This document shows positions 1-64,000 of a stretch of 64,000 nt of DNA, piece after piece. Within the stretch, counting starts at the first letter, position 1. Every line of letters begins with the position of its first letter. Location of the stretch: assembly GCF_021391495.1 (NCBI RefSeq), contig NZ_CP090063.1, forward strand, positions 6,634,001-6,698,000, written 5' to 3'. The stretch comes from Amycolatopsis acidiphila (GTDB lineage: Bacteria > Actinomycetota > Actinomycetes > Mycobacteriales > Pseudonocardiaceae). The position numbers and the translations under genes are program-made. The notes under the pieces were generated by a model that ran no database searches, was not told where the DNA came from, and saw only the letters and a program-made list of their open reading frames with translations.

Positions 1-90
1 GTACGGGCCCTTGGCTACGTGCCGGAGCAGTCGACCACCTCGGTCATCGAGAAGATCCGCACGGGCTCCGTGCTGGGGGAGGAGCCGTGA
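1..90 (+). CDS. C-terminal end of a heptose-1-phosphate nucleotidyltransferase (RfaE2/HldE-like), partial
   Basis: This reading frame is open from the window edge to TGA at 88-90 and gives 29 residues ending GSVLGEEP. The stretch QSTTSVIEKIR resembles the end of RfaE/HldE cytidylyltransferase-fold proteins, where an STT-x-I-x-K-I helix closes the domain. These enzymes make ADP-heptose from heptose 1-phosphate. The following glycosyltransferase and methyltransferase suit a sugar-modification cluster. An SD-like GGGGAGGAG lies at its 3' end and would have served the next gene. Only the tail is visible, so the assignment is tentative. Confidence 0.55.
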   Translation, partial: VRALGYVPEQSTTSVIEKIRTGSVLGEEP

Positions 91-163
91 GCGAGCTTGC
101 GAGCGAACCGTTGAATACAGCAGCGCCCGCTCGCAGGCGCGCCGAGCGCAGCGAGGTGCGGCT
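87..163 (+). repeat. 77-bp palindromic insert splitting a stop/start junction
   Basis: GTGAGCGA occurs at 87-94 and again at 164-171. The first copy sits right after the SD GGGGAGGAG and overlaps the upstream TGA; the second starts the glycosyltransferase. Removing the 77 bp restores a normal GTGA stop/start overlap behind a strong SD. Inside, 95-105 pairs with 128-138 (11 bp with one G-T wobble), as in REP/MITE-like elements. The target-site-like duplication and hairpin suggest insertion of a small non-coding element. The glycosyltransferase keeps a weaker SD, GAGG at 153-156. Confidence 0.55.
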
Positions 164-967
164 GTGAGCGAACTCGACGTGCTCGTCCCGACCCGTGACC
201 GGCCGACCGAGCTCGCCGTCACGCTGTCCGGCCTGGCCGCGCAGGAGTTCGCCGGCTTCTCGGTGATCGTCAGCGACCAGTCCGACGGCGCACCCGGCTG
301 GGAGACGCCGTCCGCGACGGCGATGATCCGGATGCTCGAACGCAACGGGCATCCGGTGCGGTTGAGCCGGAACCTGCCGCGGCGGGGGCTGGCGCACCAG
401 CGTGGGCACCTGCTTTCCCTGTCCTCGGCCCGGTATGTGTTGTACCTGGACGACGACGTGTGGCTCGAACCCGGCGCGCTGGCCAGGATGCACTCGGCGA
501 TCACCGAGCTGGAATGCGCGTTCGTCGGCAACGCCGTGCAGGGACTGTCCTATCTGGACGATCACCGGCCGCACGAGCTGGCGCCGTACGAGGAGTGGCA
601 GGGACGCCCGGAGCCGGAGCACGTGTCGCCCGGCAGCCCGGCCTGGGGCCGCTGGACCCTGCACAACGCGGCGAACCCCACCCATCTGTCCGACCGGGTC
701 GCACATCGTCCTAAATGGACCTCATACAAGATCGCCTGGGTGGGCGGCTGCGTGCTCTACGATCGTGAGATGCTGGAATCGGTGGGCGGCTTCGACTTCT
801 GGCAGGAGCTGCCCGAGACGCACTGCGGCGAGGACGTGCTGCCGCAGCTGCGGTTGCAGGCGAAGTACGGCGGCGCCGGCATCCTGCCCACCGGCGCGGT
901 GCATCTGGAGTCCCCGACGACGGTACCGGACCGGACGTCGCAAGCATACGAGGTGGTGTCCCCGTGA
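164..967 (+). CDS. family 2 glycosyltransferase
   Basis: A 267-residue GT-A fold transferase that would move a sugar from a nucleotide sugar to an unknown acceptor. The N-terminus shows the nucleotide-binding strand DVLVPTRDRPTEL (about 4-16). The metal-binding motif is DDD at 96-98 within LYLDDDVWLE, and a late GED (near 225) fits the catalytic-base region. No membrane segment is seen. GTG at 164 is preferred because GAGG lies 7 bases upstream and the N-terminal strand starts there; an upstream in-frame extension to 11 reads through a repeat element. The stop overlaps the methyltransferase start, so the two are translationally coupled. Confidence 0.8.
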   Translation: MSELDVLVPTRDRPTELAVTLSGLAAQEFAGFSVIVSDQSDGAPGWETPSATAMIRMLERNGHPVRLSRNLPRRGLAHQRGHLLSLSSARYVLYLDDDVWLEPGALARMHSAITELECAFVGNAVQGLSYLDDHRPHELAPYEEWQGRPEPEHVSPGSPAWGRWTLHNAANPTHLSDRVAHRPKWTSYKIAWVGGCVLYDREMLESVGGFDFWQELPETHCGEDVLPQLRLQAKYGGAGILPTGAVHLESPTTVPDRTSQAYEVVSP

Positions 968-1671
968 TGGCCCTTTCCCAGGAACGGTTGAGCAGGCGTG
1001 ACCGCTTCCTCGACCAGGCCGTCCGGGAAATGTGGAAGTACGACGAACGACTTCGCGGGCTGGCGGTGGAAGCCCGTTTCGACCGCGGAATCGCACACCT
1101 GACGGGCGAGGTGGACTCCGCGGACCAGCTGGAGCTCGCCCGCTCGCTGATCGGGCGGCTCGACGGCGTGCTGGGTGTGTGGGACCGGGTGCGCGTCGCG
1201 GGGCGCGACCCGGTGATCCTCGACCTCGGTTGTGGCGCGCAGAAACAGTACCCGGGCAACTTCGGGGTGGACCTGTTCCCGACGTCCGAAGTGGACGTTC
1301 TCGCGGACGTCTCGCGCGCGCTGCCGTTCACGGACGCGTCGGTCGACCGGGTGTTCCTGGTGCACATCCTGGAGCACCTGATCGACTTCCTGCCACTGGT
1401 GGACGAGGTGCACCGGATCCTGCGGCCCGGCGGTGCCGCGTTCGTGCTCTCGCCGTGGTGGCGGTACGTGAACGCGGTCGCGGACCCGACGCACGTGCGG
1501 ATGCTGGACGTGCAGACGATCAAGGGGATCTGCCGCCGACCCGGCTCGCGGCGGCTGTGGTACCCGTTGCACGCGGCCTGCGACGGCGCGACCATCTTCG
1601 CCGAGCTGCGCCCGCTGGCCGACGGGGCCGATTTCCCGGGCGAGGCGGAACTCGCCCGGTTCTTCGACTAG
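964..1671 (+). CDS. BON-domain / class I SAM methyltransferase fusion
   Basis: A 235-residue protein. Residues about 28-78 resemble a BON domain (putative phospholipid or periplasmic-surface binding). The C-terminal part is a type-11 methyltransferase: motif I is LDLGCG at 86-91, the acidic GVD follows, and ILEHL near 136-140 and LRPGG match later motifs. It probably methylates a small molecule or glycan made with the preceding glycosyltransferase. GTG 964 overlaps the upstream TGA; ATG 967 is an equally possible start. A BON module ahead of a methyltransferase is uncommon. Confidence 0.75.
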   Translation: MMALSQERLSRRDRFLDQAVREMWKYDERLRGLAVEARFDRGIAHLTGEVDSADQLELARSLIGRLDGVLGVWDRVRVAGRDPVILDLGCGAQKQYPGNFGVDLFPTSEVDVLADVSRALPFTDASVDRVFLVHILEHLIDFLPLVDEVHRILRPGGAAFVLSPWWRYVNAVADPTHVRMLDVQTIKGICRRPGSRRLWYPLHAACDGATIFAELRPLADGADFPGEAELARFFD

Positions 1672-1675
1672 GAGA

Positions 1676-2119
1676 CTAGGACTCGCGCGTCCGCTGAACA
1701 GCCGTGCCGGCGATGCCGAGCACGATCATGCCGATGCCGAGCCCGAAGTGCAGCCAGTTGTCCGCGCCGTTGACGGGCAGGAAGTTCATCCCGCTGTGGA
1801 TGTCGATGACGATGCCGTACACGCACACCAGGATGTAGACGAACCCGCCGAGCACGAGGTATCCCCGGGCACCGCCCGGTCCGCGTGCGAGTACGAGGCC
1901 GGCGATGCCGAACACCAGGTGCACGAGGTTGTGCAGCACGGACACGCTGAACACCCCGAACAGCATGGCCATCGAATGGTGCCCACCGAAGGTGAGCTGG
2001 TCGTAGTCGGAGGTGATGCCGGGGATGAAGCCGAGGATGCCGACGACGAGGAAGACGGCACCGACGACGGCGGCGAAGGCTTGGACGGGTTGGCGCGCCC
2101 GGGTTCTGGTTTGCGTCAT
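1676..2119 (-). CDS. DUF4383 four-helix membrane protein
   Basis: A 147-residue integral membrane protein with four hydrophobic segments, beginning after the basic MTQTRTRARQP start. GGHHSMAMLFGVFSVSVLHN and HLVFGIAGL are characteristic of DUF4383, a widespread actinobacterial family of unknown function, often stress-inducible. ATG at 2119 follows a SigB/SigF-like promoter by only 9 bases, so the message is probably near-leaderless. It is convergent with the methyltransferase gene, their stops lying five bases apart. Confidence 0.8.
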   Translation of the reverse strand: MTQTRTRARQPVQAFAAVVGAVFLVVGILGFIPGITSDYDQLTFGGHHSMAMLFGVFSVSVLHNLVHLVFGIAGLVLARGPGGARGYLVLGGFVYILVCVYGIVIDIHSGMNFLPVNGADNWLHFGLGIGMIVLGIAGTAVQRTRES

Positions 2120-2128
2120 TCGCGACGA

Positions 2129-2153
2129 ATACCCCGGCCCTGGCGACCGATGC
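2129..2153 (-). promoter_or_regulatory. SigB/SigF-type promoter of the DUF4383 gene
   Basis: On the minus strand GCAT (-35, GNNT class) is followed by 15 bases and GGGTAT (-10). This fits Streptomyces SigB (GNNT-N14-16-GGGTAC/T). The predicted start of transcription falls at or near the ATG at 2119. Confidence 0.5.
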
Positions 2154-2169
2154 ACTACAGTTTTCCGAC

Positions 2170-2562
2170 GTGATCGACAAAATCGCCTGGCTGCGGCTGG
2201 AGTCCGGACGAGTACTGAGCACTCGCTCGCGCGGCAAGGACGTCTACTACCTACCGGGCGGGAAACGCGAAGCCGGGGAGAGTGACGTCGACACCCTTGT
2301 CCGGGAGATCCGCGAAGAGCTGTCCGTGACGATCCTGCCGGACAGCGCGGCGCCCGCCGGCACGTTCGAGGCGCAGGCACACGGCCACGCGGCGGGCACG
2401 ACAGTGCGGATGACCTGCTACACGGCCGACTACCGCGGCACTCTCGCCGCCGCGAGCGAGATCGAGGAGATCCGGTGGCTGGGCTACGCCGACCGGGACC
2501 GGGTCTCCGCCGTGGACCAGATCATCTTCGACCACCTGCACGACGCCGGCCGGCTCGGCTGA
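2170..2562 (+). CDS. Nudix hydrolase
   Basis: A 130-residue single-domain Nudix protein. The Nudix box runs from GGKREAGE through REIREELSV (about residues 30-53), matching GX5EX7REUXEE with serine in place of the last glycine. The family cleaves nucleoside diphosphates linked to another moiety, using Mg2+ held by the REIREE glutamates. The substrate cannot be told from sequence. GTG at 2170 is chosen because the domain begins at once. The gene is divergent from the DUF4383 gene with a 50-bp gap. Confidence 0.85.
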   Translation: MIDKIAWLRLESGRVLSTRSRGKDVYYLPGGKREAGESDVDTLVREIREELSVTILPDSAAPAGTFEAQAHGHAAGTTVRMTCYTADYRGTLAAASEIEEIRWLGYADRDRVSAVDQIIFDHLHDAGRLG

Positions 2563-2566
2563 GTGC

Positions 2567-3592
2567 TCAGACCCTCGCCGCGGCGAGAAGGGCCTCCCCG
2601 ACCTCCGCCCCCACGCGGCGCACGTCGAACTCGCGGATCGCGAGCTCCCGCCCGGCCCTGCCGAGCATCGTCCGCAAGCCGACTTCGGTGACCAGGCGGT
2701 CGATGCCGCCGGTCAGCGCCACGACATCGTCGGCGGCCACGATGGCCGCCCCGCCGGCGAGTACCTCGACAGCGTCGCCCACGGCCGTCGTCAGGCACGG
2801 CAGCCCGTGCGCCATCGCGTTCAGCAGCGGCCCCGGTGGCACCTCCTGCCGCGCCGGGAAGCAGAACACGTCCAGCCGCCGCAGCAGCGGCACGGCGTCC
2901 GCGACCGGGCCGACGAACCGGATCGGCAGCCCGCGCGCGCGGTCGATCAGTATCGCGCGGTCCGGCCCGTCGCCGGCGATCAGCACCTGCACCGAGCGGC
3001 CACGGCGGGTCAGCGCGGCGACCGCCTGCACCAGCAGGTCCAGGCCGTGTTCGGGGACGAGCGGGGCGACCGCGCCCAGGACGACGGGCACCCGGGCCCC
3101 CGGCGTGACCGGCGACGCCGGGATCTCCACCCCCGGCCGGATCCGCCGCACCCGGTGCGCGGGCACGCCGAGCTCGGTGAGCGTGTGGACCAGCGACCGC
3201 AACGGCGCGAACGCACCGGCGAGCCCCTGGTAGACGTCCCAGGCGTCGGACGGGAGCGGGCCGTCGGCGTGCAACGTCACGACGGTCGGCGCGACCGACT
3301 CCGCGGCCCGCAGCGCGGCTGCGTTCCCGCCCGGTTCGGGCAGGTTGACGTGCACGACGTCCGGCCGCAGCCGTTCCAGCGCGGCTTGCACGTCCGGCGC
3401 CCACGTCCGCCCCCTCGCCAGCGGGACGACGGTCGCGCCGGGCTGGTGCCCGAAGAACGTCGCGACCTCCTGGCTGACGACCAGACTCGGCCGGATCCAC
3501 GAGGGCAGGAACCGCAGCAATCTCGCCACCTGTGCCTCGGCGACGCCGAAGGAGTCGGCGTCGACGACGAAGGCCACCTGCAGAGAGTCCAC
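2567..3592 (-). CDS. family 4 (GT-B) glycosyltransferase
   Basis: A 341-residue GT-B transferase. The N-terminal half has RPDVVHVNLPEPGG and VVTLHADG; the C-terminal half has the GT4 pattern: PLVPEHGLDLL, VLIAGDGPDR, a CFPAR segment and the sugar-nucleotide-binding GLPCLTTAVGDAVEVL. The usual FPS-x-E acidic motif is changed to FPARQEVPPGPLLNAMAHG. The acceptor is unknown, possibly a cell-envelope glycan. GTG at 3592 begins the first Rossmann strand. It is convergent with the Nudix gene. Confidence 0.8.
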   Translation of the reverse strand: MDSLQVAFVVDADSFGVAEAQVARLLRFLPSWIRPSLVVSQEVATFFGHQPGATVVPLARGRTWAPDVQAALERLRPDVVHVNLPEPGGNAAALRAAESVAPTVVTLHADGPLPSDAWDVYQGLAGAFAPLRSLVHTLTELGVPAHRVRRIRPGVEIPASPVTPGARVPVVLGAVAPLVPEHGLDLLVQAVAALTRRGRSVQVLIAGDGPDRAILIDRARGLPIRFVGPVADAVPLLRRLDVFCFPARQEVPPGPLLNAMAHGLPCLTTAVGDAVEVLAGGAAIVAADDVVALTGGIDRLVTEVGLRTMLGRAGRELAIREFDVRRVGAEVGEALLAAARV

Positions 3593-3713
3593 GATCTTGC
3601 GGCTACCCCTCCCCCGAAGGGGCTACGCATGGGGTACGTCACGGCGACTTCCCCCATCTCGCCTACAGGGTGGTAACGACTGGTGCATACACGGCGACTA
3701 CCAGCACAAACGC

Positions 3714-3740
3714 GTTTCGACCGTCACTCTTCGGGGCATT
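3714..3740 (+). promoter_or_regulatory. SigB/SigF-like promoter of the 55-residue hydrophilic protein
   Basis: CGTTTC at 3714-3719, a 15-base spacer, then GGGCAT at 3735-3740. This is one mismatch from the GTTT-N15-GGGTAT class. The predicted transcript would leave room for the GGGAGG SD ahead of ATG 3771. Confidence 0.4.
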
Positions 3741-3770
3741 CCGGGCGGTGGTCGGACCCGGGAGGTAACG

Positions 3771-3938
3771 ATGGCTAGACACCGCTTCGACGAGAACGAC
3801 AAGGACAACGACAAGAAATGGGGCGGCCCCGAGCTGGCCGAGCGCACCGAGGAGCAGCCGCAGCGGCACCGTCGTGACCGTGACAAGGCCCAGGCGCTCG
3901 ACCCGGACAGCGATCGTCCCCAGCCGCCGCAGCGGTGA
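3771..3938 (+). CDS. small highly charged hydrophilic protein
   Basis: A 55-residue protein rich in D, K, R, E and Q, with no hydrophobic core (opening MARHRFDENDKDNDKK). It is probably intrinsically disordered, like small stress-induced hydrophilic proteins. ATG 3771 follows a clear SD (GGGAGG). A 13-bp stem terminator lies right downstream, so this is a single-gene unit. I do not recognise a named family. Confidence 0.65.
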   Translation: MARHRFDENDKDNDKKWGGPELAERTEEQPQRHRRDRDKAQALDPDSDRPQPPQR

Positions 3939-3949
3939 CCGGCGGATGA

Positions 3950-3987
3950 GGCGGCGTGACCGGAGGGGGCACAACGGTCACGCCGCC
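3950..3987 (+). terminator. strong hairpin terminator
   Basis: GGCGGCGTGACCG (3950-3962) pairs perfectly with CGGTCACGCCGCC (3975-3987): a 13-bp stem and 12-base loop, 11 bases after the preceding stop. No U-tract follows, as is common in actinobacteria. Confidence 0.7.
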
Positions 3988-4063
3988 GGTACGGCCGGCG
4001 CGGCAACGCACCGGCCGGAGTCGCACACTCTCAGCTACCCCGGCCCATTCCGCGGCAAACCTG

Positions 4064-4091
4064 GGTTTCACCGGGGTGCCGGGCGGGGTAC
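4064..4091 (+). promoter_or_regulatory. SigF/SigB promoter, leaderless, for the PfkB kinase
   Basis: GGTTTC (4064-4069), 16 bases, then GGGTAC (4086-4091) is an essentially perfect SigF/SigB-class promoter. Transcription should start about 7-10 bases on, at or beside ATG 4101, which has no SD. Confidence 0.7.
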
Positions 4092-4100
4092 GCGCCAGTC

Positions 4101-5000
4101 ATGACAGTCGTCGTGGTCGGGCAGATCGCCCGTGACCTGGTGCTCCGCGTCGTCGAAGCGCCGGGCGCGGGACAGTCCGCCGACGTCCGGGAACGGCACG
4201 AGCTGCTCGGCGGCAAGGGCGCGAACCAGGCCGTCGGGCTCGCGCAGCTGGGCGCGCACGTCGCGCTCGTCGGCGTGGTCGGGGCGGACGGCACCGGCGA
4301 AAAGCTGCTGGCGCAGGCGAAAGCCGATCACATCGACGTCTCGCACGTGGTTCGGCGAGCCGACACGCAGACGGCGCTGATCGTGGACGTGGTCGACGAT
4401 TCCGCGCACTGGCACTACCTGGAGCACATCCCCGACGAGACGCTGGCGTCCGAACGGGACGTGTTCGCGGCCTCGGAGCTGATCCGCTCGGCCAAGGCCG
4501 TCATCGTCCAGCTGCAGCAGCCGCCGGAGACCGCACTCGAAGCCGCCCGGCTGACCCGTGCGGCCGGGGCGCGCGTGGTGCTCGACGGCGCCCCCAGCGG
4601 TCTGCGCGAGGAGTTGCTCGCGCACGCCGACATCCTCCGCGCGGACCGCAAGGAGGCCGGGCTGCTGGCCGGCAAGGAGATCAGGGACGTGGCGGATGCC
4701 GTCGAGGCCGGACAGGCCCTGGTCGACCAGGGCGTGTCACTCGCCGTGCTCGACGCCGCCGGTCAGGGGAACGTCTTCGTCACCGGCAAGGGGCACGAGT
4801 TCCTGCCGCTCGCGGACGTGCCGGTCGTGGACACCACCGGCGCCGGAGACGCCCTGGTCGCGACGCTGACGTATGCGCTGACCGCGGGCGAGCCGTTGCC
4901 GGTGGCCGCCCGGCTCGCGGTCGCCGCCGCGGCGCAGACGACGCGGCACGCCGGCGGTCGCCCACGATTACAACGATCGGCACTGTACGAATCGCTCTGA
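4101..5000 (+). CDS. PfkB-family carbohydrate kinase (ribokinase-like)
   Basis: A 299-residue PfkB kinase. The first signature is GGKGANQAVGLAQLG (about residues 37-51). The second is DTTGAGDALVATL (about 246-258), carrying the catalytic Asp of DTTGAGD and the anion hole. GQIARDLVLRV at the start is the substrate-lid entry. Ribokinase is the nearest textbook relative, but the sugar cannot be assigned. The likely leaderless SigB/SigF-type promoter suggests stress or stationary-phase expression. No sugar transporter or isomerase gene is adjacent. Confidence 0.85.
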   Translation: MTVVVVGQIARDLVLRVVEAPGAGQSADVRERHELLGGKGANQAVGLAQLGAHVALVGVVGADGTGEKLLAQAKADHIDVSHVVRRADTQTALIVDVVDDSAHWHYLEHIPDETLASERDVFAASELIRSAKAVIVQLQQPPETALEAARLTRAAGARVVLDGAPSGLREELLAHADILRADRKEAGLLAGKEIRDVADAVEAGQALVDQGVSLAVLDAAGQGNVFVTGKGHEFLPLADVPVVDTTGAGDALVATLTYALTAGEPLPVAARLAVAAAAQTTRHAGGRPRLQRSALYESL

Positions 5001-5039
5001 TCGGGTGTTTGCCAGGTCACAGTAGGGGCATTCTCGGGC

Positions 5040-5237
5040 ATGCTGACGACTGCCCAGACCGGCCAGCCGAAGACGGCCCCGCGTCTGTACATCCCGCCCG
5101 ACCAGACCGCGCCGCCGGTGCCGTGCGAGGAGTGCGGTTACACCGCCCTGCACGTCGGGCGCATCCTCGACGCCGACGGCAAGGTGCTGGCCACGATCCT
5201 CGTGTGCACCCGCTGCCGCGCCCGCAGCCCCCGCTGA
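5040..5237 (+). CDS. small zinc-ribbon-like protein
   Basis: A 65-residue protein with CEEC at about 30-33 and CTRC at about 57-60, spaced as in a two-knuckle zinc ribbon. The N-terminal 28 residues are polar and proline-rich. The function is unknown; it could bind nucleic acid or act as a partner subunit. It follows the kinase by 39 bp on the same strand and could be co-transcribed. Confidence 0.6.
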   Translation: MLTTAQTGQPKTAPRLYIPPDQTAPPVPCEECGYTALHVGRILDADGKVLATILVCTRCRARSPR

Positions 5238-5238
5238 C

Positions 5239-5604
5239 TCAGGCGATCAGCTCCCGGCTCGCCACCTCGGCGGCGCCCAGCTCCTGCCCCAGCTGCATGG
5301 CCAGGTTCTGCGCCCGCGCGAGCGCCGAAGCCGTGTCGAAGACCGACCTCGTGACCGCGTCGAACGCTCGCGGCGAGAGGTCGCCGTTGCACAGTCGCTT
5401 TTCCAGCCACGCACCGAGCTCCGGCAGGCTGCGGCCGATGTTCTCGGTGAGCAACCGCAACGACGTGAGCACGTCGGAGATCTCCGCGGCGCTGCCGATC
5501 GTGGCATGACCGTCCAAGCCCGACGCCTGCCGGTAGAGATTGCGGGTCGCTTCCTGGGCGCGCGCGGCGAAAGCTGTGACGGCCTCGTTCGGCGATACGT
5601 CCAT
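5239..5604 (-). CDS. hypothetical helical protein
   Basis: A 121-residue all-helical soluble protein (MDVSPNEAVTAFAARAQEAT..., many A, L, R and E) without a recognised domain. ATG 5604 has a good SD (AGAAGGA) eight bases upstream. A SigB-type promoter (GTTT-N15-GGGTAC) lies 41 bases further up on the minus strand. It is divergent from the 5734 gene, and their -35 elements are back to back, suggesting joint stress control. Confidence 0.65.
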   Translation of the reverse strand: MDVSPNEAVTAFAARAQEATRNLYRQASGLDGHATIGSAAEISDVLTSLRLLTENIGRSLPELGAWLEKRLCNGDLSPRAFDAVTRSVFDTASALARAQNLAMQLGQELGAAEVASRELIA

Positions 5605-5644
5605 GATCGAAATCCTTCTGTCCGGCAGGGCGTTGCTTTCAGCC

Positions 5645-5669
5645 GTACCCCCGGTTGTGCCGGTCAAAC
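5645..5669 (-). promoter_or_regulatory. SigB/SigF promoter of the 121-residue protein
   Basis: On the minus strand GTTT (5666-5669) is followed by 15 bases and GGGTAC (5645-5650), an exact match to the class. Its -35 forms the left half of the palindrome AAACG-A-CGTTT. Confidence 0.65.
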
Positions 5670-5672
5670 GAC

Positions 5673-5697
5673 GTTTCGGCCGATTCCGGCAGGGAAT
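5673..5697 (+). promoter_or_regulatory. SigB/SigF-like promoter of the 145-residue protein
   Basis: GTTT (5673-5676), 15 bases, GGGAAT (5692-5697). The -10 has one mismatch to GGGTAT. It faces away from the minus-strand promoter at 5645-5669 and shares a -35 palindrome with it. Confidence 0.45.
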
Positions 5698-5733
5698 CCG
5701 GCTCGCAATGATCCCCAGCACGATGGAATTCCC

Positions 5734-6171
5734 ATGACGCACAGCGAACTCCAGCGGGACGTCCGGCAGCTCGCCGATCACCTCGTCGACGTCGTCGCGA
5801 GGCAGGACTACGACACGCTCGCCGGCCTGGTGCCCCGGGTGGTCGGCAGGCAGTCGCCGGACGGGCGGCTGTTCCGGCCGCTGCTGACCGAGCTCGCGAT
5901 CGAGGTGGCGTGGCGCATCCGCGCCCTGACCGGCGGCCTGTCCGCCCGGGACCTGTTCACCATCGGCCTCTCGGCCGAGGACGAGACCGTCGCCGGTGTC
6001 GACGAACTCGACCCGCCGCTGCGCGCCACCCTGCGCGCGGTCCTCGCGGAGCTCAACGACGACCGGGAGAACTCCTTGGTACAACTGGATTTCGTGAACC
6101 AGGACCCGAACCCGCTCGGCCGCATGGACGCGCTGCTGCACCTCGTCTCGTGGGTGGGAGAGCTGCGCTGA
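5734..6171 (+). CDS. hypothetical soluble protein
   Basis: A 145-residue acidic, leucine-rich helical protein (MTHSELQRDVRQLADHLVDVV...). No family is recognised. ATG 5734 is chosen over the longer open frame to 5506 because the extension runs through the divergent promoter region. The pairing with the 5604 gene around mirrored promoters suggests a shared regulon. Confidence 0.6.
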   Translation: MTHSELQRDVRQLADHLVDVVARQDYDTLAGLVPRVVGRQSPDGRLFRPLLTELAIEVAWRIRALTGGLSARDLFTIGLSAEDETVAGVDELDPPLRATLRAVLAELNDDRENSLVQLDFVNQDPNPLGRMDALLHLVSWVGELR

Positions 6172-6213
6172 CCCGGCTACCCTTTGGCGGGAGCCGACGG
6201 AAAGGGGCAGCAC

Positions 6214-7800
6214 GTGGCGGTCAGCACCCGATGGTGGCGTAGCGCGGCGATCTACCAGATCTACCTCCGGAGCCTGACCGACGGCAGTGGCGACGGGATC
6301 GGCGACCTCGCCGGTGTCCGCGCCCGGCTCCCGTATCTGCGCGATCTCGGCGTGGACGCCGTCTGGATCACGCCGTGGTACCCGTCGCCGATGGCCGACG
6401 GCGGCTACGACGTCGCCGACTACCGCGACATCGACCCGCTCTTCGGCACCCTCGCCGAGGCGGAAACCCTGATCGGCGAAGCACATCAGCACGGCCTGCG
6501 GCTCATCGTCGACCTCGTGCCGAACCACACCTCCGACCGGCACCGCTGGTTCCGCGAGGCGCTCGCCGCGGGGCCGGGCTCACCGGCGCGCGCCCGGTAC
6601 ATCTTCCGGCAGGGCAAGGAATCCGGCGCGCCGCCGAACGACTGGAGGAGCGTGTTCGGCGGCCCGGCCTGGACCCGGGTGCCCGACGGTGAGTGGTACC
6701 TGCACCTGTTCGACGGCTCCCAGCCGGACCTGAACTGGGAGCTGCCCGAGGTGCGCGCGGAGTTCACGGAAGTACTGCGGTTCTGGCTGGACCGCGGGGT
6801 CGACGGGTTCCGCATCGACGTCGCGCACGGGCTGGTCAAGCATCCGGACCTGCCCGATCTCGGCACCGACCACGAGGAGCTGGTGGAGCCGCCGGACCGC
6901 TCGGACCACCCGCACTGGGACCGGGACGGCGTGCACGAGATCTACCGGTCGTGGCGGCGGATCATCGAGAGCTACGGCGAGGACCGGATCTTCGTGGCGG
7001 AGGCGTGGGTCAGCAAGCCCGACCGGCTGGCCCGGTACGTGCGCCCGGACGAGCTGCACAGCGCGTTCAACTTCGACTTCCTGCGCTGCTCCTGGAACGC
7101 CGGCGCGTTGCGTGGCGTCATCGACTCGAGCATCGGCGCGCTGCACGCGGTCGGCGCCCCGGCCACCTGGGTGCTGTCGAACCACGACGTCGTGCGGCAC
7201 GTGACGAGGTACGGCCGACCGGCCGGGGACGCGCCCGCGGACCTCGAGGTCGGCCGCCGCCGGGCTCGGGCCGCACTGCTGCTGATGCACGCGCTGCCCG
7301 GCGGCGTCTACCACTACCAGGGCGAGGAGCTGGGGCTGGAGGAGGTCGAGGACCTGCCCGAGGAGGTGCTGCAGGACCCGACCTGGGAGCGGTCCGGGCA
7401 CACCGAGCGTGGCCGCGACGGCTGCCGCGTCCCGTTGCCGTGGGACGGCGGCGAACCGCCGTTCGGCTTCGGGCCGGCGGGGTCGTGGCTGCCCCAGCCC
7501 GCGCACTGGCGGAACCTGACCGCGGCGGCCCAGGAACACGACGGGGATTCGATGCTGTCGTTGTACCGCAAGGCTTTGCACATCCGTCGTGAGCACCCCG
7601 CGCTGGGCGACGGCGAACTGTCCTGGTTGGACTCTCCCGGGGACGTGCTGCTGTTCCGCCGTGAGCCGGGGCTGGTGTGCGCGGTGAACCTGTCGCCAAC
7701 GCCGTTCCCGCTGCCGCCGCACGAGCGGGTCGTGCTGGCGAGCGAGCCGCTGCCGAACGGCAAGCTGTCGACGGATACGGCGGTGTGGCTGGAGGCTTAG
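6214..7800 (+). CDS. GH13 alpha-glucosidase / oligo-1,6-glucosidase
   Basis: A 528-residue cytoplasmic GH13 enzyme that hydrolyses alpha-glucosides such as maltose, isomaltose or trehalose-derived oligomers. Visible conserved regions are DLVPNHTSDRH (near 100-110), nucleophile Asp at about 202 in DGFRIDVAH, acid/base Glu at about 263 in VAEAW, and transition-state Asp at about 325 in SNHD. There is no signal peptide. GTG 6214 has SD GAAAGGGG six bases upstream, so the longer TTG start at 6184 is unlikely. Its length fits the alpha-glucosidase subfamily. Confidence 0.85.
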   Translation: MAVSTRWWRSAAIYQIYLRSLTDGSGDGIGDLAGVRARLPYLRDLGVDAVWITPWYPSPMADGGYDVADYRDIDPLFGTLAEAETLIGEAHQHGLRLIVDLVPNHTSDRHRWFREALAAGPGSPARARYIFRQGKESGAPPNDWRSVFGGPAWTRVPDGEWYLHLFDGSQPDLNWELPEVRAEFTEVLRFWLDRGVDGFRIDVAHGLVKHPDLPDLGTDHEELVEPPDRSDHPHWDRDGVHEIYRSWRRIIESYGEDRIFVAEAWVSKPDRLARYVRPDELHSAFNFDFLRCSWNAGALRGVIDSSIGALHAVGAPATWVLSNHDVVRHVTRYGRPAGDAPADLEVGRRRARAALLLMHALPGGVYHYQGEELGLEEVEDLPEEVLQDPTWERSGHTERGRDGCRVPLPWDGGEPPFGFGPAGSWLPQPAHWRNLTAAAQEHDGDSMLSLYRKALHIRREHPALGDGELSWLDSPGDVLLFRREPGLVCAVNLSPTPFPLPPHERVVLASEPLPNGKLSTDTAVWLEA

Positions 7801-8201
7801 CCGAGGTGCTGGCGAAGCTGCTGGCAGGCGTCCTCGCAGCTGCGGCACGCGTCGGCGCACACGGCACAGTGCTTGTGGTGCTCCGCGTGCTTCTCGCACT
7901 CCTGGGCGCAGGCGCGGCAGGCCTGCTCGCAGATCTCCAGCAGCTGCCGGGTCACCCCGGCCGCGTCGGCGCGACGCGACAGGATGCGTGCGGTCAGCTC
8001 GCAGACGTCCGCACAGTCGAGGTCGGTGCGGATGCAGGCCGTCAGCGATGCCACCTCGGTCTCGGCGAGGCAGGCGTCGGCACATGCCGTGCACGCCTGG
8101 GCACAGGTCAGGCACTCCTGCACACAGGCCGCGACGGCCTCGGGGTCGACGCCGCCGAGGTCGCCGGGAGAGCTTTTCAACATCGCCAGGGCTTTCGTCA
8201 T
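7797..8201 (-). CDS. Cys-rich four-helix-bundle copper storage/binding protein (Csp/DUF326 type)
   Basis: A 134-residue helical protein with about 19 cysteines in CxxxC and CxxC steps (CVQECLTCAQACTAC, CADVC, CEQACRACAQEC, CRSCEDAC) plus His in HAEHHKHC. This is the pattern of Csp-type copper-storing bundles, in which Cys line the core and bind Cu(I). No Tat or Sec signal is present, so it would be the cytosolic form. A SigF-like promoter (GGTTTC-N14-GGGTAG) ends nine bases before the ATG. Its stop overlaps the end of the convergent glucosidase gene. Confidence 0.8.
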   Translation of the reverse strand: MTKALAMLKSSPGDLGGVDPEAVAACVQECLTCAQACTACADACLAETEVASLTACIRTDLDCADVCELTARILSRRADAAGVTRQLLEICEQACRACAQECEKHAEHHKHCAVCADACRSCEDACQQLRQHLG

Positions 8202-8210
8202 GACCCGCTG

Positions 8211-8236
8211 CTACCCACTCCCGCCCTGGAGAAACC
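8211..8236 (-). promoter_or_regulatory. SigF-like promoter of the copper protein gene
   Basis: On the minus strand GGTTTC (8231-8236), 14 bases, GGGTAG (8211-8216). The ATG at 8201 is nine bases on, so the message is short-leadered or leaderless. The -35 forms half of the palindrome GAAACC-A-GGTTTC. Confidence 0.55.
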
Positions 8237-8237
8237 A

Positions 8238-8263
8238 GGTTTCTGCCGTCCCCGCGAGGGAAC
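8238..8263 (+). promoter_or_regulatory. possible SigF-like promoter of recQ
   Basis: GGTTTC (8238-8243), 14 bases, GGGAAC (8258-8263). The -10 has one mismatch to GGGTAC. It mirrors the divergent promoter at 8211-8236 and would start transcription next to GTG 8273. Confidence 0.4.
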
Positions 8264-8272
8264 CTCCGGACG

Positions 8273-9883
8273 GTGTCCAGACGCGACGAAATCCGAAGCG
8301 CGGCAAGGAAGACCTTCGGCTGGTCCGAGTTGCTGCCCGACCAGCTGACCGCGATGGAACAGCTGCTCGAAAGCCGTGACGTGCTCGTCGTGATGCCGAC
8401 CGGTTCCGGGAAATCCGCCATCTACCAGGTGCCCGCGCTGCTGCGGCCGGGGCCGACGCTCGTGGTGTCCCCGCTGACCGCGCTGCAGCGGGACCAGGTG
8501 CACCAGATCGCCGAGAGCGAAGCGCCCGAGGCCGTGGCGGTCAACTCGGCCCAGCGCAGTCGCGACAGCAGGCAGGCCTGGGAGTCGATCGAGGAGGGCG
8601 ACGCCGAGTACCTGTTCCTCTCCCCCGAGCAACTGGCCAGGGAGGACGTCCTGGAGCGGCTCGACGAGGTGTCGCCGAGCCTGTTCGTCGTCGACGAGGC
8701 GCACTGCGTTTCGGCCTGGGGACACGACTTCCGCCCCGACTACCTGCGGCTGAGCCCGGTCATCGAACGACTCGGGCATCCGCCGGTGCTCGCGCTGACC
8801 GCGACCGCGGGCGGCCCGGTGCGCGAGGACATCGTGCGGCACCTCGGGATGCGCGACCCGGTGCAGGTGATCACCGGCTTCGACCGGCCCAACCTGTATC
8901 TCGCCGCGCAGTGGTTCGCCTCCGACGAGGAGAAGCGGCAGGCGGTGGTCGACTGGGTCGCCGGCGCCCCCAAGCCCGGGCTCGTCTACACCGCGACCCG
9001 CAAGGACGCCGAGCGGTACGCCGAGGCGCTCGGGCCCGGTGCGGCCGCGTACCACGCGGGCATGAAGGCCAACGAGCGCAAGGACGTGCACGAGCGGTTT
9101 CTCGCGGACGAGGTGGACGTGGTGGTCGCGACCTCCGCGTTCGGCATGGGCATCGACAAGCCGAACGTGCGGTTCGTCGCGCACGCGTCGGTGCCGGAGT
9201 CACTGGACTCCTACTACCAGCAGATCGGCCGCGCGGGCCGCGACGGCGAGCGTGCCGACGCGCTGTTGTTCTTCCGGCCGGAAGACCTTGGGCTGCAACG
9301 GTTCCTCACGTCCCGGAAGCTGGACGAGGACGGTGTCCGCGAGGTCGCCGAGGCGGTCCGCGAGCACGACGGCCCGGTGGCCCCGCGCCAGATCGACGAG
9401 GAGGTCGACCAGTCGCACCGGCGGGTGATGAACAACCTGAACCTGCTCGAAAAGGCCGACCTCGTCGATGTCCGCGACGGCGAGTTCGACTACCGCGACG
9501 ACGCGCCCGAGGACCCGGCCGCGGAGGTCGCCGAGGTCGCGGACAAGCAGAAGGAGCTCGACCGGACCCGGCTGGAGGTCATGCGCCAGTACGCCGAGAC
9601 CCAGTCCTGCCGCCGCCAGTTCCTGCTCGGCTACTTCGGTGAGGCCCTCGACGAGCCGTGCGGCAACTGCGACACCTGTGACGCCGGGACGGCCGAGGAG
9701 CAGGCCGCCTTCGCCGACGCCGAGTACCCGCCGGACGCGAAGGTCCGGCACCGCGAGTGGGGGCCGGGCCGGGTCGTGCACCGGGAGGCCGACCGGATGA
9801 CCGTCCTGTTCGACGACGGTGGTTACCGGACCTTGTCACTGCCCGCCGTGGAGGAGGGCGACCTCCTGGTCGAGGACCGCTGA
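8273..9883 (+). CDS. RecQ-family ATP-dependent DNA helicase
   Basis: A 536-residue 3'-5' superfamily 2 helicase. Walker A is GSGKS at 44-48, DEAH is at 141-144, and the helicase C-terminal motif is QIGRAGRDGE near 320. A RecQ zinc-binding segment follows (SCRRQ then CGNCDTC, about 443-465). After it comes a short basic/aromatic tail (HREWGPGRVVHREADRM) resembling SH3-like tails, in place of the HRDC domain of E. coli RecQ. It acts in recombination and stalled-fork repair. GTG 8273 lacks a strong SD and may be leaderless. Confidence 0.85.
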   Translation: MSRRDEIRSAARKTFGWSELLPDQLTAMEQLLESRDVLVVMPTGSGKSAIYQVPALLRPGPTLVVSPLTALQRDQVHQIAESEAPEAVAVNSAQRSRDSRQAWESIEEGDAEYLFLSPEQLAREDVLERLDEVSPSLFVVDEAHCVSAWGHDFRPDYLRLSPVIERLGHPPVLALTATAGGPVREDIVRHLGMRDPVQVITGFDRPNLYLAAQWFASDEEKRQAVVDWVAGAPKPGLVYTATRKDAERYAEALGPGAAAYHAGMKANERKDVHERFLADEVDVVVATSAFGMGIDKPNVRFVAHASVPESLDSYYQQIGRAGRDGERADALLFFRPEDLGLQRFLTSRKLDEDGVREVAEAVREHDGPVAPRQIDEEVDQSHRRVMNNLNLLEKADLVDVRDGEFDYRDDAPEDPAAEVAEVADKQKELDRTRLEVMRQYAETQSCRRQFLLGYFGEALDEPCGNCDTCDAGTAEEQAAFADAEYPPDAKVRHREWGPGRVVHREADRMTVLFDDGGYRTLSLPAVEEGDLLVEDR

Positions 9884-9915
9884 GCGGCCGCGGGCGGGAG
9901 CCGCGCCGAGCTCGC

Positions 9916-11505
9916 TCAGGGCGCGTAGCGGCCCAGCCCGAACAGGTCGTACAACTGCTGCTGGGTCTGGTCGCGAGCGGTGAGGACCCGTCGGGTGCGA
10001 GGGCGGCCGCCGGTGGACGGGTAGCGCAGCACCGTTTCGCCGATGCGCGAGAGCTGGTCGAGCAGCTCCCGCACGGACAGGTCGAGGCCGGCCCGGTCGG
10101 CCGCCCGCCGCATGAGGTGGGTGACCGCCGTCGCGAGGGCACTGACCAGCGAGTGCACGGCGATCCGGTGCTCGCTCCAGTCCCAGCGCGGCGCGGGCGC
10201 GGCGACGAACGAGCCGTTGAGCATGCGGAAGGTCGAGTCGAGGTGGTAACGCGCTCGGTAGGCGGTGACGAGGTCGACGACGGGCCAGTCGTCGTGGTCG
10301 GTGACCAGCAGCTGCTTGCCGAAGAACTCCTCGTCGAGCCGGGCGCGCGCGGCCTCGTCGGTGCGGTACTCCAGGCGTAGCTCGCCGGGCTTCGTGCCGG
10401 TCAGCCGCGCGCTCAGCACGCGATCCACCCAGCGGACGCGCGTGATGCGTGCGATATCGGTGAGCAGCTGGTCCCGCGGGCGGCGGTTGGTCCCGACCGC
10501 GAGTGCGAGCGCGAGACCGTCGAGCTGCCGGGTGGCGCTGCTCAGCGCCTGCGCGAAGCCCCGGGCCTGCGCGGCGTGCAGCCGGGCGGAGTGCGTCAGC
10601 ACGACGCGCCGGTTCGCGCCGAAGACCGTGGTCCGGGTGTCCAGCGCGGTCAGCCCGGGGAACCGCTGCGGATCGACCGGGCGGCGGCCTGCGGCGGGCC
10701 GGGTCAGCAGGTCGGGAAAGTCCCCGAGGGGCAGCGCGCCGACGAAGTGCAGGCCCGAGTCCAGGTCGAGCTGCGCGTGCTGGCCGGTGTCGAAGACGAC
10801 GGTCACCTCGCCGGGATGCCGGGTGCCCAGCCGGTCCACCGCGACGCCGAACGGCTCGACCCCGGGACCACCCCGGCGGTACGCGCGGGACACGAGCGGG
10901 ATCGCGCCGTCCCGGGTGACGATGGCACTCAGCCCGGCGAGAGTCGCGTCCGCGGTGTCCGATTCGGCGTAGGTCGCGAAGTTCGGGATGTCCACGGCAA
11001 GCGTGATCGGATCCGGCAGGTCGGCGCGGACGCGTGCGCAGACGGCTTCTTCGATGCGTTCGAGCTGCGGCCGGGTGAGTCGTCTCGTCGTGTGCCAGAA
11101 CTCTTCGTCGCTGACCGCGTCGGCGCGCAACCGGGGCCGGAAGAAGCGCACGGCGGCGGCACTTTCCCACCACTGGGCCAGCGATACGTCCAGCGCGGTG
11201 GCCCGGTGCAGCACGGCGAGGGTGAGGTAGCCGGCGACCTTCGCGCGGCGCGGGCCGAGGACTTCTTCGATCGCCTGCCGCACCTGGAGCCGCTCCAGGG
11301 TCGACCACACGGACGCTACGTCACCGAACGACAGGTGCCTGGTGGATTCTGGCAAGCCGGCCGCACTGTCGAGTGCCGCGGCCAGGTCCTCGGCTGCCCC
11401 GAGGTAACGCTGCGAGACGATCCTGGGCGCGCCGTCGACCCGTTCGGACTCCACCAGGTAGTAGTACGTCCGCCCGTTGACCCGCTTGCCGACCACCGAC
11501 GCCAC
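9916..11505 (-). CDS. IS1634-like (IS4-superfamily) transposase, possibly inactive or domesticated
   Basis: A 529-residue protein opening with YYYLVESERVDGAPRIVSQRYLG, typical of IS1634-family transposases. The first catalytic Asp is plausibly in LAVDIPNFATY and the second in VVFDTGQHAQ. The third acidic position, usually Glu in Y-x-x-R-x-x-I-E, appears as YRARYHLDSTF, i.e. Asp. I see no terminal inverted repeats or target duplication in the flanks. The frame is intact. It could be an immobile, retained relative; single-copy status cannot be tested here. Confidence 0.7.
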   Translation of the reverse strand: MASVVGKRVNGRTYYYLVESERVDGAPRIVSQRYLGAAEDLAAALDSAAGLPESTRHLSFGDVASVWSTLERLQVRQAIEEVLGPRRAKVAGYLTLAVLHRATALDVSLAQWWESAAAVRFFRPRLRADAVSDEEFWHTTRRLTRPQLERIEEAVCARVRADLPDPITLAVDIPNFATYAESDTADATLAGLSAIVTRDGAIPLVSRAYRRGGPGVEPFGVAVDRLGTRHPGEVTVVFDTGQHAQLDLDSGLHFVGALPLGDFPDLLTRPAAGRRPVDPQRFPGLTALDTRTTVFGANRRVVLTHSARLHAAQARGFAQALSSATRQLDGLALALAVGTNRRPRDQLLTDIARITRVRWVDRVLSARLTGTKPGELRLEYRTDEAARARLDEEFFGKQLLVTDHDDWPVVDLVTAYRARYHLDSTFRMLNGSFVAAPAPRWDWSEHRIAVHSLVSALATAVTHLMRRAADRAGLDLSVRELLDQLSRIGETVLRYPSTGGRPRTRRVLTARDQTQQQLYDLFGLGRYAP

Positions 11506-11649
11506 ACTTTAGGTAATACAGCCCGCGGACGATCGTGGCAACGCAAGGAAGGTCACTGAGCTGCGGAAACCCGCCCGGGGCCGGGTGCGCCGACAGGATC
11601 ACCGAAGCGGTCGTGGAGATGGTTCGCCGCACGCACCTACGTTTGCCGT

Positions 11650-14238
11650 ATGGCATCCGCTGAACAGCAGGACCGTCCGACCGCCTCCGCGATGCGCCGC
11701 GCGCTGGCGCGTGCCCGCGACGGCAAGACGCTGGACATCGCCGAGGCGACCGTGCTGCTGCACGCCCGTGACGAGGACCTCGCCACGCTGTCCGAGCACG
11801 CGTCCCGCATCCGCGACGCCGGGCTCGCCGCGGCCGGCCGCGAGGGCGTGATCACCTACAGCCGCAAGGTGTTCATCCCGCTCACCCGCCTGTGCCGGGA
11901 CCGGTGCGGCTACTGCACGTTCGCCACCGTTCCGGGCAAAGTGGACGCTCCGTTCCTCTCCCCCGACGAGGTGCTGGCGATCGCGCGCGAGGGCGCCGCG
12001 ATGGGCTGCAAGGAAGCGCTGTTCACCCTCGGCGACCGGCCCGAGGACCGTTGGAAGGCGGCGCGCGAGTGGCTCGACGCGCACGGCTACGACGACACGC
12101 TGTCCTACGTGCGGGCCATGGCGATCCTCGTGCTCGAGGAGACCGGGCTGCTGCCGCACCTCAACCCGGGTGTGCTGACCTGGCAGGACCTGCAGCGGCT
12201 CAAGCCGGTCGCGCCGTCGATGGGCATGATGCTGGAGACCACCGCGACGCGGCTGTGGAGCGAACGCGGCGGCCCGCACTACGGTTCGCCGGACAAGGAT
12301 CCGGCCGTGCGGCTGCGGGTGCTCGACGACGCCGGGCGCCACTCGGTCCCGTTCACGACGGGCATCCTGATCGGCATCGGCGAGAACTACGAGGAGCGGG
12401 CGGACTCGCTGTTCGCGATCCGCAAGGCGGCGCGGGCCTACGGCGGCATCCAGGAAGTCATCGTGCAGAACTTCCGCGCGAAGCCGGACACCAAGATGCG
12501 CGCGACGCCGGACGCCGACCTGCAGGAACTGGCCGCGACGATCGCGGTCGCCCGGCTGGTGCTCGGCCCGAAGACGCGGATCCAGGCGCCGCCGAACCTG
12601 ATCGGCAGCCAGTACGACCTGATGGTGCGCGCGGGGATCGACGACTGGGGCGGGGTTTCGCCGCTGACGCCGGATCACGTGAACCCCGAGCGCGCGTGGC
12701 CGCAGATCGACGAGCTGGCGCGGCAGACCTCGGCCGCGGGCTACGAGCTGCGCGAGCGGTTGACGATCTATCCCGAGTACATCCTCGCCGGTGAGCCGTG
12801 GCTGGACCCGCGGGTGGCCGGGCACGTGGCGGCGCTGGCAGATCCTTCGACGGGGCTGGCGCTGGACGTCAACCCGGTGGGCAAGCCGTGGCAGGAGCCC
12901 GACGGCGGCTGGCAGGAGCAGGGGCGGACCGAGCTGCACGTCGAGGTGGACACCGTCGGGCGGACCGGCGACCGGCGCAGCGACTTCGACTCGGTCTACG
13001 GCGACTGGAACGAGCTGGCCGCGAAGGTGCCGTCCGCGCCCGCCCGGATGGACTCGGATATCGCGGCAGCCTTGCGGCGCGCGGAAAAGGACCCGGCCGG
13101 ACTGTCCGATGAGGACGCTCTGGCGCTGCTGCACGCCGACGGCGCGGAGCTCGACGCGCTGGCCGCGCTGGCGGACGGCCTGCGCCGGGACGTGAACGGC
13201 GACGACGTGACCTTCGTGGTGACGCGGAACATCAACTTCACCAACGTCTGCTACACCGGTTGCCGGTTCTGCGCGTTCGCCCAGCGTCGCACCGACGCCG
13301 ACGCGTACACGCTTTCTCTGTCCCAGGTCGGCGACCGGGTGGACCAGGCGTGGGAGGCGGGCGCGACCGAGATCTGCATGCAGGGCGGGATCCATCCCGA
13401 CATGCCGGGGACGGCGTATTTCGACCTGGCCGCCGAGGTGAAGCGCCGCCAGCCGGATATCCACCTGCATTCGTACAGCCCGATGGAGGTCGTGAACGGC
13501 GCGTCGCGGACGAACCTGTCCATTCGCGACTGGCTGACGCGGGCGCACGAGTCCGGTGTGGACTCGCTGCCCGGCACCGCGGCGGAGATCCTCGACGACG
13601 ATGTGCGGTGGGTGCTGACGAAGGGCAAGCTGCCGACGTCGAGCTGGATCGAGGTGGTCAGCACCGCGCACTCGCTGGGCATCCCGACGACGTCGACGAT
13701 GATGTACGGGCACGTCGACACGCCCGCGCACTGGGTCGGGCACATCAAGCTGATCGCCTCCCTGCAGCGTCAGGCACTGGAACGCAACGGGCGGCGCGGG
13801 TTCACGGAGTTCGTGCTGCTGCCGTTCATCCACCAGAACGCGCCGATCTACCTCGCCGGCCTGGCGCGCCCGGGCACGACGGTGCGCGAGAACCGGGCGG
13901 TGCACGCACTGGCGCGGATCCTGCTGCACGGGCTGATCGACAACATCCAGTGCTCCTGGGTGAAACTCGGCGAGGAAACCTGCCGGGCGGTGCTGCAAGG
14001 TGGGGTGAACGATCTCGGCGGCACGCTCATGGAGGAGACGATCAGCCGCATGGCCGGCGCGAACAACGGCTCGTACAAGACGATCACGCAGCTCGAGTCG
14101 ATGGTCGAGCCACTCGGCCGCCCACTCGTCCAGCGCACGACTTCGTACGGCCGCCCCAGCGCGGACCGCATAGCGGCGGCGCGGCTGAGCGACGGCGTGG
14201 CTGCCGCGGTCCGGAACCCCCTGCCGATCGTGAGTTGA
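11650..14238 (+). CDS. fbiC: 7,8-didemethyl-8-hydroxy-5-deazariboflavin (FO) synthase FbiC
   Basis: An 862-residue fusion of two radical-SAM enzymes that together build FO, the chromophore of coenzyme F420, from tyrosine and a ribityl-diaminouracil. The CofG half carries CRDRCGYC (Cys 82, 86, 89). The CofH half carries CYTGCRFC (Cys 534, 538, 541). Both CX3CX2C clusters are intact and the length is normal for actinobacterial FbiC. ATG 11650 is clear. An F420-type PPOX oxidoreductase is encoded at 53.5 kb, consistent with F420 use. Confidence 0.95.
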
Positions 14239-14733
14239 GGGCGCGGGGCCGGAGGCCGCGGGGCGGAGGCCGCGGGGCGGAGGCCGCGGGGCCGGAGCGG
14301 AGGCCGGACGGGCGGAGGCCGCGGCGAGGCGCGGGGCGGTGCAGCGGCCGATGGCCCGGTGGGCCACGCGGCACGACTGGTAGCCGTTCAGGCCAGAGGG
14401 GCGGACGGAGCCGGAGGCATGGCCTCGCGGCGAGGGTCGAGCGGCGGAGGCTGCGAGGCCGGAGGCGGAAGGCACCGGCAGGTAGCCGTCAGGCCGCGGC
14501 GGCGGGCCGAGCGGCGGCGGGCCGAGCGGCGGCGGGCAGCAGGCCGGGCGGCGGCCAGACCACACCGCGACCGGGGACGCCGCCGGGGCGGACGGTGAAG
14601 GCCGATCGCCGGTGGCGGTGCGCTGAAAAGCCCGGGCTGGAGCCCCGGGTGGAGGCCGTGAGCAGTGGGGCGCGACTGCCGGAGGTGGCCGGATCGGCCC
14701 CGGTGCCGCCAACGGGCTGGGGAGAAGTCACGC

Positions 14734-14780
14734 GAAGCCAACGCCTGGCCCGGTCCACCCCCTGTGAAGCCAACGCCTGG
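14734..14780. repeat. 15-bp direct repeat
   Basis: GAAGCCAACGCCTGG occurs at 14734-14748 and again at 14766-14780, 32 bp apart, followed by similar G/C sequence. No associated gene is evident. Confidence 0.6.
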
Positions 14781-14866
14781 GCCGGCCTGCCCGTGCAATG
14801 CCAGTCGTCAGATGGCTACTGAAGGTTAGGGGCAGAACAGGGTCCTTCGGCCCTGGTTGGGAGCCT

Positions 14867-14883
14867 CACGATCCGGGATCGTG
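14867..14883. promoter_or_regulatory. perfect 8-bp palindrome downstream of kynureninase
   Basis: CACGATCC-G-GGATCGTG is a perfect inverted repeat with a one-base centre. A second weaker hairpin (CAGGGTCC/GGCCCTG) lies at about 14838-14854. Lying between the repeat tract and the 3' end of the minus-strand kynureninase gene, it could be an operator or part of a terminator. Confidence 0.4.
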
Positions 14884-14961
14884 GAGCACATCAGGAATTT
14901 CTCGTTCACGCCGGTCGCAGTGAATCGGGAAAGGCCGGGGCGGCGACTCCCACACCTCCCG

Positions 14962-16131
14962 CTACCCCGGCCATCCTGACAGAAACGCAGCAGCGCGAAG
15001 CACATCCACGTACCGCACGTACAACGCCGCCAGCCCGAAGCGCAACACGTCGGGCGGCCGGAAGTCGCCGATGATGCCGGACTCGGTCATCGCCGCCATG
15101 ACGCGTTTCGCGTCTGGGCGGCGGATCGAGAGCTGGTTGCCGCGCCTGTGGTCGCGCGGCGTCAGCACCTCGGCGCCCGGCACGCGTTCGTCCAAGCATC
15201 GCAGGAAGAAGTCACCCAGCGCGAGCGCCTTCGCGCGCACCTGCTCGACGGTCACGTCCTCCCACACGTCCAGCGCGGCATCGAGCGCGAGCATCGACAG
15301 GATCTCCGGCGTCCCCGTCCTGGCACGGCTGATACCGGCCCCGCCCGCGTACGCCTCCGTCATGCCGAACGGGTCCGCGTGCCCGGCCCACCCGCTCAGC
15401 GGCTGGTCGAACCGCTCCTGCCATTTCTCCGCCACGTAGAGGAACGCCGGGGCGCCAGGCCCGCCGTTGAGGAACTTGTAGGTGCAGCCGACCGCGAGGT
15501 CCACCCCCGCGGCATCGAGCCGCATCGGCACCGCACCCACGCTGTGGCACAGGTCCCACACCGCCAGCGCACCCGCGGCGTGCAGGCTCTCGGTCAGCGC
15601 CGGCAGGTCGTGCAGCAGGCCCGACCGGTAGTCGACGTGGTTGACCAGGGCCGCGGCCGTCCGCTCGGACACCACCGCCGCCATCTCCGCCGGCGGAACC
15701 CGGCGGATCTCGTGCCCGGTGAGCCGGGCGGCGCTGTCGGCGACGTAGCCATCGCTCGGGAACGTGGTCGAGTCCACCAGGATCTCGGGTCGCCCCGGGT
15801 TCAGCCGCACCGCCGCGACCAGCGCCTTGAAGACGTTGACACTCGTCGAGTCACTCACCACCACCTGCCCCGGCGCCGCGCCGACCAGCGGCGCGATCCG
15901 GTCGCCGACCCGTTCCGGGGCCTGCCACCAGCCCTCGTCCCATGATCGGATCAGCCGCCCCGCCCACTGCTTCCGCACCACCTCGTCGAGCCGCGCGGCC
16001 ACCGACCGTGGCGGGGCGCCGAGGGAATTGCCGTCCAAATAGGACAGTTGTGGCTCGAGGTCGAACTCCGCACGCTTCCCGGCCAGTGGGTCGCGGGCGT
16101 CCAGCTCGGCCGCCACCTGCGACAACGACAT
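14962..16131 (-). CDS. kynU: kynureninase
   Basis: A 389-residue PLP enzyme that cleaves L-kynurenine to anthranilate and alanine. It matches through SYLDGNSLGAPP, SDSTSVNVFKALVAA, DLCHSVGAVP and the PLP-lysine region TYKFLNGGPGAPAFLYV (Lys near 220). Substrate-contacting GWAGHADPF follows. The length is normal. The two other genes of the tryptophan-to-anthranilate route (tryptophan dioxygenase, kynurenine formamidase) are not nearby. ATG 16131 has SD AAAGGA. Confidence 0.9.
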   Translation of the reverse strand: MSLSQVAAELDARDPLAGKRAEFDLEPQLSYLDGNSLGAPPRSVAARLDEVVRKQWAGRLIRSWDEGWWQAPERVGDRIAPLVGAAPGQVVVSDSTSVNVFKALVAAVRLNPGRPEILVDSTTFPSDGYVADSAARLTGHEIRRVPPAEMAAVVSERTAAALVNHVDYRSGLLHDLPALTESLHAAGALAVWDLCHSVGAVPMRLDAAGVDLAVGCTYKFLNGGPGAPAFLYVAEKWQERFDQPLSGWAGHADPFGMTEAYAGGAGISRARTGTPEILSMLALDAALDVWEDVTVEQVRAKALALGDFFLRCLDERVPGAEVLTPRDHRRGNQLSIRRPDAKRVMAAMTESGIIGDFRPPDVLRFGLAALYVRYVDVLRAAAFLSGWPG

Positions 16132-16163
16132 GCGTTCCTTTCCCCGAGCGACGCCCTATCGCC

Positions 16164-16183
16164 CTATGTCCTCACTCACATAG
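16164..16183. promoter_or_regulatory. inverted repeat in the kynU/acyl-CoA synthetase divergent region
   Basis: CTATGT (16164-16169) and ACATAG (16178-16183) form a 6-bp inverted repeat with an 8-base centre in the 99-bp divergent promoter region. It is a candidate operator; no regulator gene is adjacent. Confidence 0.35.
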
Positions 16184-16230
16184 AGTAGGCGCGGTCTGTC
16201 GGGACCCGTGGTGAACACAGGAGGCCAAAG

Positions 16231-18060
16231 GTGACCAGCCAAACGTCCGTCGCGGACCGGGCCAACGGCCAGACCATCGTCAAGCTGCTGAGGCGCAACG
16301 CCGAGCAGTACGCCGACCTGCCCGCGCTGACCTCGCTGGACGCCGAAGGCGAGCCGACGCTGACGTGGGGACAGGTGCGGCACGAGGTCGCCGTGCTCTC
16401 GCGGGGCCTCGCGGACCTCGGGCTCACCCGCGGGGACCGGATGCTGATCATGGCGCCCAGCTCGCCCGACCACCTGATCGCCGACCTGGCGGCCGTGCAC
16501 CTCGCCGCGATCCCGTGCACCGCCTACGCGACGCTCAGCCCGGACCAGATCCGCTTCGTCGCCCGCCACAGCGCCGCGCCGATCGTCGTGCTGCAGGGCA
16601 CGAACGAGCTCAAACGCTGGGAGCAGGTGCTCGACGACCTGCCGACCCTGCGGCACATCGTGATGGTCGAGAGCGAGGCGCTCCCGACCGGCGACGGCCC
16701 GTTCGTCAGCCTCGAGGACCTGCGGCGGCGGGGCGCGGAGCTGCACGAAGCCGACCCCGAGGCTTTCGAGCGCGCGCAAGCCGACATCCAGCCGTCCGAC
16801 CCGCTTTCGATGATCTACACCTCGGGCACCACGGGCGAGCCGAAGGGCGTGGTGCTCTCGCATTCCAACGCCGTGCACGAGTCGTACGCGATCCAGACCC
16901 TGCACGAGATGCCCATGCACCTCGAGAACATCGCCTACCTGCCGCTGGCGCACATCGCCGAGCGGCAGGTGTCGATCTACCTGCCGATCACGATGGCAGG
17001 GCACGTGCACACCCTCGCCGACGCGAGCGGGATCGTCGGCGCGCTCGCCCGGGTGCACCCGCAGGGCTTCTTCGCCGTGCCCCGGGTGTGGGAGAAGATG
17101 GTCGCGGGCCTCAAGAACATGCTCGCGAGCGTGCCGGAGGACGGCCGCACCGCGTTGCTGCAGGCGAACGAGCTGCTGCAGAAGGGCTACAAGCTGCGGG
17201 ACGCGGGCGAAGAGGTGCCCGCCGACCTGGCCGGCAAGATCGCCGAGACCGACCGCACCGTGCTCGCCCCGATCCGCCAGATGCTCGGCCTGGACAAGCT
17301 GATCTTCTGCTCCAGCGGGGCCGCGGCCCTGCCGCTGGAGGTGCTGTACTTCATCGCCGGGCTGGGCCTGGAGATCCACGAGGTGTGGGGCCTTTCGGAG
17401 ACCACCGGCGCCGTCACCGCCAACAGCGCCAAGGCTTTCCGCGCCGGCACCGTCGGGCGCCCGGTCGCCGACACCGAGGTGAAGCGGGCCGAGGACGGGG
17501 AGCTCCTCGTGCGCGGCCCGCTGGTGTTCCTCGGCTACCTGCAGGAGGACGGCTCGATCAAGCCCGCCGTGGACGACGAGGGCTGGTACGCGACCGGCGA
17601 CATCGGCGAGATCGACGCGGACGGGTTCGTCAGGATCACCGACCGCAAGAAGGAGCTGATCATCACCTCCGGCGGCAAGAACATCGCGCCGACCCGGATC
17701 GAGGGCCTGCTCAAGGAGCACCCGTTGATCGGGCAGGCCGTCGCGATCGGCAACGACCGGCCCTACGTGACCGCGCTGATCGTGCTCGACGACGAGATCC
17801 TGCCCGGCTGGGCCGCGGCCCAGGGCATCGAGTTCACCGACGTGCCGACGCTGTCGGGGCATGCGGCGGTGCGCGAGGAGATCGAGCGCGCGGTGGAGTC
17901 GGCGAACAGCCGGCTGGCGCGGGTCGAGCAGATCAAGCGCTACGAGCTGATCGCGAAGCCGTGGACGCCGGAGTCGGGCGAGCTGACGCCGACCCTGAAG
18001 CTCAAGCGCCGGATCATCAACGACCGCTACGCCGAACAGATCACGACGCTCTACAGCTGA
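16231..18060 (+). CDS. long-chain acyl-CoA synthetase (FadD15-like)
   Basis: A 609-residue ANL-superfamily ligase that activates long-chain fatty acids via acyl-AMP to acyl-CoA. The phosphate-binding motif is YTSGTTGEPKGVVLSH (near 192-207), with the conserved GLSETTGAV, GWYATGDIG and DRKKELIITSGGKNI downstream. GTG 16231 has SD ACAGGAGG. Length and motifs match the AMP-dependent FadD15/long-chain type. A very strong hairpin follows the stop. It is divergent from kynU. Confidence 0.88.
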   Translation: MTSQTSVADRANGQTIVKLLRRNAEQYADLPALTSLDAEGEPTLTWGQVRHEVAVLSRGLADLGLTRGDRMLIMAPSSPDHLIADLAAVHLAAIPCTAYATLSPDQIRFVARHSAAPIVVLQGTNELKRWEQVLDDLPTLRHIVMVESEALPTGDGPFVSLEDLRRRGAELHEADPEAFERAQADIQPSDPLSMIYTSGTTGEPKGVVLSHSNAVHESYAIQTLHEMPMHLENIAYLPLAHIAERQVSIYLPITMAGHVHTLADASGIVGALARVHPQGFFAVPRVWEKMVAGLKNMLASVPEDGRTALLQANELLQKGYKLRDAGEEVPADLAGKIAETDRTVLAPIRQMLGLDKLIFCSSGAAALPLEVLYFIAGLGLEIHEVWGLSETTGAVTANSAKAFRAGTVGRPVADTEVKRAEDGELLVRGPLVFLGYLQEDGSIKPAVDDEGWYATGDIGEIDADGFVRITDRKKELIITSGGKNIAPTRIEGLLKEHPLIGQAVAIGNDRPYVTALIVLDDEILPGWAAAQGIEFTDVPTLSGHAAVREEIERAVESANSRLARVEQIKRYELIAKPWTPESGELTPTLKLKRRIINDRYAEQITTLYS

Positions 18061-18068
18061 GCGTGGCG

Positions 18069-18108
18069 GTGAGTGGCCGGCTCTCCCGCGCGGAAGCCGG
18101 CCACTCAC
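18069..18108 (+). terminator. strong 14-bp stem terminator
   Basis: GTGAGTGGCCGGCT (18069-18082) pairs perfectly with AGCCGGCCACTCAC (18095-18108) around a 12-base loop, eight bases after the acyl-CoA synthetase stop. An A-rich run follows on this strand, so the reverse strand has U-rich sequence on the other side. Confidence 0.75.
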
Positions 18109-18183
18109 ACCAAGAAGAAAGCGAAGGTTCACCCGTTCATCGTGGTAAACGTCCGGCCACCTTGTACACGGGCAAATCGTCAA

Positions 18184-18209
18184 CTGTGGATAACCGGACT
18201 TATCCACAG
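18184..18209. promoter_or_regulatory. two perfect, inverted DnaA boxes
   Basis: CTGTGGATAA (18184-18193) and TTATCCACAG (18200-18209) are perfect inverted repeats separated by six bases. Each contains TTATCCACA, the canonical DnaA box. They lie between the convergent 3' ends of the acyl-CoA synthetase and SDR genes, not at a promoter and not beside dnaA, dnaN or gyr. A DnaA titration or regulatory site is possible; oriC is unlikely from the context. Confidence 0.6.
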
Positions 18210-18228
18210 GTCCTATGTCGAGTGCCGC

Positions 18229-19143
18229 TCAGGCGGTGCGCAGCGGGGTGGAAGTCGACTCCGTCCATTTACGCAGCCGGGGCGGCACGCGCTTTTCGAG
18301 ACCGTAGGGCTCCAGATGCGCGCTGAACACCTCGTCGAAAGCGCGCCGGACCGTTTCGGTGTCCCAGGTCTGCCGTTCGAGAATGGGCGCCTTCAGGTAC
18401 GGCTGGCCGATGATGTGCAGCTGCGGCCCGTTGCACCGGACGAGCTGGCCGGTGATGCCCTCGGCGTCGTCGGACAACAGGAACAGCACGAGCGGCGCGA
18501 TCCGGGAGGGCGTCCGGTCGGGCGGGCAGTTGCGCAGCGAGCGTTCCGACTTCCAGACCATCCGGGTGTGCGCCAGCGGGCAGACCGCGTTCACCCGGAT
18601 GCCGACCTCTTCCAGGTCGAGCGCCCACGAGTAGGTCAGCGACGCGACCGCGCCCTTGCTCGCGGCGTACACCCCCAGCTTGCGCTGCCCGAGCGACGCG
18701 CCGGAGGAGATGTTCACGATCGCCCCGCCGGTGCCCTGTGCGGTCATCGCCTTGATCGCCGCGACCCCGGTGTACATCACCCCCAGCACGTTGACCTCGA
18801 TGAGCTCGCGCATCTGGTCGGGCTCCTCCTGCCACGGCAGCGCCTCGTAGTTGAGCCCCGCGTTGTTCACCAGCCCGTCGATCGAGCCGAACTCGTCCAC
18901 ACACAACTGGACCAGCTCCTGCGCCTGGGCTGGATCGGTCACGGAGTGACCGCTGGCCACGGCCTGCCCGCCGTGGTCGCGGATGTTGGCGGCGGTTCGT
19001 TCCGCCAGTTCCAGGTCGACGTCATTGGCGATCACTCGCGCGCCCGCGTGCGCGAGATGCACCGCGAACGCCTCGCCGAGCCCGCGGCCGGCACCCGTCA
19101 CCACCACTGCCCGGTCCTGCAAGCCCGCTAGCTGCATGTTCAT
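18229..19143 (-). CDS. short-chain dehydrogenase/reductase
   Basis: A 304-residue classical SDR: cofactor loop TGAGRGLG (about 17-24), NNAG, catalytic Ser in NISSGAS and YAASK. The Asp after the second strand (IANDVD) favours NAD(H). About 55 residues extend beyond the usual 250, ending in a basic PPRLRKW segment. The substrate is unknown; such proteins often reduce or oxidise fatty-acyl or steroid hydroxyls. ATG 19143 has SD GGGAG upstream. Confidence 0.8.
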   Translation of the reverse strand: MNMQLAGLQDRAVVVTGAGRGLGEAFAVHLAHAGARVIANDVDLELAERTAANIRDHGGQAVASGHSVTDPAQAQELVQLCVDEFGSIDGLVNNAGLNYEALPWQEEPDQMRELIEVNVLGVMYTGVAAIKAMTAQGTGGAIVNISSGASLGQRKLGVYAASKGAVASLTYSWALDLEEVGIRVNAVCPLAHTRMVWKSERSLRNCPPDRTPSRIAPLVLFLLSDDAEGITGQLVRCNGPQLHIIGQPYLKAPILERQTWDTETVRRAFDEVFSAHLEPYGLEKRVPPRLRKWTESTSTPLRTA

Positions 19144-19276
19144 CTATCCCAACTCCCACTGGCCAGCCCCGACGGAGCCGGTTGCCGGCTCGCACTGGCC
19201 CTCCAGTCCAGTCTTCGCCACAGCGGCGGCGACGCCACGCGACTGACGACGAGCGGTCAGCACAATGCGCTGAACG

Positions 19277-19319
19277 AGTGATCACTGACCAGCGCCGCAT
19301 ACCGCCGGAACGGTCAGTG
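19277..19319. promoter_or_regulatory. operator-like inverted repeats upstream of the SDR and MFS genes
   Basis: The palindrome AGTGATCACT (19277-19286) overlaps CACTGACC (19283-19290), which is mirrored by GGTCAGTG at 19312-19319. A further GGTCAGC lies at 19255-19261. The 406-bp divergent region 19144-19549 otherwise shows no gene. Confidence 0.4.
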
Positions 19320-19361
19320 GCACCGAGAGTGTGCGCCGTTCGTCGTAATCCGAAGGTTGGT

Positions 19362-19385
19362 GTTTGGGCCCGGATGGGCCCAAAC
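19362..19385. other. perfect 10-bp hairpin in the SDR/MFS divergent region
   Basis: GTTTGGGCCC (19362-19371), loop GGAT, GGGCCCAAAC (19376-19385). The stem is perfect. It could end a small leader RNA, act as an operator, or shape the long leader of the MFS gene. Confidence 0.45.
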
Positions 19386-19549
19386 CCGCGATACCGTCGA
19401 GCTGTGACTGTTCGCTTCCGCGCTGTGAGCGGCATACTGGCTGTTGTCTTGCCTGTCGGCTGGGTGAGTGCCCGTTACCGGTGCCCCGCGGCGGACGACA
19501 GAATGCGTGGACGTGCTCGCGTTCACCCGAAAGGGGGGGAGCTAGGAAG

Positions 19550-20770
19550 ATGGTGAGGACTCAGGCCCGGCCACGCCTGCGCTCGGCGCTGGCGAACGGC
19601 GAGTTCCGCACTGTCTGGCTGGCCGAAGCGCAGTCCACCGTCGGTGACCAGCTCACGACCGTCGCGCTCGCCCTGATGGTCTACCATCGCACCGGCTCCG
19701 CGCTGCTGTCCGCGACCGCCTACGCCCTGACCTTCCTGCCTGCCCTCGCGGGCGGGCTCGGGCTCGCCCAGCTGGCCGACCGCTACCCCCGCCGGACCGT
19801 GCTCGCCGCCTCGGCGGCCGTCCAGGCGGTGTTCGTGGGCGTGATGGCCGTGCCCGGGATGCCGCTGGTGCCGCTGTGCGTCCTCGTGGTGCTCGCCCGG
19901 CTCGCGGGCGCGCCCTCCAACGCCGCGCAGAACGCGCTCACCAGGGAGATCTTCGACGACGACGAGCTGTACCTGCGCAGTCAGGACATTCGCGGCATCA
20001 CCACGAACACGGCGATGCTGCTGGGCCTGGCCTGCGGCGGCTTCCTCGTCACCGCGGCGGGCCCCTCGGTGGCGCTGGCCATCGACGCCGCCACGTTCGC
20101 CATCAGCGCCCTCGCGCTGTATCGGTGGGTGGCGACGCGGCCCGCCGCCGACAACGGGGACGGCGGCTGGTTCGGCGCGATCCGCTGGGTCAGCGGGCAG
20201 CGACGGCTACGGGTACTGCTGGGCCTCTCCTGGCTCGTGGGGCTCGCGGTCATCCCCGAAGGGCTCGTGGCGCCGCTGGCCCGCGAGATCGGGGCACCCG
20301 ACCAGGCGGTGGGCTGGCTGCTCGCGGCCGACCCGCTCGGCTTCGTGATCGGGGTGTTCCTGATGTCCCGTTACGTCTCCGCGGAGACGCGCAAACGGGC
20401 GCTGGGCGTCCTCGCCATCGTGCCGACGGCGTTCCTGCTCGTGTTCGCCGTGCAGCCGGACCTCGTGTTGTCCCTGGTCGCCCTCGCGGCCGCGGGTGCG
20501 GCCGGGGCGTACATCGTCACGGTGGGCGCCTCGTTCATCACGTGGGTGCCCAACGAGCTCAGGGGCGGTGCGGGGGGTTTGTACCGCACCGGGCTTCGGG
20601 TGGCCCAGGGCGTGGGTGTCGCGCTGGGTGGCGCCGTGGCGCAGTGGCTCGGTTCGGCCACCACGGCGATCACGATCGCGGGCGCGGCGGGCGTCGTGCT
20701 GGGCATCCCGCTGGCCGTGTGCTGGACCCGCCTGCAGCGCAGGGCCGCCGAAACGGCCGGCGCGCTATGA
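19550..20770 (+). CDS. MFS exporter
   Basis: A 406-residue 12-helix major facilitator protein. The loop-2/3 motif is LADRYPRRTVL (near residue 73-83), and the second half starts near 205 after a hydrophilic GDGGWFGAIRWV linker. It resembles multidrug or enterobactin-type exporters of actinobacteria more than sugar importers. ATG 19550 has SD-rich sequence (GGGGGGGAG and AGGAAG). The stop is only 22 bases from the minus-strand micro-ORF array, with which it is convergent. Confidence 0.8.
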   Translation: MVRTQARPRLRSALANGEFRTVWLAEAQSTVGDQLTTVALALMVYHRTGSALLSATAYALTFLPALAGGLGLAQLADRYPRRTVLAASAAVQAVFVGVMAVPGMPLVPLCVLVVLARLAGAPSNAAQNALTREIFDDDELYLRSQDIRGITTNTAMLLGLACGGFLVTAAGPSVALAIDAATFAISALALYRWVATRPAADNGDGGWFGAIRWVSGQRRLRVLLGLSWLVGLAVIPEGLVAPLAREIGAPDQAVGWLLAADPLGFVIGVFLMSRYVSAETRKRALGVLAIVPTAFLLVFAVQPDLVLSLVALAAAGAAGAYIVTVGASFITWVPNELRGGAGGLYRTGLRVAQGVGVALGGAVAQWLGSATTAITIAGAAGVVLGIPLAVCWTRLQRRAAETAGAL

Positions 20771-20792
20771 GGGGGCACGCTGCCGGTACTCA

Positions 20793-20813
20793 TCAGAAGT
20801 CGCGGTTCGACAC
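20793..20813 (-). CDS. micro-ORF 4, hexapeptide MSNRDF
   Basis: Last of the four in minus-strand order. The start is GTG at 20811-20813, codons TCG AAC CGC GAC TTC, then TGA at 20793-20795. The SD GGAGGTG (complement of 20821-20827) is seven bases upstream. The arginine codon is CGC here and CGT in the other copies, a synonymous change. Translation is inferred from signal and conservation only. Confidence 0.45.
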   Translation of the reverse strand: MSNRDF

Positions 20814-20871
20814 AACCAGTCACCTCCAGTTTTTGCCGATGAAACAAACGCGAAGCAACGCGGTCGCCGGA

Positions 20872-20892
20872 TCAGAAGTCACGGTTCGACAT
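20872..20892 (-). CDS. micro-ORF 3, hexapeptide MSNRDF
   Basis: The start is ATG (20890-20892), codons TCG AAC CGT GAC TTC, then TGA. The SD region reads GGAGAGGTG (complement of 20899-20907), six bases upstream. This is the only copy with an ATG and the only one with a 2-base insertion in the SD. Confidence 0.45.
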   Translation of the reverse strand: MSNRDF

Positions 20893-20944
20893 GAAGAACA
20901 CCTCTCCCGTAGCAGCGAAACAATCAGGATTTCAGGCAGAACGA

Positions 20945-20965
20945 TCAGAAGTCACGGTTCGCCAC
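20945..20965 (-). CDS. micro-ORF 2, hexapeptide MANRDF
   Basis: The start is GTG (20963-20965), codons GCG AAC CGT GAC TTC, then TGA. The SD GGAGGTG is the complement of 20973-20979, seven bases upstream. It is the only copy with Ala in place of Ser at position 2; both residues would allow removal of the initiator Met. Confidence 0.45.
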   Translation of the reverse strand: MANRDF

Positions 20966-21022
20966 GACGAGCCACCTCCACACACCACGTACACAAACAA
21001 CCACGTACAACTCCGCACACCA

Positions 21023-21043
21023 TCAGAAGTCACGGTTAGACAA
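21023..21043 (-). CDS. micro-ORF 1, hexapeptide MSNRDF
   Basis: First in minus-strand order. The start is TTG (21041-21043), codons TCT AAC CGT GAC TTC, then TGA. The SD GGAGGTG is the complement of 21050-21056, six bases upstream. Ser is coded TCT here and TCG in two other copies. Confidence 0.45.
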   Translation of the reverse strand: MSNRDF

Positions 21044-21056
21044 GAAGAACACCTCC

Positions 21057-21225
21057 GATCGGTGCTCGCGGCCGGGCAAGGACGAACTACTGTGGACGAG
21101 CTCCTCGCCTGCAGGGTCCGTCGTATGCGGTGGGATGATACCTGTTGAAGGAAAGTACCCGGCGTCCTTCCGGGCATAGCAAAGTTACCCCGTCAAAGCG
21201 GGCTTCGTCGAGAGAAGGTGATCCA
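21057..21225. promoter_or_regulatory. divergent control region of the micro-ORF array and the GGDEF gene
   Basis: This 169-bp region should hold promoters for the minus-strand array and the plus-strand GGDEF gene. Two short hairpins are seen near the GGDEF side (CCCGG/CCGGG at about 21158-21174; CCCG/CGGG at about 21189-21202). A minus-strand pair TTCAAC-N18-TACGAC (about 21119-21148) is a weak promoter candidate. I could not match a known c-di-GMP riboswitch. Confidence 0.3.
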
Positions 21226-22671
21226 GTGCCACCGCCACCGCCACGGCCGGGATCACCGACACTGCCGGGCGAAACCACCACCTCGTCGGGCGGGGAGCCG
21301 TCCGGGGCCGTCGACCCGGATGTTCCGGGCCGGCCAACCGGAGGCCGCCCTCCGGCGGACACGACGAGTGATTCTTCGAGCACTCGCCGCACCTACAAAC
21401 CACAATATTGGGCATTGTGGCGGCGACCCCAACCATTCATCGCATTCCTCGTCGTAGCGGAAGTCGCCGCCATTGGGTGGTTCGTCCACGTATTCCTGGA
21501 CACGCCCGCGCCGACCCGTCTCGATTTGCTGCGGTTCGCGATTCTCACGGCCGGCGCCACCGTGCACATCCAGATGACCCGCCGCCAGGAAGAACGGCGA
21601 CGAAATCGTGTTCGCACGGTCCTGATCGACCTCACCGCGGTCTGGGTGTTTCCGGCCGCGATTATTCTTCCGGCACAGCTGACGATCGCGCTGGTGCTGC
21701 TGATTCGTATCCAGCACTGGTTCGTCGCGCGCCGCCCCGCACACAACTTCGTCTTTTCCTCCATCACGCACATGCTCGCCGCGACGGTGGCGCACCAGGT
21801 GTTCGTGACACTCGGCGGGACGCACTGGGACTCGCTCACGGTGGCGTCCTCGTTCGGCGAGTTCGGCAAGCTCGTGCTCGTCGGGCTGGTCTACGAAGCC
21901 GTGCAGATCCTGTACGTCGGCAGCATCCTCAGCCTCGCCGCGCCGTCCAGGCCGACCGTCCACAGCGTCCTGGGCAGCAAGGCGGACAACCTGCTGGAGG
22001 CGATCACGATCGGCCTCGGCGCGGTCACCGCGATCATGCTGGTGATCCTGCCCCCTGCCGTCGCGATCATGGCCGTGGTGACCGTGGTGTTCAACCGGCT
22101 CGCCGAGCTCGACCAGCTGCAGGACGACGTCCGCACCGACCCCAAGACGCAGGTCTACAACATGCGCGGGTGGACGGAGTCGGCCGAACGGGCGCTGTCG
22201 CGGGCGGCCAAGTCGGACGACAACCTCGGCATCCTGATGATCGACCTCGACTACTTCAAGTGGATCAACGACACCTACGGCCATCCGGCCGGTGACGACG
22301 TGCTCCGCACCCTCGCCCAGCTCCTCGACGACGTCACCAGGCCCAGCGACGTCGTCGGCCGGTTCGGCGGCGAGGAGTTCCTGGTCCTGCTGCCCGAGAC
22401 CGACCAGGCGACGGCCACCGGCGCGGCCGAGCGCATCCGGTCCGCGGTCGCGGAGCTGCGGATCGGCACCACCGGCAAGCGTGGCGACCAGATCACGGTG
22501 TCGGAACGGACCGCCTCGATCGGGGTCGCCGTGTACCCCGACCACGGCGATTCGCTGGTGCAGCTGATGCAGGCCGCCGACGCCGCGGTGTACGAGGCGA
22601 AGGAGGGCGGCCGCAACCAGGTGCGCCTGGCCGAGCACCGGCCCCAGCACGGCGCGAACCCCACCCACTAA
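21226..22671 (+). CDS. membrane-bound diguanylate cyclase (GGDEF)
   Basis: A 481-residue protein that would make cyclic di-GMP from GTP. A proline-rich cytosolic start (about 1-55) is followed by several membrane helices (about 70-285) and a C-terminal GGDEF domain. The active-site motif is GGEEF in VGRFGGEEF. RPSD five residues before it is an intact RxxD inhibitory site, so product inhibition is expected. MIDLDYFKWINDTYGHPAGD is the metal/nucleotide region. GTG 21226 has SD GAGAAGG; a longer TTG start at 21145 is less likely. Confidence 0.88.
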   Translation: MPPPPPRPGSPTLPGETTTSSGGEPSGAVDPDVPGRPTGGRPPADTTSDSSSTRRTYKPQYWALWRRPQPFIAFLVVAEVAAIGWFVHVFLDTPAPTRLDLLRFAILTAGATVHIQMTRRQEERRRNRVRTVLIDLTAVWVFPAAIILPAQLTIALVLLIRIQHWFVARRPAHNFVFSSITHMLAATVAHQVFVTLGGTHWDSLTVASSFGEFGKLVLVGLVYEAVQILYVGSILSLAAPSRPTVHSVLGSKADNLLEAITIGLGAVTAIMLVILPPAVAIMAVVTVVFNRLAELDQLQDDVRTDPKTQVYNMRGWTESAERALSRAAKSDDNLGILMIDLDYFKWINDTYGHPAGDDVLRTLAQLLDDVTRPSDVVGRFGGEEFLVLLPETDQATATGAAERIRSAVAELRIGTTGKRGDQITVSERTASIGVAVYPDHGDSLVQLMQAADAAVYEAKEGGRNQVRLAEHRPQHGANPTH

Positions 22672-22737
22672 GGTGGCGGGCTGATCCGGGGGATTCCCCG
22701 GTGTCCGAACGCCGCAGACCCTGCCACTCTGGAGTTC

Positions 22738-24870
22738 ATGATCGCCCCAGCCGAAACCCCGCGCCTGAGGCGGCCGCTGTCGACCTCGGCCTGGCTGCTG
22801 GTGCTGACGCTGGCCCTACTGGGATTCGGTTTCGTCGCGTCGCGCCCGTCCGCGCCGCCGGACCACGGTCCGCCCACCGGCGGCGCCGCGGCGGCGCAGC
22901 GCGCGATCGAGGCGCTCACCCATCCCGGTGGCCGGCCGACGGCGCTGAGCCTGCTGCCCGCCGACTTCACCCAGGTCACCGGCGTCGTGCCGGGCTCGCT
23001 GGCGGCGCGCGACGGCACCGTCCGCGCGGTGCACGTCGACGGCGGCTGCTCGACGCCGTGGGGCGACGACAACACGAAGTGGGACTACAGCGTCCCGTGC
23101 AAGGCGCACGACCTGGGGTACGACCTGCTGCGCTACGCCGACAAGATCGGTCAGCCGCTCGCGCCCGACGTACGCGCTTCGCTCGACGGCCGGCTCTCGG
23201 CCGACATGCACAACGCCTGTCGCGTCAACCCGATGGACTCGCCGCGCACCTGTCAGGTCGTCGCATCGCTGTACTCCGCCGGCCTCGTGGTCAACTCCTG
23301 GCACCAGCGCTGGGGCCCGCCGGTCGGCGACCCGATCGGGCCGATGCTCGCCGGGGTCGCGGTGATCGGCTGCCTGCTGGTGTTCCGGCTGCGCGGCTGG
23401 CTGAGCACCCGCCGCGCCCGCCCCCCGCGAGCGGCGGCGGCACCCGCGCCGGCTCCGGCCTCGGGCTGGGTGACCCTCGGCGTGACCAGCCTCGTGCTGC
23501 TGATCTTCGGCGAGTCGATGATCCAGCTGGCCAGATGGGCGGGCGTGGACGAGTCGTGGCTGTGGCCGCTGACCTGGCTCGCGCAACTGGCCCCGGTGTT
23601 CTTCTTCGCCGGTGGCCGGGCCAACGCGGTGGGCTGGCAGGCGGTGTTCGAGGGCGGCGGCGGGTACCGCCAGTACCTGGCGCACCGGGCGAGCTGGCTG
23701 CTGCGGCCCGCGCTGATCTTCGTGGTGGTGACCCTCGTCGTGCCCCTCGCGCTGGAGCTGCTGGGCATCCCCGCGAGCACCAACGCGACCATCGTGCGGG
23801 TGGCGCTGCACCCGCTGTGGCTGCTGGCCGTCTACCTGCTCACCGTCGTGGCCGCGCCGGTCATGCTGGCACTGCACCGGCGCGCCGCGCTGACGACCAC
23901 GCTCGTACTCCTCGGGTTCGTCGTGCTGGCCGAGCTCGGCGCGGGCTGGTTCGGGTCGAAGATCCCGCACTACGCCGCGGCGTTCGGGCTCGCGCTGCTC
24001 GCCCAGCAGCTCGCCTTCGGGCGGGTGCTCGCGGCGAGGCGCCGCTGGCTCGTGCTCGGCGCGCTGGCCGGCCTCACCGGCCTCGTGCTGCTGACCACTG
24101 TGGGCCACCTGACGCCGAACCTGCTCGGCACGCCGGGGGCGCCGCCCGCCCTGGCCGCGCCTGCGCTGCCGGTGCTGCTGCTGGGCGCGGTCCAGCTGTC
24201 CCTGCTCGGCCTGTCCGCGCGTCCGCTGAACCGGCTGACCGCGCAACCCGTGCTAGCCGGCGTGGTCCGCTTCGCCCTGCGCGCGCCGATGAGCCTCTAC
24301 CTCGGGTTCCTCGCGGCCGTACTGCTGCTCGTGACGGTCGTGTACCTGCCGTCACCGGCGTCGGCCGCGCTGGCCTGGCTGACCGGCCCGCGGACGCTGA
24401 TGGCGCTGGGCCTGCTCGCCGCGCCCGCGGTGATCGTGTTCTGGTGGTTCGAGCGGCACGGCGACGGCTCGGTCCCGCTGCACCAGACCCGGCCGACCGG
24501 CTGGCTGGCGCACGCCGCGACCGCGCTGGGCACCGGTTTCGCCACGATCGGGCTGTTCGGCTTCGCGCTGACGCAGTTCGGCGGGGACACCGGCCACACC
24601 ATGCTCGGGCTGCCGCTGGACCCGATCCAGAACCTCATCCAGCTGCTGCTCGGAGTGTTCCTGCTACATGCCGTGCGGACCGGGCTCAGTGCGGCGACGA
24701 GCACCTGGGTGGTGACTGCGCTCGCGTGCGGGCCACCGCTGTTGGAGGTGGCTGACGGGTACACCGCCGACACGGTGACGGTGCTGGTCCACGGGCTGAC
24801 GGCGCTGTTCGCCGTCGCGGCCGCGGCCAGCACCCTGCTGCCCGCCAGGACGGTGGTGGAAAACACGTAA
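22738..24870 (+). CDS. phospholipase A2 / acyltransferase-3-like membrane fusion
   Basis: A 710-residue protein. Helix 1 (about 18-35) exposes an outer domain whose CKAHDLGYD (about 121-129) and paired cysteines match prokaryotic phospholipase A2, where His-Asp cleaves the sn-2 acyl chain. After a second helix and an Ala/Pro linker come about ten more helices. GESMIQLARW and PVFFFAGGRANA resemble acyltransferase-3 proteins, and the last part (LDPIQNLIQLLLGVFLLHA) resembles DUF4383. Hydrolysis and re-acylation in one chain suggest lipid remodelling, but this is inferred. ATG 22738 directly follows the 66-bp gap after the GGDEF gene. Confidence 0.7.
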   Translation: MIAPAETPRLRRPLSTSAWLLVLTLALLGFGFVASRPSAPPDHGPPTGGAAAAQRAIEALTHPGGRPTALSLLPADFTQVTGVVPGSLAARDGTVRAVHVDGGCSTPWGDDNTKWDYSVPCKAHDLGYDLLRYADKIGQPLAPDVRASLDGRLSADMHNACRVNPMDSPRTCQVVASLYSAGLVVNSWHQRWGPPVGDPIGPMLAGVAVIGCLLVFRLRGWLSTRRARPPRAAAAPAPAPASGWVTLGVTSLVLLIFGESMIQLARWAGVDESWLWPLTWLAQLAPVFFFAGGRANAVGWQAVFEGGGGYRQYLAHRASWLLRPALIFVVVTLVVPLALELLGIPASTNATIVRVALHPLWLLAVYLLTVVAAPVMLALHRRAALTTTLVLLGFVVLAELGAGWFGSKIPHYAAAFGLALLAQQLAFGRVLAARRRWLVLGALAGLTGLVLLTTVGHLTPNLLGTPGAPPALAAPALPVLLLGAVQLSLLGLSARPLNRLTAQPVLAGVVRFALRAPMSLYLGFLAAVLLLVTVVYLPSPASAALAWLTGPRTLMALGLLAAPAVIVFWWFERHGDGSVPLHQTRPTGWLAHAATALGTGFATIGLFGFALTQFGGDTGHTMLGLPLDPIQNLIQLLLGVFLLHAVRTGLSAATSTWVVTALACGPPLLEVADGYTADTVTVLVHGLTALFAVAAAASTLLPARTVVENT

Positions 24871-24992
24871 GCGGGTGTTGTGAACCACTTTCACCGATCG
24901 ATATGCGACGCTACGGCAACCGGGTGATCCGGTGGCGCGTCCACCGAACCGGGCACCCGTGTGACATGGAGTCGGGGAAGGGAGACGGGGGC

Positions 24993-26612
24993 GTGGAGTA
25001 TCCGCCGCGGAACGAGCGTGGGGCGACTCGCCGTCCGGCGCCGCGGCAGGGCCGTCCCAGCGACGCCCGGTATGTCGGCCCCGTCCGCCGCACCGGTTCG
25101 CCTCCCGGGCGTGGCGCGGGGCCCGCAGCCCGGCCTCGCCGCCGTCCCGTTCCCCCGCCACCGGCACCCCGGCGCCGCCACGGCGCGAAGATCGCGGTCG
25201 CGGTCGTGTCGCTGCTGGTGATGAGCCTGACCGGGTACGCGTGGGCCGCGATGCAGGGCCTGGTCAGCGGGCTCACCACGGCGGACGTGATCAGCGCGAA
25301 CCAGCCCGCGGACGGCGCCAGGGACATCCTGCTGGTCGGCATGGACAGCCGCACCGACGCGCAGGGCAACCCGCTGTCCGACCAGCTGCTCGCCCAGCTG
25401 CGGGCGGGCGTGGCCGACGGCGTGGAGAACACCGACACGCTGATCATGGTGCACATCCCGAACGACGGCAGTAAAGCCGTCGCGATCTCACTGCCGCGCG
25501 ACTCCTACGTCAACATCCCCGGCTTCGGCAAGCACAAGATCAACTCTGCCTACGCCCGCGCGAAGGCCGCCGAGCGCAACAAGCTGCAGGAGTCCGGCGA
25601 CACCGACGCCAAGGACATCGAGCTCAAGAGCGCGCAAGCGGGGGCCAAGACCCTCATCGCGACCGTCGAGCAGCTCACCGGTTCCTCGATCGACAACTAC
25701 GCCTCGATCAACCTGCTCGGCTTCTCCGACATCACCAAGGCCATCGGCGGGGTCGACGTGTGCCTCAAGGACAACGTCAACGACCCGTACTCGGGCGCGA
25801 AGTTCACCAAGGGCAAGCACACGATCTCCGGCGTGGAGGCGCTCGAGTTCGTCCGCCAGCGGCACGGCCTGCCGCGCGGCGACCTCGACCGCGTCGTGCG
25901 CCAGCAGGTGTTCATGGCAGGCATGGCGCAGAAGGTGCTCTCGGCCGGCACGCTCACCGACCCCGGCAAGCTGAGCGACCTGACCGCCGCGATCAAGAAG
26001 TCGGTCGTGCTCAACCAGGGCTGGGACATCTTCGGGTTCGCCCAGCAGATGAAGGGTCTCAGCGGCGGGCAGCTGCAGTTCCAGACCATTCCGGTGGTCA
26101 ACATGGACTACAGCACGCCGGAGGACGGCCAGGCGATCCAGGTCGACCCGAGCCAGGTGCGCGGCTTCGTGCAGGGGCTGACCGCCCCGCCGGGCGGACC
26201 CGCCGCCCCGCCGCCCAACCCCAACGCCTCGACCACTGTGGACGTCCACAACGGAACGTCCAAATCGGGCCTCGCGGCGACCGTTTCCCAAGCCCTGACC
26301 GGCAAGGGCTTCGGCGCCGGTGAGACGGCGAACGCCAGCGCCAGGGTCGGCAAGACCAGTGTCCACTACCCCTCGGGCGCCCAGGACGCCGCGCAGAGCG
26401 TGGCCGACGCGCTCGGTTCGCCCGCGGCCCTGCAGCAGGACACCTCGGTCCAATCCGGTCACGTGCTGGTCGTCGTGGGCAACGACTACTCCGGCTCGAC
26501 GGCCTCGCAGATGGTGCAACGGGCCGCGGTGCCGGACTCGTCGACCGCGGCCGCTCCCCCGGCGGGCGACGACAAGCCGATCACCGCCGATGGGATCACC
26601 TGCGTCAACTGA
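24993..26612 (+). CDS. LytR-CpsA-Psr (LCP) family cell-wall glycopolymer ligase with LytR_C domain
   Basis: A 539-residue protein attaching glycopolymers (arabinogalactan or teichoic-acid-like) to peptidoglycan. A basic, Pro/Arg-rich cytosolic tail (about 1-65) precedes one membrane helix (about 66-85). The LCP domain holds DILLVGMDSRTD, NTDTLIMVHI, ISLPRDSYV and the conserved Arg/Asp of EFVRQRHGLPRGDLDR. A LytR_C domain (about 405-500) ends the chain. GTG 24993 with SD GGGAG is preferred; ATG 24966 and 24903 are alternatives. Confidence 0.85.
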   Translation: MEYPPRNERGATRRPAPRQGRPSDARYVGPVRRTGSPPGRGAGPAARPRRRPVPPPPAPRRRHGAKIAVAVVSLLVMSLTGYAWAAMQGLVSGLTTADVISANQPADGARDILLVGMDSRTDAQGNPLSDQLLAQLRAGVADGVENTDTLIMVHIPNDGSKAVAISLPRDSYVNIPGFGKHKINSAYARAKAAERNKLQESGDTDAKDIELKSAQAGAKTLIATVEQLTGSSIDNYASINLLGFSDITKAIGGVDVCLKDNVNDPYSGAKFTKGKHTISGVEALEFVRQRHGLPRGDLDRVVRQQVFMAGMAQKVLSAGTLTDPGKLSDLTAAIKKSVVLNQGWDIFGFAQQMKGLSGGQLQFQTIPVVNMDYSTPEDGQAIQVDPSQVRGFVQGLTAPPGGPAAPPPNPNASTTVDVHNGTSKSGLAATVSQALTGKGFGAGETANASARVGKTSVHYPSGAQDAAQSVADALGSPAALQQDTSVQSGHVLVVVGNDYSGSTASQMVQRAAVPDSSTAAAPPAGDDKPITADGITCVN

Positions 26613-26683
26613 AGTACACCTTTCGGCCTCCTGACGTTAGCCCGATCGGCCTAATCCGAAGATCAACTTCAACGACTCGGCCG

Positions 26684-26715
26684 AAGTCGCGTAAGAGCAG
26701 GGCACTCAGCGACTT
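26684..26715. promoter_or_regulatory. inverted repeat upstream of the XRE regulator
   Basis: AAGTCGC (26684-26690) is mirrored by GCGACTT (26709-26715). It lies about 80 bp ahead of the regulator start and could be an autoregulatory operator. Confidence 0.35.
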
Positions 26716-26795
26716 ACATACGCGTGGACACCGCTGAAGTTCGACCGGACGTGCCGGCACAGAGGTGCGGCGTGACGCAGGGCAGGGGACCAGGA

Positions 26796-27290
26796 GTGCA
26801 CATCGACAGTGAGCTCTATCAGCGAGTTCTGGGGGAGGAACTCAGGACGCTTCGGCGACAGCGCGGGTGGACCCGCAAAGAGCTGAACCAGCACCTGCAG
26901 AGCGACATCTCGCTGCAGACACTGGCGACCTACGAGCTGGGCACCCGGCAGTGCTCGGTGGTGCGGCTCGTCGAGCTGTGCCTTGCCATGGACGAGCTGC
27001 CCCAGGACCTGCTGGCCCGGGTGCACCGTCGCGTCTTCACCGACGAACCGGGAAAGGTGCGCCTCGACCTGGCGAGGATCGTCGCGGACCACAGTCCCGA
27101 ACTGCTTCCGCTGCGCAGATGGGCCGAGGACCGGCTCCGGCAGCCGGGCACCCCCGAGGAGGTGCAGCTCGACCACGCCGCCGTGGACCGGATGGCGGAG
27201 CTGTGCGGACTGAGCGGGCCCGAGCTGGTCGCCCTGTTACGCGGCCTGCCCGGCCCCGGCGGCCTGGATCCCGGGGGCGGCGGCGCCTAG
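26796..27290 (+). CDS. XRE-type helix-turn-helix regulator
   Basis: A 164-residue DNA-binding protein. The HTH spans about 6-60, with LGEELRTLRRQRGWTRKEL and ISLQTLATYELGTRQCS as helices 2-3. The C-terminal 100 residues (RVHRRVFTDEPGKVRLDL...) are a conserved-looking helical region of unknown role, ending in a Gly/Pro tail. GTG 26796 has SD CCAGGA; GTG 26772 is an alternative. Targets are unknown. Confidence 0.75.
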   Translation: MHIDSELYQRVLGEELRTLRRQRGWTRKELNQHLQSDISLQTLATYELGTRQCSVVRLVELCLAMDELPQDLLARVHRRVFTDEPGKVRLDLARIVADHSPELLPLRRWAEDRLRQPGTPEEVQLDHAAVDRMAELCGLSGPELVALLRGLPGPGGLDPGGGGA

Positions 27291-27337
27291 CCGACCTTCC
27301 GCCCGCGGACTACAAGCAAGATGCGAACCGCCAGGTG

Positions 27338-28822
27338 CTACTTGCCACCTGCGGTGCCGATTAGTTCGAAGTCCGCGGGCCGGACCCTGCGGGTGGCCAG
27401 CCAGTACCGCCAGGTGAAGCCGGGCCAGAGCGTCCGGTTCACCCCCTGCGCGTCGAGGTACCAGCTGCGGCAGCCGCCCTGGGTCCACACGCCCTTCTCG
27501 AGCTTGCGCTGCACCTCGGTGTTGAACCGGTCCTGCACCTCGGGCCGGGTCACGAGCGCGGCCGAGCGCGAGCCCTCGACCAGGTCGATGGCCTCGGCGA
27601 CGTAGCGCGTCTGGGACTCGACCATGAAGACCACGGAGTTGTGGCCGAGACCGGTGTTCGGCCCGAGCAGGAAGAACAGGTTCGGAAAGCCGGCCACGGT
27701 GATGCCGAGGTGGGTGCGCATCCCCTCGGTGGCCCACTCCTTGGCGAGGTTCCGCCCGCCCTCGCCGACGATCTCCAGGTGCTCGAAGGCGTCGATCACG
27801 TGGAAGCCGGTGCCGAAGATGATCGCGTCGACCTCGTGTTCCACGCCGGCGTCGTCCACGATGCTGTGCTCGCGCACCTCGGCCACGCCGTCGGTGCGCA
27901 CCTCGACATTGTCCCGCGCGAGCGCCGGATAGTAGTCGTTGGAGATGAGCACGCGCTTGCAGCCCAGCACGTAGTCCGGGGTCAGCCGGCGGCGCAGCTC
28001 GGGATCCTTGATGCTGCGGTCGATGTTGCGCTTGGCGAGCCGCTGCGCCACCTTCATCAGGCTCAGGTTGCCGTTGAAGCCGATCGCGCGCGCTTCCAGC
28101 ATCCAGTAGACCAGGTCGCGGTAGGCCGTCTGGAGCGCCGGCACCTTGCGGAAGAGCTTGCGCGACCACTCGGGCATCTCGTGGTCGGGCTTGGGCAGCA
28201 CCCACGGCGGCGTGCGCTGGAAGACGGTCAGCTGTCGCACCTGCGGCGCGATCTGCGGGATGAACTGGATCGCGCTGGCGCCGGTGCCGACCACGGCGAC
28301 CCGCTTGCCGCGCAGGTCGTAGTCGTGGTTCCAGTCGGCCGAGTGGAACTTCTCGCCGCGGAAGTTCTCGATGCCCTTCAGCTCCGGGATCTGCGGCAGG
28401 TGCAGTGCGCCAACGCCGTTGACCACGTACCGGCCGACGAACTCGTCACCGCCCTTCGTGGCGACGTGCCAGCGGTGCTCCTCGGCGTCCCAGCGCGCCC
28501 CGGTCATCTCCTGGTCGAACCGGATGTAGGAGTACAGATCGTACTTCTTCGCGACCCCGCGCAGGTAGTCCCAGATCTCCGGCTGCGGCGAGAACGCCCG
28601 CGTCCACTCGGGGTTCTGCTCGAAGGAGAACGAGTACATGTGCGACTGGACGTCACAGGCGCAGCCCGGATACGTGTTGTCCCGCCAGGTGCCCCCGACC
28701 TCGGTCGCCTTCTCCAGGATCACGAAGTCCCGGCGCCCCCGTTCGAGCAGCTGGATGGCCATGCCGAGCCCGGAGAACCCGGTGCCGACGATGACGACCT
28801 CGGTCTCGATGTGCTCGCCCAT
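27338..28822 (-). CDS. flavin-containing (Baeyer-Villiger-type) monooxygenase
   Basis: A 494-residue FAD/NADPH monooxygenase. FAD motif GTGFSGLG (13-20), Baeyer-Villiger fingerprint F-x-G-x3-H-x3-W (FRGEKFHSADW, 154-164), and NADPH motif GTGASA near 180 are all present. It should oxidise a ketone to an ester, or a heteroatom, with O2. ATG 28822 has SD GGGAG five bases upstream. It is divergent from a TetR gene with palindromic sites between, indicating local repression lifted by a ligand. Confidence 0.85.
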   Translation of the reverse strand: MGEHIETEVVIVGTGFSGLGMAIQLLERGRRDFVILEKATEVGGTWRDNTYPGCACDVQSHMYSFSFEQNPEWTRAFSPQPEIWDYLRGVAKKYDLYSYIRFDQEMTGARWDAEEHRWHVATKGGDEFVGRYVVNGVGALHLPQIPELKGIENFRGEKFHSADWNHDYDLRGKRVAVVGTGASAIQFIPQIAPQVRQLTVFQRTPPWVLPKPDHEMPEWSRKLFRKVPALQTAYRDLVYWMLEARAIGFNGNLSLMKVAQRLAKRNIDRSIKDPELRRRLTPDYVLGCKRVLISNDYYPALARDNVEVRTDGVAEVREHSIVDDAGVEHEVDAIIFGTGFHVIDAFEHLEIVGEGGRNLAKEWATEGMRTHLGITVAGFPNLFFLLGPNTGLGHNSVVFMVESQTRYVAEAIDLVEGSRSAALVTRPEVQDRFNTEVQRKLEKGVWTQGGCRSWYLDAQGVNRTLWPGFTWRYWLATRRVRPADFELIGTAGGK

Positions 28823-28869
28823 TCGTCTCCCTCGCACTTCCCGGTTTGACTGTTACCGCGAGTCCACCT

Positions 28870-28894
28870 TACTCGAAGTAGGTTACCTGCGGTA
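28870..28894. promoter_or_regulatory. candidate TetR operator between monooxygenase and regulator
   Basis: TACT-CGA-AGTA (28870-28880) and TACC-TGC-GGTA (28884-28894) are two adjacent imperfect-related palindromes in the 83-bp divergent region. Flanking TACCGC (28855-28859 area) mirrors GCGGTA. Such paired sites suit a dimer-of-dimers TetR. Confidence 0.5.
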
Positions 28895-28905
28895 GAGTGA
28901 GTTGG

Positions 28906-29499
28906 GTGAGCACCCGTAAACGCATGCCCCGGGCCGAACGCGAGCGACAGATGATCGAGGTCGCCGAGTCGGTGTTCGCGGAGCGCGGGTACGTGGCGGC
29001 GTCGATGGACGAGATCGCCGAGCAGGTGGGCGTGTCCAAGCCGATGCTCTACGAGTACTTCCACTCGAAGGAAGGCCTGCTGCTGGCGTGCATCGCCGAA
29101 TCGCGGGCCGAGCTGCGCAAGGTGACCGAGGAGTCGGTCGCGGGCGCGCTGTCGGCCGAGGACGCGCTGCGGCGCGGGCTGCTGGCGTTCTTCGTCTACA
29201 TCCGCGACCGGCGGCAGGCGTGGTCGCTGCTGCGGCACGAGATGGTCCTGATCGGCACGTCGGCGTCGGAGGAGATCGAGGCGACCCGGCGGCAGCAGAC
29301 CGACCTCATCGCCAAGCTGATGATCGGCTACTTCGACACGGGGTCCCCCCTGCGGGTGGAAGCAGCCGCCGAATTCGTCGTGGGCGCCTGCGAGAGGCTC
29401 GCGATCTGGTGCGAACGGCACGACGAGGTGACACCTGAACGGGCTACTGACTACGCCATGGATGTGTTGTGGAGTGGTCTCCGCGAACGCGCTCGGTGA
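28906..29499 (+). CDS. TetR-family repressor
   Basis: A 197-residue TetR protein. The N-terminal HTH reads MIEVAESVFAERGYVAASMD then IAEQVGVSKPMLYEYFHSKE (about 16-55). The C-terminal ligand domain is helical. It probably controls the divergent monooxygenase and itself. GTG 28906 is taken as start; GTG 28897 is three codons longer and also possible. No strong SD is seen. Confidence 0.8.
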   Translation: MSTRKRMPRAERERQMIEVAESVFAERGYVAASMDEIAEQVGVSKPMLYEYFHSKEGLLLACIAESRAELRKVTEESVAGALSAEDALRRGLLAFFVYIRDRRQAWSLLRHEMVLIGTSASEEIEATRRQQTDLIAKLMIGYFDTGSPLRVEAAAEFVVGACERLAIWCERHDEVTPERATDYAMDVLWSGLRERAR

Positions 29500-29518
29500 G
29501 CGGTTCTGACACGCTCGT

Positions 29519-29538
29519 GCAGATGCTCGTGCATCTGC
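29519..29538 (+). terminator. hairpin after the TetR gene
   Basis: GCAGATGC (29519-29526), loop TCGT, GCATCTGC (29531-29538): a perfect 8-bp stem 20 bases after the stop. The rest of the 240-bp gap to 29739 shows no gene; a GCAT-N16-GGGTAG pair at 29637-29662 is a weak SigB-type promoter candidate for the next gene. Confidence 0.5.
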
Positions 29539-29739
29539 TAGATCATGGTCACGCAGAGCACATTTGTATCCATTGCTTGTCACCCAGAGTCGTGTTGAGG
29601 TATCGATAGAGGTCGACACAAGTTCGGCGAGCGGCAGCATGAAGTACGCCCGATCGGGGTAGCCCTCGTCGGCGTCACGGAACGGTCGTGCCCGGCTCCC
29701 ATCAGTGGACCAGGCAGCCGGTGCAGGGGTGGAGGACTG

Positions 29740-30321
29740 ATGGCGGAACCGATCATGGCGAACTACGTCCAGGAGGACGACGACTGGGCGGTCACCGTGG
29801 CGGGACCCGGTAAGACGCTGACGGGGCGGGCGCCGGGCATCATCGCCGCGCGGGACAGCGTGGACCAGCTCGTCGACTCGCTGGGCGCGGACGGCAAGGG
29901 TGCCACGGTGGTGCACCTGCTGAACGGCAGCGCACTCGAGTTCACGGCGGCGTACATGACGGCGCGGCTGACGCGCCCGGAGGCGGCGCCGGTGGAGGTG
30001 CCCGCTTCGGCGGAGGCTTCACCGGAAGCTTCGGAGGCTTCGGCGGCTTCGGAGGAGGCCGGTTCGGCTGCTGGTTCGGAGGCTGCCGGTTCGACGGAGG
30101 CTGCTTCGGCGGCTGGTTCGGAGGCTGCCGGTTCCGAGGCCGCGGCCGAGGTGCCGGCGCAGCAGTCGGAGGAGCAGGCCGGGAAGCCGCGGAACAAGGC
30201 GTCCCGGCGTCCGAAGGCGAAGCTGACGGCCGATATCGGCGATGCGCTGGAGACGTCGGTGAAGCAGCCGAAGGTGTCTGTGGCGGCGTCTCAGGCCGCG
30301 GCGCCGTCCGCCCGGAGCTGA
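29740..30321 (+). CDS. hypothetical protein with Ala/Ser/Glu low-complexity repeats
   Basis: A 193-residue protein. Residues 1-85 form a compact region (DDDWAVTVAGPGKTLTGRAPG...VVHLLNGSALEFTAAYMTARL) that resembles small actinobacterial domains of unknown role. Residues about 88-145 are an imperfect tandem array of EAAGS, SEASEA and AAGSEA units. A basic tail (KPRNKASRRPKAK) follows and may bind nucleic acid, as in Ala/Lys-rich tails. ATG 29740 has GGAGG four bases upstream; ATG 29755 is possible. Confidence 0.6.
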   Translation: MAEPIMANYVQEDDDWAVTVAGPGKTLTGRAPGIIAARDSVDQLVDSLGADGKGATVVHLLNGSALEFTAAYMTARLTRPEAAPVEVPASAEASPEASEASAASEEAGSAAGSEAAGSTEAASAAGSEAAGSEAAAEVPAQQSEEQAGKPRNKASRRPKAKLTADIGDALETSVKQPKVSVAASQAAAPSARS

Positions 30322-30413
30322 GGTTTTCGCTTCGGTCTGCGGGCCGAGCGGGATGACCGGCGGCCAGCACGGCGCTGGTGACGCGCACCAGAAGCCGCCG
30401 CGACCACCTGCGA

Positions 30414-30437
30414 GCCCGGGCGCGTGGGCGCCCGGGC
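30414..30437. terminator. bidirectional 10-bp hairpin terminator
   Basis: GCCCGGGCGC (30414-30423), loop GTGG, GCGCCCGGGC (30428-30437) lies between the convergent 29740 and 30445 genes. The stem is perfect and would serve both. Confidence 0.65.
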
Positions 30438-30444
30438 AGGCGGG

Positions 30445-30666
30445 TCAGCGGAAGAGCTTGCGCACCAGCAGCGCGACGATGAGCACGCCGGCGCCGATGA
30501 GCGGGAACTTCACCTTCGGGTCCTCGAGCTTCGCGAGCACGCTCGTCTTGGCGGAGTCGGCCAGCTTCTTCGGGTTGGCCTTCTCGCCGAGCTGGTCCAG
30601 CGTCGAAGCCAGCGCTTCGCGGGCCTGCTCGATGTCACGCTCGATGGTGTCGGGGTCGCGCGCCAC
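30445..30666 (-). CDS. DUF3618 membrane-anchored protein
   Basis: A 73-residue protein: charged amphipathic helix with MARDPDTIERDIEQAREALA (the DUF3618 signature), LDQLGEKANPKKL, then one C-terminal membrane helix (about 53-70). Members are small tail-anchored stress-associated proteins of unknown role. The start ATG 30666 has a GGAGGA SD. Confidence 0.8.
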   Translation of the reverse strand: MARDPDTIERDIEQAREALASTLDQLGEKANPKKLADSAKTSVLAKLEDPKVKFPLIGAGVLIVALLVRKLFR

Positions 30667-30771
30667 CAGTCCTCCTCACCTTGGCAGGGCACCACCGTAG
30701 ATCACGGCGTCGCCCCGGTCGTACCGGCCACACCGGAACACGCTCGCGCAGGACGCTACGCTGGGCAAGTC

Positions 30772-30845
30772 GCGCCCGTAGCCCAATTGGCAGAGGCACA
30801 CGGTTTAGGTCCGTGCCAGTGAGAGTTCGAGTCTCTCCGGGCGCA
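30772..30845 (+). tRNA. tRNA with UAG anticodon (reads CUA, Leu) but class-I architecture
   Basis: A 74-nt cloverleaf. The acceptor is GCGCCCG/CGGGCGC, with discriminator A. The D arm (GCCC/AGGC) has one C-A mismatch and GG in the loop. The anticodon stem CACGG/CCGTG has loop TTTAGGT with TAG at 30806-30808. The variable loop is only five bases (CCAGT), and the T arm is GAGAG-TTCGAGT-CTCTC. Normal bacterial tRNA-Leu is class II with a long variable arm, so this is atypical. No CCA is encoded. Confidence 0.8.
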
Positions 30846-30848
30846 CTC

Positions 30849-31505
30849 TCACAGGGGCGGCAGCACATCGGTCACGGCGGCCACTTCGTTCAGCAGCACC
30901 TCCGGCGGACGGCCACGGACGGGCTCGGTTTCCGCGATGACCACGAGAGGCCCGTCCAGCCGGGCGCGGTAGTGGGTGCCGGTGAAGCGAATGCCGCCCA
31001 GCCCGAGCACCTCTGTGCCGAACGGCGTCACGTCGCCGCTGCCGAAAGTGTCCTCGATGCGCTTGAGCTGCGCGGCCGTCGTGTTCGAAGGCATCTTCAC
31101 CCAGACGACAGATCCGACGAGGACATTGCCCCGCGCATCGCTTGCCGCGAACAGCAGTTGATCGAGGCTGTCGCAGGGGTGTTGCAGGAAGTACTGCTGG
31201 ACCCGGCCGTGCGACTGCACCGCGCAGCGCAGCTCGCGCCGACTGTCTCGCTTGATCTCCTTGAGGCCCAGCCGACCCAGGGCCTCGGCGTCGTGGCCCT
31301 GCCTCGCCTCCTGCTGGCCTCGGCGGGCCTTCACCGCCGACGATCCCTCGCTGCCGGTGGCCGTATCGAGCCCAGCACCCACCGAGCTGACGATGTCCCC
31401 GCCGGCGGCGAACGCCACCAGACCGGCCAGCAGGCCGGCACCCAGGAGGCCGCCGGATTTCGTCCATCTTCCACGCTTGTCTCCGGGCTGGTCCCGGTAC
31501 GACAC
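30849..31505 (-). CDS. hypothetical membrane-anchored protein
   Basis: A 218-residue protein with a cytosolic charged start, one helix (about 19-35, GLLGAGLLAGLVAFAAGG), an Ala/Gln/Arg-rich stalk and an extracellular C-terminal domain with two cysteines (ELRCAVQ and QHPCDSL) that could bridge. No family is recognised. The stop lies three bases from the convergent tRNA 3' end. GTG 31505 is assumed. Confidence 0.6.
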   Translation of the reverse strand: MSYRDQPGDKRGRWTKSGGLLGAGLLAGLVAFAAGGDIVSSVGAGLDTATGSEGSSAVKARRGQQEARQGHDAEALGRLGLKEIKRDSRRELRCAVQSHGRVQQYFLQHPCDSLDQLLFAASDARGNVLVGSVVWVKMPSNTTAAQLKRIEDTFGSGDVTPFGTEVLGLGGIRFTGTHYRARLDGPLVVIAETEPVRGRPPEVLLNEVAAVTDVLPPL

Positions 31506-31633
31506 TGGCGGCGCTCCTCAGGGCGAACGGCAAGAGCCTTCGACCCTGGGCCAGAGCGGCGCGCGGGTGCACCGGTTCCCGGCGAGAACACCCGGACGCC
31601 GCAGTCGTGTCACCCGGATGTCTCAGCGGACCC

Positions 31634-32581
31634 CTACGCCACCGGCGGCGTGCCGTGCGTGTGGAAGGACTCGATCGTCTTCAGGCCCCACGCCTGGCCC
31701 TTCGCGCGCTCGGCCTGGGTCCAGGTCACCAGGCGCCAGTCGGGGGCCAGGATGAGGCGGGCGACGGGGTTGCACAGCTCGATCCGGTTGCCACCGGGCT
31801 CGTACACATACAGGAAGAACGTCTGCTGGATCGCGTGCTTGTGCGGGCCCGTCTCGATGAAGACGTCATTCTCCAGGAAGAGGTCCGCCGCGCGCAGGAT
31901 GTCCTCCCGCGTGTCCGTCGCGAAGGCGATGTGATGCAGGCGCCCCCGGCTCCCGGTCCAGTCCTCTGTGTACACCAGGTCGTACGACTTGTTGCCGAAG
32001 TGCAGCCACTGCGCCCCGACCTTCCCGTCGTCCAGGACGATCTGCTCCGTCGGCTCCCCGCCGAGCAGGTCCCGCACGAACTCGCCGTTCGGGCCGACCT
32101 CCGCGGCCAGGAAGTTCACGTGGTCGAGCCTGCGCACGCACACCCCGCGCCCCGGATACGCCTGCGCCTGGTTCTTCAACGCCGGCCGCAGCTCCTCCGG
32201 CGGCGTGTACCACTCGCTCTCCCAGTACAGCTCGAACTCGTGCCCGTCGCGATCGGTGCACAGGTACGTCGGGCCGATCCCCTCGTCGCCGTCGATCCAG
32301 CCGACGCCCAGGCCCGCCGCATCGATCGCCTTCACCCGGCGGTCCAGTGCCTCCTGGCTCGACGCCCGCAGCGCCGTCCGCCGGATGCCGGACGTGGAGT
32401 GCGCGGTGAGCTTCAGGCTGTGGTGCTCGTAGTCGTCCCAGGTGCGCAGGTACACCGAGTCGCCGTCGCGGCCGTTCTCGGTCAGCCCCATGACCTCCGT
32501 GAAGAACCACAGGCTCTTCTCCGGCTCTGGGGTGAGCAGCTCGACGTGGCCGAGGTGGGCGATGTCGTGCAACGGGGCCAT
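31634..32581 (-). CDS. extradiol ring-cleavage dioxygenase (VOC, catechol 2,3-dioxygenase type)
   Basis: A 315-residue type I extradiol dioxygenase with two VOC modules. Fe(II) ligands are visible in the second: His of RLDHVNFL, His of GRLHHIAFATD and Glu of GNRIELCN. The region LHHIAF...ETGPHKHAIQQTFF...YEPGGNRIE matches the family signature. It opens a catecholic ring next to the diol. It is the last gene of a galC-galD-dioxygenase operon (10-bp gap to galD), so its product probably feeds those enzymes. Confidence 0.85.
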   Translation of the reverse strand: MAPLHDIAHLGHVELLTPEPEKSLWFFTEVMGLTENGRDGDSVYLRTWDDYEHHSLKLTAHSTSGIRRTALRASSQEALDRRVKAIDAAGLGVGWIDGDEGIGPTYLCTDRDGHEFELYWESEWYTPPEELRPALKNQAQAYPGRGVCVRRLDHVNFLAAEVGPNGEFVRDLLGGEPTEQIVLDDGKVGAQWLHFGNKSYDLVYTEDWTGSRGRLHHIAFATDTREDILRAADLFLENDVFIETGPHKHAIQQTFFLYVYEPGGNRIELCNPVARLILAPDWRLVTWTQAERAKGQAWGLKTIESFHTHGTPPVA

Positions 32582-32591
32582 CGGAACCTTC

Positions 32592-33629
32592 CTAGCTACG
32601 CGGGAAAACGGTGCCGTCGAACAGCTTCCGGGCGGTGCGCACCACGCCCGAGCGCCGTACGTGCGGTGGGTCCAGTTCGACCTCCACCTGAAGGTGACCG
32701 GTCGGATGTTCGATGTCGAGCCGGTTGCCGGAGAAGTGCGCGAGATCGTGTCCGACGGCGCCGTCCATCAGCACGGCCGTCCCCACGCTCACCGCCCCCA
32801 GCACGCCGATCGACGTGTGCGGCTTCAACGGGATGAACGTGCGCGTGCAGATGGTGCCGCCGTCACGAGGCGCCGCCACCAGCGTGGTCTTGGGGATCGA
32901 GGAGTCCCGCACGTCGCCGAGACCCATCAGCTTCCCGGCCTGCAGGCGCAACGACTGGATCCGGTCGGTCACCGCGGGCAGCTCGTCGACACTCTCGTAC
33001 CCGGTGAGTCCGAAGTCCGCCGCCGCCGCGACCACCACCGGCATCCCGTTGTCCACGCAGGTCACGTCGATGCCGTCGATCGTGTCGCGCACGTTCCCGG
33101 TCGGCAGCAGGCTGCCGGACGCCGAGCCCTCGGTGTCCGAGAAGTCCAGCGTGATCGCGGCCGCCGTGCCGGGGACACCGGAGATCGCGGTGTCGCCGTC
33201 GTAGTCGACGACGCCGCCCGGCGTGGGAAAGGTCGCGACGGCGACGGAATCGGAGTTGACCATGTGGATGCGCACCGACGTGGTGCCGTCGCCGGCAGGC
33301 ACCAGCCCGCGTTCGACCGCGAACGGGCCGACGCCCGCGAGCAGGTTGCCGCAGTTCTGCCGATCCGAGACCGTGGCCTCCTCGACCCCCAGTTGCAGGA
33401 ACAGATAGTCCACATCGGACTCATCGCCCGCGGACGGGGAGATCACGGCGACCTTGCTGGTCAGCGGGTGCGCGCCGCCGATCCCGTCGATCTGCCGCGG
33501 ATCGGGGCTGCCCATGATGCGCAGCAACACCTCGTCGCGCTCGGCCGGGTCCGCCGGCAGGTCCTCGGCGAGGAAGTAGGCACCCTTCGAGGTCCCGCCA
33601 CGCATCAGCAGACAGCGGACGCCATTCAC
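32592..33629 (-). CDS. galD: 4-oxalomesaconate tautomerase (PrpF/GalD family)
   Basis: A 345-residue PrpF-fold isomerase with MRGGTSKGAYF at the start, the conserved Cys of SDRQNCGNLLAGVGPFAVE, and TIPLKPH-type region FIPLKPHTSIGVLGAVSVGTA. In gallate catabolism GalD converts the keto to the enol form of 4-oxalomesaconate. The start overlaps the galC stop by four bases, so translation is coupled. PrpF isomerases of the methylcitrate cycle are the main alternative, but the GalC neighbour favours GalD. Confidence 0.8.
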   Translation of the reverse strand: MNGVRCLLMRGGTSKGAYFLAEDLPADPAERDEVLLRIMGSPDPRQIDGIGGAHPLTSKVAVISPSAGDESDVDYLFLQLGVEEATVSDRQNCGNLLAGVGPFAVERGLVPAGDGTTSVRIHMVNSDSVAVATFPTPGGVVDYDGDTAISGVPGTAAAITLDFSDTEGSASGSLLPTGNVRDTIDGIDVTCVDNGMPVVVAAAADFGLTGYESVDELPAVTDRIQSLRLQAGKLMGLGDVRDSSIPKTTLVAAPRDGGTICTRTFIPLKPHTSIGVLGAVSVGTAVLMDGAVGHDLAHFSGNRLDIEHPTGHLQVEVELDPPHVRRSGVVRTARKLFDGTVFPRS

Positions 33630-34321
33630 AGCCCGTACTCCTCCGCGGTCAGGTACTCCACGCCGAGCTCTTCGAGCTTGGGCCGCAGACCGTAGCGGTC
33701 GAGGCCGAGCTCCCCGTCGCGGAAGGCGCGGCGGGTGGCTTCTTCCTTCTCCAGGCGGGCCTGGGACTTCTCCAGCGCGCGGCCGACGTCGGCGCGGGGG
33801 ACGACCATCACCCCGTCGTCGTCGGCCAGCACCGCGTCGCCGGGCGTGATCAGCTGCCCGCCGATGGTGACCGGCACGTTGACCGCGCCCGCGGTGGCCT
33901 TGACGGTGCCCTGCGCCGACACCGCAGCCGACCAGACGGGGAAGCCCATCTCGTGCAGCTCGGCGACGTCACGCACGCCGGCCGCGGTGACCAGGCCGCG
34001 CACGCCGCGGACCTGCAGCGCGGTGGCGAACAGCTCCCCGAACATGCCGTCGGTGGAGGGCGAGGTGGTGGTCACGACGAGCAGGTCGCCGGGACGGCAT
34101 TGCTCGACCGCCGCGTGGATCATCAGGTTGTCCCCCGGCCAGGACACCACCGTGACCGCGGTGCCGCCGATCCGCGACCCCAGGTGCACCGGCCGGAGCC
34201 CGGGCCCGAGGAACCCGGTGCGTCCCAGCGCTTCGTGGACGGTCGCGACGCCGTACTCGGCGAGCTTGTCGACCTTCTCGATCTCCGCCCGCGGCGGGTT
34301 GGTGACGATCACCGTCCTCAT
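33626..34321 (-). CDS. galC: 4-carboxy-4-hydroxy-2-oxoadipate aldolase / oxaloacetate decarboxylase (RraA fold)
   Basis: A 231-residue class II aldolase of the HMG/CHA type, splitting 4-carboxy-4-hydroxy-2-oxoadipate into pyruvate and oxaloacetate. Family features are GDNLMIHAAVEQCRPGDLLVV, RGVRGLVTAAGVRD (Arg and Asp for substrate and metal) and the C-terminal charged tail typical of CHA aldolases. It is first in the operon. The hydratase GalB that should act between GalD and GalC is not in the window. Confidence 0.82.
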   Translation of the reverse strand: MRTVIVTNPPRAEIEKVDKLAEYGVATVHEALGRTGFLGPGLRPVHLGSRIGGTAVTVVSWPGDNLMIHAAVEQCRPGDLLVVTTTSPSTDGMFGELFATALQVRGVRGLVTAAGVRDVAELHEMGFPVWSAAVSAQGTVKATAGAVNVPVTIGGQLITPGDAVLADDDGVMVVPRADVGRALEKSQARLEKEEATRRAFRDGELGLDRYGLRPKLEELGVEYLTAEEYGL

Positions 34322-34378
34322 GCGCGCACATCTCCCTTGTCGCTCGGCTCGTTCCGACAGTAGGGACGCCTTCCCCAG

Positions 34379-34390
34379 ATTGTCAACAAT
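34379..34390. promoter_or_regulatory. GntR/FadR-type operator
   Basis: ATTGT-CA-ACAAT is a perfect palindrome matching the FadR-subfamily pattern TTGTNNACAA. It lies between galC and the divergent MFS gene and could coordinate both. No GntR gene of that class is adjacent. Confidence 0.5.
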
Positions 34391-34441
34391 TTGGTAGACA
34401 CTTCTTGTGACGATCCTGGCGAGGCGCTACCGTGCTCGCGC

Positions 34442-35857
34442 ATGTCAGCCATTGAGACCTCCGTCGACGCAGCCAAGGTCCTGGCCCGGCTCGACCGGCT
34501 CCCCCGCCGCGCCGTGTCCTACGCCGCGACCGGCATCGCCGGCCTGGCCCTGTTCTTCGTCTTCTACTGCAACTTCAACATCAACGTCTCGTTCATCCAG
34601 ACCTGCACGCAGATCCAGCCGGGCTGCACGCCCGGCAACGCGCAGAGCTCACTCGTCCTGCCGACCTGTCTGTACCTGCTGGGCTACTTCGGCGGCGGGC
34701 TGATCTTCGCGCCGTTCTCCGACCGCATCGGCCGGAAACGCTCGCTCGCCTTCGCGCTGTCGTTCGCCTGCCTGGGGTCCCTGCTCGCGGCGGTCGCCAC
34801 CGGCTACCCGCTGTTCGTGCTCGCCAGGGCGATCACCGGCATCAGCATGGGCGCGGTGCTGCCGGTCGCGAACACCTACATCGGCGAGATCGCGCCCGCG
34901 GCGGCACGGGCGAAGTACACGGCGATCACGTTCGTGCTGTGCACGCTCGGCGCGATGTGCGGTATCGGGTTCGGTCTGCTGCTGACCACCGAGGCGGCGC
35001 CGTTCCCGGAGGGCCTGCCGTTCGCGTTCGGCGTCGAGGCGGGCTGGCGCTGGATGTACGGGCTGGCCGCCCTGATCGGTGTGCTCGCGCTGGTGAGCAC
35101 GTGGCGGCTGCCGGAGTCACCCCGCTGGCTGATCGAGCACGGCCGGACCGCCGAGGCGCACGAGGTCGTGTCCAGTTTGGAACGACGGGTGCGCGGCCCG
35201 CTGCCCGAGCCGGCGGCGAGTGTGCCGCTGCCGCCGCAGCAGGCCGAGCACGCGTACCGGGAGCTGTTGTCCAGCAAGCGTTACCGGCGCCGGGTGCTGC
35301 TGCTGGTGGCGATGTGGTTCACCGGCTACGCGACGGTGTTCAGCTACTCCACCGGGTCCACGGTGATCCTCACCAGCCTGCACTTCACCGCCCCGGTCGC
35401 CGGGATGATCTCCGCCGTGGGCGGGGTCGGGTTCTTCGTGCAGGGCCTGTTCTCCGCGAAGTGGTCCGAGCGGCTGGACCGGCGGTACTGGCTGCCGATC
35501 GGGGCCGTGCTGACCGTGCTCGGCGGCGTCCTGATCGCCACGCTGGGCACCAGTATCGGCTGGGCTTTCGCGGGCTCGTTCCTGGTGTTCTTCGGGTTCA
35601 ACGTGTGGGTGCCGCCGACGTTCGCGCTCTCGGCGGAGAGCTTCCCGACCCGGATCCGCTCGGCTGGCTTCGGCCTGGTCGACGGGGTCGGCGTACTCGG
35701 CGGGGCGATGGGCGTGCTGGTGATCGCCCCGCTGGTCCCCCGGCTCAGCCCGCTGCCCGCACTGCTGATGATCGCCGGGTTCCTGGTGGTGTCGGCGATC
35801 CTGGCGCAGTTCACCCCGCACACCCGCAACCGGATGCTGGAGGACGTCTCGCCCTAG
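34442..35857 (+). CDS. MFS importer (sugar/aromatic-acid porter type)
   Basis: A 471-residue 12-helix MFS protein. DRIGRKRS after helix 2, PESPRWLIEHGR after helix 6, and a large central loop place it with sugar porter/aromatic acid:H+ symporters. Divergence from the gal operon suggests it imports the aromatic or pathway substrate. An unusual extracellular loop has two cysteines (QTCTQIQPGC). ATG 34442 is chosen; the upstream TTG-start extension lies in the promoter. Confidence 0.8.
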   Translation: MSAIETSVDAAKVLARLDRLPRRAVSYAATGIAGLALFFVFYCNFNINVSFIQTCTQIQPGCTPGNAQSSLVLPTCLYLLGYFGGGLIFAPFSDRIGRKRSLAFALSFACLGSLLAAVATGYPLFVLARAITGISMGAVLPVANTYIGEIAPAAARAKYTAITFVLCTLGAMCGIGFGLLLTTEAAPFPEGLPFAFGVEAGWRWMYGLAALIGVLALVSTWRLPESPRWLIEHGRTAEAHEVVSSLERRVRGPLPEPAASVPLPPQQAEHAYRELLSSKRYRRRVLLLVAMWFTGYATVFSYSTGSTVILTSLHFTAPVAGMISAVGGVGFFVQGLFSAKWSERLDRRYWLPIGAVLTVLGGVLIATLGTSIGWAFAGSFLVFFGFNVWVPPTFALSAESFPTRIRSAGFGLVDGVGVLGGAMGVLVIAPLVPRLSPLPALLMIAGFLVVSAILAQFTPHTRNRMLEDVSP

Positions 35858-36429
35858 GTGTGCCGTCCGGTGAACGCGAGCAGGCGTTCGCTCGCGCACG
35901 CCCGCAGGGAGACCGCCAGGGGTGGCCCGAACCGCCGGGGGCGATCGTCGTCGGTGACGAAGAACGGGGCCAGCTCCAGCAGTTCCTCCGCCAGCGGTTC
36001 CGGCAACGGGCGGTCGTGGCCGCAGGCCCGCGCGACGTCCCAGCCGTGCACGGCGAGCTCGACCGCGCCCGCGCTGGTCAGGATGCTCGTGGTCAACGGG
36101 TTGCCGCCGACGGAGACCGAGCCCGGGGTTTCGACGGCGGCCCAGGCCGCGAGCAGCTGGCAGGCCCGGTCCTTGAGCGCCGTGACCGGGTCGCCGGGCC
36201 CCGCCTCGGGCACGTCGAGCGCGACGTGCCCGAGGTCGGCGGCTTCGTACAGCGCGAGCAGGGAGTCGTCCAGGTGCGCGAGGAGCTCGCGCAGGGTCCA
36301 GTCCCCGCAGGGGGTGGGGCGTGGCAGCTGCCTCGTGCAGACCAGGTGCAGGCTGCCGAGGGTGTAGTTGACCGCGCGTTCGAGCAGGCCGATGCCGCCG
36401 ATCAGCGCCGCCGCGCCCTCCTCGATCAT
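35854..36429 (-). CDS. TIGR03086-type metal-binding (mycothiol-linked, DinB/MDMPI fold) protein
   Basis: A 191-residue four-helix protein of the maleylpyruvate-isomerase-like superfamily. TPCGDWTLRELLAHLDD and AVELAVHGWDVARA supply the histidines that hold a metal in TIGR03086 members. These are often mycothiol-dependent transferases or of unknown role. ATG 36429 starts the first helix. It lies 58 bp after the ECF sigma gene on the same strand, probably co-transcribed, and overlaps the end of the convergent MFS gene. Confidence 0.7.
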   Translation of the reverse strand: MIEEGAAALIGGIGLLERAVNYTLGSLHLVCTRQLPRPTPCGDWTLRELLAHLDDSLLALYEAADLGHVALDVPEAGPGDPVTALKDRACQLLAAWAAVETPGSVSVGGNPLTTSILTSAGAVELAVHGWDVARACGHDRPLPEPLAEELLELAPFFVTDDDRPRRFGPPLAVSLRACASERLLAFTGRHT

Positions 36430-36487
36430 CGCGTTGCCCAGCCGACCGAAAGCAGGCCGACCCGGCCAACCGGCACCCCGGCTACCG

Positions 36488-37474
<987 letters not shown>

Positions 37475-37635
37475 CAGCATCGCCTCCACTCGCGCCACCT
37501 GTACAGACCGGACGAAGGGCCAAAACTCATCGGCCGCGCCGCGGCGAGTTCTTCCGTCGTGTCACGCGGGGCCTTGGGACGGCTGTCCTGACCCGCGGTA
37601 CTGCCGTCCCGGGGCCATGGCGGCGGCCTGCCGAC

Positions 37636-37663
37636 CCATCCGGGCCGGTACCGGCTCCGAACC
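37636..37663 (+). promoter_or_regulatory. predicted SigK promoter of the ufaA1 operon
   Basis: CCATCC (37636-37641), 15 bases, CCGAACC (37657-37663). This nearly equals the mycobacterial SigK consensus CCATCC...CCGAATC. The expected start of transcription is at about 37670, exactly the GTG start, so the operon would be leaderless; no SD is present. Confidence 0.65.
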
Positions 37664-37669
37664 ACGTGC

Positions 37670-38947
37670 GTGGATGCTGACTCGAACCTCCCGCAGCGGG
37701 TCGCCGTGCTCGGCTCCGGCGTCGCCGGCCTGACCGCTGCCCACGTGCTGCGCCGCAGGTACGACGTGACCCTCTTCGAGGCGGACGCCCGGCTCGGCGG
37801 CCACGCCCACACCCATGCCCTGCGCACCCCGGACGACCGCGAGCTCGCCGTGGACAGCGGGTTCATCGTGCACAACGAACGCACCTACCCGAACCTGCTC
37901 CGGCTCTTCGACGAGCTCGGGGTGCGCACCCAGGACACCGAGATGTCGATGAGCGTGCGCTGCCAGGGCTGCGGTCTCGAATACGCCGGGGCGAGACGGC
38001 TCGACGGCCTGTTCGCCCAGCGGGGCAACCTGGTCAAGCCGCGCTACCTGCGGATGCTCGGCGAGGTCCGGCGGTTCCACCGGCACGCGCACCGGGTGCT
38101 CGACGACCCGGACGCGGCGGACGCCACCCTCGGCGCCTTTCTCGCCATCGGCGGGTACTCGCGGTACTTCGTCGACCACTTCCTGATCCCGCTCGTGTCG
38201 GCCGTGTGGTCGGCGGGCGGTCAGCTGAGCAAACGCTATCCCGCCGCCTACCTGTTCGCGTTCCTGCGGCACCACGGCATGTTGTCCGTCGGCGGGACAC
38301 CGGCCTGGCGCACCGTCACCGGCGGCTCGAAGTCGTACGTGGACCGGATCGCGAAGAACCTCACCGCGGTGCGCGCGGGGACGCCGGTGCGTTCGATGAC
38401 CCGCGACCCTGGCGGCGTCGAGATCCGCGATGAGGCGGACGACGTGCACCGCTTCGAGCGCGTCGTCGTCGCCACCCACCCCGACCAGGCGCTCCGGCTG
38501 CTCGCCGATCCGACGCCGGCCGAGCGCGAGGTGCTGGGCGCTTTTCAGTACTCCCGCAACGAAACCCTGCTCCACACCGATGCCAGCGTGCTGCCCAAGG
38601 CGCGGGGCGCGCAAGCCGCGTGGAACTACCTGAAGCCCTCGTGTCACACCGAGGACGCGCCGGTGCTGGTGACCTACCACCTGAACCGGCTGATGCGCCT
38701 CACCGAACCGGTCGACTACCTGGTCTCGCTCAACAGCGGAGACCGCGTCGCCGAACAGGACGTGCTCACACACATGGTCTACGAGCACCCGATCTACACC
38801 CCGGAGTCGGTCGCCGCGCAGCGCCGGTTGCCCGGGCTGAACGACGCGCGGACCGCGTACGCCGGGGCCTATCACGGCTGGGGCTTCCACGAGGACGGCT
38901 GCGCGTCGGGGGTGCGCGCGGCCGCCTCCCTCGGTGTGCGCTGGTGA
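37670..38947 (+). CDS. FAD-dependent oxidoreductase of the SigK/UfaA1 cluster
   Basis: A 425-residue flavoprotein with FAD motif GSGVAGLTAAHVL (about 15-27) and FEADARLGGHAHTH. GFIVHNERTYPNLLRLFDELG is typical of the amine-oxidase-like proteins always found with DUF1365 and cyclopropane synthase genes. It corresponds in position to Rv0449c of Mycobacterium tuberculosis and may act on the modified fatty-acyl chain. The reaction is not established. It overlaps the next gene by four bases. Confidence 0.85.
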   Translation: MDADSNLPQRVAVLGSGVAGLTAAHVLRRRYDVTLFEADARLGGHAHTHALRTPDDRELAVDSGFIVHNERTYPNLLRLFDELGVRTQDTEMSMSVRCQGCGLEYAGARRLDGLFAQRGNLVKPRYLRMLGEVRRFHRHAHRVLDDPDAADATLGAFLAIGGYSRYFVDHFLIPLVSAVWSAGGQLSKRYPAAYLFAFLRHHGMLSVGGTPAWRTVTGGSKSYVDRIAKNLTAVRAGTPVRSMTRDPGGVEIRDEADDVHRFERVVVATHPDQALRLLADPTPAEREVLGAFQYSRNETLLHTDASVLPKARGAQAAWNYLKPSCHTEDAPVLVTYHLNRLMRLTEPVDYLVSLNSGDRVAEQDVLTHMVYEHPIYTPESVAAQRRLPGLNDARTAYAGAYHGWGFHEDGCASGVRAAASLGVRW

Positions 38948-39657
38948 GCGCCGCCGCGATCTACGACGTCGAAGTCACGCACGCGCGGCGCGATCCCGGC
39001 CGCGGCTTCACCCACCGGATGTACCTGTGGCTCGTCGACCTCGACGAGCTGCCCGTGCTGCCGTGGTGGCTCCGGCCCTTCGCGCGGTTCCGCGGCCCGG
39101 ACCACCTGGGTGACCCCGGCCGCCCGATCCGGCGAAACCTTGCGGACTGGCTGCGCACGCAGGGCGTGGACCTGCGCGGTGGGCAGGTGCTGATGCTCGC
39201 GCAGGCGAGCGTGCTGGGCTACGTGTTCAACCCCCTGACGCTCTACTGGTGCCATCGTCCGGGCGGCGCGCTCGCGTGCGTGGTGGCCGAGGTGCACAAC
39301 ACCTACGGCGGTCGCCACCGCTACCTGCTGCGCCCGGACGAAACCGGCGAAGCCACCGTGGACAAGGAGTTCTACGTCTCGCCGTTCCTGCCCGTGCACG
39401 GTGAGTACCGGATGCGGGTGCCCCGTCCCGCCGACCGGCTGAACGTGACGATCACGCTGCGGCAGGACGGCCGGACCAGCCTGGCCGCCACCATGCGCGG
39501 GCACCGGCAGCCGGCCACCCCGGCGGTGCTGCTGCGGATCTTGCTCACACAGCCGCTGGCACCTCAGCGAGTCGCCGCGCTGATCCGCCTGCACGGCATG
39601 ATCCTGTGGCTGCGTCGCGTCCCGATCGTTCCTCGTGACCAGGAGAAAGTCCGATGA
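38944..39657 (+). CDS. DUF1365 protein (Rv0448c-like)
   Basis: A 237-residue DUF1365 member: IYDVEVTHARRDPGRGFTHR, QASVLGYVFNPLTLYWCH and EVHNTYGGRHRYLL are family hallmarks, with KEFYVSPFLPVHGEYRM later. The function is unknown, but it accompanies cyclopropane-type lipid methyltransferases. GTG 38944 overlaps the upstream TGA, and its own stop overlaps the next ATG, so all three genes are coupled. Confidence 0.85.
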   Translation: MSAAAIYDVEVTHARRDPGRGFTHRMYLWLVDLDELPVLPWWLRPFARFRGPDHLGDPGRPIRRNLADWLRTQGVDLRGGQVLMLAQASVLGYVFNPLTLYWCHRPGGALACVVAEVHNTYGGRHRYLLRPDETGEATVDKEFYVSPFLPVHGEYRMRVPRPADRLNVTITLRQDGRTSLAATMRGHRQPATPAVLLRILLTQPLAPQRVAALIRLHGMILWLRRVPIVPRDQEKVR

Positions 39658-40865
39658 CCACCGTGCACACCCCGTGCTGGCCCGAAACAGCCATCGTGCC
39701 CGACTCCCCGGCCCGCGCCTGGGCAGCCGAACGCCTGTTCCGGCTGGCCACCCGCACCGTGCCGGTGACCGTGACCCTGCCCGGCGGGGAGCGGTTCGGC
39801 GCGGGCGGGCCGGAGCTGCGGATCGAACGCCCGCGCGCGTTCTTCCACCGGCTCGGCGCGGACGCCAAGATCGGGTTCGGCGAGTCCTACATGGCCGGTG
39901 ACTGGTCGGCGAGCGAGCTCGCGGACGTGCTGACCCCGTTCGCCTCCCGGCTGGCGACCCTGGTGCCGAAGCCGCTGCAGGTGCTGCGCCGGTTCGTCGA
40001 CGCGCGCAAACCGTCGACCGAGCGCAACACGGTCAGCGGGGCGCGGCAGAACATCCACCGCCACTACGACCTGTCCAACGAGCTGTTCGCCGAGTTCCTC
40101 GACGAGACCATGACCTACTCCTCGGCGTGGTTCGAGGACGGTTCGGAGGACCTGGCCAGCGCGCAGCGGCGCAAGATCGATGCGATCCTCGACCTCGCGG
40201 GCGTCCGCGACGGGACCCGCCTGCTGGAGATCGGCACCGGCTGGGGCGGACTGGCGCTGCGCGCGGCCGAACGCGGCGCCCGGGTGACCACCCTGACCAT
40301 CTCCACCGAACAACAGACGCTGGCCCGGAAACGGCTTGCCGAGGCGGGCGTCGGCGACCGGGTCGATGTGGTGCTGCGTGACTACCGTGAAGCCGAGGGC
40401 AGCTACGACGCCGTCGCGAGCGTGGAGATGATCGAAGCCGTCGGCGAGGAGTACTGGCCGGCCTACTTCGCCGCGCTGGACCGGTTGCTGGCGCCCGGCG
40501 GGCGGGTCGGGCTGCAGGGCATCACCATGCCGCATGACCGGATGCTCGCGACCCGGCGGTCGTACACCTGGATCCACAAGTACGTCTTCCCAGGCGGGCA
40601 CTTGATGTCGGTCGAGGCGTTCGAACAGGCCGTCCGGCGGCACACCAGTCTGCGCATCCGCGAGCGGCGCAGCCTCGGCGACTCCTACGCGCAGACGCTT
40701 CGCCTGTGGCGCAAGCGCTTCCTCGACGCCTGGCCGCAGATCTCGGCGTTGGGCTTCGACCAGACGTTCCGCCGGATGTGGGAGTTCTACCTGGCGTACT
40801 CCGAGGCCGGGTTCCGCGGCGAGTACCTCGACGTCCACCAGTTCGGGCTCACCAAGCCGCGATGA
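39654..40865 (+). CDS. ufaA1: cyclopropane-fatty-acyl-phospholipid synthase (UfaA1-like)
   Basis: A 403-residue SAM enzyme that methylates or cyclopropanates double bonds of membrane lipids. The SAM site is LEIGTGWGGLALRAAERG (about 188-205), with bicarbonate/active-site features SAWF, VEMIEAVGEEYW and RKRFLDAWPQ. Its SD AGGAGAAAG lies within the preceding gene. Order oxidoreductase-DUF1365-ufaA1 equals Rv0449c-Rv0447c of M. tuberculosis, a SigK-controlled set. Confidence 0.88.
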   Translation: MTTVHTPCWPETAIVPDSPARAWAAERLFRLATRTVPVTVTLPGGERFGAGGPELRIERPRAFFHRLGADAKIGFGESYMAGDWSASELADVLTPFASRLATLVPKPLQVLRRFVDARKPSTERNTVSGARQNIHRHYDLSNELFAEFLDETMTYSSAWFEDGSEDLASAQRRKIDAILDLAGVRDGTRLLEIGTGWGGLALRAAERGARVTTLTISTEQQTLARKRLAEAGVGDRVDVVLRDYREAEGSYDAVASVEMIEAVGEEYWPAYFAALDRLLAPGGRVGLQGITMPHDRMLATRRSYTWIHKYVFPGGHLMSVEAFEQAVRRHTSLRIRERRSLGDSYAQTLRLWRKRFLDAWPQISALGFDQTFRRMWEFYLAYSEAGFRGEYLDVHQFGLTKPR

Positions 40866-40871
40866 GGACCA

Positions 40872-40904
40872 GGGGTGGGAAGTCCACTTCGGACTTTCCG
40901 CCCC
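40872..40904. terminator. hairpin terminator between ufaA1 and rskA
   Basis: GGGGTGGGAAGTCC (40872-40885) pairs with GGACTTTCCGCCCC (40891-40904) with one mismatch and one wobble. It sits between convergent ufaA1 and rskA and could stop both. Confidence 0.6.
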
Positions 40905-40914
40905 GTACCCGTTG

Positions 40915-41670
40915 TCACATCAGGAACCAGGCCGACGGCGAGGTGGTCGGCTGCGCCGAGCCGCCCGCCGGCTCGACCGTCATCGCGATCTCCCGCACGC
41001 CCTGCAGCCCGTCGAACACCAGCGGCGCCGCCGAGGTGCCGTCCGGGCCGAGCACACCGAGCGAACGCGGGGTCCCGTCGACGATCGCCCACGCCTGGTA
41101 GGTCGAGCTCGTGGGCTGCTTCGGCATTCCCGAGACCAACAACATGCCGCGGTTGAGCGTCGACGAAACCAGCACGCTGCCCGCGCCGACCCTGGCGCCC
41201 TGCGCCGGCACCGCCCGCAGGTCCGGCGCGGACAGCAGTTGGGCGACCTCGTTCTCACGGTTCTGCACCTGCGACAGGTCACCGCGTGCGGCGTCGAGCT
41301 GCCCCTGGGTGTGGATCGCGACGACCCCGAGCCCGATCGCGGCCGCGACGGCGATCCCGGCGGCCACCGACACGAGCCGCACGGCCAACCCGCGCTCACG
41401 GCGCCGCTTGTCCGGCTGCTCGGGGCCCGCGGTGACCGGCGGCTCCTGGCGGACCTCGGCGATCTTCGCCAGCACCTCGGCCTTCATCGACGGCGGCGGG
41501 TTCTCCGAGACCGCCAGCCCCAGCCGCGCCGTGGTCGCACGCAGCTCGGCGACCTCCTCGGCGCATTCGGGGCACTCGGCGAGATGCCGCTCGAACTGCC
41601 TTCGCTCGAAACTTTCCAGCGCGTCGAGCGCGTACGCGCCGGTGAGCATGTGCACGTCGGGAGTCGTCAT
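40915..41670 (-). CDS. rskA: anti-sigma-K factor RskA
   Basis: A 251-residue membrane anti-sigma factor. The cytosolic N-terminus has the zinc anti-sigma pattern H-x3-C-x2-C in ERHLAECPECAEEV (about 28-41). One membrane helix (about 96-116) is followed by an outer domain (YQAWAIVDGTPRSLG...AMTVEPAGG) typical of RskA. It would hold SigK until proteolysis at the membrane. The ATG overlaps the sigK stop by four bases. Confidence 0.88.
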   Translation of the reverse strand: MTTPDVHMLTGAYALDALESFERRQFERHLAECPECAEEVAELRATTARLGLAVSENPPPSMKAEVLAKIAEVRQEPPVTAGPEQPDKRRRERGLAVRLVSVAAGIAVAAAIGLGVVAIHTQGQLDAARGDLSQVQNRENEVAQLLSAPDLRAVPAQGARVGAGSVLVSSTLNRGMLLVSGMPKQPTSSTYQAWAIVDGTPRSLGVLGPDGTSAAPLVFDGLQGVREIAMTVEPAGGSAQPTTSPSAWFLM

Positions 41671-42260
41671 CGGGTCACCCCCAGGCAGTCGCGCAGGCGG
41701 ATCAGGCCGTCCCGCAACCTCGTCTTGATCGTCCCCAGTGGACTCCGCAGGAGCTCGGCCACCTCGGGATAGGTCTTGCCGCCGTAGTAGGCCAGCATGA
41801 CCGACTCGCGCTGCAGCTCGGTGAGCGAGGACAGGCAACGGCGCACCTGCTCGCGTTCGAGGCGTGCGGTGACCGCTTCGGACACCTCGTCGAACTCGCG
41901 CCCCGGCGACATCGCGCCCGCCTTCTGTTCACGGTCCGTGCGTGCCTGCGCCGAACGCACCCTGTCGACAGCTCGCCGGTGGGCCAGCGTCAGCGCCCAG
42001 TTCACGGCGCTCCCCCGCGCCGGGTTGTAGCGGGTCGCGGTGCGCCAGAGCTCGACGAGGACCTCCTGGGTGACCTCCTCCGACTGCCCCGAGTCGCGGA
42101 CGACCCGCCGCACCACACCGAAGACCGGCGCGGCGACCACCGCGTAGAGCTGTTCGAAAGCGGCTTCGCTGCCCCGGGCGACCTGCGTCAGCAGCTCCTC
42201 GGGGGTCGGCCCCGCCCCGCCCGTCCTGGGCGCGCGGATCGCTCGCACCGACTCGTCCAT
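41667..42260 (-). CDS. sigK: ECF sigma factor SigK
   Basis: A 197-residue group-4 sigma factor (ECF19/SigK type). Region 2 includes QSEEVTQEVLVELW (about 59-72) and region 4 has LTELQRESVMLAYYGGKTYPEVAELL then LGTIKTRLRDGL (about 145-185). Pairing with rskA and proximity of the ufaA1 operon fix the identity. The SD AGAGGATG precedes ATG 42260. A SigK-like promoter upstream suggests autoregulation. Confidence 0.9.
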   Translation of the reverse strand: MDESVRAIRAPRTGGAGPTPEELLTQVARGSEAAFEQLYAVVAAPVFGVVRRVVRDSGQSEEVTQEVLVELWRTATRYNPARGSAVNWALTLAHRRAVDRVRSAQARTDREQKAGAMSPGREFDEVSEAVTARLEREQVRRCLSSLTELQRESVMLAYYGGKTYPEVAELLRSPLGTIKTRLRDGLIRLRDCLGVTR

Positions 42261-42289
42261 GCATCATCCTCTCGTACTCCCGCGCGGAT

Positions 42290-42317
42290 GATTCGTCGCG
42301 GAGCGACGGCCGGATTG
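42290..42317 (-). promoter_or_regulatory. predicted SigK promoter of sigK-rskA
   Basis: On the minus strand CAATCC (42312-42317), 15 bases, ACGAATC (42290-42296). The spacer equals that of the ufaA1 promoter, and each hexamer differs from the SigK consensus by about one base. The -35 box abuts the end of the upstream LysR gene. Confidence 0.55.
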
Positions 42318-42318
42318 G

Positions 42319-43263
42319 TCAGCCGAGCTGCTTCGCGGCGTCGGCGAGCAGGCCGCGCAGCCACACGTGGCCGGGGTCCTCGTCGAAGTTCGTGTGCCAC
42401 CAGAGCTTCTCCACGATCGGCTCCGGGTCGCCCGGGCATTCGAGGACGCGCAGGCCCAGCCGGCCGGCGACCTGGTGGGCGAGGCGTTCCTGCAGCAACG
42501 CGACCCGGTCGGTGCCGGCCACGAGATGCGGCACGGCCTGATAGCTCTCCACGCGCACCGCGACGTTCGGGCGGATGCCGAAGGTGGTCAGCTGCTGCGC
42601 GATCGGCGCGGCCGTCGGGTACCCCTGGTTCGGCTGGTAGGGCACGACCCACGACAGGCGGGCGAGTTCTTCGAGGTTGGGGGTGTCGGTGGCCAGCACC
42701 CGGTTCTCCGTCGCGACGACGCACACCCACCGGTCGCGGAACAGCTCGGCCGACTGCAGCCCGGGGATCCGGAACCGGCCCGCCGGCGGGGCGATCATGC
42801 CGTCCATCAGGCGGATGTTCTCCTCGACGTCGGTGGCCATCGCCTCGCGGACCAGGCGCAGGTGCAGCCGGACCTGCGGGGCCTGCTCGTCGAGCAGCCG
42901 CGCGAGGTGCTCGCCGAGCACCGCGATGGTGTAGTCGGCGACGAGCAGGGTGAACTCGCGGCGGGACACGTCCGGGTCGAAGCTCTCGCCCGCGGCGAAG
43001 AGGCGTTCCGCCGCCGCGCAGACGACCTCGACCTGCTCGGCGAGCTGGGTGGCGAGCGGGGAGAGCACGTAGCCGCCCTTGCCGCGGACCAGCAGCTCGT
43101 CGCCGAAGTGCCGCCGCAACCGCGACAGGGCGGCGCTCGCGGCGGGCTGCGTGACGCCGACGCGCTCGGCCGCCCGCGTGACGTTCCGTTCCCGGATCAG
43201 CTCACGCAGCATGACCAGGAGGTTGAGGTCCAGGTTGGCCAGATGCGCCACGGCTCGCTTCAT
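42319..43263 (-). CDS. LysR-family transcriptional regulator (NodD/NahR-like)
   Basis: A 314-residue LysR protein. The winged HTH is at the start: LDLNLLVMLRELIRERNVTRAAERVGVTQPA...LSRLRRHFGD (about 11-55). The C-terminal effector domain is like that of NodD/NahR/PcaQ regulators that sense aromatics. It lies 31 bp downstream of the QuiC-type gene on the same strand and could regulate it or the nearby aromatic genes. Confidence 0.82.
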   Translation of the reverse strand: MKRAVAHLANLDLNLLVMLRELIRERNVTRAAERVGVTQPAASAALSRLRRHFGDELLVRGKGGYVLSPLATQLAEQVEVVCAAAERLFAAGESFDPDVSRREFTLLVADYTIAVLGEHLARLLDEQAPQVRLHLRLVREAMATDVEENIRLMDGMIAPPAGRFRIPGLQSAELFRDRWVCVVATENRVLATDTPNLEELARLSWVVPYQPNQGYPTAAPIAQQLTTFGIRPNVAVRVESYQAVPHLVAGTDRVALLQERLAHQVAGRLGLRVLECPGDPEPIVEKLWWHTNFDEDPGHVWLRGLLADAAKQLG

Positions 43264-43294
43264 GACGAACCGACTCTACGCGGGAAGCCGCTCG

Positions 43295-45037
43295 TCAACC
43301 CCGCGACAGCCGCAACCGCCGGTGGGCGGCCATCCGGACCGGGGCGTTGGCGGCGCCGTAGCCGGCATACCCGTCGATCCGCTGCACCACCTCGAAGAAC
43401 ACCCGCGAGCCCAGCACGTCGGTGTAGAAGTGCAGGAACTCGCCGTGCTCGTCGCGGTCGTAGAGCACGGAGTACTCGCGCAGCGCGGCCAGCAGGTCCG
43501 GCGGCGGCGCGAGCCGGGAGTCGAGGTCGTCGTAGTAGTTGTCGGGGATGGCCAGCAGCGGCGCGCCGCGCGCCTGCATCTCCTTCGCGCTCGCGATCGC
43601 GTCCCGCGTCGCGAATGCGAGGTGCTGTGGCTCCGGCACCCCCGGCGCCCACTCGCCGCGCCGCAGCAACGCCACGTCGAGCGAGATGCGCACGTCCCGG
43701 GCCACGTTGCTGACCGCCCGGCTGCGGACGAGGCCGAACGGCGCGGCGAACTCCGTCGCCAGCTCCGGCGTCAGGCCCAGCACCGACCGGTAGAACAACG
43801 CGGCCTCGTCGAAGTTGTCGAACGGCTGGGTCAGCGAGACGTGGTCGGTGCCGACCAGGCCCGCGCCCGCGTCCTCGTGCTCCCCGGTCCGCGGGAAGTC
43901 CTCGAGCCAGCCGTCGGAGCAGAAGAACACCGCCGTCCCGTCGGGTGCGGCCACGCCCGGCAGGCTCACGTCCGTCAGCGCGGGCGCGTGCAGCGCGGCG
44001 GCCCGCGCCATCGAGCGCTCGGGGTCGGCGCTCTCCACCGCCAGCGCGCTCACCTGCCCGGAACCCTCGTTCAGCAGCACCCGCGCCGCACCCTGCCGCC
44101 ACAGCTGCACGGGCTTCGTCCGGTGCTGTCCGGCGTGGCAGAAACCCATGGCGGCCAAGGCGTTCGCGACCTCCGGCCCGGACACCTCCAGCTCGGTGAA
44201 CGCGTGCCCGGACAGCGCGGGGGCGGGCGGGAGCCGGTCCTGCTCCAGCAACAGCAACGAGCGCATCGCGTCCACCGCCGCCCGCCACGGGTCGGACTGG
44301 CGGAACACGTCGTTGAAGACCTCGAGCGACAACGGCCCGGCGTACCCGGTCGAGAGCACGTGCCCGACGAACGCGGCGAGGTCGAACGCGCCCTGCCCGG
44401 GGAACAGCCGGTGGTGACGGCTCCACTGCAGCACGTCCATGTGCAGCCGCGGCGCGTCGGCCAGCTGGAGGAAGAACACCTTCTCGCCCGGGATCGTGCG
44501 GATCGCGGCGGTGTCGGTGCCGCGGGAGAGGACGTGGAAGCTGTCCAGGCACAGCCCGAGCGCCGGATGGTCGCCCCGGCGCACGATGCGCCACGAGTGG
44601 TCGAACGTGTCGACGAACCGGCCCCAGGCCAGCGCCTCGTACGCGATCCGCATCCCGCGCGCGGCCGCGCGGTCGGCCAGCAGGTGCAGCTGCTCGGCGG
44701 CGAGGTCGTCGTCGTCCACCGCGTCCGGGGACACCGACGAGCAGACCAGCATCATGTCCGCGCCCAGCTCGGCCATCACGTCGAACTTGCGCTCGGCGCG
44801 CCGCAGGTTGGCGGCCAGCACGTCCGGCGGCACCGCCTCGAAGTCGCGGAACGGCTGGTAGAGATCGATGGAGAGTCCCAGATCGGCGCATCGGCGGCGG
44901 ATCTCGGCCGGTGCGTGCGGTGAGACGACGAGGTCGTTCTCGAACATCTCGATGCCGTCGAACCCGGCCGCGGCGGCTGCCGCGAGCTTGTCCTCCAGCG
45001 TGCCGGACAGGCACACCGTCGCGATACTCCTGCGCAT
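43295..45037 (-). CDS. 3-dehydroshikimate dehydratase, QuiC/HPPD-like two-domain type
   Basis: A 580-residue enzyme converting 3-dehydroshikimate to protocatechuate. Residues about 1-280 form a xylose-isomerase-like TIM barrel with metal ligands in YEALAWGRFVD, LCLDSFHVLS, FFLQLADAP and LSLEVFNDVFR. Residues about 295-575 are two VOC modules like 4-hydroxyphenylpyruvate dioxygenase (GTDHVSLTQPFDNFDEA, then LHFYTDVLGSRVFFEVVQ). This architecture is that of QuiC1. The role of the C-terminal half is unsettled. It is divergent from a TetR gene. Confidence 0.85.
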   Translation of the reverse strand: MRRSIATVCLSGTLEDKLAAAAAAGFDGIEMFENDLVVSPHAPAEIRRRCADLGLSIDLYQPFRDFEAVPPDVLAANLRRAERKFDVMAELGADMMLVCSSVSPDAVDDDDLAAEQLHLLADRAAARGMRIAYEALAWGRFVDTFDHSWRIVRRGDHPALGLCLDSFHVLSRGTDTAAIRTIPGEKVFFLQLADAPRLHMDVLQWSRHHRLFPGQGAFDLAAFVGHVLSTGYAGPLSLEVFNDVFRQSDPWRAAVDAMRSLLLLEQDRLPPAPALSGHAFTELEVSGPEVANALAAMGFCHAGQHRTKPVQLWRQGAARVLLNEGSGQVSALAVESADPERSMARAAALHAPALTDVSLPGVAAPDGTAVFFCSDGWLEDFPRTGEHEDAGAGLVGTDHVSLTQPFDNFDEAALFYRSVLGLTPELATEFAAPFGLVRSRAVSNVARDVRISLDVALLRRGEWAPGVPEPQHLAFATRDAIASAKEMQARGAPLLAIPDNYYDDLDSRLAPPPDLLAALREYSVLYDRDEHGEFLHFYTDVLGSRVFFEVVQRIDGYAGYGAANAPVRMAAHRRLRLSRG

Positions 45038-45056
45038 TTCGCCTCCTGCGCCAGCT

Positions 45057-45073
45057 GGACGGACCGGTCGGTG
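45057..45073. promoter_or_regulatory. candidate TetR operator
   Basis: Centred on GACCGGTC (45062-45069), the segment ACGGACCGGTCGGT is a palindrome with two mismatches, of the ACCGACCGGTCGGT type often bound by TetR proteins. It lies in the 53-bp gap between the QuiC-type gene and its divergent TetR gene. Confidence 0.5.
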
Positions 45074-45090
45074 AGTCCTACCGTGCGGCT

Positions 45091-45735
45091 ATGTCAGTCA
45101 CCCCTGATCGACAGCGCGACGCCGACCGCACCCGCGCCGAGATCCTCGACGTCTCGACCCGCGAGTTCGCCGACCAGGGCTACGCCGGTGCCCGCGTGAA
45201 CGAGATCGCCGCGAAGACCCGCACCACCAAGCGGATGATCTACTACTACTTCGGCAGCAAGGAGGGGCTCTACGTCGCCGCGCTCGAGCGCGCGTACTCG
45301 GTGATCCGCGCGCAGGAACAGGAGCTCGACGTCGAGCACCTCGACCCGGTGGAGGCGTTGCGGCAGCTGGCGGAGCTGACCTTCGACCATCACGAGTCCC
45401 ATCCCGACTTCGTGCGGCTGGTCGGTATCGAGAACGTGCACCGCGCCGAGCACCTGATCAAGTCGACCGTCCTGTCCGGACTGGCGACCCCGGCGCTGGA
45501 CGTGCTCAAGCGCATCCTCGCCCGCGGCCGGGCCGACGGCCGGTTCCGCGACGACGTGGACGCGCTGGACGTGCACATGCTGATCAGTTCCTTCTGCATC
45601 TTCCGCACCGCCAACCGGCACACGTTCAACGCGATCTTCGGCCGCGACCTGCTCGACCCCACCCGGCGCGAGCACTACCGCAAGATGCTCGGCGAGGTGG
45701 TGCTCGACTACGTAACTCACCATCCGGTACATTAG
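45091..45735 (+). CDS. TetR-family regulator of the divergent dehydroshikimate dehydratase
   Basis: A 214-residue TetR protein: RAEILDVSTREFADQGYAGARVNEIAAKTRTTKRMIYYYF is a complete HTH (about 15-53, quoted in parts). It is of the subfamily often next to quinate/shikimate or aromatic genes. ATG 45091 starts inside a short leader. It probably represses the QuiC-type gene through the GACCGGTC site. Confidence 0.82.
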   Translation: MSVTPDRQRDADRTRAEILDVSTREFADQGYAGARVNEIAAKTRTTKRMIYYYFGSKEGLYVAALERAYSVIRAQEQELDVEHLDPVEALRQLAELTFDHHESHPDFVRLVGIENVHRAEHLIKSTVLSGLATPALDVLKRILARGRADGRFRDDVDALDVHMLISSFCIFRTANRHTFNAIFGRDLLDPTRREHYRKMLGEVVLDYVTHHPVH

Positions 45736-45788
45736 CTGCGCGACGGCCGGACCGCAAACGCCGTGCGGGGATGGGCTCGCAGCGGCTC

Positions 45789-46637
45789 TCAGGGTTGCTC
45801 AGGCCGCCGCAGCGGGAAGGGTGTCAGGCCGCCGCCGTCCAGTACCAGGGTCTGCGCGGTGACGTAGCCGGCCTCCTCCGAGGCCAGGTACCGCGCCGCG
45901 GCGGCGACGTCCGCCGGCGCGCCCACGCGTCCCACCGGGATGGCTTTCCCGCGCTGGGCAAGGACTTCCCGCTCGTCCAGCGCCGGATCGGGGTTCAGCA
46001 CAGCACGGCTCGTGCCGACCAGGCCGGGGCAGATCGCGTTCACCGTCACGCCCCACGCGGCGACGTCCATCGCCAGCGACCGGGTCAGCCCGATCACCCC
46101 CGCCTTGGACGCGGAGTACGCCGTGGACGACGGTGCCGCGGACAGACCGGCCATCGACGCGATGTTGACGATCCGGCCCCAGCGCTGCGCCCGCATCACC
46201 GGCACCGCGAACCGCGACATCAGGAACGTGCCGCGCAGGTTGGTCCGGATCACCTGGTCCCACACGTCGATCGGCACGTCTTCGACGTCCTGCCGGTCGG
46301 GGCCCTGCGGTGCGGCCGCGTTGTTCACGAGCACGTCCAGCCGCCCGTGCCGCTCGACGATCTCCTCGACCATGCGCCGCGCGTCGTCCTCCGAGCCGAT
46401 GTCGCCGGTGACCGCCGACGCCGTCCCGCCCTCGTCCACGATCAGCGAGACGAGCGAGTCGAGACTCCAGTCGTCCTTGCGCCCCAACCGTTCCTGCCGT
46501 GCGTTCGGCACGCCGCCGGGCAGCCGGTCCGTCACCACCACGGCGATCTTCTCCGCGGCGAGCGTGCGGGCGATGGCCTGCCCCATCCCGTCGCGCTTGC
46601 CGCAGCCCGTCACCAGCGCGACCCGTGGCTCACTCAT
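45789..46637 (-). CDS. short-chain dehydrogenase of the UGSC operon
   Basis: A 282-residue SDR: TGCGKRDGMGQAIA (cofactor loop with a K-R insertion, about 10-23), VVTDRLPGG, NNAA, and YSASK. The loop between strands 2 and 3 is longer than usual (NARQERLGRKDDW). It is last in the five-gene operon and overlaps the previous stop by eight bases. It may oxidise or reduce the intermediate made by the operon's alcohol dehydrogenase. Confidence 0.82.
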   Translation of the reverse strand: MSEPRVALVTGCGKRDGMGQAIARTLAAEKIAVVVTDRLPGGVPNARQERLGRKDDWSLDSLVSLIVDEGGTASAVTGDIGSEDDARRMVEEIVERHGRLDVLVNNAAAPQGPDRQDVEDVPIDVWDQVIRTNLRGTFLMSRFAVPVMRAQRWGRIVNIASMAGLSAAPSSTAYSASKAGVIGLTRSLAMDVAAWGVTVNAICPGLVGTSRAVLNPDPALDEREVLAQRGKAIPVGRVGAPADVAAAARYLASEEAGYVTAQTLVLDGGGLTPFPLRRPEQP

Positions 46638-46866
46638 GCACGCTCCCGGACGGGTAGGTCAGGTCGATGGCCTGTTCCGGCACGCCGAGCGACTTGTGCA
46701 GGATCCCGCGCATGATCGGTTCCGGCGCGAGGCAGTCCTCGCAGGCGTCCGGGTCGGCGACGGTGATCCGCACGTCCACCCGGCCCCCGTCCTCGGTCAC
46801 GTCGAGCGCGTAGCCGTCCGCGGCGAGCGTCGTCCGCATCGCCGCCAGGCCGTTCTGGTCGATCAC
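46630..46866 (-). CDS. small CxxC protein of the UGSC operon
   Basis: A 78-residue protein with one CEDC motif in PDACEDCLAPEPIMRGI (about 38-54). Its two-layer pattern (YALDVTEDGGRVDVRITVADPD) resembles NifU-C-like small domains, in which CxxC binds a cofactor or zinc; this is a weak resemblance. GTG 46866 has a strong SD (GGGAGG) and overlaps the upstream stop, so it is coupled. Confidence 0.6.
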   Translation of the reverse strand: MIDQNGLAAMRTTLAADGYALDVTEDGGRVDVRITVADPDACEDCLAPEPIMRGILHKSLGVPEQAIDLTYPSGSVHE

Positions 46867-47900
46867 GCTTTTCCTCCCACCGGAACGGCTTTCCCGCTCC
46901 ACAGCCCGAAAACCCGAACCACCATGGACATCGCCGCATTGCGCGCGCCCGCCACCACGACGGGCAGCTGGGCCGGGCTCGACATGAACCGCTCGAACGC
47001 CTCGTCGTCCGCCGCCGGGTCGTCGGCGTGCCGGACGCCGTTCTCGGTCAGCCCGCTCTTGCCCGCCCGCCGCAGGTCCCCACGCCTGCGCCCGACGTGC
47101 TCGACCAGCCAGGCCTTGACGTCCGCCTTCGAAAAGCCCGCCTTCGCGAGCATCTGCGCGTGCTCCGGGCCGAGGACCAGGCCGGACGGCGCCTCCCGGA
47201 AGATCACCGCGCCGGTGCGGGCCATCGTGTCCGCGATGTCGGCCAGCACCTGCTCGGGATCCTGTGTGTGCCGGTTGTCGACGTACTCACAGGTGCGCAG
47301 CAGGGTCGCGGAGACGGCGCTGACGTCCTCGCCCAGCCCGCACTCCACCGACAGCGGTTCCCAGGGGCTTTCCTCCTCGTTCTCCGCGAGGCAGATCGAC
47401 CACCGGCCGGGCAGGCCCTGCGTCGCCTGTTCCAGCACGTGCGGCCGGATGCCGAACGCGTTGCGCACGATCAGCCCGATCGCCCGCGCGACCGTCGCGT
47501 TAGGACGGAAGCCAGGACCGAACGCTCCACCGGCGCTGTTGAACCCGAGCTCGGCGCGCACCGGGCCGTTCACGACGATCAGCGGAGCAGGCCCGCTCGT
47601 GCTCTGCCAGCCGCCACCGCGCGCGGCGCGATCCGCCATCACCGCCTCGAAAGCGGCCAGCACCACCGGGAAGTACTCGGGTTTGCAGCCCGCCATTGCG
47701 GCGTTGATCGCGGCCAGCTCGACCGTGCAGTCGCGGCCGACCTGCTCGATCCGGCCGATGACCTCCTCGGGCGCCCGCTCGGTCTGCGCGAGGAACTTGT
47801 CCACCAGCGGCCGCGAGGCGGGCACCACCGGCAGCCCGTCGGTCCAGTCCTGCTCGTAGCAGTACTCGATCGCTTCCTGGGCGGCTTCGGGCTGTGTCAT
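46863..47900 (-). CDS. conserved protein of the UGSC operon, function unknown
   Basis: A 345-residue soluble protein. Notable stretches are DWTDGLPVVPASRPLVDKFL, AAINAAMAGCKPEYFPVV (Cys near 77), APLIVVNGPVRAELGFN and GPGFRPNATVARAIGLI. It looks like an enzyme of the kind usually encoded next to UGSC-family proteins. I do not recognise a catalytic family. ATG 47900 begins MTQPEAAQEAIEYCYEQDW; the upstream GTG-start extension is weak. Confidence 0.6.
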   Translation of the reverse strand: MTQPEAAQEAIEYCYEQDWTDGLPVVPASRPLVDKFLAQTERAPEEVIGRIEQVGRDCTVELAAINAAMAGCKPEYFPVVLAAFEAVMADRAARGGGWQSTSGPAPLIVVNGPVRAELGFNSAGGAFGPGFRPNATVARAIGLIVRNAFGIRPHVLEQATQGLPGRWSICLAENEEESPWEPLSVECGLGEDVSAVSATLLRTCEYVDNRHTQDPEQVLADIADTMARTGAVIFREAPSGLVLGPEHAQMLAKAGFSKADVKAWLVEHVGRRRGDLRRAGKSGLTENGVRHADDPAADDEAFERFMSSPAQLPVVVAGARNAAMSMVVRVFGLWSGKAVPVGGKA

Positions 47901-47973
47901 GCGGGACACCCGCACCCGGTCGGTCCTCCTCGCAGCACTCCCGATGTCGCGCTCACTGCGTGCGGTCCTCCAG

Positions 47974-48513
47974 TCATGACGCCGTGGTCAGGATCGAGAC
48001 GACTTCCGGCAGAACCTCTTCCGCCCGCTTGCGCACCTCGTCGGGATTGAGCACCGCGACCGGATGCGCCGTGGTCGCGTAGTGGTAACCCTTGGCGTCA
48101 CGCAGTTCCGCCATCGCGTCCGCGGTGACGACGAACGCGTCGCTGCAGATCACCGCCGCAGGCACGCCGTGGCGCTCGAAGGCCACCCCGTCCGCGACCG
48201 CCGAAGCGCTGCACGAACCGCAGTCGCCAACGCCGGTGATCACCGCGTCGCAGGTCTCCTTGAGCTGCGCCAGCTGATCCTCCGGCACCGGCAACGCGAA
48301 CACCGTCTTCACGGTCGGCGTCACCGCGGCCACGCCGTGCCGCTCGACGAGCAACTTGCCCAGTTCGTCGAGGAACAGTGCCGCGTTCTGCTTGGTGTTC
48401 GACAGCAGGCCGATCGTCGCGCCCGCCAGCCGCAGCCGGTTCGGGGTCAGCACAGCGGCCCCTTCGGACACGGCGCGCAACCCGCCGGTGGGGTCGAGAA
48501 TCGCCTCAGGCAT
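47974..48513 (-). CDS. UGSC-family (seleno)protein homologue with CGSC motif
   Basis: A 179-residue protein. GVGDCGSCSASAVADG (about 94-109) is the UGSC-family motif, with Cys-98 where selenoproteins have Sec (U-G-S-C). The C-G-S-C pair suggests a thiol redox or nucleophilic role. The remainder (IGLLSNTKQNAALFLDELGKLL, VPAAVICSDAF) matches the UGSC Rossmann-like fold. It starts just after the alcohol dehydrogenase stop. The substrate is unknown. Confidence 0.75.
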   Translation of the reverse strand: MPEAILDPTGGLRAVSEGAAVLTPNRLRLAGATIGLLSNTKQNAALFLDELGKLLVERHGVAAVTPTVKTVFALPVPEDQLAQLKETCDAVITGVGDCGSCSASAVADGVAFERHGVPAAVICSDAFVVTADAMAELRDAKGYHYATTAHPVAVLNPDEVRKRAEEVLPEVVSILTTAS

Positions 48514-49609
48514 ACCGGATCACTCCTCGGATGTTCTTGCCCGCCAACATGTCCCGGTACCCGTCGTTGACCTCCTCGAGCCGGTACCGGTGGGTGATCA
48601 GCTCCTCGAGCTTCAGCTGCCCGGCGCGGTAGAGGTCCAGCAGCAGCGGGATGTCGTGCAGCGGGTTGGCGCCGCCGAACAGCGCGCCGTGGAACTTCCG
48701 CTGGTACAGCGTCATCATCGCGCCCGGCAGGTCGTACTTCCCGACGCCGGTGATGGTGATCTGCCCGTCCTTGCCCGCCATGTCCGCGCCCAGGCGGACG
48801 ACCTCGCTGTTCATCACGCCGACGGTGAGGATCACGTGGTCGGCGAGCTGCCCGCGGGTGATGTCGACGAGGAACTCCCGTGCCTGCGCCGGATCGGTGA
48901 ACGTGTCCGTGGCACCGAGCTTCCTGGCCATCTCGAGCTTGAACGGCACCGGGTCGATCGCGATCACGTTCTTCGCACCGGCGTACTGCGCGCCCTGCAC
49001 CGCATTGATGCCGACGCCGCCGATCCCGAAGATCACCACGGTCTGTCCCGCGCGCACCCCGGCCGCGTACACCGCCGACCCCCAGCCGGTGGTGACACCG
49101 CAGCCGACGAGCGCCGCGAGCTCCGGCGCGATGTCCGGCTCGTAGCGCACGCACGAGGTCTCCGACAGCACGGCGTACTCCGAAAACGTGCCGAGGACGC
49201 ACATGCCGCCGAGCTCGTCACTGCCGGAGTGGAAGCGGAAGGTGCCGTCCGGGAGCTTGCCGGTGCCGGCGTTCAAGCCCGCGTCACACAGGTTCTGCCG
49301 TCCCGTCGAGCAGTACCGGCACTTGCCGCAGACCGGGATGAACGAGCAGATGATGTGGTCGCCCTCGGCCACCCGCGTCACGCCGGGCCCGACGCGCTCG
49401 ACGATGCCCGCGCCCTCGTGCCCGCCGACCATCGGCAGCCGTCCGGGCGAGTCGCCGGAGCGGATGTGGTCGTCGGAATGGCACAGCCCCGCTGCCTCGA
49501 ACCGGACGAGCACCTCGCCCGCCTTCGGCTCGTCGAGCGCCAGCTCCTCGATCGCCCACCAGCTGTCCGGTCCGGCTTCCCGGAGTACCGCGGCCCTCGT
49601 CGTCAGCAC
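48506..49609 (-). CDS. NDMA-dependent-type zinc alcohol dehydrogenase
   Basis: A 367-residue medium-chain dehydrogenase. Catalytic zinc ligands are Cys-43 and His-64/Glu-65 (GLCHSDDH, GGHEGAG), structural zinc Cys-94, 97, 100, 108, and the NAD loop GIGGVGINA near 193. Sequence style (TRAAVLREAG start, GMCVLGTFSEY) is that of NDMA-dependent enzymes, which keep NAD bound and pass electrons to mycofactocin. It is first in the operon. GTG 49609 lies very close to its SD, so the start is uncertain by a codon or two. Confidence 0.82.
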   Translation of the reverse strand: MLTTRAAVLREAGPDSWWAIEELALDEPKAGEVLVRFEAAGLCHSDDHIRSGDSPGRLPMVGGHEGAGIVERVGPGVTRVAEGDHIICSFIPVCGKCRYCSTGRQNLCDAGLNAGTGKLPDGTFRFHSGSDELGGMCVLGTFSEYAVLSETSCVRYEPDIAPELAALVGCGVTTGWGSAVYAAGVRAGQTVVIFGIGGVGINAVQGAQYAGAKNVIAIDPVPFKLEMARKLGATDTFTDPAQAREFLVDITRGQLADHVILTVGVMNSEVVRLGADMAGKDGQITITGVGKYDLPGAMMTLYQRKFHGALFGGANPLHDIPLLLDLYRAGQLKLEELITHRYRLEEVNDGYRDMLAGKNIRGVIRYA

Positions 49610-49678
49610 GCCTCCGATCGTCAGGCACCGGCGAGTCGTGCTGATAGGGCATTTCCACCTGACGGCAAGATCGACGGC

Positions 49679-50212
49679 ATGGAGGTTTTCCTGGAGACCG
49701 CACGGCTGGTCCTCCGGCCGGTCGGCCACGCCGACGTGGCCGCGCTCGTCGAGCTGGACAGCGACCCGGAGGTGATGCGTTTCCTGACCGGCGGCAGGCC
49801 GACCCCGCGTGCCGAAGTCGAGGCGCGGATGCTCGCCGGCGGCTTCTACCTGGCCGCCGAGAAGGCGACCGGGAAGTTCGTGGGCTGGTTCGAGTTCCGG
49901 CTGTGCGAGGCCGGCACCGAGCTCGGCTACCGCCTGCGGCGGCAGGCGTGGGGAAAGGGCTACGCGACCGAGGGCGCCCGCGCGCTCGTGGACAAGGGGT
50001 TCCGGGAGCTCGGCGTCGAGCGGGTCGTCGGCTACACGATGACCGTCAACCGGGCCTCGCGACGGGTGCTGGAGAAGGCCGGATTGCGGTACGTGCGCAC
50101 GTTCCACCCCGAATGGCCGGATCCGATCGCGGGCGCGGAACAGGGTGACGTCGAATACGCCTTGCTGCGCCACGATTGGCAGCGACAGCGGCCGGATGAT
50201 GTCAAGCTTTGA
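49679..50212 (+). CDS. GNAT-family N-acetyltransferase
   Basis: A 177-residue GNAT protein of the RimJ/RimL type: LETARLVLRPVGHADVAAL at the start, acetyl-CoA loop RRQAWGKGYATEGARALVD (about 88-106) and NRASRRVLEKAGLRYV near the end. It would acetylate a small molecule or protein N-terminus. ATG 49679 has no clear SD. It is divergent from the alcohol dehydrogenase operon (69-bp gap) and lies two bases before the DUF2237 gene. Confidence 0.8.
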   Translation: MEVFLETARLVLRPVGHADVAALVELDSDPEVMRFLTGGRPTPRAEVEARMLAGGFYLAAEKATGKFVGWFEFRLCEAGTELGYRLRRQAWGKGYATEGARALVDKGFRELGVERVVGYTMTVNRASRRVLEKAGLRYVRTFHPEWPDPIAGAEQGDVEYALLRHDWQRQRPDDVKL

Positions 50213-50214
50213 CC

Positions 50215-50607
50215 ATGACGAACGATCGCAATGTGCTGGGCGGGGAACTGGAGCCGTGTGGCAGCGACCCCGTCACCGGGTTCCACCGCGAGGGCTGCTG
50301 CACCACCGGTCCCGATGACCTCGGCAACCACACCGTCTGTGCGGTCGTCACGAAGGAGTTCCTCGAACACCAGCTCGAGAAGGGCAACGACCTGGTGACC
50401 CCGCGCCCGGAGTACGAGTTCCCGGGGCTGCAGGCCGGCGACCGGTGGTGCATCTGCGCCGCGCGCTGGCAGGAGGCGTACGAGGCGGGCGTCGCGCCGC
50501 CGGTCCTGCTCGCGGCGACGCACGCCCGGGCGCTGGAGGTCGTGGACCTGGACGCCCTGCGCGAACACGCGGCCGACATCCCGGCGGACCCTAGCTCGCT
50601 GCTCTGA
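50215..50607 (+). CDS. DUF2237 protein
   Basis: A 130-residue DUF2237 member: RNVLGGELEPCGSDPVTGFHREGCC at the start, GNHTVCAVVTKEFLEH, and GDRWCICAARWQEA. Five or so conserved cysteines suggest a metal or disulfide role, not yet known. ATG 50215 follows the GNAT stop by two bases, so they are probably co-translated. Confidence 0.85.
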   Translation: MTNDRNVLGGELEPCGSDPVTGFHREGCCTTGPDDLGNHTVCAVVTKEFLEHQLEKGNDLVTPRPEYEFPGLQAGDRWCICAARWQEAYEAGVAPPVLLAATHARALEVVDLDALREHAADIPADPSSLL

Positions 50608-51193
50608 CCCTGGTGCGGGTGAACCGCACGGACGCGGCGACCAGCGCGATCGACCCGAGCACGGAGGTGATCTCCACGGCGAGGTTGTGCCTGCTCGCGA
50701 AGTCGGGGTCGAGCAGGCCGCCGGGGTCGTCGAGCACCGCGACCTCGGCGCCCTGCTGCTGGCGGTCGGTCGAGTCGGTGCGGACCATGAAGGTGCCGCC
50801 ACGCGGGCAGGAGATCGTGTGCACGAACCCGTAGTGCTGGTAGCGCGAGCGGGTGTCGACCTCCTCGCGCTGCACCACCTGGCAGGTCTCGGTTAACCCG
50901 AAAGTGTGTAAGGCGAGCCCGCGGCCGGCCACGGTCACGGCGGCGAACAGCAGCGCACCCGAGGCGACCGCGATGATCAGGGCCCACCAGGGCCCGCCCG
51001 CGAAGCGCACCATGCCCAGCCCGAACGCCGCGACCCCGGCGATACCCGCGACCAGCGCGGCGATCGTGCTGTGCGGGGGTAGCACGAACAACACCGCACC
51101 GAGGGCGATCGCCGCCAGCCCGGCGGGGGCGACCACCCGGCCGGTGCGGATTCCGAGTCTTCGGGCGAGAGCACCCGCCGGAGAGCCTGCCAT
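50591..51193 (-). CDS. hypothetical membrane protein
   Basis: A 200-residue protein with about four helices in the first 95 residues and one near the C-terminus (EITSVLGSIALVAASV), enclosing an outer region with two cysteines (ETCQVVQRE and HTISCPRGGTF). No family is recognised. The 3' end overlaps that of the DUF2237 gene by 17 bases. It is divergent from the J-domain gene. Confidence 0.6.
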   Translation of the reverse strand: MAGSPAGALARRLGIRTGRVVAPAGLAAIALGAVLFVLPPHSTIAALVAGIAGVAAFGLGMVRFAGGPWWALIIAVASGALLFAAVTVAGRGLALHTFGLTETCQVVQREEVDTRSRYQHYGFVHTISCPRGGTFMVRTDSTDRQQQGAEVAVLDDPGGLLDPDFASRHNLAVEITSVLGSIALVAASVRFTRTRVRAAS

Positions 51194-51269
51194 CGCGTAA
51201 CTCTAGGCCGACTCCGCGGCCGCGCCCAGAGACGCTGGACCGGTCTCCACCCCCTTGTATTGTGACCGC

Positions 51270-52310
51270 GTGCAGGAAGCCGGCTACTACGAGCTGCTCG
51301 GGGTGGACAGGACCGCCTCCGCGGCCGCGATCAAGTCGGCGTACCGGTCCAAGGCGCGGGCGAGCCATCCCGATGCCGGCGGTTCGCCCGCCGAGTTCCA
51401 CCTGCTCCGGGAGGCCTACGAGACGCTCAGCGACCCGTACCGCAGGGCCAACTACGACCGCGGGCTGGCGCCCGCGGCGGTGCGTGTCCGGCGGCGGCCC
51501 CGCGAGTTCGGCGAGGACCCCTCGTTCGTCGCCACCATGCCGCGGCTCGACCCGCAGACCCTGCCGTGGTGGCATCGCGGCGAGGACTGCGCCTGCCCGG
51601 CCTCGCCGCAACGCCCGGGCCACGCGCCGGCCGCGATCCTGCTCGGCTGGCTGCTGCTCGTCGTGCTGCCGCTGATGGCGGCCCCGCTGCTGCTGACCGT
51701 CTGGCTGCTGCTCGCGACGGCGGTGGCGATCTGGCTCGTGCGGCGGCACCTGCTGCTGATCCGGGCGCGGCAGCGGTTCGCGGCCGAGTTCGGCGGCACG
51801 CTGGTGTTCGGCCGCCCTGGCACGGACGCCGACCAGTGGGGCGAGCGGCTGACGGCGGAGCTGCTGGAGCGCTACCTGACGCGGCTGCCCAGCGTGCGGA
51901 TCTGCCATGGGCTCGCCTTGCCGGGCTCGGTGTTCGCCGACATCGACCACGCGGTCCTCGCCGGGCGGCGGCTCGTGCTCGTCGAGTCGAAGACCTGGCT
52001 GCCGGGCCACTACGGCGCGGACGAGGACGGCACGCTGTGGCGCGACGACCGCCTGTTCCGCGGCGGGGCGACGCGGCTGCCGGAGGCGATCGAGGCCTAC
52101 CGGGAGCTGCTGCCGGGCGTGGAGATCCGCGGTGCGCTGATCGTGTACCCGAGCCGGGCCGGGGAGATCAGCACCGAGGAGGACTTCGAGCTGCCCGCAC
52201 CGCCGATGACCCCGGAGCAGTTCGTCGCCGAGATCGGCGGCTGGCTGGCCGCCCAGCCGTCCACAGTGGACATCGACGTCCTGCGGCGGCTGCGCCACCA
52301 GGTCGTCTGA
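51270..52310 (+). CDS. J-domain / membrane / NERD-domain fusion
   Basis: A 346-residue protein. The J domain (about 5-67) has [12 protein letters not shown] and the HPD motif in ASHPDAGG, needed to stimulate Hsp70. Two hydrophobic helices (about 118-160) follow. The C-terminal part (about 175-315) is NERD-like, with [20 protein letters not shown], where D and ESK fit a nuclease-like core. GTG 51270 lies seven bases after TATTGT, so it may be leaderless. A chaperone-recruiting membrane nuclease-fold protein is an inference. Confidence 0.75.
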
Positions 52311-52474
52311 CGGGGAGTCGGTTTACGGACGGTGGCAGTCGCCGGGATGCGGAGGCGAGATGTCACGGCTGCGGTCCAGGCCTGGAGCGAGCGCCACGGA
52401 ACCCCACCTCGTCGGTCTGGCAGGCCGGGTGGCTGCGCCGCCGCACCGAAGCTCGGCCGCTCCCGCGGGCCGTC

Positions 52475-52543
52475 GGTACCGGCACGACAGGCGTGCTCCC
52501 ACTCGGCCTCGGTCGGCAGGCGGTACCCCGCGGCCGAGTTCAT
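52475..52543 (-). pseudogene. remnant of a formylglycine-generating (SUMF1/FGE-sulfatase) domain
   Basis: The minus strand reads GYRLPTEAEWEHACRAGT within 23 codons, a hallmark of the FGE-sulfatase domain. The rest of the domain (about 250 residues) is missing and the frame turns to unrelated Pro/Arg sequence. It overlaps another remnant on the opposite strand. Confidence 0.6.
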
Positions 52544-52853
52544 GACGCCCTGCTGCTCGGCCGCCGCACCTACGACGCGTTCGCCCGCTCCTCACACAGC
52601 CGATCGCTGAGAGCGTCGCCGCACTGAAGGACCGCCACCAGGAGGTCCACGTCATCGGCAGCCTCAACCTGGTGCAGTCACTGCTGCGCTTCGGCCTCGT
52701 CGACCGGCTCGACCTCTGCGTCGACCCGCTCGTGCTCGGCACCGGCAAGAAGGTGTTCGGAGACGGCATCCCACCCACCGCAGCTACCCCGACGGCATGC
52801 TCCACCTGGCATACGACACCGCCGGCGAACCAACCCACGGCACCATCGGATAA
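52538..52853 (+). pseudogene. frameshifted dihydrofolate-reductase-like (RibD C-terminal) remnant
   Basis: Pieces are in different frames: HDALLLGRRTYDAFA (52541 on), then LKDRHQEVHVIGSLNLVQSL and DPLVLGTGKKVFGDG (52624 on), then YPDGMLHLAYDTAG ending TAA at 52851-52853. Together they spell a RibD_C/DHFR-like reductase with at least two frameshifts or deletions and no N-terminus. With the FGE remnant this marks a decay zone from 52311 to 52892. Confidence 0.7.
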
Positions 52854-52892
52854 GGCTGAAGCCCTGATCACAGGACCGCACGGCGACCATCC

Positions 52893-53162
52893 CTAAGCCA
52901 CGCTCCACAGGCAGAACGGCGGCTCGCGGTCCCGCTTCGCGACGTACGTGCCCTTCGACTTCACCGTCACCACCAGGCCCCGCTCGCGCAGGATCCGCGT
53001 CGCGTGGCGGGCCGTGCCCAGGGAGACGCCGTAGTCGCGGGCCAGTTGCCCTTCGGCCGGCAGCGGGGTGTTCGGCGCCAGCTCGCCGGATTCGATCCGG
53101 GTGGCGAGCAGCTTCGCCAGCGCCTCGTAGAGGTAACCAGGGGTGTCAGGGTCGAGTTTCAT
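52893..53162 (-). CDS. short GntR-type winged-helix regulator
   Basis: An 89-residue protein with only the GntR DNA-binding domain: YLYEALAKLLATRIESGELA, LPAEGQLARDYGVSLGTARHATRIL and GTYVAKRD. No ligand domain follows, unlike typical FadR/HutC members, so it may be a stand-alone binder or need a partner. ATG 53162 lacks an SD. It faces a similarly small XRE gene across 66 bp. Confidence 0.75.
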   Translation of the reverse strand: MKLDPDTPGYLYEALAKLLATRIESGELAPNTPLPAEGQLARDYGVSLGTARHATRILRERGLVVTVKSKGTYVAKRDREPPFCLWSVA

Positions 53163-53194
53163 AGGACAAAAAGTATCACGTAAACAACAAACTG

Positions 53195-53209
53195 TCGTGT
53201 CGGACACGA
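53195..53209. promoter_or_regulatory. palindromic operator between the GntR and XRE mini-regulators
   Basis: TCGTGTC-G-GACACGA is a perfect 7-bp inverted repeat with one central base. It lies just before TAAGCT (53213-53218), a -10-like box 10 bases from the XRE ATG. The position suits cross- or auto-repression. Confidence 0.5.
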
Positions 53210-53228
53210 GGGCTAAGCTGCTGTTCCG

Positions 53229-53513
53229 ATGGCCGAAGAGGAGCTGGACGACGGGTTCGACGCGCGGCTTCGCGCGCTTGCGGCGCGGATCCGCAGGGCA
53301 CGGCGGGACCAGGACCTCAGCCAGGAGGATCTGGCCGACCGCGCGGGCGTCTCGCGTTCGGTCGTCGCGGAGCTGGAGCGCTCCCGGCTGGACCAGCCCA
53401 AGCGCAAGGAGGACCCGCGCAAGCGGCCGCCGCGCAACATCACCCTCGACAGCCTGTTCCGGATGGCCGACGCCCTCGGCGTGCACCCCGCGGACCTGCT
53501 CGACGACCGCTGA
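53229..53513 (+). CDS. small XRE-family HTH regulator
   Basis: A 94-residue protein: HTH with RIRRARRDQDLSQEDLADRAGVSRSVVAELE (quoted in two halves here, about 22-52), followed by a basic linker (DQPKRKEDPRKRPPRN) and LDSLFRMADALGVHPADLLD. The basic insertion between helices 4 and 5 is unusual in length. ATG 53229 follows a -10 box closely. It could act with the divergent GntR protein. Confidence 0.75.
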   Translation: MAEEELDDGFDARLRALAARIRRARRDQDLSQEDLADRAGVSRSVVAELERSRLDQPKRKEDPRKRPPRNITLDSLFRMADALGVHPADLLDDR

Positions 53514-53517
53514 GCCC

Positions 53518-53952
53518 TCAGAAACCGCGCACCCGGGCGACGTCGATCCGGACGGCCACCGAGTAGTCCGCGCCGAAGCTTTCGGTGTCCCCGCTGATCC
53601 GCGTCATCGCTTCGCCGTACTTCGCCACGTACTCCGGCAGTTCGTGCGGCCGCGGGTGGCTCGGCACGCGATGCGCCGTCCCGGTGAAGATCACGACGTC
53701 GCCGCCCTGGCCGTCGCCGTCGCCGTCGAAGTGCAGCGTCACCTGCGGGCGGGCCTCGATGTGCGCGAGCCGCTTGGCGTCCGGGCGGTTGAAGACCAGC
53801 AGGCCGTCGTCCTGCCACACGAACCAAACCGGGTTCGGCTGCGGCGTGCCGTCCGCGCCGACGGTCGTGAACCAGATGACCCGCTCGGCCGTCAGCCGCT
53901 CCCGTACCCGGGCGCCGAACGGGGTTCCGGGGTCGGGCAGCAGTGTCGCCAT
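53518..53952 (-). CDS. PPOX-class F420-dependent oxidoreductase (TIGR03667 type)
   Basis: A 144-residue split-barrel flavin/F420 protein: ERLTAERVIWFTTVGADGTPQPNPVWFVW and RPDAKRLAHIEARPQVTLHFDGDG fit the TIGR03667 subfamily (Rv3369-like). It would use F420H2 to reduce an unknown substrate. The fbiC gene in the same window supports F420 supply. ATG 53952 is chosen over 53964 because the domain starts MATLLPDPGTPFG. Confidence 0.8.
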   Translation of the reverse strand: MATLLPDPGTPFGARVRERLTAERVIWFTTVGADGTPQPNPVWFVWQDDGLLVFNRPDAKRLAHIEARPQVTLHFDGDGDGQGGDVVIFTGTAHRVPSHPRPHELPEYVAKYGEAMTRISGDTESFGADYSVAVRIDVARVRGF

Positions 53953-54029
53953 GAGGCCCAGCATAGGAGCCTGTGGCCGCGCTCACTCCACTCTCACCCG
54001 CGATCGACCTCCCGTGATAGGCATGCCCG

Positions 54030-54746
54030 ATGCGCCTGCTGCTGCTGTCCAACTCGACCGCCCCCGGCAGGCGGTACCTCGAACACGCCGCGGACGCGCT
54101 GGCCGAAGTACTCGCCGACGTCCGGCGGGTCGTGTTCGTCCCATTCGCGCTCACCGACCACGACGGGTACACCGCACAGGTCGCCGAAGCACTGGCGGCA
54201 CACGGGGTCGAGGTGCTCGGCGCGCACCAGGACGACCCGATCAAGCTGTTCAACTCCGCGCAGGCGGTGTTCGTCGGCGGCGGCAACACCTTCCGCCTGC
54301 TGCGCGAGCTCTACGCGCGCGAGCTGCTCGCCCCGATCCGGGACCGGGTCGCGCACGGCACCGTCTACATCGGATCGAGCGCGGGCACGAACGTCGCCTG
54401 CCCGACCATCCGCACGACCAACGACATGCCGATCGTGCAGCCGCCCGCGTTCGAGGCGAGCGGGCTGGTGCCGTTCCAGATCAACCCGCACTACCTGGAC
54501 CCGGTCGACGGCGACCGGCACATGGGCGAGACTCGCGAGGAACGGATCGAACAGTTCCTCGAGGAGAACGACGTGCCCGTGCTCGGTATGCGGGAAGGCA
54601 CCTGGCTGCGGCGGGAGGACTCGACGCTCACGCTCGGCGGTGAAACGGTCGGCGCGCGGTTGTTCCGCCGCGGCACGGCTCCGGCGGAGATCGAGCCCGG
54701 CGCCGACCTGAGCGAGCTGCTCGAAACCGTGGGCCGCTTCCGGTGA
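54030..54746 (+). CDS. pepE: peptidase E (alpha-aspartyl dipeptidase, S51)
   Basis: A 238-residue enzyme cleaving Asp-X dipeptides. The nucleophile is Ser-117 in IGSSAGTN, with AVFVGGGNTFRLLRELY before it and the catalytic-site region FQINPHYLDP (His) after. Length and motif spacing match E. coli PepE. It overlaps the DUF1015 gene by four bases (GTGA), so they are coupled. Confidence 0.85.
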   Translation: MRLLLLSNSTAPGRRYLEHAADALAEVLADVRRVVFVPFALTDHDGYTAQVAEALAAHGVEVLGAHQDDPIKLFNSAQAVFVGGGNTFRLLRELYARELLAPIRDRVAHGTVYIGSSAGTNVACPTIRTTNDMPIVQPPAFEASGLVPFQINPHYLDPVDGDRHMGETREERIEQFLEENDVPVLGMREGTWLRREDSTLTLGGETVGARLFRRGTAPAEIEPGADLSELLETVGRFR

Positions 54747-55864
54747 CAGCCTGGGCACGCGCGATCAAGACCGGCTGGGTGGTCGACGGCGCGGTGCCCG
54801 GGCCCGACGTCGACGAGTTCGCCGAGCCCGCGGAGGTCGCGGCGGCCCTCGCCGGCACGCGGAAGGCCACATTGCTGGCGGTGCAGCATCCGCACCGCAC
54901 GCCGGAGGCCCGCGCGCGGCAGCTGTCGCTGGCCGAGGCCCTGCCCGGCGCCCGGCGCACCCTCGACGAGTTGCTCGCGACCGCCTATCACCAGGTGCAC
55001 GACGTGGTCGCGGTCTACGAGGTCGCCGGCCGGGCGATCGGCGTGCTGTGCCTGATCGACCCGGCCGCCGTCGACGAGCAGGTGCGGCACAGCGAACAGG
55101 TGTACCCGGACATCGTCGCCGAGCGCGCGGCGATGCTGACCGGTCTCGGCCGGGCGACCAGCGCCGCCATGCTGGTGCCGGTCGGCGACGGGGCGGAGCT
55201 GACGGCCGCGGCAGGGCGAGCGGTCGCCGGGCAGCCGCCGGCCGTGTCCACCCCGGACTCGCACCGGCTCTGGCTCCTCGGCCCCGGCCCGGCGCAGGAC
55301 GAGCTGCTCGACGCCGTGCGACGTCGCCCGCTGCTGGTCGCCGACGGCAACCACCGGGTCGCGGCGGCGGCCGCCGCGGGCTCGCCGCTGCTCGCGCTCG
55401 TCACCGCGGGCCCGCACCTGCGGATCGGCGCCATCCACCGGACGCTCGTCGGCACCGGGCTGACATCCGCCGACCTCGCCGCCGCCTGGCGCCGGACCGG
55501 GCTGGTCGTGCACGAGGCCGCCGATCCGGCGCCACCGCGCGAACCCGGGACGGTGACCGTGCCGCCGAACCTCGTCGTCGACCTGCCCGCGTCCGAAGGG
55601 CCCCTGCCCCGGATCGATCACGCCGTCGTCGAGGACCTGCTCATCGCGGACGCACTCGGTCTCGACCCGGGGGGCCCGCACGTGCGCGTGCTGCCCGAGG
55701 GGCACGACCCCGGCCCGGACGCCGATGCCGTCCTGCAGCTGGCGCCGGTGCCGCTCGCCGACGTGCTGGCCGTGCACGAGCAGGGCCGGCTGATGCCGCG
55801 CAAGAGCACCTACTTCACGCCGAAACCACGCAGCGGCCTGCTCGTCGCCGACCTCACCGGCTGA
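54743..55864 (+). CDS. DUF1015 family protein
   Basis: A 373-residue DUF1015 member: LLVADGNHRVAAA (about 194-206) and the C-terminal MPRKSTYFTPKPRSGLL are the family signatures, which hint at a phospho-serine-type kinase or catalytic fold in related SbnI-like proteins. GTG 54743 overlaps the pepE stop. The function here is unknown; coupling to a dipeptidase suggests an amino-acid-related role, which is inference. Confidence 0.8.
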   Translation: MTAWARAIKTGWVVDGAVPGPDVDEFAEPAEVAAALAGTRKATLLAVQHPHRTPEARARQLSLAEALPGARRTLDELLATAYHQVHDVVAVYEVAGRAIGVLCLIDPAAVDEQVRHSEQVYPDIVAERAAMLTGLGRATSAAMLVPVGDGAELTAAAGRAVAGQPPAVSTPDSHRLWLLGPGPAQDELLDAVRRRPLLVADGNHRVAAAAAAGSPLLALVTAGPHLRIGAIHRTLVGTGLTSADLAAAWRRTGLVVHEAADPAPPREPGTVTVPPNLVVDLPASEGPLPRIDHAVVEDLLIADALGLDPGGPHVRVLPEGHDPGPDADAVLQLAPVPLADVLAVHEQGRLMPRKSTYFTPKPRSGLLVADLTG

Positions 55865-56713
55865 TCAGTCCCCGGCCGGCCCCGGCAGCACCCGCTCCAG
55901 CGCGGACCAGCCGGTGTCGAGCTCCCGCTCCCGCTGCTCGGCACGGCCGCCGCCACGCAGGCCGAACAGCCGTTTCGCGAACAGCAGGTAGATCACCACG
56001 GCGAGGTTGATGAGCAGGGTGAGGATCTTGAAGACACTGACCTTGTGCGTGAGCTCGTAGATCTCGGGCACCAGCAGCACGGCGGTCGCGACGAAGGTCA
56101 GGTACTCCGCCCAGCGCTTCGCCAGCCACAGGCCGACCGCCTCGACCCCCTCCAGCACCGCGTACGCCGCGACCACCGCGCCGACCAGCCACAACGTCGA
56201 CGCCCGGACGTCGAACGCCTTCGCGACCTCGCCGAGCATCCCGTCGCCGGAGCTGCCGGTGCGCCCGCCGAGCGCGCCCTGCAGCGCGTCCGCGATCCGG
56301 AAGAACGGGCCGCTGAGCGCCTGCCGCTCGTGCGCGAAGGCGAAGACGCCGACGGCGAGCGCCGCCAGGACGACGAAGTGCACGAGCCGGTCCAGGGCGA
56401 TGAGCCGCAGGACATAGCGGTCGCGCAACAGCTTGCCGCGCAACGGTATGTCCACTTCGTGCGGTTCTGGCGGATACTCGCGGCTCGGTTCCTCCGGCGG
56501 CGGGAGCGGCAGCCAGCTGTCGCAGCGCAGGCAGCGGTGCCAGCGCAGCCCCCCTTGTTCCCGCACCACGACCGCGTCTTCGGGCCGGATCCGGGCCGCG
56601 TCCCTGCCGACCAGCTCGTGGCCGCTGCGGGCGCAGCCCAGCAGTTCGTAGTGCAGCCATCCGCGCCGCGGGCCGGCCCCGGGTGGGGGGAGGAGCTCGT
56701 TTCCGCCTGTCAC
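55865..56713 (-). CDS. DUF2127 membrane protein with N-terminal Cys-rich region
   Basis: A 282-residue protein. The N-terminal about 85 residues have cysteines and histidines (HYELLGCARSGHELVGRD, WHRCLRCDSW) like a zinc-binding domain. Four membrane helices follow, with the DUF2127 pattern YAVLEGVEAVGLWLAKRWAE and FVATAVLLVPEIYELTH. GTG 56713 follows a TACTCT -10-like box by eight bases, so it may be leaderless; ATG 56761 is the alternative. The function is unknown. Confidence 0.75.
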   Translation of the reverse strand: MTGGNELLPPPGAGPRRGWLHYELLGCARSGHELVGRDAARIRPEDAVVVREQGGLRWHRCLRCDSWLPLPPPEEPSREYPPEPHEVDIPLRGKLLRDRYVLRLIALDRLVHFVVLAALAVGVFAFAHERQALSGPFFRIADALQGALGGRTGSSGDGMLGEVAKAFDVRASTLWLVGAVVAAYAVLEGVEAVGLWLAKRWAEYLTFVATAVLLVPEIYELTHKVSVFKILTLLINLAVVIYLLFAKRLFGLRGGGRAEQRERELDTGWSALERVLPGPAGD

Positions 56714-56766
56714 GCAGCCGAAGAGTAATGCACGTGCAGTCGTTCCGTGCGTCGCGAACATTCGTT

Positions 56767-56779
56767 CTGCAAATTGCAG
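56767..56779. promoter_or_regulatory. palindrome CTGCAA-A-TTGCAG in a divergent region
   Basis: A perfect 6-bp inverted repeat with a one-base centre, beside GAAC-N4-GTTC at about 56756-56767. It lies between the DUF2127 gene and the small zinc protein gene. AT-rich compared with surroundings; a good operator candidate. Confidence 0.45.
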
Positions 56780-56893
56780 TGTTGGTAGGTTTCAGTGAGC
56801 GAATCGCTGGTTTGCTACATTCCGGTGACGACGCTTCTGGCCCCGGGCCCGCGCCTTTATGCTGCGAAGAGCCGAGAAACCCGGATGGTAATC

Positions 56894-57121
56894 ATGGCAA
56901 CTCGCATTGATTTCGGACCCGGCGACACCTGTTTCGCCTGCCTTGTTCCGTGGGAACAGACTCCCCGGCACGAAGAATGGTGTTTCGACATGCACGACAG
57001 GCCACTGTGCGGCCAGTGCGCCCGTGACGAATTCATAATCCACGAGCCGTGGGGCGATGGTTTTCCCGATGCGGAATTCCTGCCGAGACGCCCGGCGGAC
57101 CTTTCCTATCTCCTGCCCTGA
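56894..57121 (+). CDS. small Cys4 protein, less GC-biased
   Basis: A 75-residue protein with CFAC (about 13-16), a lone WCFDMHD Cys, and CGQC (about 39-42), probably a zinc ribbon. Many third positions are A or T (GAATTCATAATC, GGTTTTCCCGATGCG), unlike neighbouring genes, which hints at horizontal origin or a special expression need. ATG 56894 or 56885 may be used. No family is recognised. Confidence 0.6.
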   Translation: MATRIDFGPGDTCFACLVPWEQTPRHEEWCFDMHDRPLCGQCARDEFIIHEPWGDGFPDAEFLPRRPADLSYLLP

Positions 57122-57203
57122 CGCACGTATCCTCCCGCAGCCGGTCGGGCCCGCGCGGTATACCGTGGGTGGACTGAGCGGCGGCCACGGGAGGTGACGG
57201 CTG

Positions 57204-58061
57204 ATGGGGGATGCCGCGGCACGCCCCACGGTGAGCAGGCGACGCGAAGTCAGCCACACGAGCGCCCGCTCGTTGCTGATGACCGTGCTCGGCGAGTTCG
57301 TGCTTCCCCGCGGCCGTCCGGTCTGGACGTCGACGCTGGTCGACGTGCTGGCCATGTTCGGCGTCGAGGAGAAGTCGGCCCGCCAGGCGCTCGCGCGCAC
57401 CGCGGCCGAAGGCTGGCTGGTCTCCGAACGCGTCGGCAGGCGGGTGCGCTGGTCGCTCACGCCGCCGGGGCGGCGGCTGCTCTCCGAAGGCGCGGAACGG
57501 ATCTACGGCTTCGGCCGCGACGGCGGCGAGTGGGACGGCCGGTGGCTGATGCTGCTGGTGTCGGTGCCGGAGACCAAGCGGGACCTGCGGCACAGCCTGC
57601 GCACCCGGCTGACCTGGGCGGGCTTCGGCTCGCCGACGCCAGGGGTGTGGATCAGCGCGGACACCAGCAGGCAGGACGAGGCGGACAGCATCGTGCGCGA
57701 GCTGGGGCTCGACCGCGAGGCGATGTCGTTCGTCGCGTCCTACGGCAAGATCGGCGACGAGGACGCGATGGTCTCGCGTGCCTGGGACCTGACCGCGCTC
57801 GAGGAGCGCTACGAAGGCTTCATCGACGAGTTCACGGGCCCGCGCCCGGCGACCGGCGACGAGGTGCTGCACGCCCAGACGCGGCTGGTGCACGAGTGGC
57901 GCCGGTTCCCGTTCCTCGACCCGCAGCTGCCGGTCCGGCTGCTGCCGGCGAACTGGAGCGGCGTCCAGGCGGCGGAGCTGTTCCACCGCAAGCACGTCGA
58001 ATGGCGTGCCATCGCGCAGCAGCACTGGGAGCTGCGGACGGCGGAGGAAGAGGCGGCATAG
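57204..58061 (+). CDS. PaaX-family transcriptional regulator
   Basis: A 285-residue PaaX-like repressor. The N-terminal winged HTH contains SARSLLMTVLGEFVLPRG and ARQALARTAAEGWLVSE; the C-terminal part has RWLMLLVSVPETKRDLRH, WISADTSRQDEA and EWRRFPFLDPQLPVRLLP typical of the family. PaaX proteins often sense aryl-CoA esters such as phenylacetyl-CoA. No paa genes are in the window; the nearby styrene-type oxygenase is a possible target. Confidence 0.82.
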   Translation: MGDAAARPTVSRRREVSHTSARSLLMTVLGEFVLPRGRPVWTSTLVDVLAMFGVEEKSARQALARTAAEGWLVSERVGRRVRWSLTPPGRRLLSEGAERIYGFGRDGGEWDGRWLMLLVSVPETKRDLRHSLRTRLTWAGFGSPTPGVWISADTSRQDEADSIVRELGLDREAMSFVASYGKIGDEDAMVSRAWDLTALEERYEGFIDEFTGPRPATGDEVLHAQTRLVHEWRRFPFLDPQLPVRLLPANWSGVQAAELFHRKHVEWRAIAQQHWELRTAEEEAA

Positions 58062-58071
58062 CGGTCGCGCT

Positions 58072-58797
58072 CTAAAGCTCCCAGACCTCCTCGGGTGCCT
58101 GGGTCAGCCGTCGCGCGGTGCGGCGGACGGCGTCCGCGGCCTTGTCCTCCCCGATGTCCCCGCCGACGAAAACCACGGCGACGCAACCGATCGTGCCCTC
58201 GGCGAGGCGCACCGGCGCCGCGAGCTCGGTGAGCCCGGCGTGCAGCTCCCCGACCGTGCGCACGTACCCCGTCTGCCGCGCCCAACCCACCTCGGGCCGC
58301 TCGTCCGGCCGCGCGGGCCGGGCCGACTGGATCGCCAGACCGCACGCCCCGCGGTCCAACGGCGCGCGCGCCCACGGCCGGTACGCGGCGACGCCCATGC
58401 GGTCGCGATCCGGCTCCACGGTGACCAGCGTGACGACCTGATCGCCGCGCGGCACGGCGAAGAAAGCCGTGGCGCACACGGTGTTCGCCAGCTCGCCGAG
58501 GACGTCGTGCAGCTGCGCCTGCGTCTCCCCCAGCAGCGAGCGCGTCAGCACCAGCAGCCCGAGGCCCATCGTGTAGCGGCCCTCTCCAGTACGCCGAACG
58601 AGTTCCCGATCTTCCAGCGTGCGCAGGATGCGGTAGACAATGGAGCGGTGCAGCCCAGTAGCGGCGGCCAGCTCCTGACTCGACCTGGCCCGGCCGTCGG
58701 CCAGGATGTCCAGCACGTCGAGCGCACGGTCCAGCGTCTGGGCCCTGACCCCCGCCTTGGCCTCCACCCCAGCTCCCCTCGATGTTGCCTGGGTCAC
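58072..58797 (-). CDS. IclR-family transcriptional regulator
   Basis: A 241-residue IclR protein: winged HTH with DVLDILADGRARSSQELA and GLHRSIVYRILRTLEDRELV (about 26-70), then the GAF-like effector domain with GACGLAIQSARP and EGTIGCVAVVFVG. It is divergent from the flavin reductase-oxygenase operon (89-bp gap) and so probably controls it. Confidence 0.85.
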   Translation of the reverse strand: MTQATSRGAGVEAKAGVRAQTLDRALDVLDILADGRARSSQELAAATGLHRSIVYRILRTLEDRELVRRTGEGRYTMGLGLLVLTRSLLGETQAQLHDVLGELANTVCATAFFAVPRGDQVVTLVTVEPDRDRMGVAAYRPWARAPLDRGACGLAIQSARPARPDERPEVGWARQTGYVRTVGELHAGLTELAAPVRLAEGTIGCVAVVFVGGDIGEDKAADAVRRTARRLTQAPEEVWEL

Positions 58798-58886
58798 CCT
58801 AACACGCTAAGCTGCTCGAATATCGAGCTGACAGCGTTGGTTCTGCTCGATTTCAGAGTCACGCCCAGGAGGATTTCGGGGGACAG

Positions 58887-59399
58887 ATGTCGTCACGACA
58901 CCGTCCGCCCATCGATCCCGAGCAGTTCCGCCGCACGATGGGCCGCTTCACCAGCGGCGTCACCGTGGTCACCACCATCGACGGCGAGCAGGTGCACGGC
59001 ATGACCGCCAACGGCTTCCTGTCCGTCTCGCTCGACCCGCCGCTGGTGCTGGTCTCGCTCGCCCGCCGCTCCCGGATGGCGGCGTTGCTGCGCCGCACCG
59101 GGCGCTATGGCGTCAGCGTGCTCGCCGACGACCAGCAGCTGCACTCCCAGCACTTCGCCGGACGGCCCGTGCCCGGCCTCCGGCCGCGCTTCGAGCAGGT
59201 GGACGGGACCGCCTACCTCCAGGGCTCGATCGGCCGGATCGGTTGCGACGTCCTGGAGATCCACCCGGCCGGCGATCATCTGCTCCACCTCGGCCAGGTC
59301 ACCCACCTGGCCGATACCGACCGCGCCCCGCTGGTGTTCTTCACCGGCTCCTACCACGCGCTCCACGCTGAATCGGGCGACGAGATATTCACCTACTGA
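58887..59399 (+). CDS. flavin reductase (StyB/HpaC type) of a two-component monooxygenase
   Basis: A 170-residue split-barrel flavin reductase supplying reduced FAD/FMN. It has FRRTMGRFTSGVTVVTTIDG, GMTANGFLSVSLDPPLVLVS (flavin loop) and a late GSYHALH motif. The adjacent StyA-like gene is the oxygenase partner. ATG 58887 has SD GGGGGAC-type upstream. Flavin preference cannot be told. Confidence 0.85.
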   Translation: MSSRHRPPIDPEQFRRTMGRFTSGVTVVTTIDGEQVHGMTANGFLSVSLDPPLVLVSLARRSRMAALLRRTGRYGVSVLADDQQLHSQHFAGRPVPGLRPRFEQVDGTAYLQGSIGRIGCDVLEIHPAGDHLLHLGQVTHLADTDRAPLVFFTGSYHALHAESGDEIFTY

Positions 59400-59417
59400 A
59401 CAACCGAAGGAGCGGTC

Positions 59418-60647
59418 ATGGAAGGAATCGGCATCGTCGGGGCCGGGATCGCCGGGTTGCATCTCGGGCTCCTGCTGCGCAAGCACGACGTCCCGGCCAC
59501 GATCTACAGCGACCGGACGACGGAACAGCTCGGCGGCGGCCGGATGCTCAACAGCGTCGCCCACCACCACGCCACCATCGAACGTGAGCAGGCGCTGGGC
59601 GTCGACCACTGGGCAGGCGAGGAGTACCAGTACTTCGGGCACCACCACTATCTCGGCGGCGGCCCGGAGCCGTTGGTGTTCCCCGGTTTCTTCAAGGCGC
59701 CCTCGCGGGCGATCGACTACCGCATCTACCTTCCGACGCTGTTGCAGGACTTCGTCGCGCGTGGCGGCGAGTTCGAGGTGCGCCCGGTGCAGGCGGCCGA
59801 CGTGCTCAAGTTGTCCGAGCGGCACGACCTGGTGGTGATCGCCTCCGGCCGCGGCAACATGAGCGCGATGTTCCCGCGCCGGGCCGACAAGTCTCCTTAC
59901 GACATCCCACAACGCAAGCTGTGCGTCGGTCTGTACGAGGGTGTCGCGCCCTCGGAACCGCGCGGGGTCACGATGAGCGTGGCGGCCGGCCACGGCGAGC
60001 TGCTCGAGATCCCGATTTACTCCGCGGCGGGCCACGTCACCGCGCTGCTGTTCGAGAACGTGCCAGGCGGTGACCTCGAACTGCTCGCCGAGATCAAGTA
60101 CGACGAGGACCCGGCGGGTTTCGAGAAGACCATCCTGGACAAGGCCCGGCAGTACCACCCGGCGACCTTCGAGCGCATCGACCCGGCCAAGTTCCGGCTG
60201 ACCAGCCCGCTGGATCTGTTGCAGGGCGCGGTGTTGCCGTCCGTCCGCGAGGACTACACGCGGCTGCCCAACGGCCGGTACGTGGTGGCGGTCGGCGACG
60301 CGCACGTGGTCGTGGACCCGGTGATCGGGCAGGGCGCCAACTGCGCGTCGTACTCGGCGTGGGAGCTGGGCCAGGCGATCATCGACGACCCGAACTTCGA
60401 CGAGCGGTTCTGCCAGAAGGTCGCCGACCGGCGGCGCAACCGGGTGCACGCCACGTCGGACTGGACCAACCTCATGATCCGCACGCCGCCACCGCCGCAC
60501 CTGCCGCAGCTGTTCCTCGGGATGGCGCAGAACCAGGCGGTGGCCGACGAGTTCACCGAGAACTTCAGCTATCCGGACCTGCAGTGGGACAACCTCGCCA
60601 CGCCGGAGCGGGTGAACTCGCACCTGGCCCGGCACGGGATGAGCTAG
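59418..60647 (+). CDS. styrene/indole monooxygenase, oxygenase component (StyA-like)
   Basis: A 409-residue FAD-dependent epoxidase of the StyA/IMO group. FAD motif GIVGAGIAGLHLG (5-17), then TTEQLGGGRMLNSVAHHHATIERE, RAIDYRIYLPTLLQDF and VGDAHVVVDPVIGQGANCAS. It would epoxidise styrene, indole or similar using flavin reduced by the previous gene. It is 18 bases after that gene with SD CGAAGGAG. An epoxide hydrolase gene follows. Confidence 0.85.
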   Translation: MEGIGIVGAGIAGLHLGLLLRKHDVPATIYSDRTTEQLGGGRMLNSVAHHHATIEREQALGVDHWAGEEYQYFGHHHYLGGGPEPLVFPGFFKAPSRAIDYRIYLPTLLQDFVARGGEFEVRPVQAADVLKLSERHDLVVIASGRGNMSAMFPRRADKSPYDIPQRKLCVGLYEGVAPSEPRGVTMSVAAGHGELLEIPIYSAAGHVTALLFENVPGGDLELLAEIKYDEDPAGFEKTILDKARQYHPATFERIDPAKFRLTSPLDLLQGAVLPSVREDYTRLPNGRYVVAVGDAHVVVDPVIGQGANCASYSAWELGQAIIDDPNFDERFCQKVADRRRNRVHATSDWTNLMIRTPPPPHLPQLFLGMAQNQAVADEFTENFSYPDLQWDNLATPERVNSHLARHGMS

Positions 60648-60688
60648 GCGCACCGGAATTCGTCGCACCTCCCGGCTAGGGTGCGGAC

Positions 60689-61519
60689 GTGACCGAGCAC
60701 CTGAGCATCCCCACCCCGGCCGGCTCCTTCGACGCGATCGCCGCCGGGCCTGCCGACGGACGGCCCGTCCTGCTGCTGCACGGTTTTCCGGAGGCGGCCG
60801 TCTCCTGGGAGTACCAGGTGGCGGTGCTCGGCAACCGGGGCTTCCGCGCCGTCGCGCCCGATCAGCGCGGCTACTCGCCCGGCGTGCGGCCGACGACGGT
60901 CGCGGAGTACGGCATCGGCGAGCTCGTCGGCGACGTGCTGGCGATCGCCGACGAGCTGGGCTGGCGCCGCTTCGACCTGGTGGGGCACGACTGGGGCGGC
61001 GCGGTCGCGTGGTGGACGGCGGTGGAGCACCCCGACCGGCTGCGCTCGCTGAACGTGGTGTCCACGCCGCATCCCGGCGCGCTCGGCGAGGCGCTGCGCA
61101 CCGACGAGGACCAGCAGCTGCGCTCCCAGTACATGCGCGACTGGCGGGAGGGCAGCACCGAACGGCGGATGCTCGCCGACAACGCCGAGGCGATCCGCCG
61201 GATGTTCGAGTGGCGGGTGGGCCAGAGCCGCGTCGACGAGTACATCCAGCGGTTGTCCGAGCCGGGCGCGCTCACCGCGGCGCTCAACTGGTACCGCGCG
61301 AGCCGTCCCGCCGGCGAGATCGGCAAGGTCGAGGTGCCGACGTTGTACGTCTGGAGCACCGAGGACGTCGCCTTCGGCTCCACGGCCGCGTTCGCGACCG
61401 AGCAGTGGGTGAGCGGGGCGTATTCGTTCCAGATGCTCGAGGACGTCAGCCACTGGGTGCCCGAGGAAGTGCCGGAGGTGCTCACCGGGGTGATCCTGGA
61501 ACACCTGTCCGGCCGGTAG
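60689..61519 (+). CDS. alpha/beta-hydrolase, epoxide-hydrolase-like
   Basis: A 276-residue hydrolase. Oxyanion motif HGFPEAAVSWEYQ (31-43), nucleophile Asp-101 in VGHDWGGAVAW, and His near 254 in DVSHWVPEE. An Asp nucleophile with HGxP is the epoxide hydrolase or dehalogenase pattern. Context after an epoxidase supports hydrolysis of the epoxide to a diol. A paired cap tyrosine is plausible in NWYRAS. It starts with GTG or ATG-like GTG 60689, 41 bp after the oxygenase. Confidence 0.82.
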   Translation: MTEHLSIPTPAGSFDAIAAGPADGRPVLLLHGFPEAAVSWEYQVAVLGNRGFRAVAPDQRGYSPGVRPTTVAEYGIGELVGDVLAIADELGWRRFDLVGHDWGGAVAWWTAVEHPDRLRSLNVVSTPHPGALGEALRTDEDQQLRSQYMRDWREGSTERRMLADNAEAIRRMFEWRVGQSRVDEYIQRLSEPGALTAALNWYRASRPAGEIGKVEVPTLYVWSTEDVAFGSTAAFATEQWVSGAYSFQMLEDVSHWVPEEVPEVLTGVILEHLSGR

Positions 61520-61558
61520 CCGGCCTTCCGCCGTTCTCGCGGGGGACGGAAAGCCGGC
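61519..61558. terminator. bidirectional terminator after the epoxide hydrolase
   Basis: GCCGGCCTTCCG (61519-61530) pairs with CGGAAAGCCGGC (61547-61558) with one mismatch. It lies between the convergent hydrolase and DUF2795 genes. Confidence 0.6.
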
Positions 61559-61572
61559 CGGCCGCCCCGGAG

Positions 61573-61767
61573 TCAGCTGCGGGCGAACTCCTGGCTCACC
61601 GCGTTCGGCCCGTCGTAGGTGCGGTCCGGCATCTGCTTGAGGTGCTCGAGGACGTTCTCGTCGGCGCCCTGCGACTTCGCGTGCTCGACGAGTCCGTCCC
61701 GGCTGCACGGATAGTCCACGCCCGAGAGGAACTTCTGCATCTGGATCGGGTTCGGCGTGTCCGCCAT
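61573..61767 (-). CDS. DUF2795 protein
   Basis: A 64-residue protein with IQMQKFLSGVDYPCSRDGLVEHAKSQGAD (quoted in part), the DUF2795 pattern of a single small helical domain often found in stress-inducible actinobacterial genes. ATG 61767 has SD AAAGGAG. A GNNT-N15-GGGTAG element lies 30 bases upstream, suggesting SigB/SigF control. Confidence 0.8.
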   Translation of the reverse strand: MADTPNPIQMQKFLSGVDYPCSRDGLVEHAKSQGADENVLEHLKQMPDRTYDGPNAVSQEFARS

Positions 61768-61799
61768 GATCGTGCTCCTTTCCTGGGTTCGGGCGGGGG

Positions 61800-61825
61800 C
61801 TACCCAGGTTCGGGGACCTCATTCG
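61800..61825 (-). promoter_or_regulatory. possible SigB-type promoter of the DUF2795 gene
   Basis: On the minus strand GAAT, 15 bases, then GGGTAG (61800-61805). The -35 is a minimal GNNT match, so this is weaker than the 4-5.7 kb examples. The arms CCTGGGT (61782-61788) and ACCCAGG (61802-61808) form an inverted repeat spanning the -10 region. Confidence 0.35.
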
Positions 61826-61882
61826 TGCTGTTTCGGCATCCGCCCACACGGGCATCCGGAGGTTCGCCGAGAGGAGCGTTCT

Positions 61883-62500
61883 GTGCGCGCGACCATCCTG
61901 AACTGCACGCTGAAGAAGTCGCCGGAGCCGTCGAACACCCAGGACCTGGCGGATCTGGTGGCCGCGAACCTGCAGGACCTGGGGGCCGGGGTCCGGACGA
62001 TCCGGCTGGTGGACCACAACATCCCGCCGGGCGTGGCCAGCGATCTCGGCGAGGGGGACGACTGGCCGGAGATCCGCCAGGAGATCCTCGGCTCGCAGAT
62101 CCTGATCGTCGCCTCGCCGACCTGGGTCGGGCACCCGTCCTCGCTCGCGCAGCGCGCGCTGGAGCGGATGGACGCGATGCTGTCGGAGACGAGCGACGAC
62201 GGCACCCCGGTCGCCTACAACCACGTCGCGGGCGTCGTCGTGACCGGCAACGAGGACGGCGCGCACCACGTCATCAGCGAGATCAACGGCGGCCTGATCG
62301 ACATCGGGTTCACCGTGCCGGGGCAGTCCTGGGTCTACTGGAACATGGGGCCCGGACCGGGGCCGAGCTACTCCGACACCGAGCACGGGCACAAGTACGT
62401 GCACCAGGTCGCGAGCCTGATGGCGCGCAACCTCTACGCCGTCGCGGCCGCGCTGCGCGAGCGGCCGATCCCGGTGGACATCTCGCGAGAGGCGGGCTGA
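61883..62500 (+). CDS. flavodoxin-like NAD(P)H-dependent FMN reductase
   Basis: A 205-residue flavodoxin-fold oxidoreductase: ATILNCTLKKSPEPSNT (phosphate loop), ILIVASPTWVGHPSSLAQRALERMD and VTGNEDGAHHVISEINGGL. It would reduce quinones, nitro groups or azo compounds, or supply FMN-linked electrons. GTG 61883 has SD GAGGAG six bases upstream. It may belong to the same stress group as DUF2795, which is divergent. Confidence 0.8.
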   Translation: MRATILNCTLKKSPEPSNTQDLADLVAANLQDLGAGVRTIRLVDHNIPPGVASDLGEGDDWPEIRQEILGSQILIVASPTWVGHPSSLAQRALERMDAMLSETSDDGTPVAYNHVAGVVVTGNEDGAHHVISEINGGLIDIGFTVPGQSWVYWNMGPGPGPSYSDTEHGHKYVHQVASLMARNLYAVAAALRERPIPVDISREAG

Positions 62501-62540
62501 ACGGCCGAAACTGTCGGTGGATGCCGCTAGCGTCGCGGAC

Positions 62541-62960
62541 ATGACATACGACTTCCAGGTCACGTTCGACTGCGCGGACCCACATCCGCTGGCAGCCTGG
62601 TGGGCCGAGGCGCTCGGCTGGACTCCCGAGCCGACCGACGAGGCCTTCATCCGGCGGATGGTCGCCGAAGGGCAGGCGCGGGAGGAGGACACCACGACCT
62701 ACCGCGGGGCGCTCGTGTGGAAGGTGGGCGCGGCGATCCGGCATCCGGAGTCGGCAGGGCGGGTGCTGTTCCAGCTGGTGCCCGAGCCGAAGACGGTGAA
62801 GAACCGCGTGCACCTCGACGTCCGGGTCGGCGAGCGGCGCGAGGCGGAGGTCGAGCGCCTGACGGCGATGGGCGCGAAGGTGCTGCACCGCGGGCAGCAG
62901 GGCCCCTTCACCTGGGTCACGCTGGCCGACCCCGAGGGGAACGAGCTGTGCCTGCAGTGA
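62541..62960 (+). CDS. VOC-family (glyoxalase/bleomycin-resistance-like) protein
   Basis: A 139-residue single VOC unit: TFDCADPHPLAAWWAEALGW, LVWKVGAAIRHPESAGRVLFQLVPE, NRVHLDVRV and FTWVTLADPEGNELCL. It belongs to the actinobacterial VOC group that often lacks known substrates. ATG 62541 begins the domain. It follows the reductase by 40 bp. Confidence 0.8.
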   Translation: MTYDFQVTFDCADPHPLAAWWAEALGWTPEPTDEAFIRRMVAEGQAREEDTTTYRGALVWKVGAAIRHPESAGRVLFQLVPEPKTVKNRVHLDVRVGERREAEVERLTAMGAKVLHRGQQGPFTWVTLADPEGNELCLQ

Positions 62961-62981
62961 GCCCGCCGGGCACGGGACCCG

Positions 62982-64000
62982 TCAGCGCCCGATCGCGCGG
63001 TACCACCGCGGCGAGGTGTTCAGCGGCGGCGTGAGCGAGGCACGCACCACCAGGACGTTCGGCTCGTCGGCCTGGACGAACTCGCTCAGCAGCCGCCGGA
63101 AGGCGCGGCCGAAGCCCTTCACCTCGTCGGCGTGCACGCCGAACGACCGGGCCAGGCCGACGAAGTTCGGCGTGTGCAGGTCCACCCCGCGGTGCGGGAC
63201 ACCGGCCCGGTCCTGGTCGAACCGCAGCATCCCGTACCCGCCGTCGTCGACGATGATCACCGTGACCGGCAGCGCCTCCTGTGCCAGCGTCGCCAGGTCG
63301 CCGCAACCGTAGAGGAACCCGCCGTCCCCGCTGACGCACACCACCCGCCCGGCGCCGCTCACCGCGGCGCCCAGCGAAGCCGGGAAGCCGAAGCCGAGCG
63401 TGCCCCAGCCCATCGGGTAGGCGAACCGGCGCGGGGCGCGTGCGCGGTGGTAGCCGCCGGCCCAGTAGCCCGCCACGCACATGTCCGCCACGACCACCGC
63501 ACCCTCGGGCAGCGTCTCCTCGAGCGTGCCGAGGAAGTCCGCGGCCTGTGGCTCGTCGGCCCGCATCCGGCGGCGCACCACGTCGTCGATCCGGCGCAGC
63601 CGGGCCGTCAGCTCGGTCAGCCCCGGCCGCGTTGCGAGCCCGCTGACCAGCTGGTTCACCACGTCACGGGCATCGCCGGCGAGCGTGATGTCCGGCTGGT
63701 AGTTCTTCGCCGCGTCCTTCGCGTCGACGTTGACCGCGATCAGCTTCGGCGGCTGGGGCATGAGCCAGTTCTGCGTCATCAGCCCGTCGAAGTCGCTGCC
63801 GACGCCGAGCACCACGTCGGCCTCGTCCCACAGCGCGCCGACCTCCGGAGCGTGCACGGGCGTCGGCGCGAGGCACGGATGCCCGGGCGGCAGCAGCCCG
63901 CGGGCGGCGAACGTCGTGATGACCGGTGCGGCCAGCCGTTCGGCCAGCTCGCCGACGGCCGGACCAGCCTCGGCCCGCACGGCCCCGCCACCGGCCCAGA
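62982..64000 (-). CDS. thiamine-diphosphate-dependent enzyme (acetolactate synthase / benzoylformate decarboxylase family), partial
   Basis: At least 339 residues, open to the window edge (WAGGGAVRAE at the cut), so the N-terminal domain is missing. The middle domain has DVVLGVGSDFDG and KLIAVNVDAKDAAKNY; the C-terminal ThDP domain has SGDGGFLYGCGDLATLAQE. The usual N-N after GDG-X~25 is VDDGGYGML, so the Mg2+ ligand residue appears as Asp. The true start is outside the window. The keto-acid substrate is unknown. Confidence 0.8.
   Translation of the reverse strand, partial: WAGGGAVRAEAGPAVGELAERLAAPVITTFAARGLLPPGHPCLAPTPVHAPEVGALWDEADVVLGVGSDFDGLMTQNWLMPQPPKLIAVNVDAKDAAKNYQPDITLAGDARDVVNQLVSGLATRPGLTELTARLRRIDDVVRRRMRADEPQAADFLGTLEETLPEGAVVVADMCVAGYWAGGYHRARAPRRFAYPMGWGTLGFGFPASLGAAVSGAGRVVCVSGDGGFLYGCGDLATLAQEALPVTVIIVDDGGYGMLRFDQDRAGVPHRGVDLHTPNFVGLARSFGVHADEVKGFGRAFRRLLSEFVQADEPNVLVVRASLTPPLNTSPRWYRAIGR

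Follow-up and report, generated by a model that had tools for sequence, protein, structure and literature searches.

What does it mean that four tandem reading frames of only six codons, each with its own Shine-Dalgarno sequence (SD), stand side by side in a 64-kb stretch of the Amycolatopsis acidiphila chromosome (the whole stretch that was analysed, referred to below as the window)? To our knowledge, gene finders skip ORFs as short as six codons, and an array family of this kind would be missed by ordinary annotation. The answer argued here, to which we assign a probability of roughly 0.6, is that the array encodes ribosomally made short peptides, multiplied for dose, that would serve as ligand of the neighbouring membrane diguanylate cyclase.

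The Micro-ORF Array and Its Relatives

The four units lie on the minus strand and, SDs included, occupy positions 20793–21056. Unit 1 consists of an SD (GGAGGTG, 21050–21056) and a micro-ORF (TTG TCT AAC CGT GAC TTC TGA, 21023–21043; M-SNRDF) that is supported both by the sequence and by relatives; unit 2 has its SD (GGAGGTG) at 20973–20979 and its micro-ORF (GTG GCG AAC CGT GAC TTC TGA; M-ANRDF) at 20945–20965; unit 3 has the SD GAGAGGTG at 20899–20906 and the micro-ORF ATG TCG AAC CGT GAC TTC TGA (MSNRDF) at 20872–20892; and unit 4 has its SD (GGAGGTG) at 20821–20827 and its micro-ORF (GTG TCG AAC CGC GAC TTC TGA; M-SNRDF) at 20793–20813. The gap from SD to start is 6–7 nt in all four, and successive starts are 78, 73, and 79 nt apart. 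Re-translation from the window bore out the initial annotation, which had described four minus-strand units with these codons, the start codons TTG, GTG, ATG, and GTG, and one SD altered by a two-base insertion (that of unit 3). The core CGYGAYTTCTGA matches the window four times, at the four units (0.02 matches expected by chance), and none of 100 shuffles of the window reached four; a longer SD-plus-ORF pattern, allowing up to two mismatches, matched the window genome at these four places only.

The RDF pattern matched 68 of 249 Pseudonocardiaceae genomes (reversed-pattern control, 0), and the SD-plus-ORF pattern with up to two mismatches matched 25 of 61 relatives, at least three of these matches (L001, L002, and L022) being due to chance, with the stop not at the right place. 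A stricter, exact pattern applied to contigs of GTDB-220 genomes returned 51 stretches: judged by their record titles, 49 belong to Amycolatopsis, Prauserella, Saccharomonospora, Lentzea, Haloechinothrix, or Qaidamihabitans, and the remaining two come from a MAG and from a strain listed as Nocardia sp. NRRL S-836, whose synteny resembles that of Lentzea. RDF-type peptides of the relatives have the form M-x-(N/D/S/G)-RDF and occur in 1 to 10 copies; the five-residue MSRDF is also present in the clade around A. orientalis. Within an RDF-type array, residue three is constant, and residue two and the third codon bases vary; the exceptions are degenerate edge units in L049 (MSGCDF ahead of DRDF units) and L060 (a second unit MANRDW, after MSNRDF). 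A Lentzea-type genome (L115; G025:C51) carries a second MSNRDF micro-ORF at about 4049–4069 on the minus strand, its ATG overlapping the TGA of a small transmembrane (TM) protein behind a response regulator gene; this may be a chance match, of which a rough estimate predicts a few per 249 genomes (the reversed control gave none).

Selection was assessed from codon differences within 74 arrays of relatives (318 units). Units had been called by an arginine at residue −3 and a shared residue at −2, and these two columns were excluded as evidence because both had served as criteria of unit selection. At residue −4, whose codon had no role in unit selection, 455 differences were synonymous and 0 non-synonymous, compared with 49 and 12 at residue −1 and 252 and 165 at residue −5; these units are not independent, since many loci are close relatives. 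Within-array differences in the triplets 3′ of the stop are mostly non-synonymous. When only six-residue units were considered, the ratios of synonymous to non-synonymous differences were 280:0 at −4 and 49:1 at −1, and between neighbouring units only they were 91:0 at −4, 20:2 at −1, and 64:72 at −5. All 74 arrays are uniform at residue −4 and 72 of them at residue −1 (permuting the units among arrays gave means of 7.2 and 8.5, respectively), serine codons of the AGY and TCN types are mixed within 7 arrays of six-residue units (18 if five-residue forms are counted), and starts, SDs, and stops are kept across the units of relatives. The ratio of 455:0 therefore argues strongly, at the level of sequence comparison, that the peptide and not the DNA is under selection, as had been proposed from the window; the pattern that would have spoken against that proposal, codons changing at random and starts or stops being lost, is confined in the relatives to a few degenerate edge units. 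From the same comparisons, we infer that the units are translated in vivo. Peptides are uniform within a locus and diverse between loci, the pattern of specificity groups.

The M(S/A)NRDF array is as first described, and the range of different peptides between arrays lay beyond what a single window could reveal. In genera that had no RDF matches, homologues of the window cyclase (see below) adjoin arrays of different peptides. A peptide-neutral tandem pattern, which fixes only GAGG, NTG, a CGN codon, GM, and TGA, matched 67 of 249 Pseudonocardiaceae genomes (reversed control, 0); in a class-wide sample of 394 genomes, three of them in the family, it gave two matches (reversed control, 2), namely the window genome and one more genome of its family. 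The arrays of relatives hold 2–23 copies, the maximum being MRSRDW in L268, with a median repeat period of 72 bp. RDF-type variants between arrays include NRDF and DRDF, and the further types are SRDW, NREY, NRES, DREA, NRDM, SRDN, NRDS, DRAW, TREH, NRAW, and DRDW; several genomes carry two or three arrays with a different peptide in each (SRDN, NRDS, and DRAW in G021). In four other families (4 of the 11 loci outside Pseudonocardiaceae), cyclase homologues have divergent arrays of RDNTWT (x8), NSNSW (x7), RGWKWS (x2), and SRAWDW (x3). These unrelated peptides indicate that the conserved feature is the tandem short-peptide design, not the RDF sequence.

Paralogues that have no arrays can instead have, at the array position and divergent from the cyclase gene, a single ORF with internal repeats: GNEW x6 in L258 and its relative L259, SEWH x4 in L239, SNNW x4 in L253, DDSNWVR x3 in L226, and PSEWTR x2 in L242. 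The single and intragenic-repeat peptides were chosen by eye and unblinded, and twelve readings were re-translated; relatives of the GNEW protein in the protein database are annotated as hypothetical proteins only. Two ways of multiplying a short peptide next to the same kind of cyclase argue that the peptide is the product. In L219 and L224, ORFs of 19 and 14 residues at the array position end in DRDF and DRDL, respectively, which suggests that only the C-terminal part of the peptide matters.

Neighbouring Genes and the Array Promoter

The gene head-to-head with the array (21145–22671, plus strand; start codon uncertain) encodes a membrane diguanylate cyclase, as judged from PF00990 (5.9e-47), models, fold, and motif. 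Six TM helices, predicted to be S-component-like, are followed by a stalk helix and a GGEEF domain, with the RxxD product-inhibition site (RPSD in the window protein) five residues ahead of the motif. Among 90 cyclases with an array or a single unit, 87 have GG[DE]EF (of the other three, two have GGEEI and one is cut off) and 82 have the RxxD site; cyclases of five loci with longer or repeat ORFs (L224, L248, L253, L258, and L259) have GGEEL, GGDEI, or GGDEL. In none of the three proteins scanned did a Pfam model reach its cut-off over the N-terminal domain; the best match was MASE9 at 4.2e-4 (L268), and the window protein had no match there. This membrane domain is predicted to resemble the S-components of ECF transporters at a sequence identity of 7–15%; a fold search with the whole cyclase listed GGDEF structures only. 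The S-component fold normally binds its ligand from outside.

Linkage between array and cyclase was examined from both directions. A cyclase gene lies in the examined stretch of 71 of the 74 arrays, head-to-head in all 71, and the three others are near a stretch edge (L053 and L067) or have a partial gene only (L071). All 20 non-RDF array loci examined have the cyclase; of five more distinct arrays, four have it head-to-head and the fifth begins at a contig end. The reverse, peptide-blind test started from 71 cyclase-homologue loci that, among the matches listed, reach the N-terminal region (60 in the family, of which L227 and L256 hold one and the same gene, plus 11 from outside it). A divergent array is present in 21 of these loci, compared with 0 on the same strand and 0 in shuffles. 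Single R-containing units are divergent in a further 8 of 47 loci that have no R-type array (7 of 46 distinct genes, again among the matches listed; same strand 0, shuffles 0.02). Homologues by the GGDEF domain only had arrays in 0 of 16 cases, a weak control in which many genes extend past the 1.5 kb examined.

On the other side, convergent with the array, is a gene for an efflux-type MFS transporter (DHA/EntS-like; 19550–20770, plus strand, with 19550 as the probable start of the core) that matches PF07690 (7.5e-26) and PF05977 (1.2e-11). As to membership in EntS or MefA, the nearest NCBIfam models are 2A0121 and EntS, all below their curated cut-offs. The initial annotation had recognized this convergent gene; its role as a partner, like the divergent cyclase, had escaped notice. 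An MFS gene adjoins 63 of 74 arrays, either convergent downstream, downstream on the same strand, or beyond the cyclase, with an identity of 37 to 68% among the matches listed; it also adjoins all four arrays of other families and 12 of the 31 cyclase loci for which automatic calling gave no peptide. Eleven arrays lack it: seven whose stretches are full (two NRDS, two NRES, and three NREY) and four whose stretches are short or cut (L068, L214, L225, and L276); it is likewise absent next to the single units of g55 and g66. Two species of the genus g49 (L112 and L113) have a single MRNRDF unit that is upstream of the MFS gene, shares its strand, and has no adjoining cyclase; six other g49 genomes had no match to the RDF pattern. 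Pairwise distances of MFS and cyclase are correlated with r = 0.92 over the 80 loci that have both (with or without array) and with r = 0.80 in the 42 loci not of RDF type.

Across genera, the cyclase and mostly the MFS gene are kept and the other neighbours change. The five window genes given to Pfam were GGDEF, MFS, SDR, acyl-CoA ligase, and PLA2-like. The last of these (22738–24870, plus strand), which adjoins the cyclase on the same strand, encodes a large membrane protein in which a phospholipase A2 domain (PF09056) is marginally matched; in many loci of Amycolatopsis, Prauserella, and Saccharomonospora, but not in Lentzea, the cyclase is followed by a cluster of homologues of comparable size.

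The array promoter was approached by comparison of relatives, a scan with the sigma-70 consensus having found no promoter. TATCAT, 97 nt upstream of unit 1 (21135–21140, minus strand), is a likely −10 element: of 41 RDF-type arrays, 34 have it 70–133 nt upstream of their first unit (shuffles, 1.3%), and of 33 non-RDF arrays, 2 have it within 160 nt. A BldD-like box (AGTRA..TCAC) was found in 3 of 61 regions, compared with 0.8 in shuffles (largest 2), and was set aside as unconvincing; CA[TC]AGT[AC]G was not enriched in the same regions (2 of 61; shuffles, 0.78).

A Candidate Peptide-Cyclase Signalling Module

The comparisons above give good support to the view that a translated and selected multi-copy short peptide goes together with a membrane diguanylate cyclase of its own and, in most cases, with an efflux pump; the likeliest interpretation is that the peptide is exported and is a ligand of the cyclase. 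The module would have three parts: the peptide array, which encodes one short peptide (here M-x-N-R-D-F) in multiple copies; the membrane diguanylate cyclase; and usually the MFS transporter. A single transcript, probably from the TATCAT promoter, would have each unit translated from its own SD, yielding several identical leaderless hexapeptides that, after removal of Met where residue 2 allows, would leave the cell through the MFS pump. From outside, the peptide would then bind to the cyclase at its six-helix, S-component-like domain, which would signal through the stalk helix, which would change c-di-GMP output; paralogous modules would use different peptides and so avoid cross-talk. The units, selection on amino acids, uniformity within arrays, linkage, cyclase/MFS co-divergence, catalytic motif, and predicted fold were computed; we infer export, binding, the direction of control, and the c-di-GMP output. 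A broader reading is tentative and falls a little short of an even chance: that these are hexapeptide pheromones without a leader, encoded by tandem micro-genes or one-ORF repeats, with dedicated MFS export and read from outside by an S-component-like receptor-GGDEF protein, and form a new and widespread class of communication in filamentous actinomycetes (up to three peptide-receptor channels were seen per genome).

Several known systems can be compared with this arrangement. In Agr AIP, Phr, Rgg/SHP, and PapR, as would be the case here if the cyclase is the sensor, a peptide and its cognate sensor are encoded side by side and fall into specificity groups; these Gram-positive quorum peptides, however, come from longer precursors with a leader or export signal and act on kinases or RNPP regulators, whereas here six-codon ORFs without a leader are combined with a cyclase output. 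The RGSGR peptide of PatS/HetN in filamentous cyanobacteria is likewise a very short peptide of a multicellular filamentous bacterium, but it derives from one longer ORF, acts on a transcription factor, and is not known to involve arrays or a cyclase. Membrane diguanylate cyclases of the MASE type (such as MASE9, PF20972) share the design of a multi-TM N-terminal sensor with GGDEF, but the N-terminal domain here falls below the Pfam cut-offs in the three proteins scanned, and the searches brought up no peptide-ligand genes beside MASE-type cyclases. The ECF S-components RibU, BioY, ThiT, and FolT serve vitamin uptake with an ABC motor; the S-component-like domain of the module is, by contrast, fused to GGDEF.

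The micro-ORF array family is large and apparently undescribed: none of the papers listed in the literature searches, which covered a minority of subscription papers and preprints, deals with such arrays. c-di-GMP times development and antibiotic production in actinomycetes. If the peptides are ligands, c-di-GMP signalling would gain gene-encoded signals, cheap to synthesise, with matched receptors, and specificity could be tested directly with added five-residue peptides. The arrays would then raise peptide dose by giving each of as many as 23 copies its own SD, a device without precedent in the literature searched, and a ligand class would be suggested for a membrane sensor domain to which none of the curated families could be matched in this analysis.

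Alternative Explanations

Three options had been offered from the window alone: a peptide signal, a minimal RiPP precursor, and a ribosome-sequestering minigene. The first fits best, and the other two fare less well for the reasons given below. A further possibility, unlikely but with a real share of the probability, is that the peptides are not exported at all and act inside the cell, as ligand or inhibitor of either the cyclase or the MFS pump, with the multiple units serving only to raise the dose. The peptide has no leader or signal sequence, no MFS gene was found next to 11 of 74 arrays, and ORFs with internal repeats (GNEW x6) could act as uncut multivalent binders. An internal role is harder to reconcile with an efflux-type MFS whose divergence parallels that of the cyclase (r = 0.92) and which accompanies the peptide even where the cyclase is missing (g49), and with a predicted fold that normally takes its ligand from outside.

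It is improbable that the units are minimal RiPP precursors of the biarylitide or microcin C type, exported by the MFS protein and regulated by the cyclase. The mccA gene of microcin C7 is a leaderless gene of seven codons whose whole product is the precursor and which is accompanied by the MFS exporter MccC, and the bytA-type genes of biarylitides are actinomycete genes of 5–6 codons. The units resemble these genes in size (MccA has 7 aa, biarylitide precursors 5 aa), an MFS exporter is close by, and the side chains of the RDF, RDW, and REY endings are reactive. The gene mccA, however, is present in a single copy and its product is modified by the ThiF-like MccB, whereas the arrays reach 23 copies and have the diguanylate cyclase as constant partner; biarylitide genes adjoin a cytochrome P450 that cross-links aromatic residues. 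No P450, ThiF/adenylyltransferase (hence no MccB-like protein), or radical SAM enzyme is among the five window genes given to Pfam, and it is the cyclase and mostly the MFS gene, not the other neighbours, that are kept across genera. The last residue varies between arrays (F, W, Y, S, A, M, N, H, and L), and such wide variation is a poor fit to one modifying enzyme.

Function might also reside in translation itself, with minigenes that tie up ribosomes, tRNAs (the initiator or others), or SD-binding capacity, or in a regulatory RNA; this is highly improbable. Each unit has a strong SD, the ORFs are very short, and minigene toxicity by peptidyl-tRNA drop-off is known. The AGY/TCN switches inside 7 arrays nevertheless alter the tRNA and not the residue, arrays are free to differ from one another in the last codon, some homologues consist of one longer, repeat-containing ORF, and sequestration by minigenes does not predict which residues stay conserved. 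As for a structured RNA, the fold of window positions 20780–21140 has z = +1.31, less structured than shuffles, and no Rfam family reached its gathering score in the array region. The gene that follows downstream usually sits on the opposite strand, which speaks against a leader peptide or attenuator, and that reading was rejected. The only Rfam match to reach the gathering score in the window is a tRNA gene at 30772–30845 (plus strand).

Finally, a reading of the units as DNA repeats (binding sites, or mobile or structural repeats) with accidental ORFs could appeal to the regular period and to the recent unit duplications in some arrays (L073 and L295), but no DNA motif common to arrays of different peptides was noticed on inspection beyond the SD, and it is already contradicted by the codon pattern, in which differences inside the units lie at synonymous positions, the triplets after the stop change freely, and start, SD, and stop are kept.
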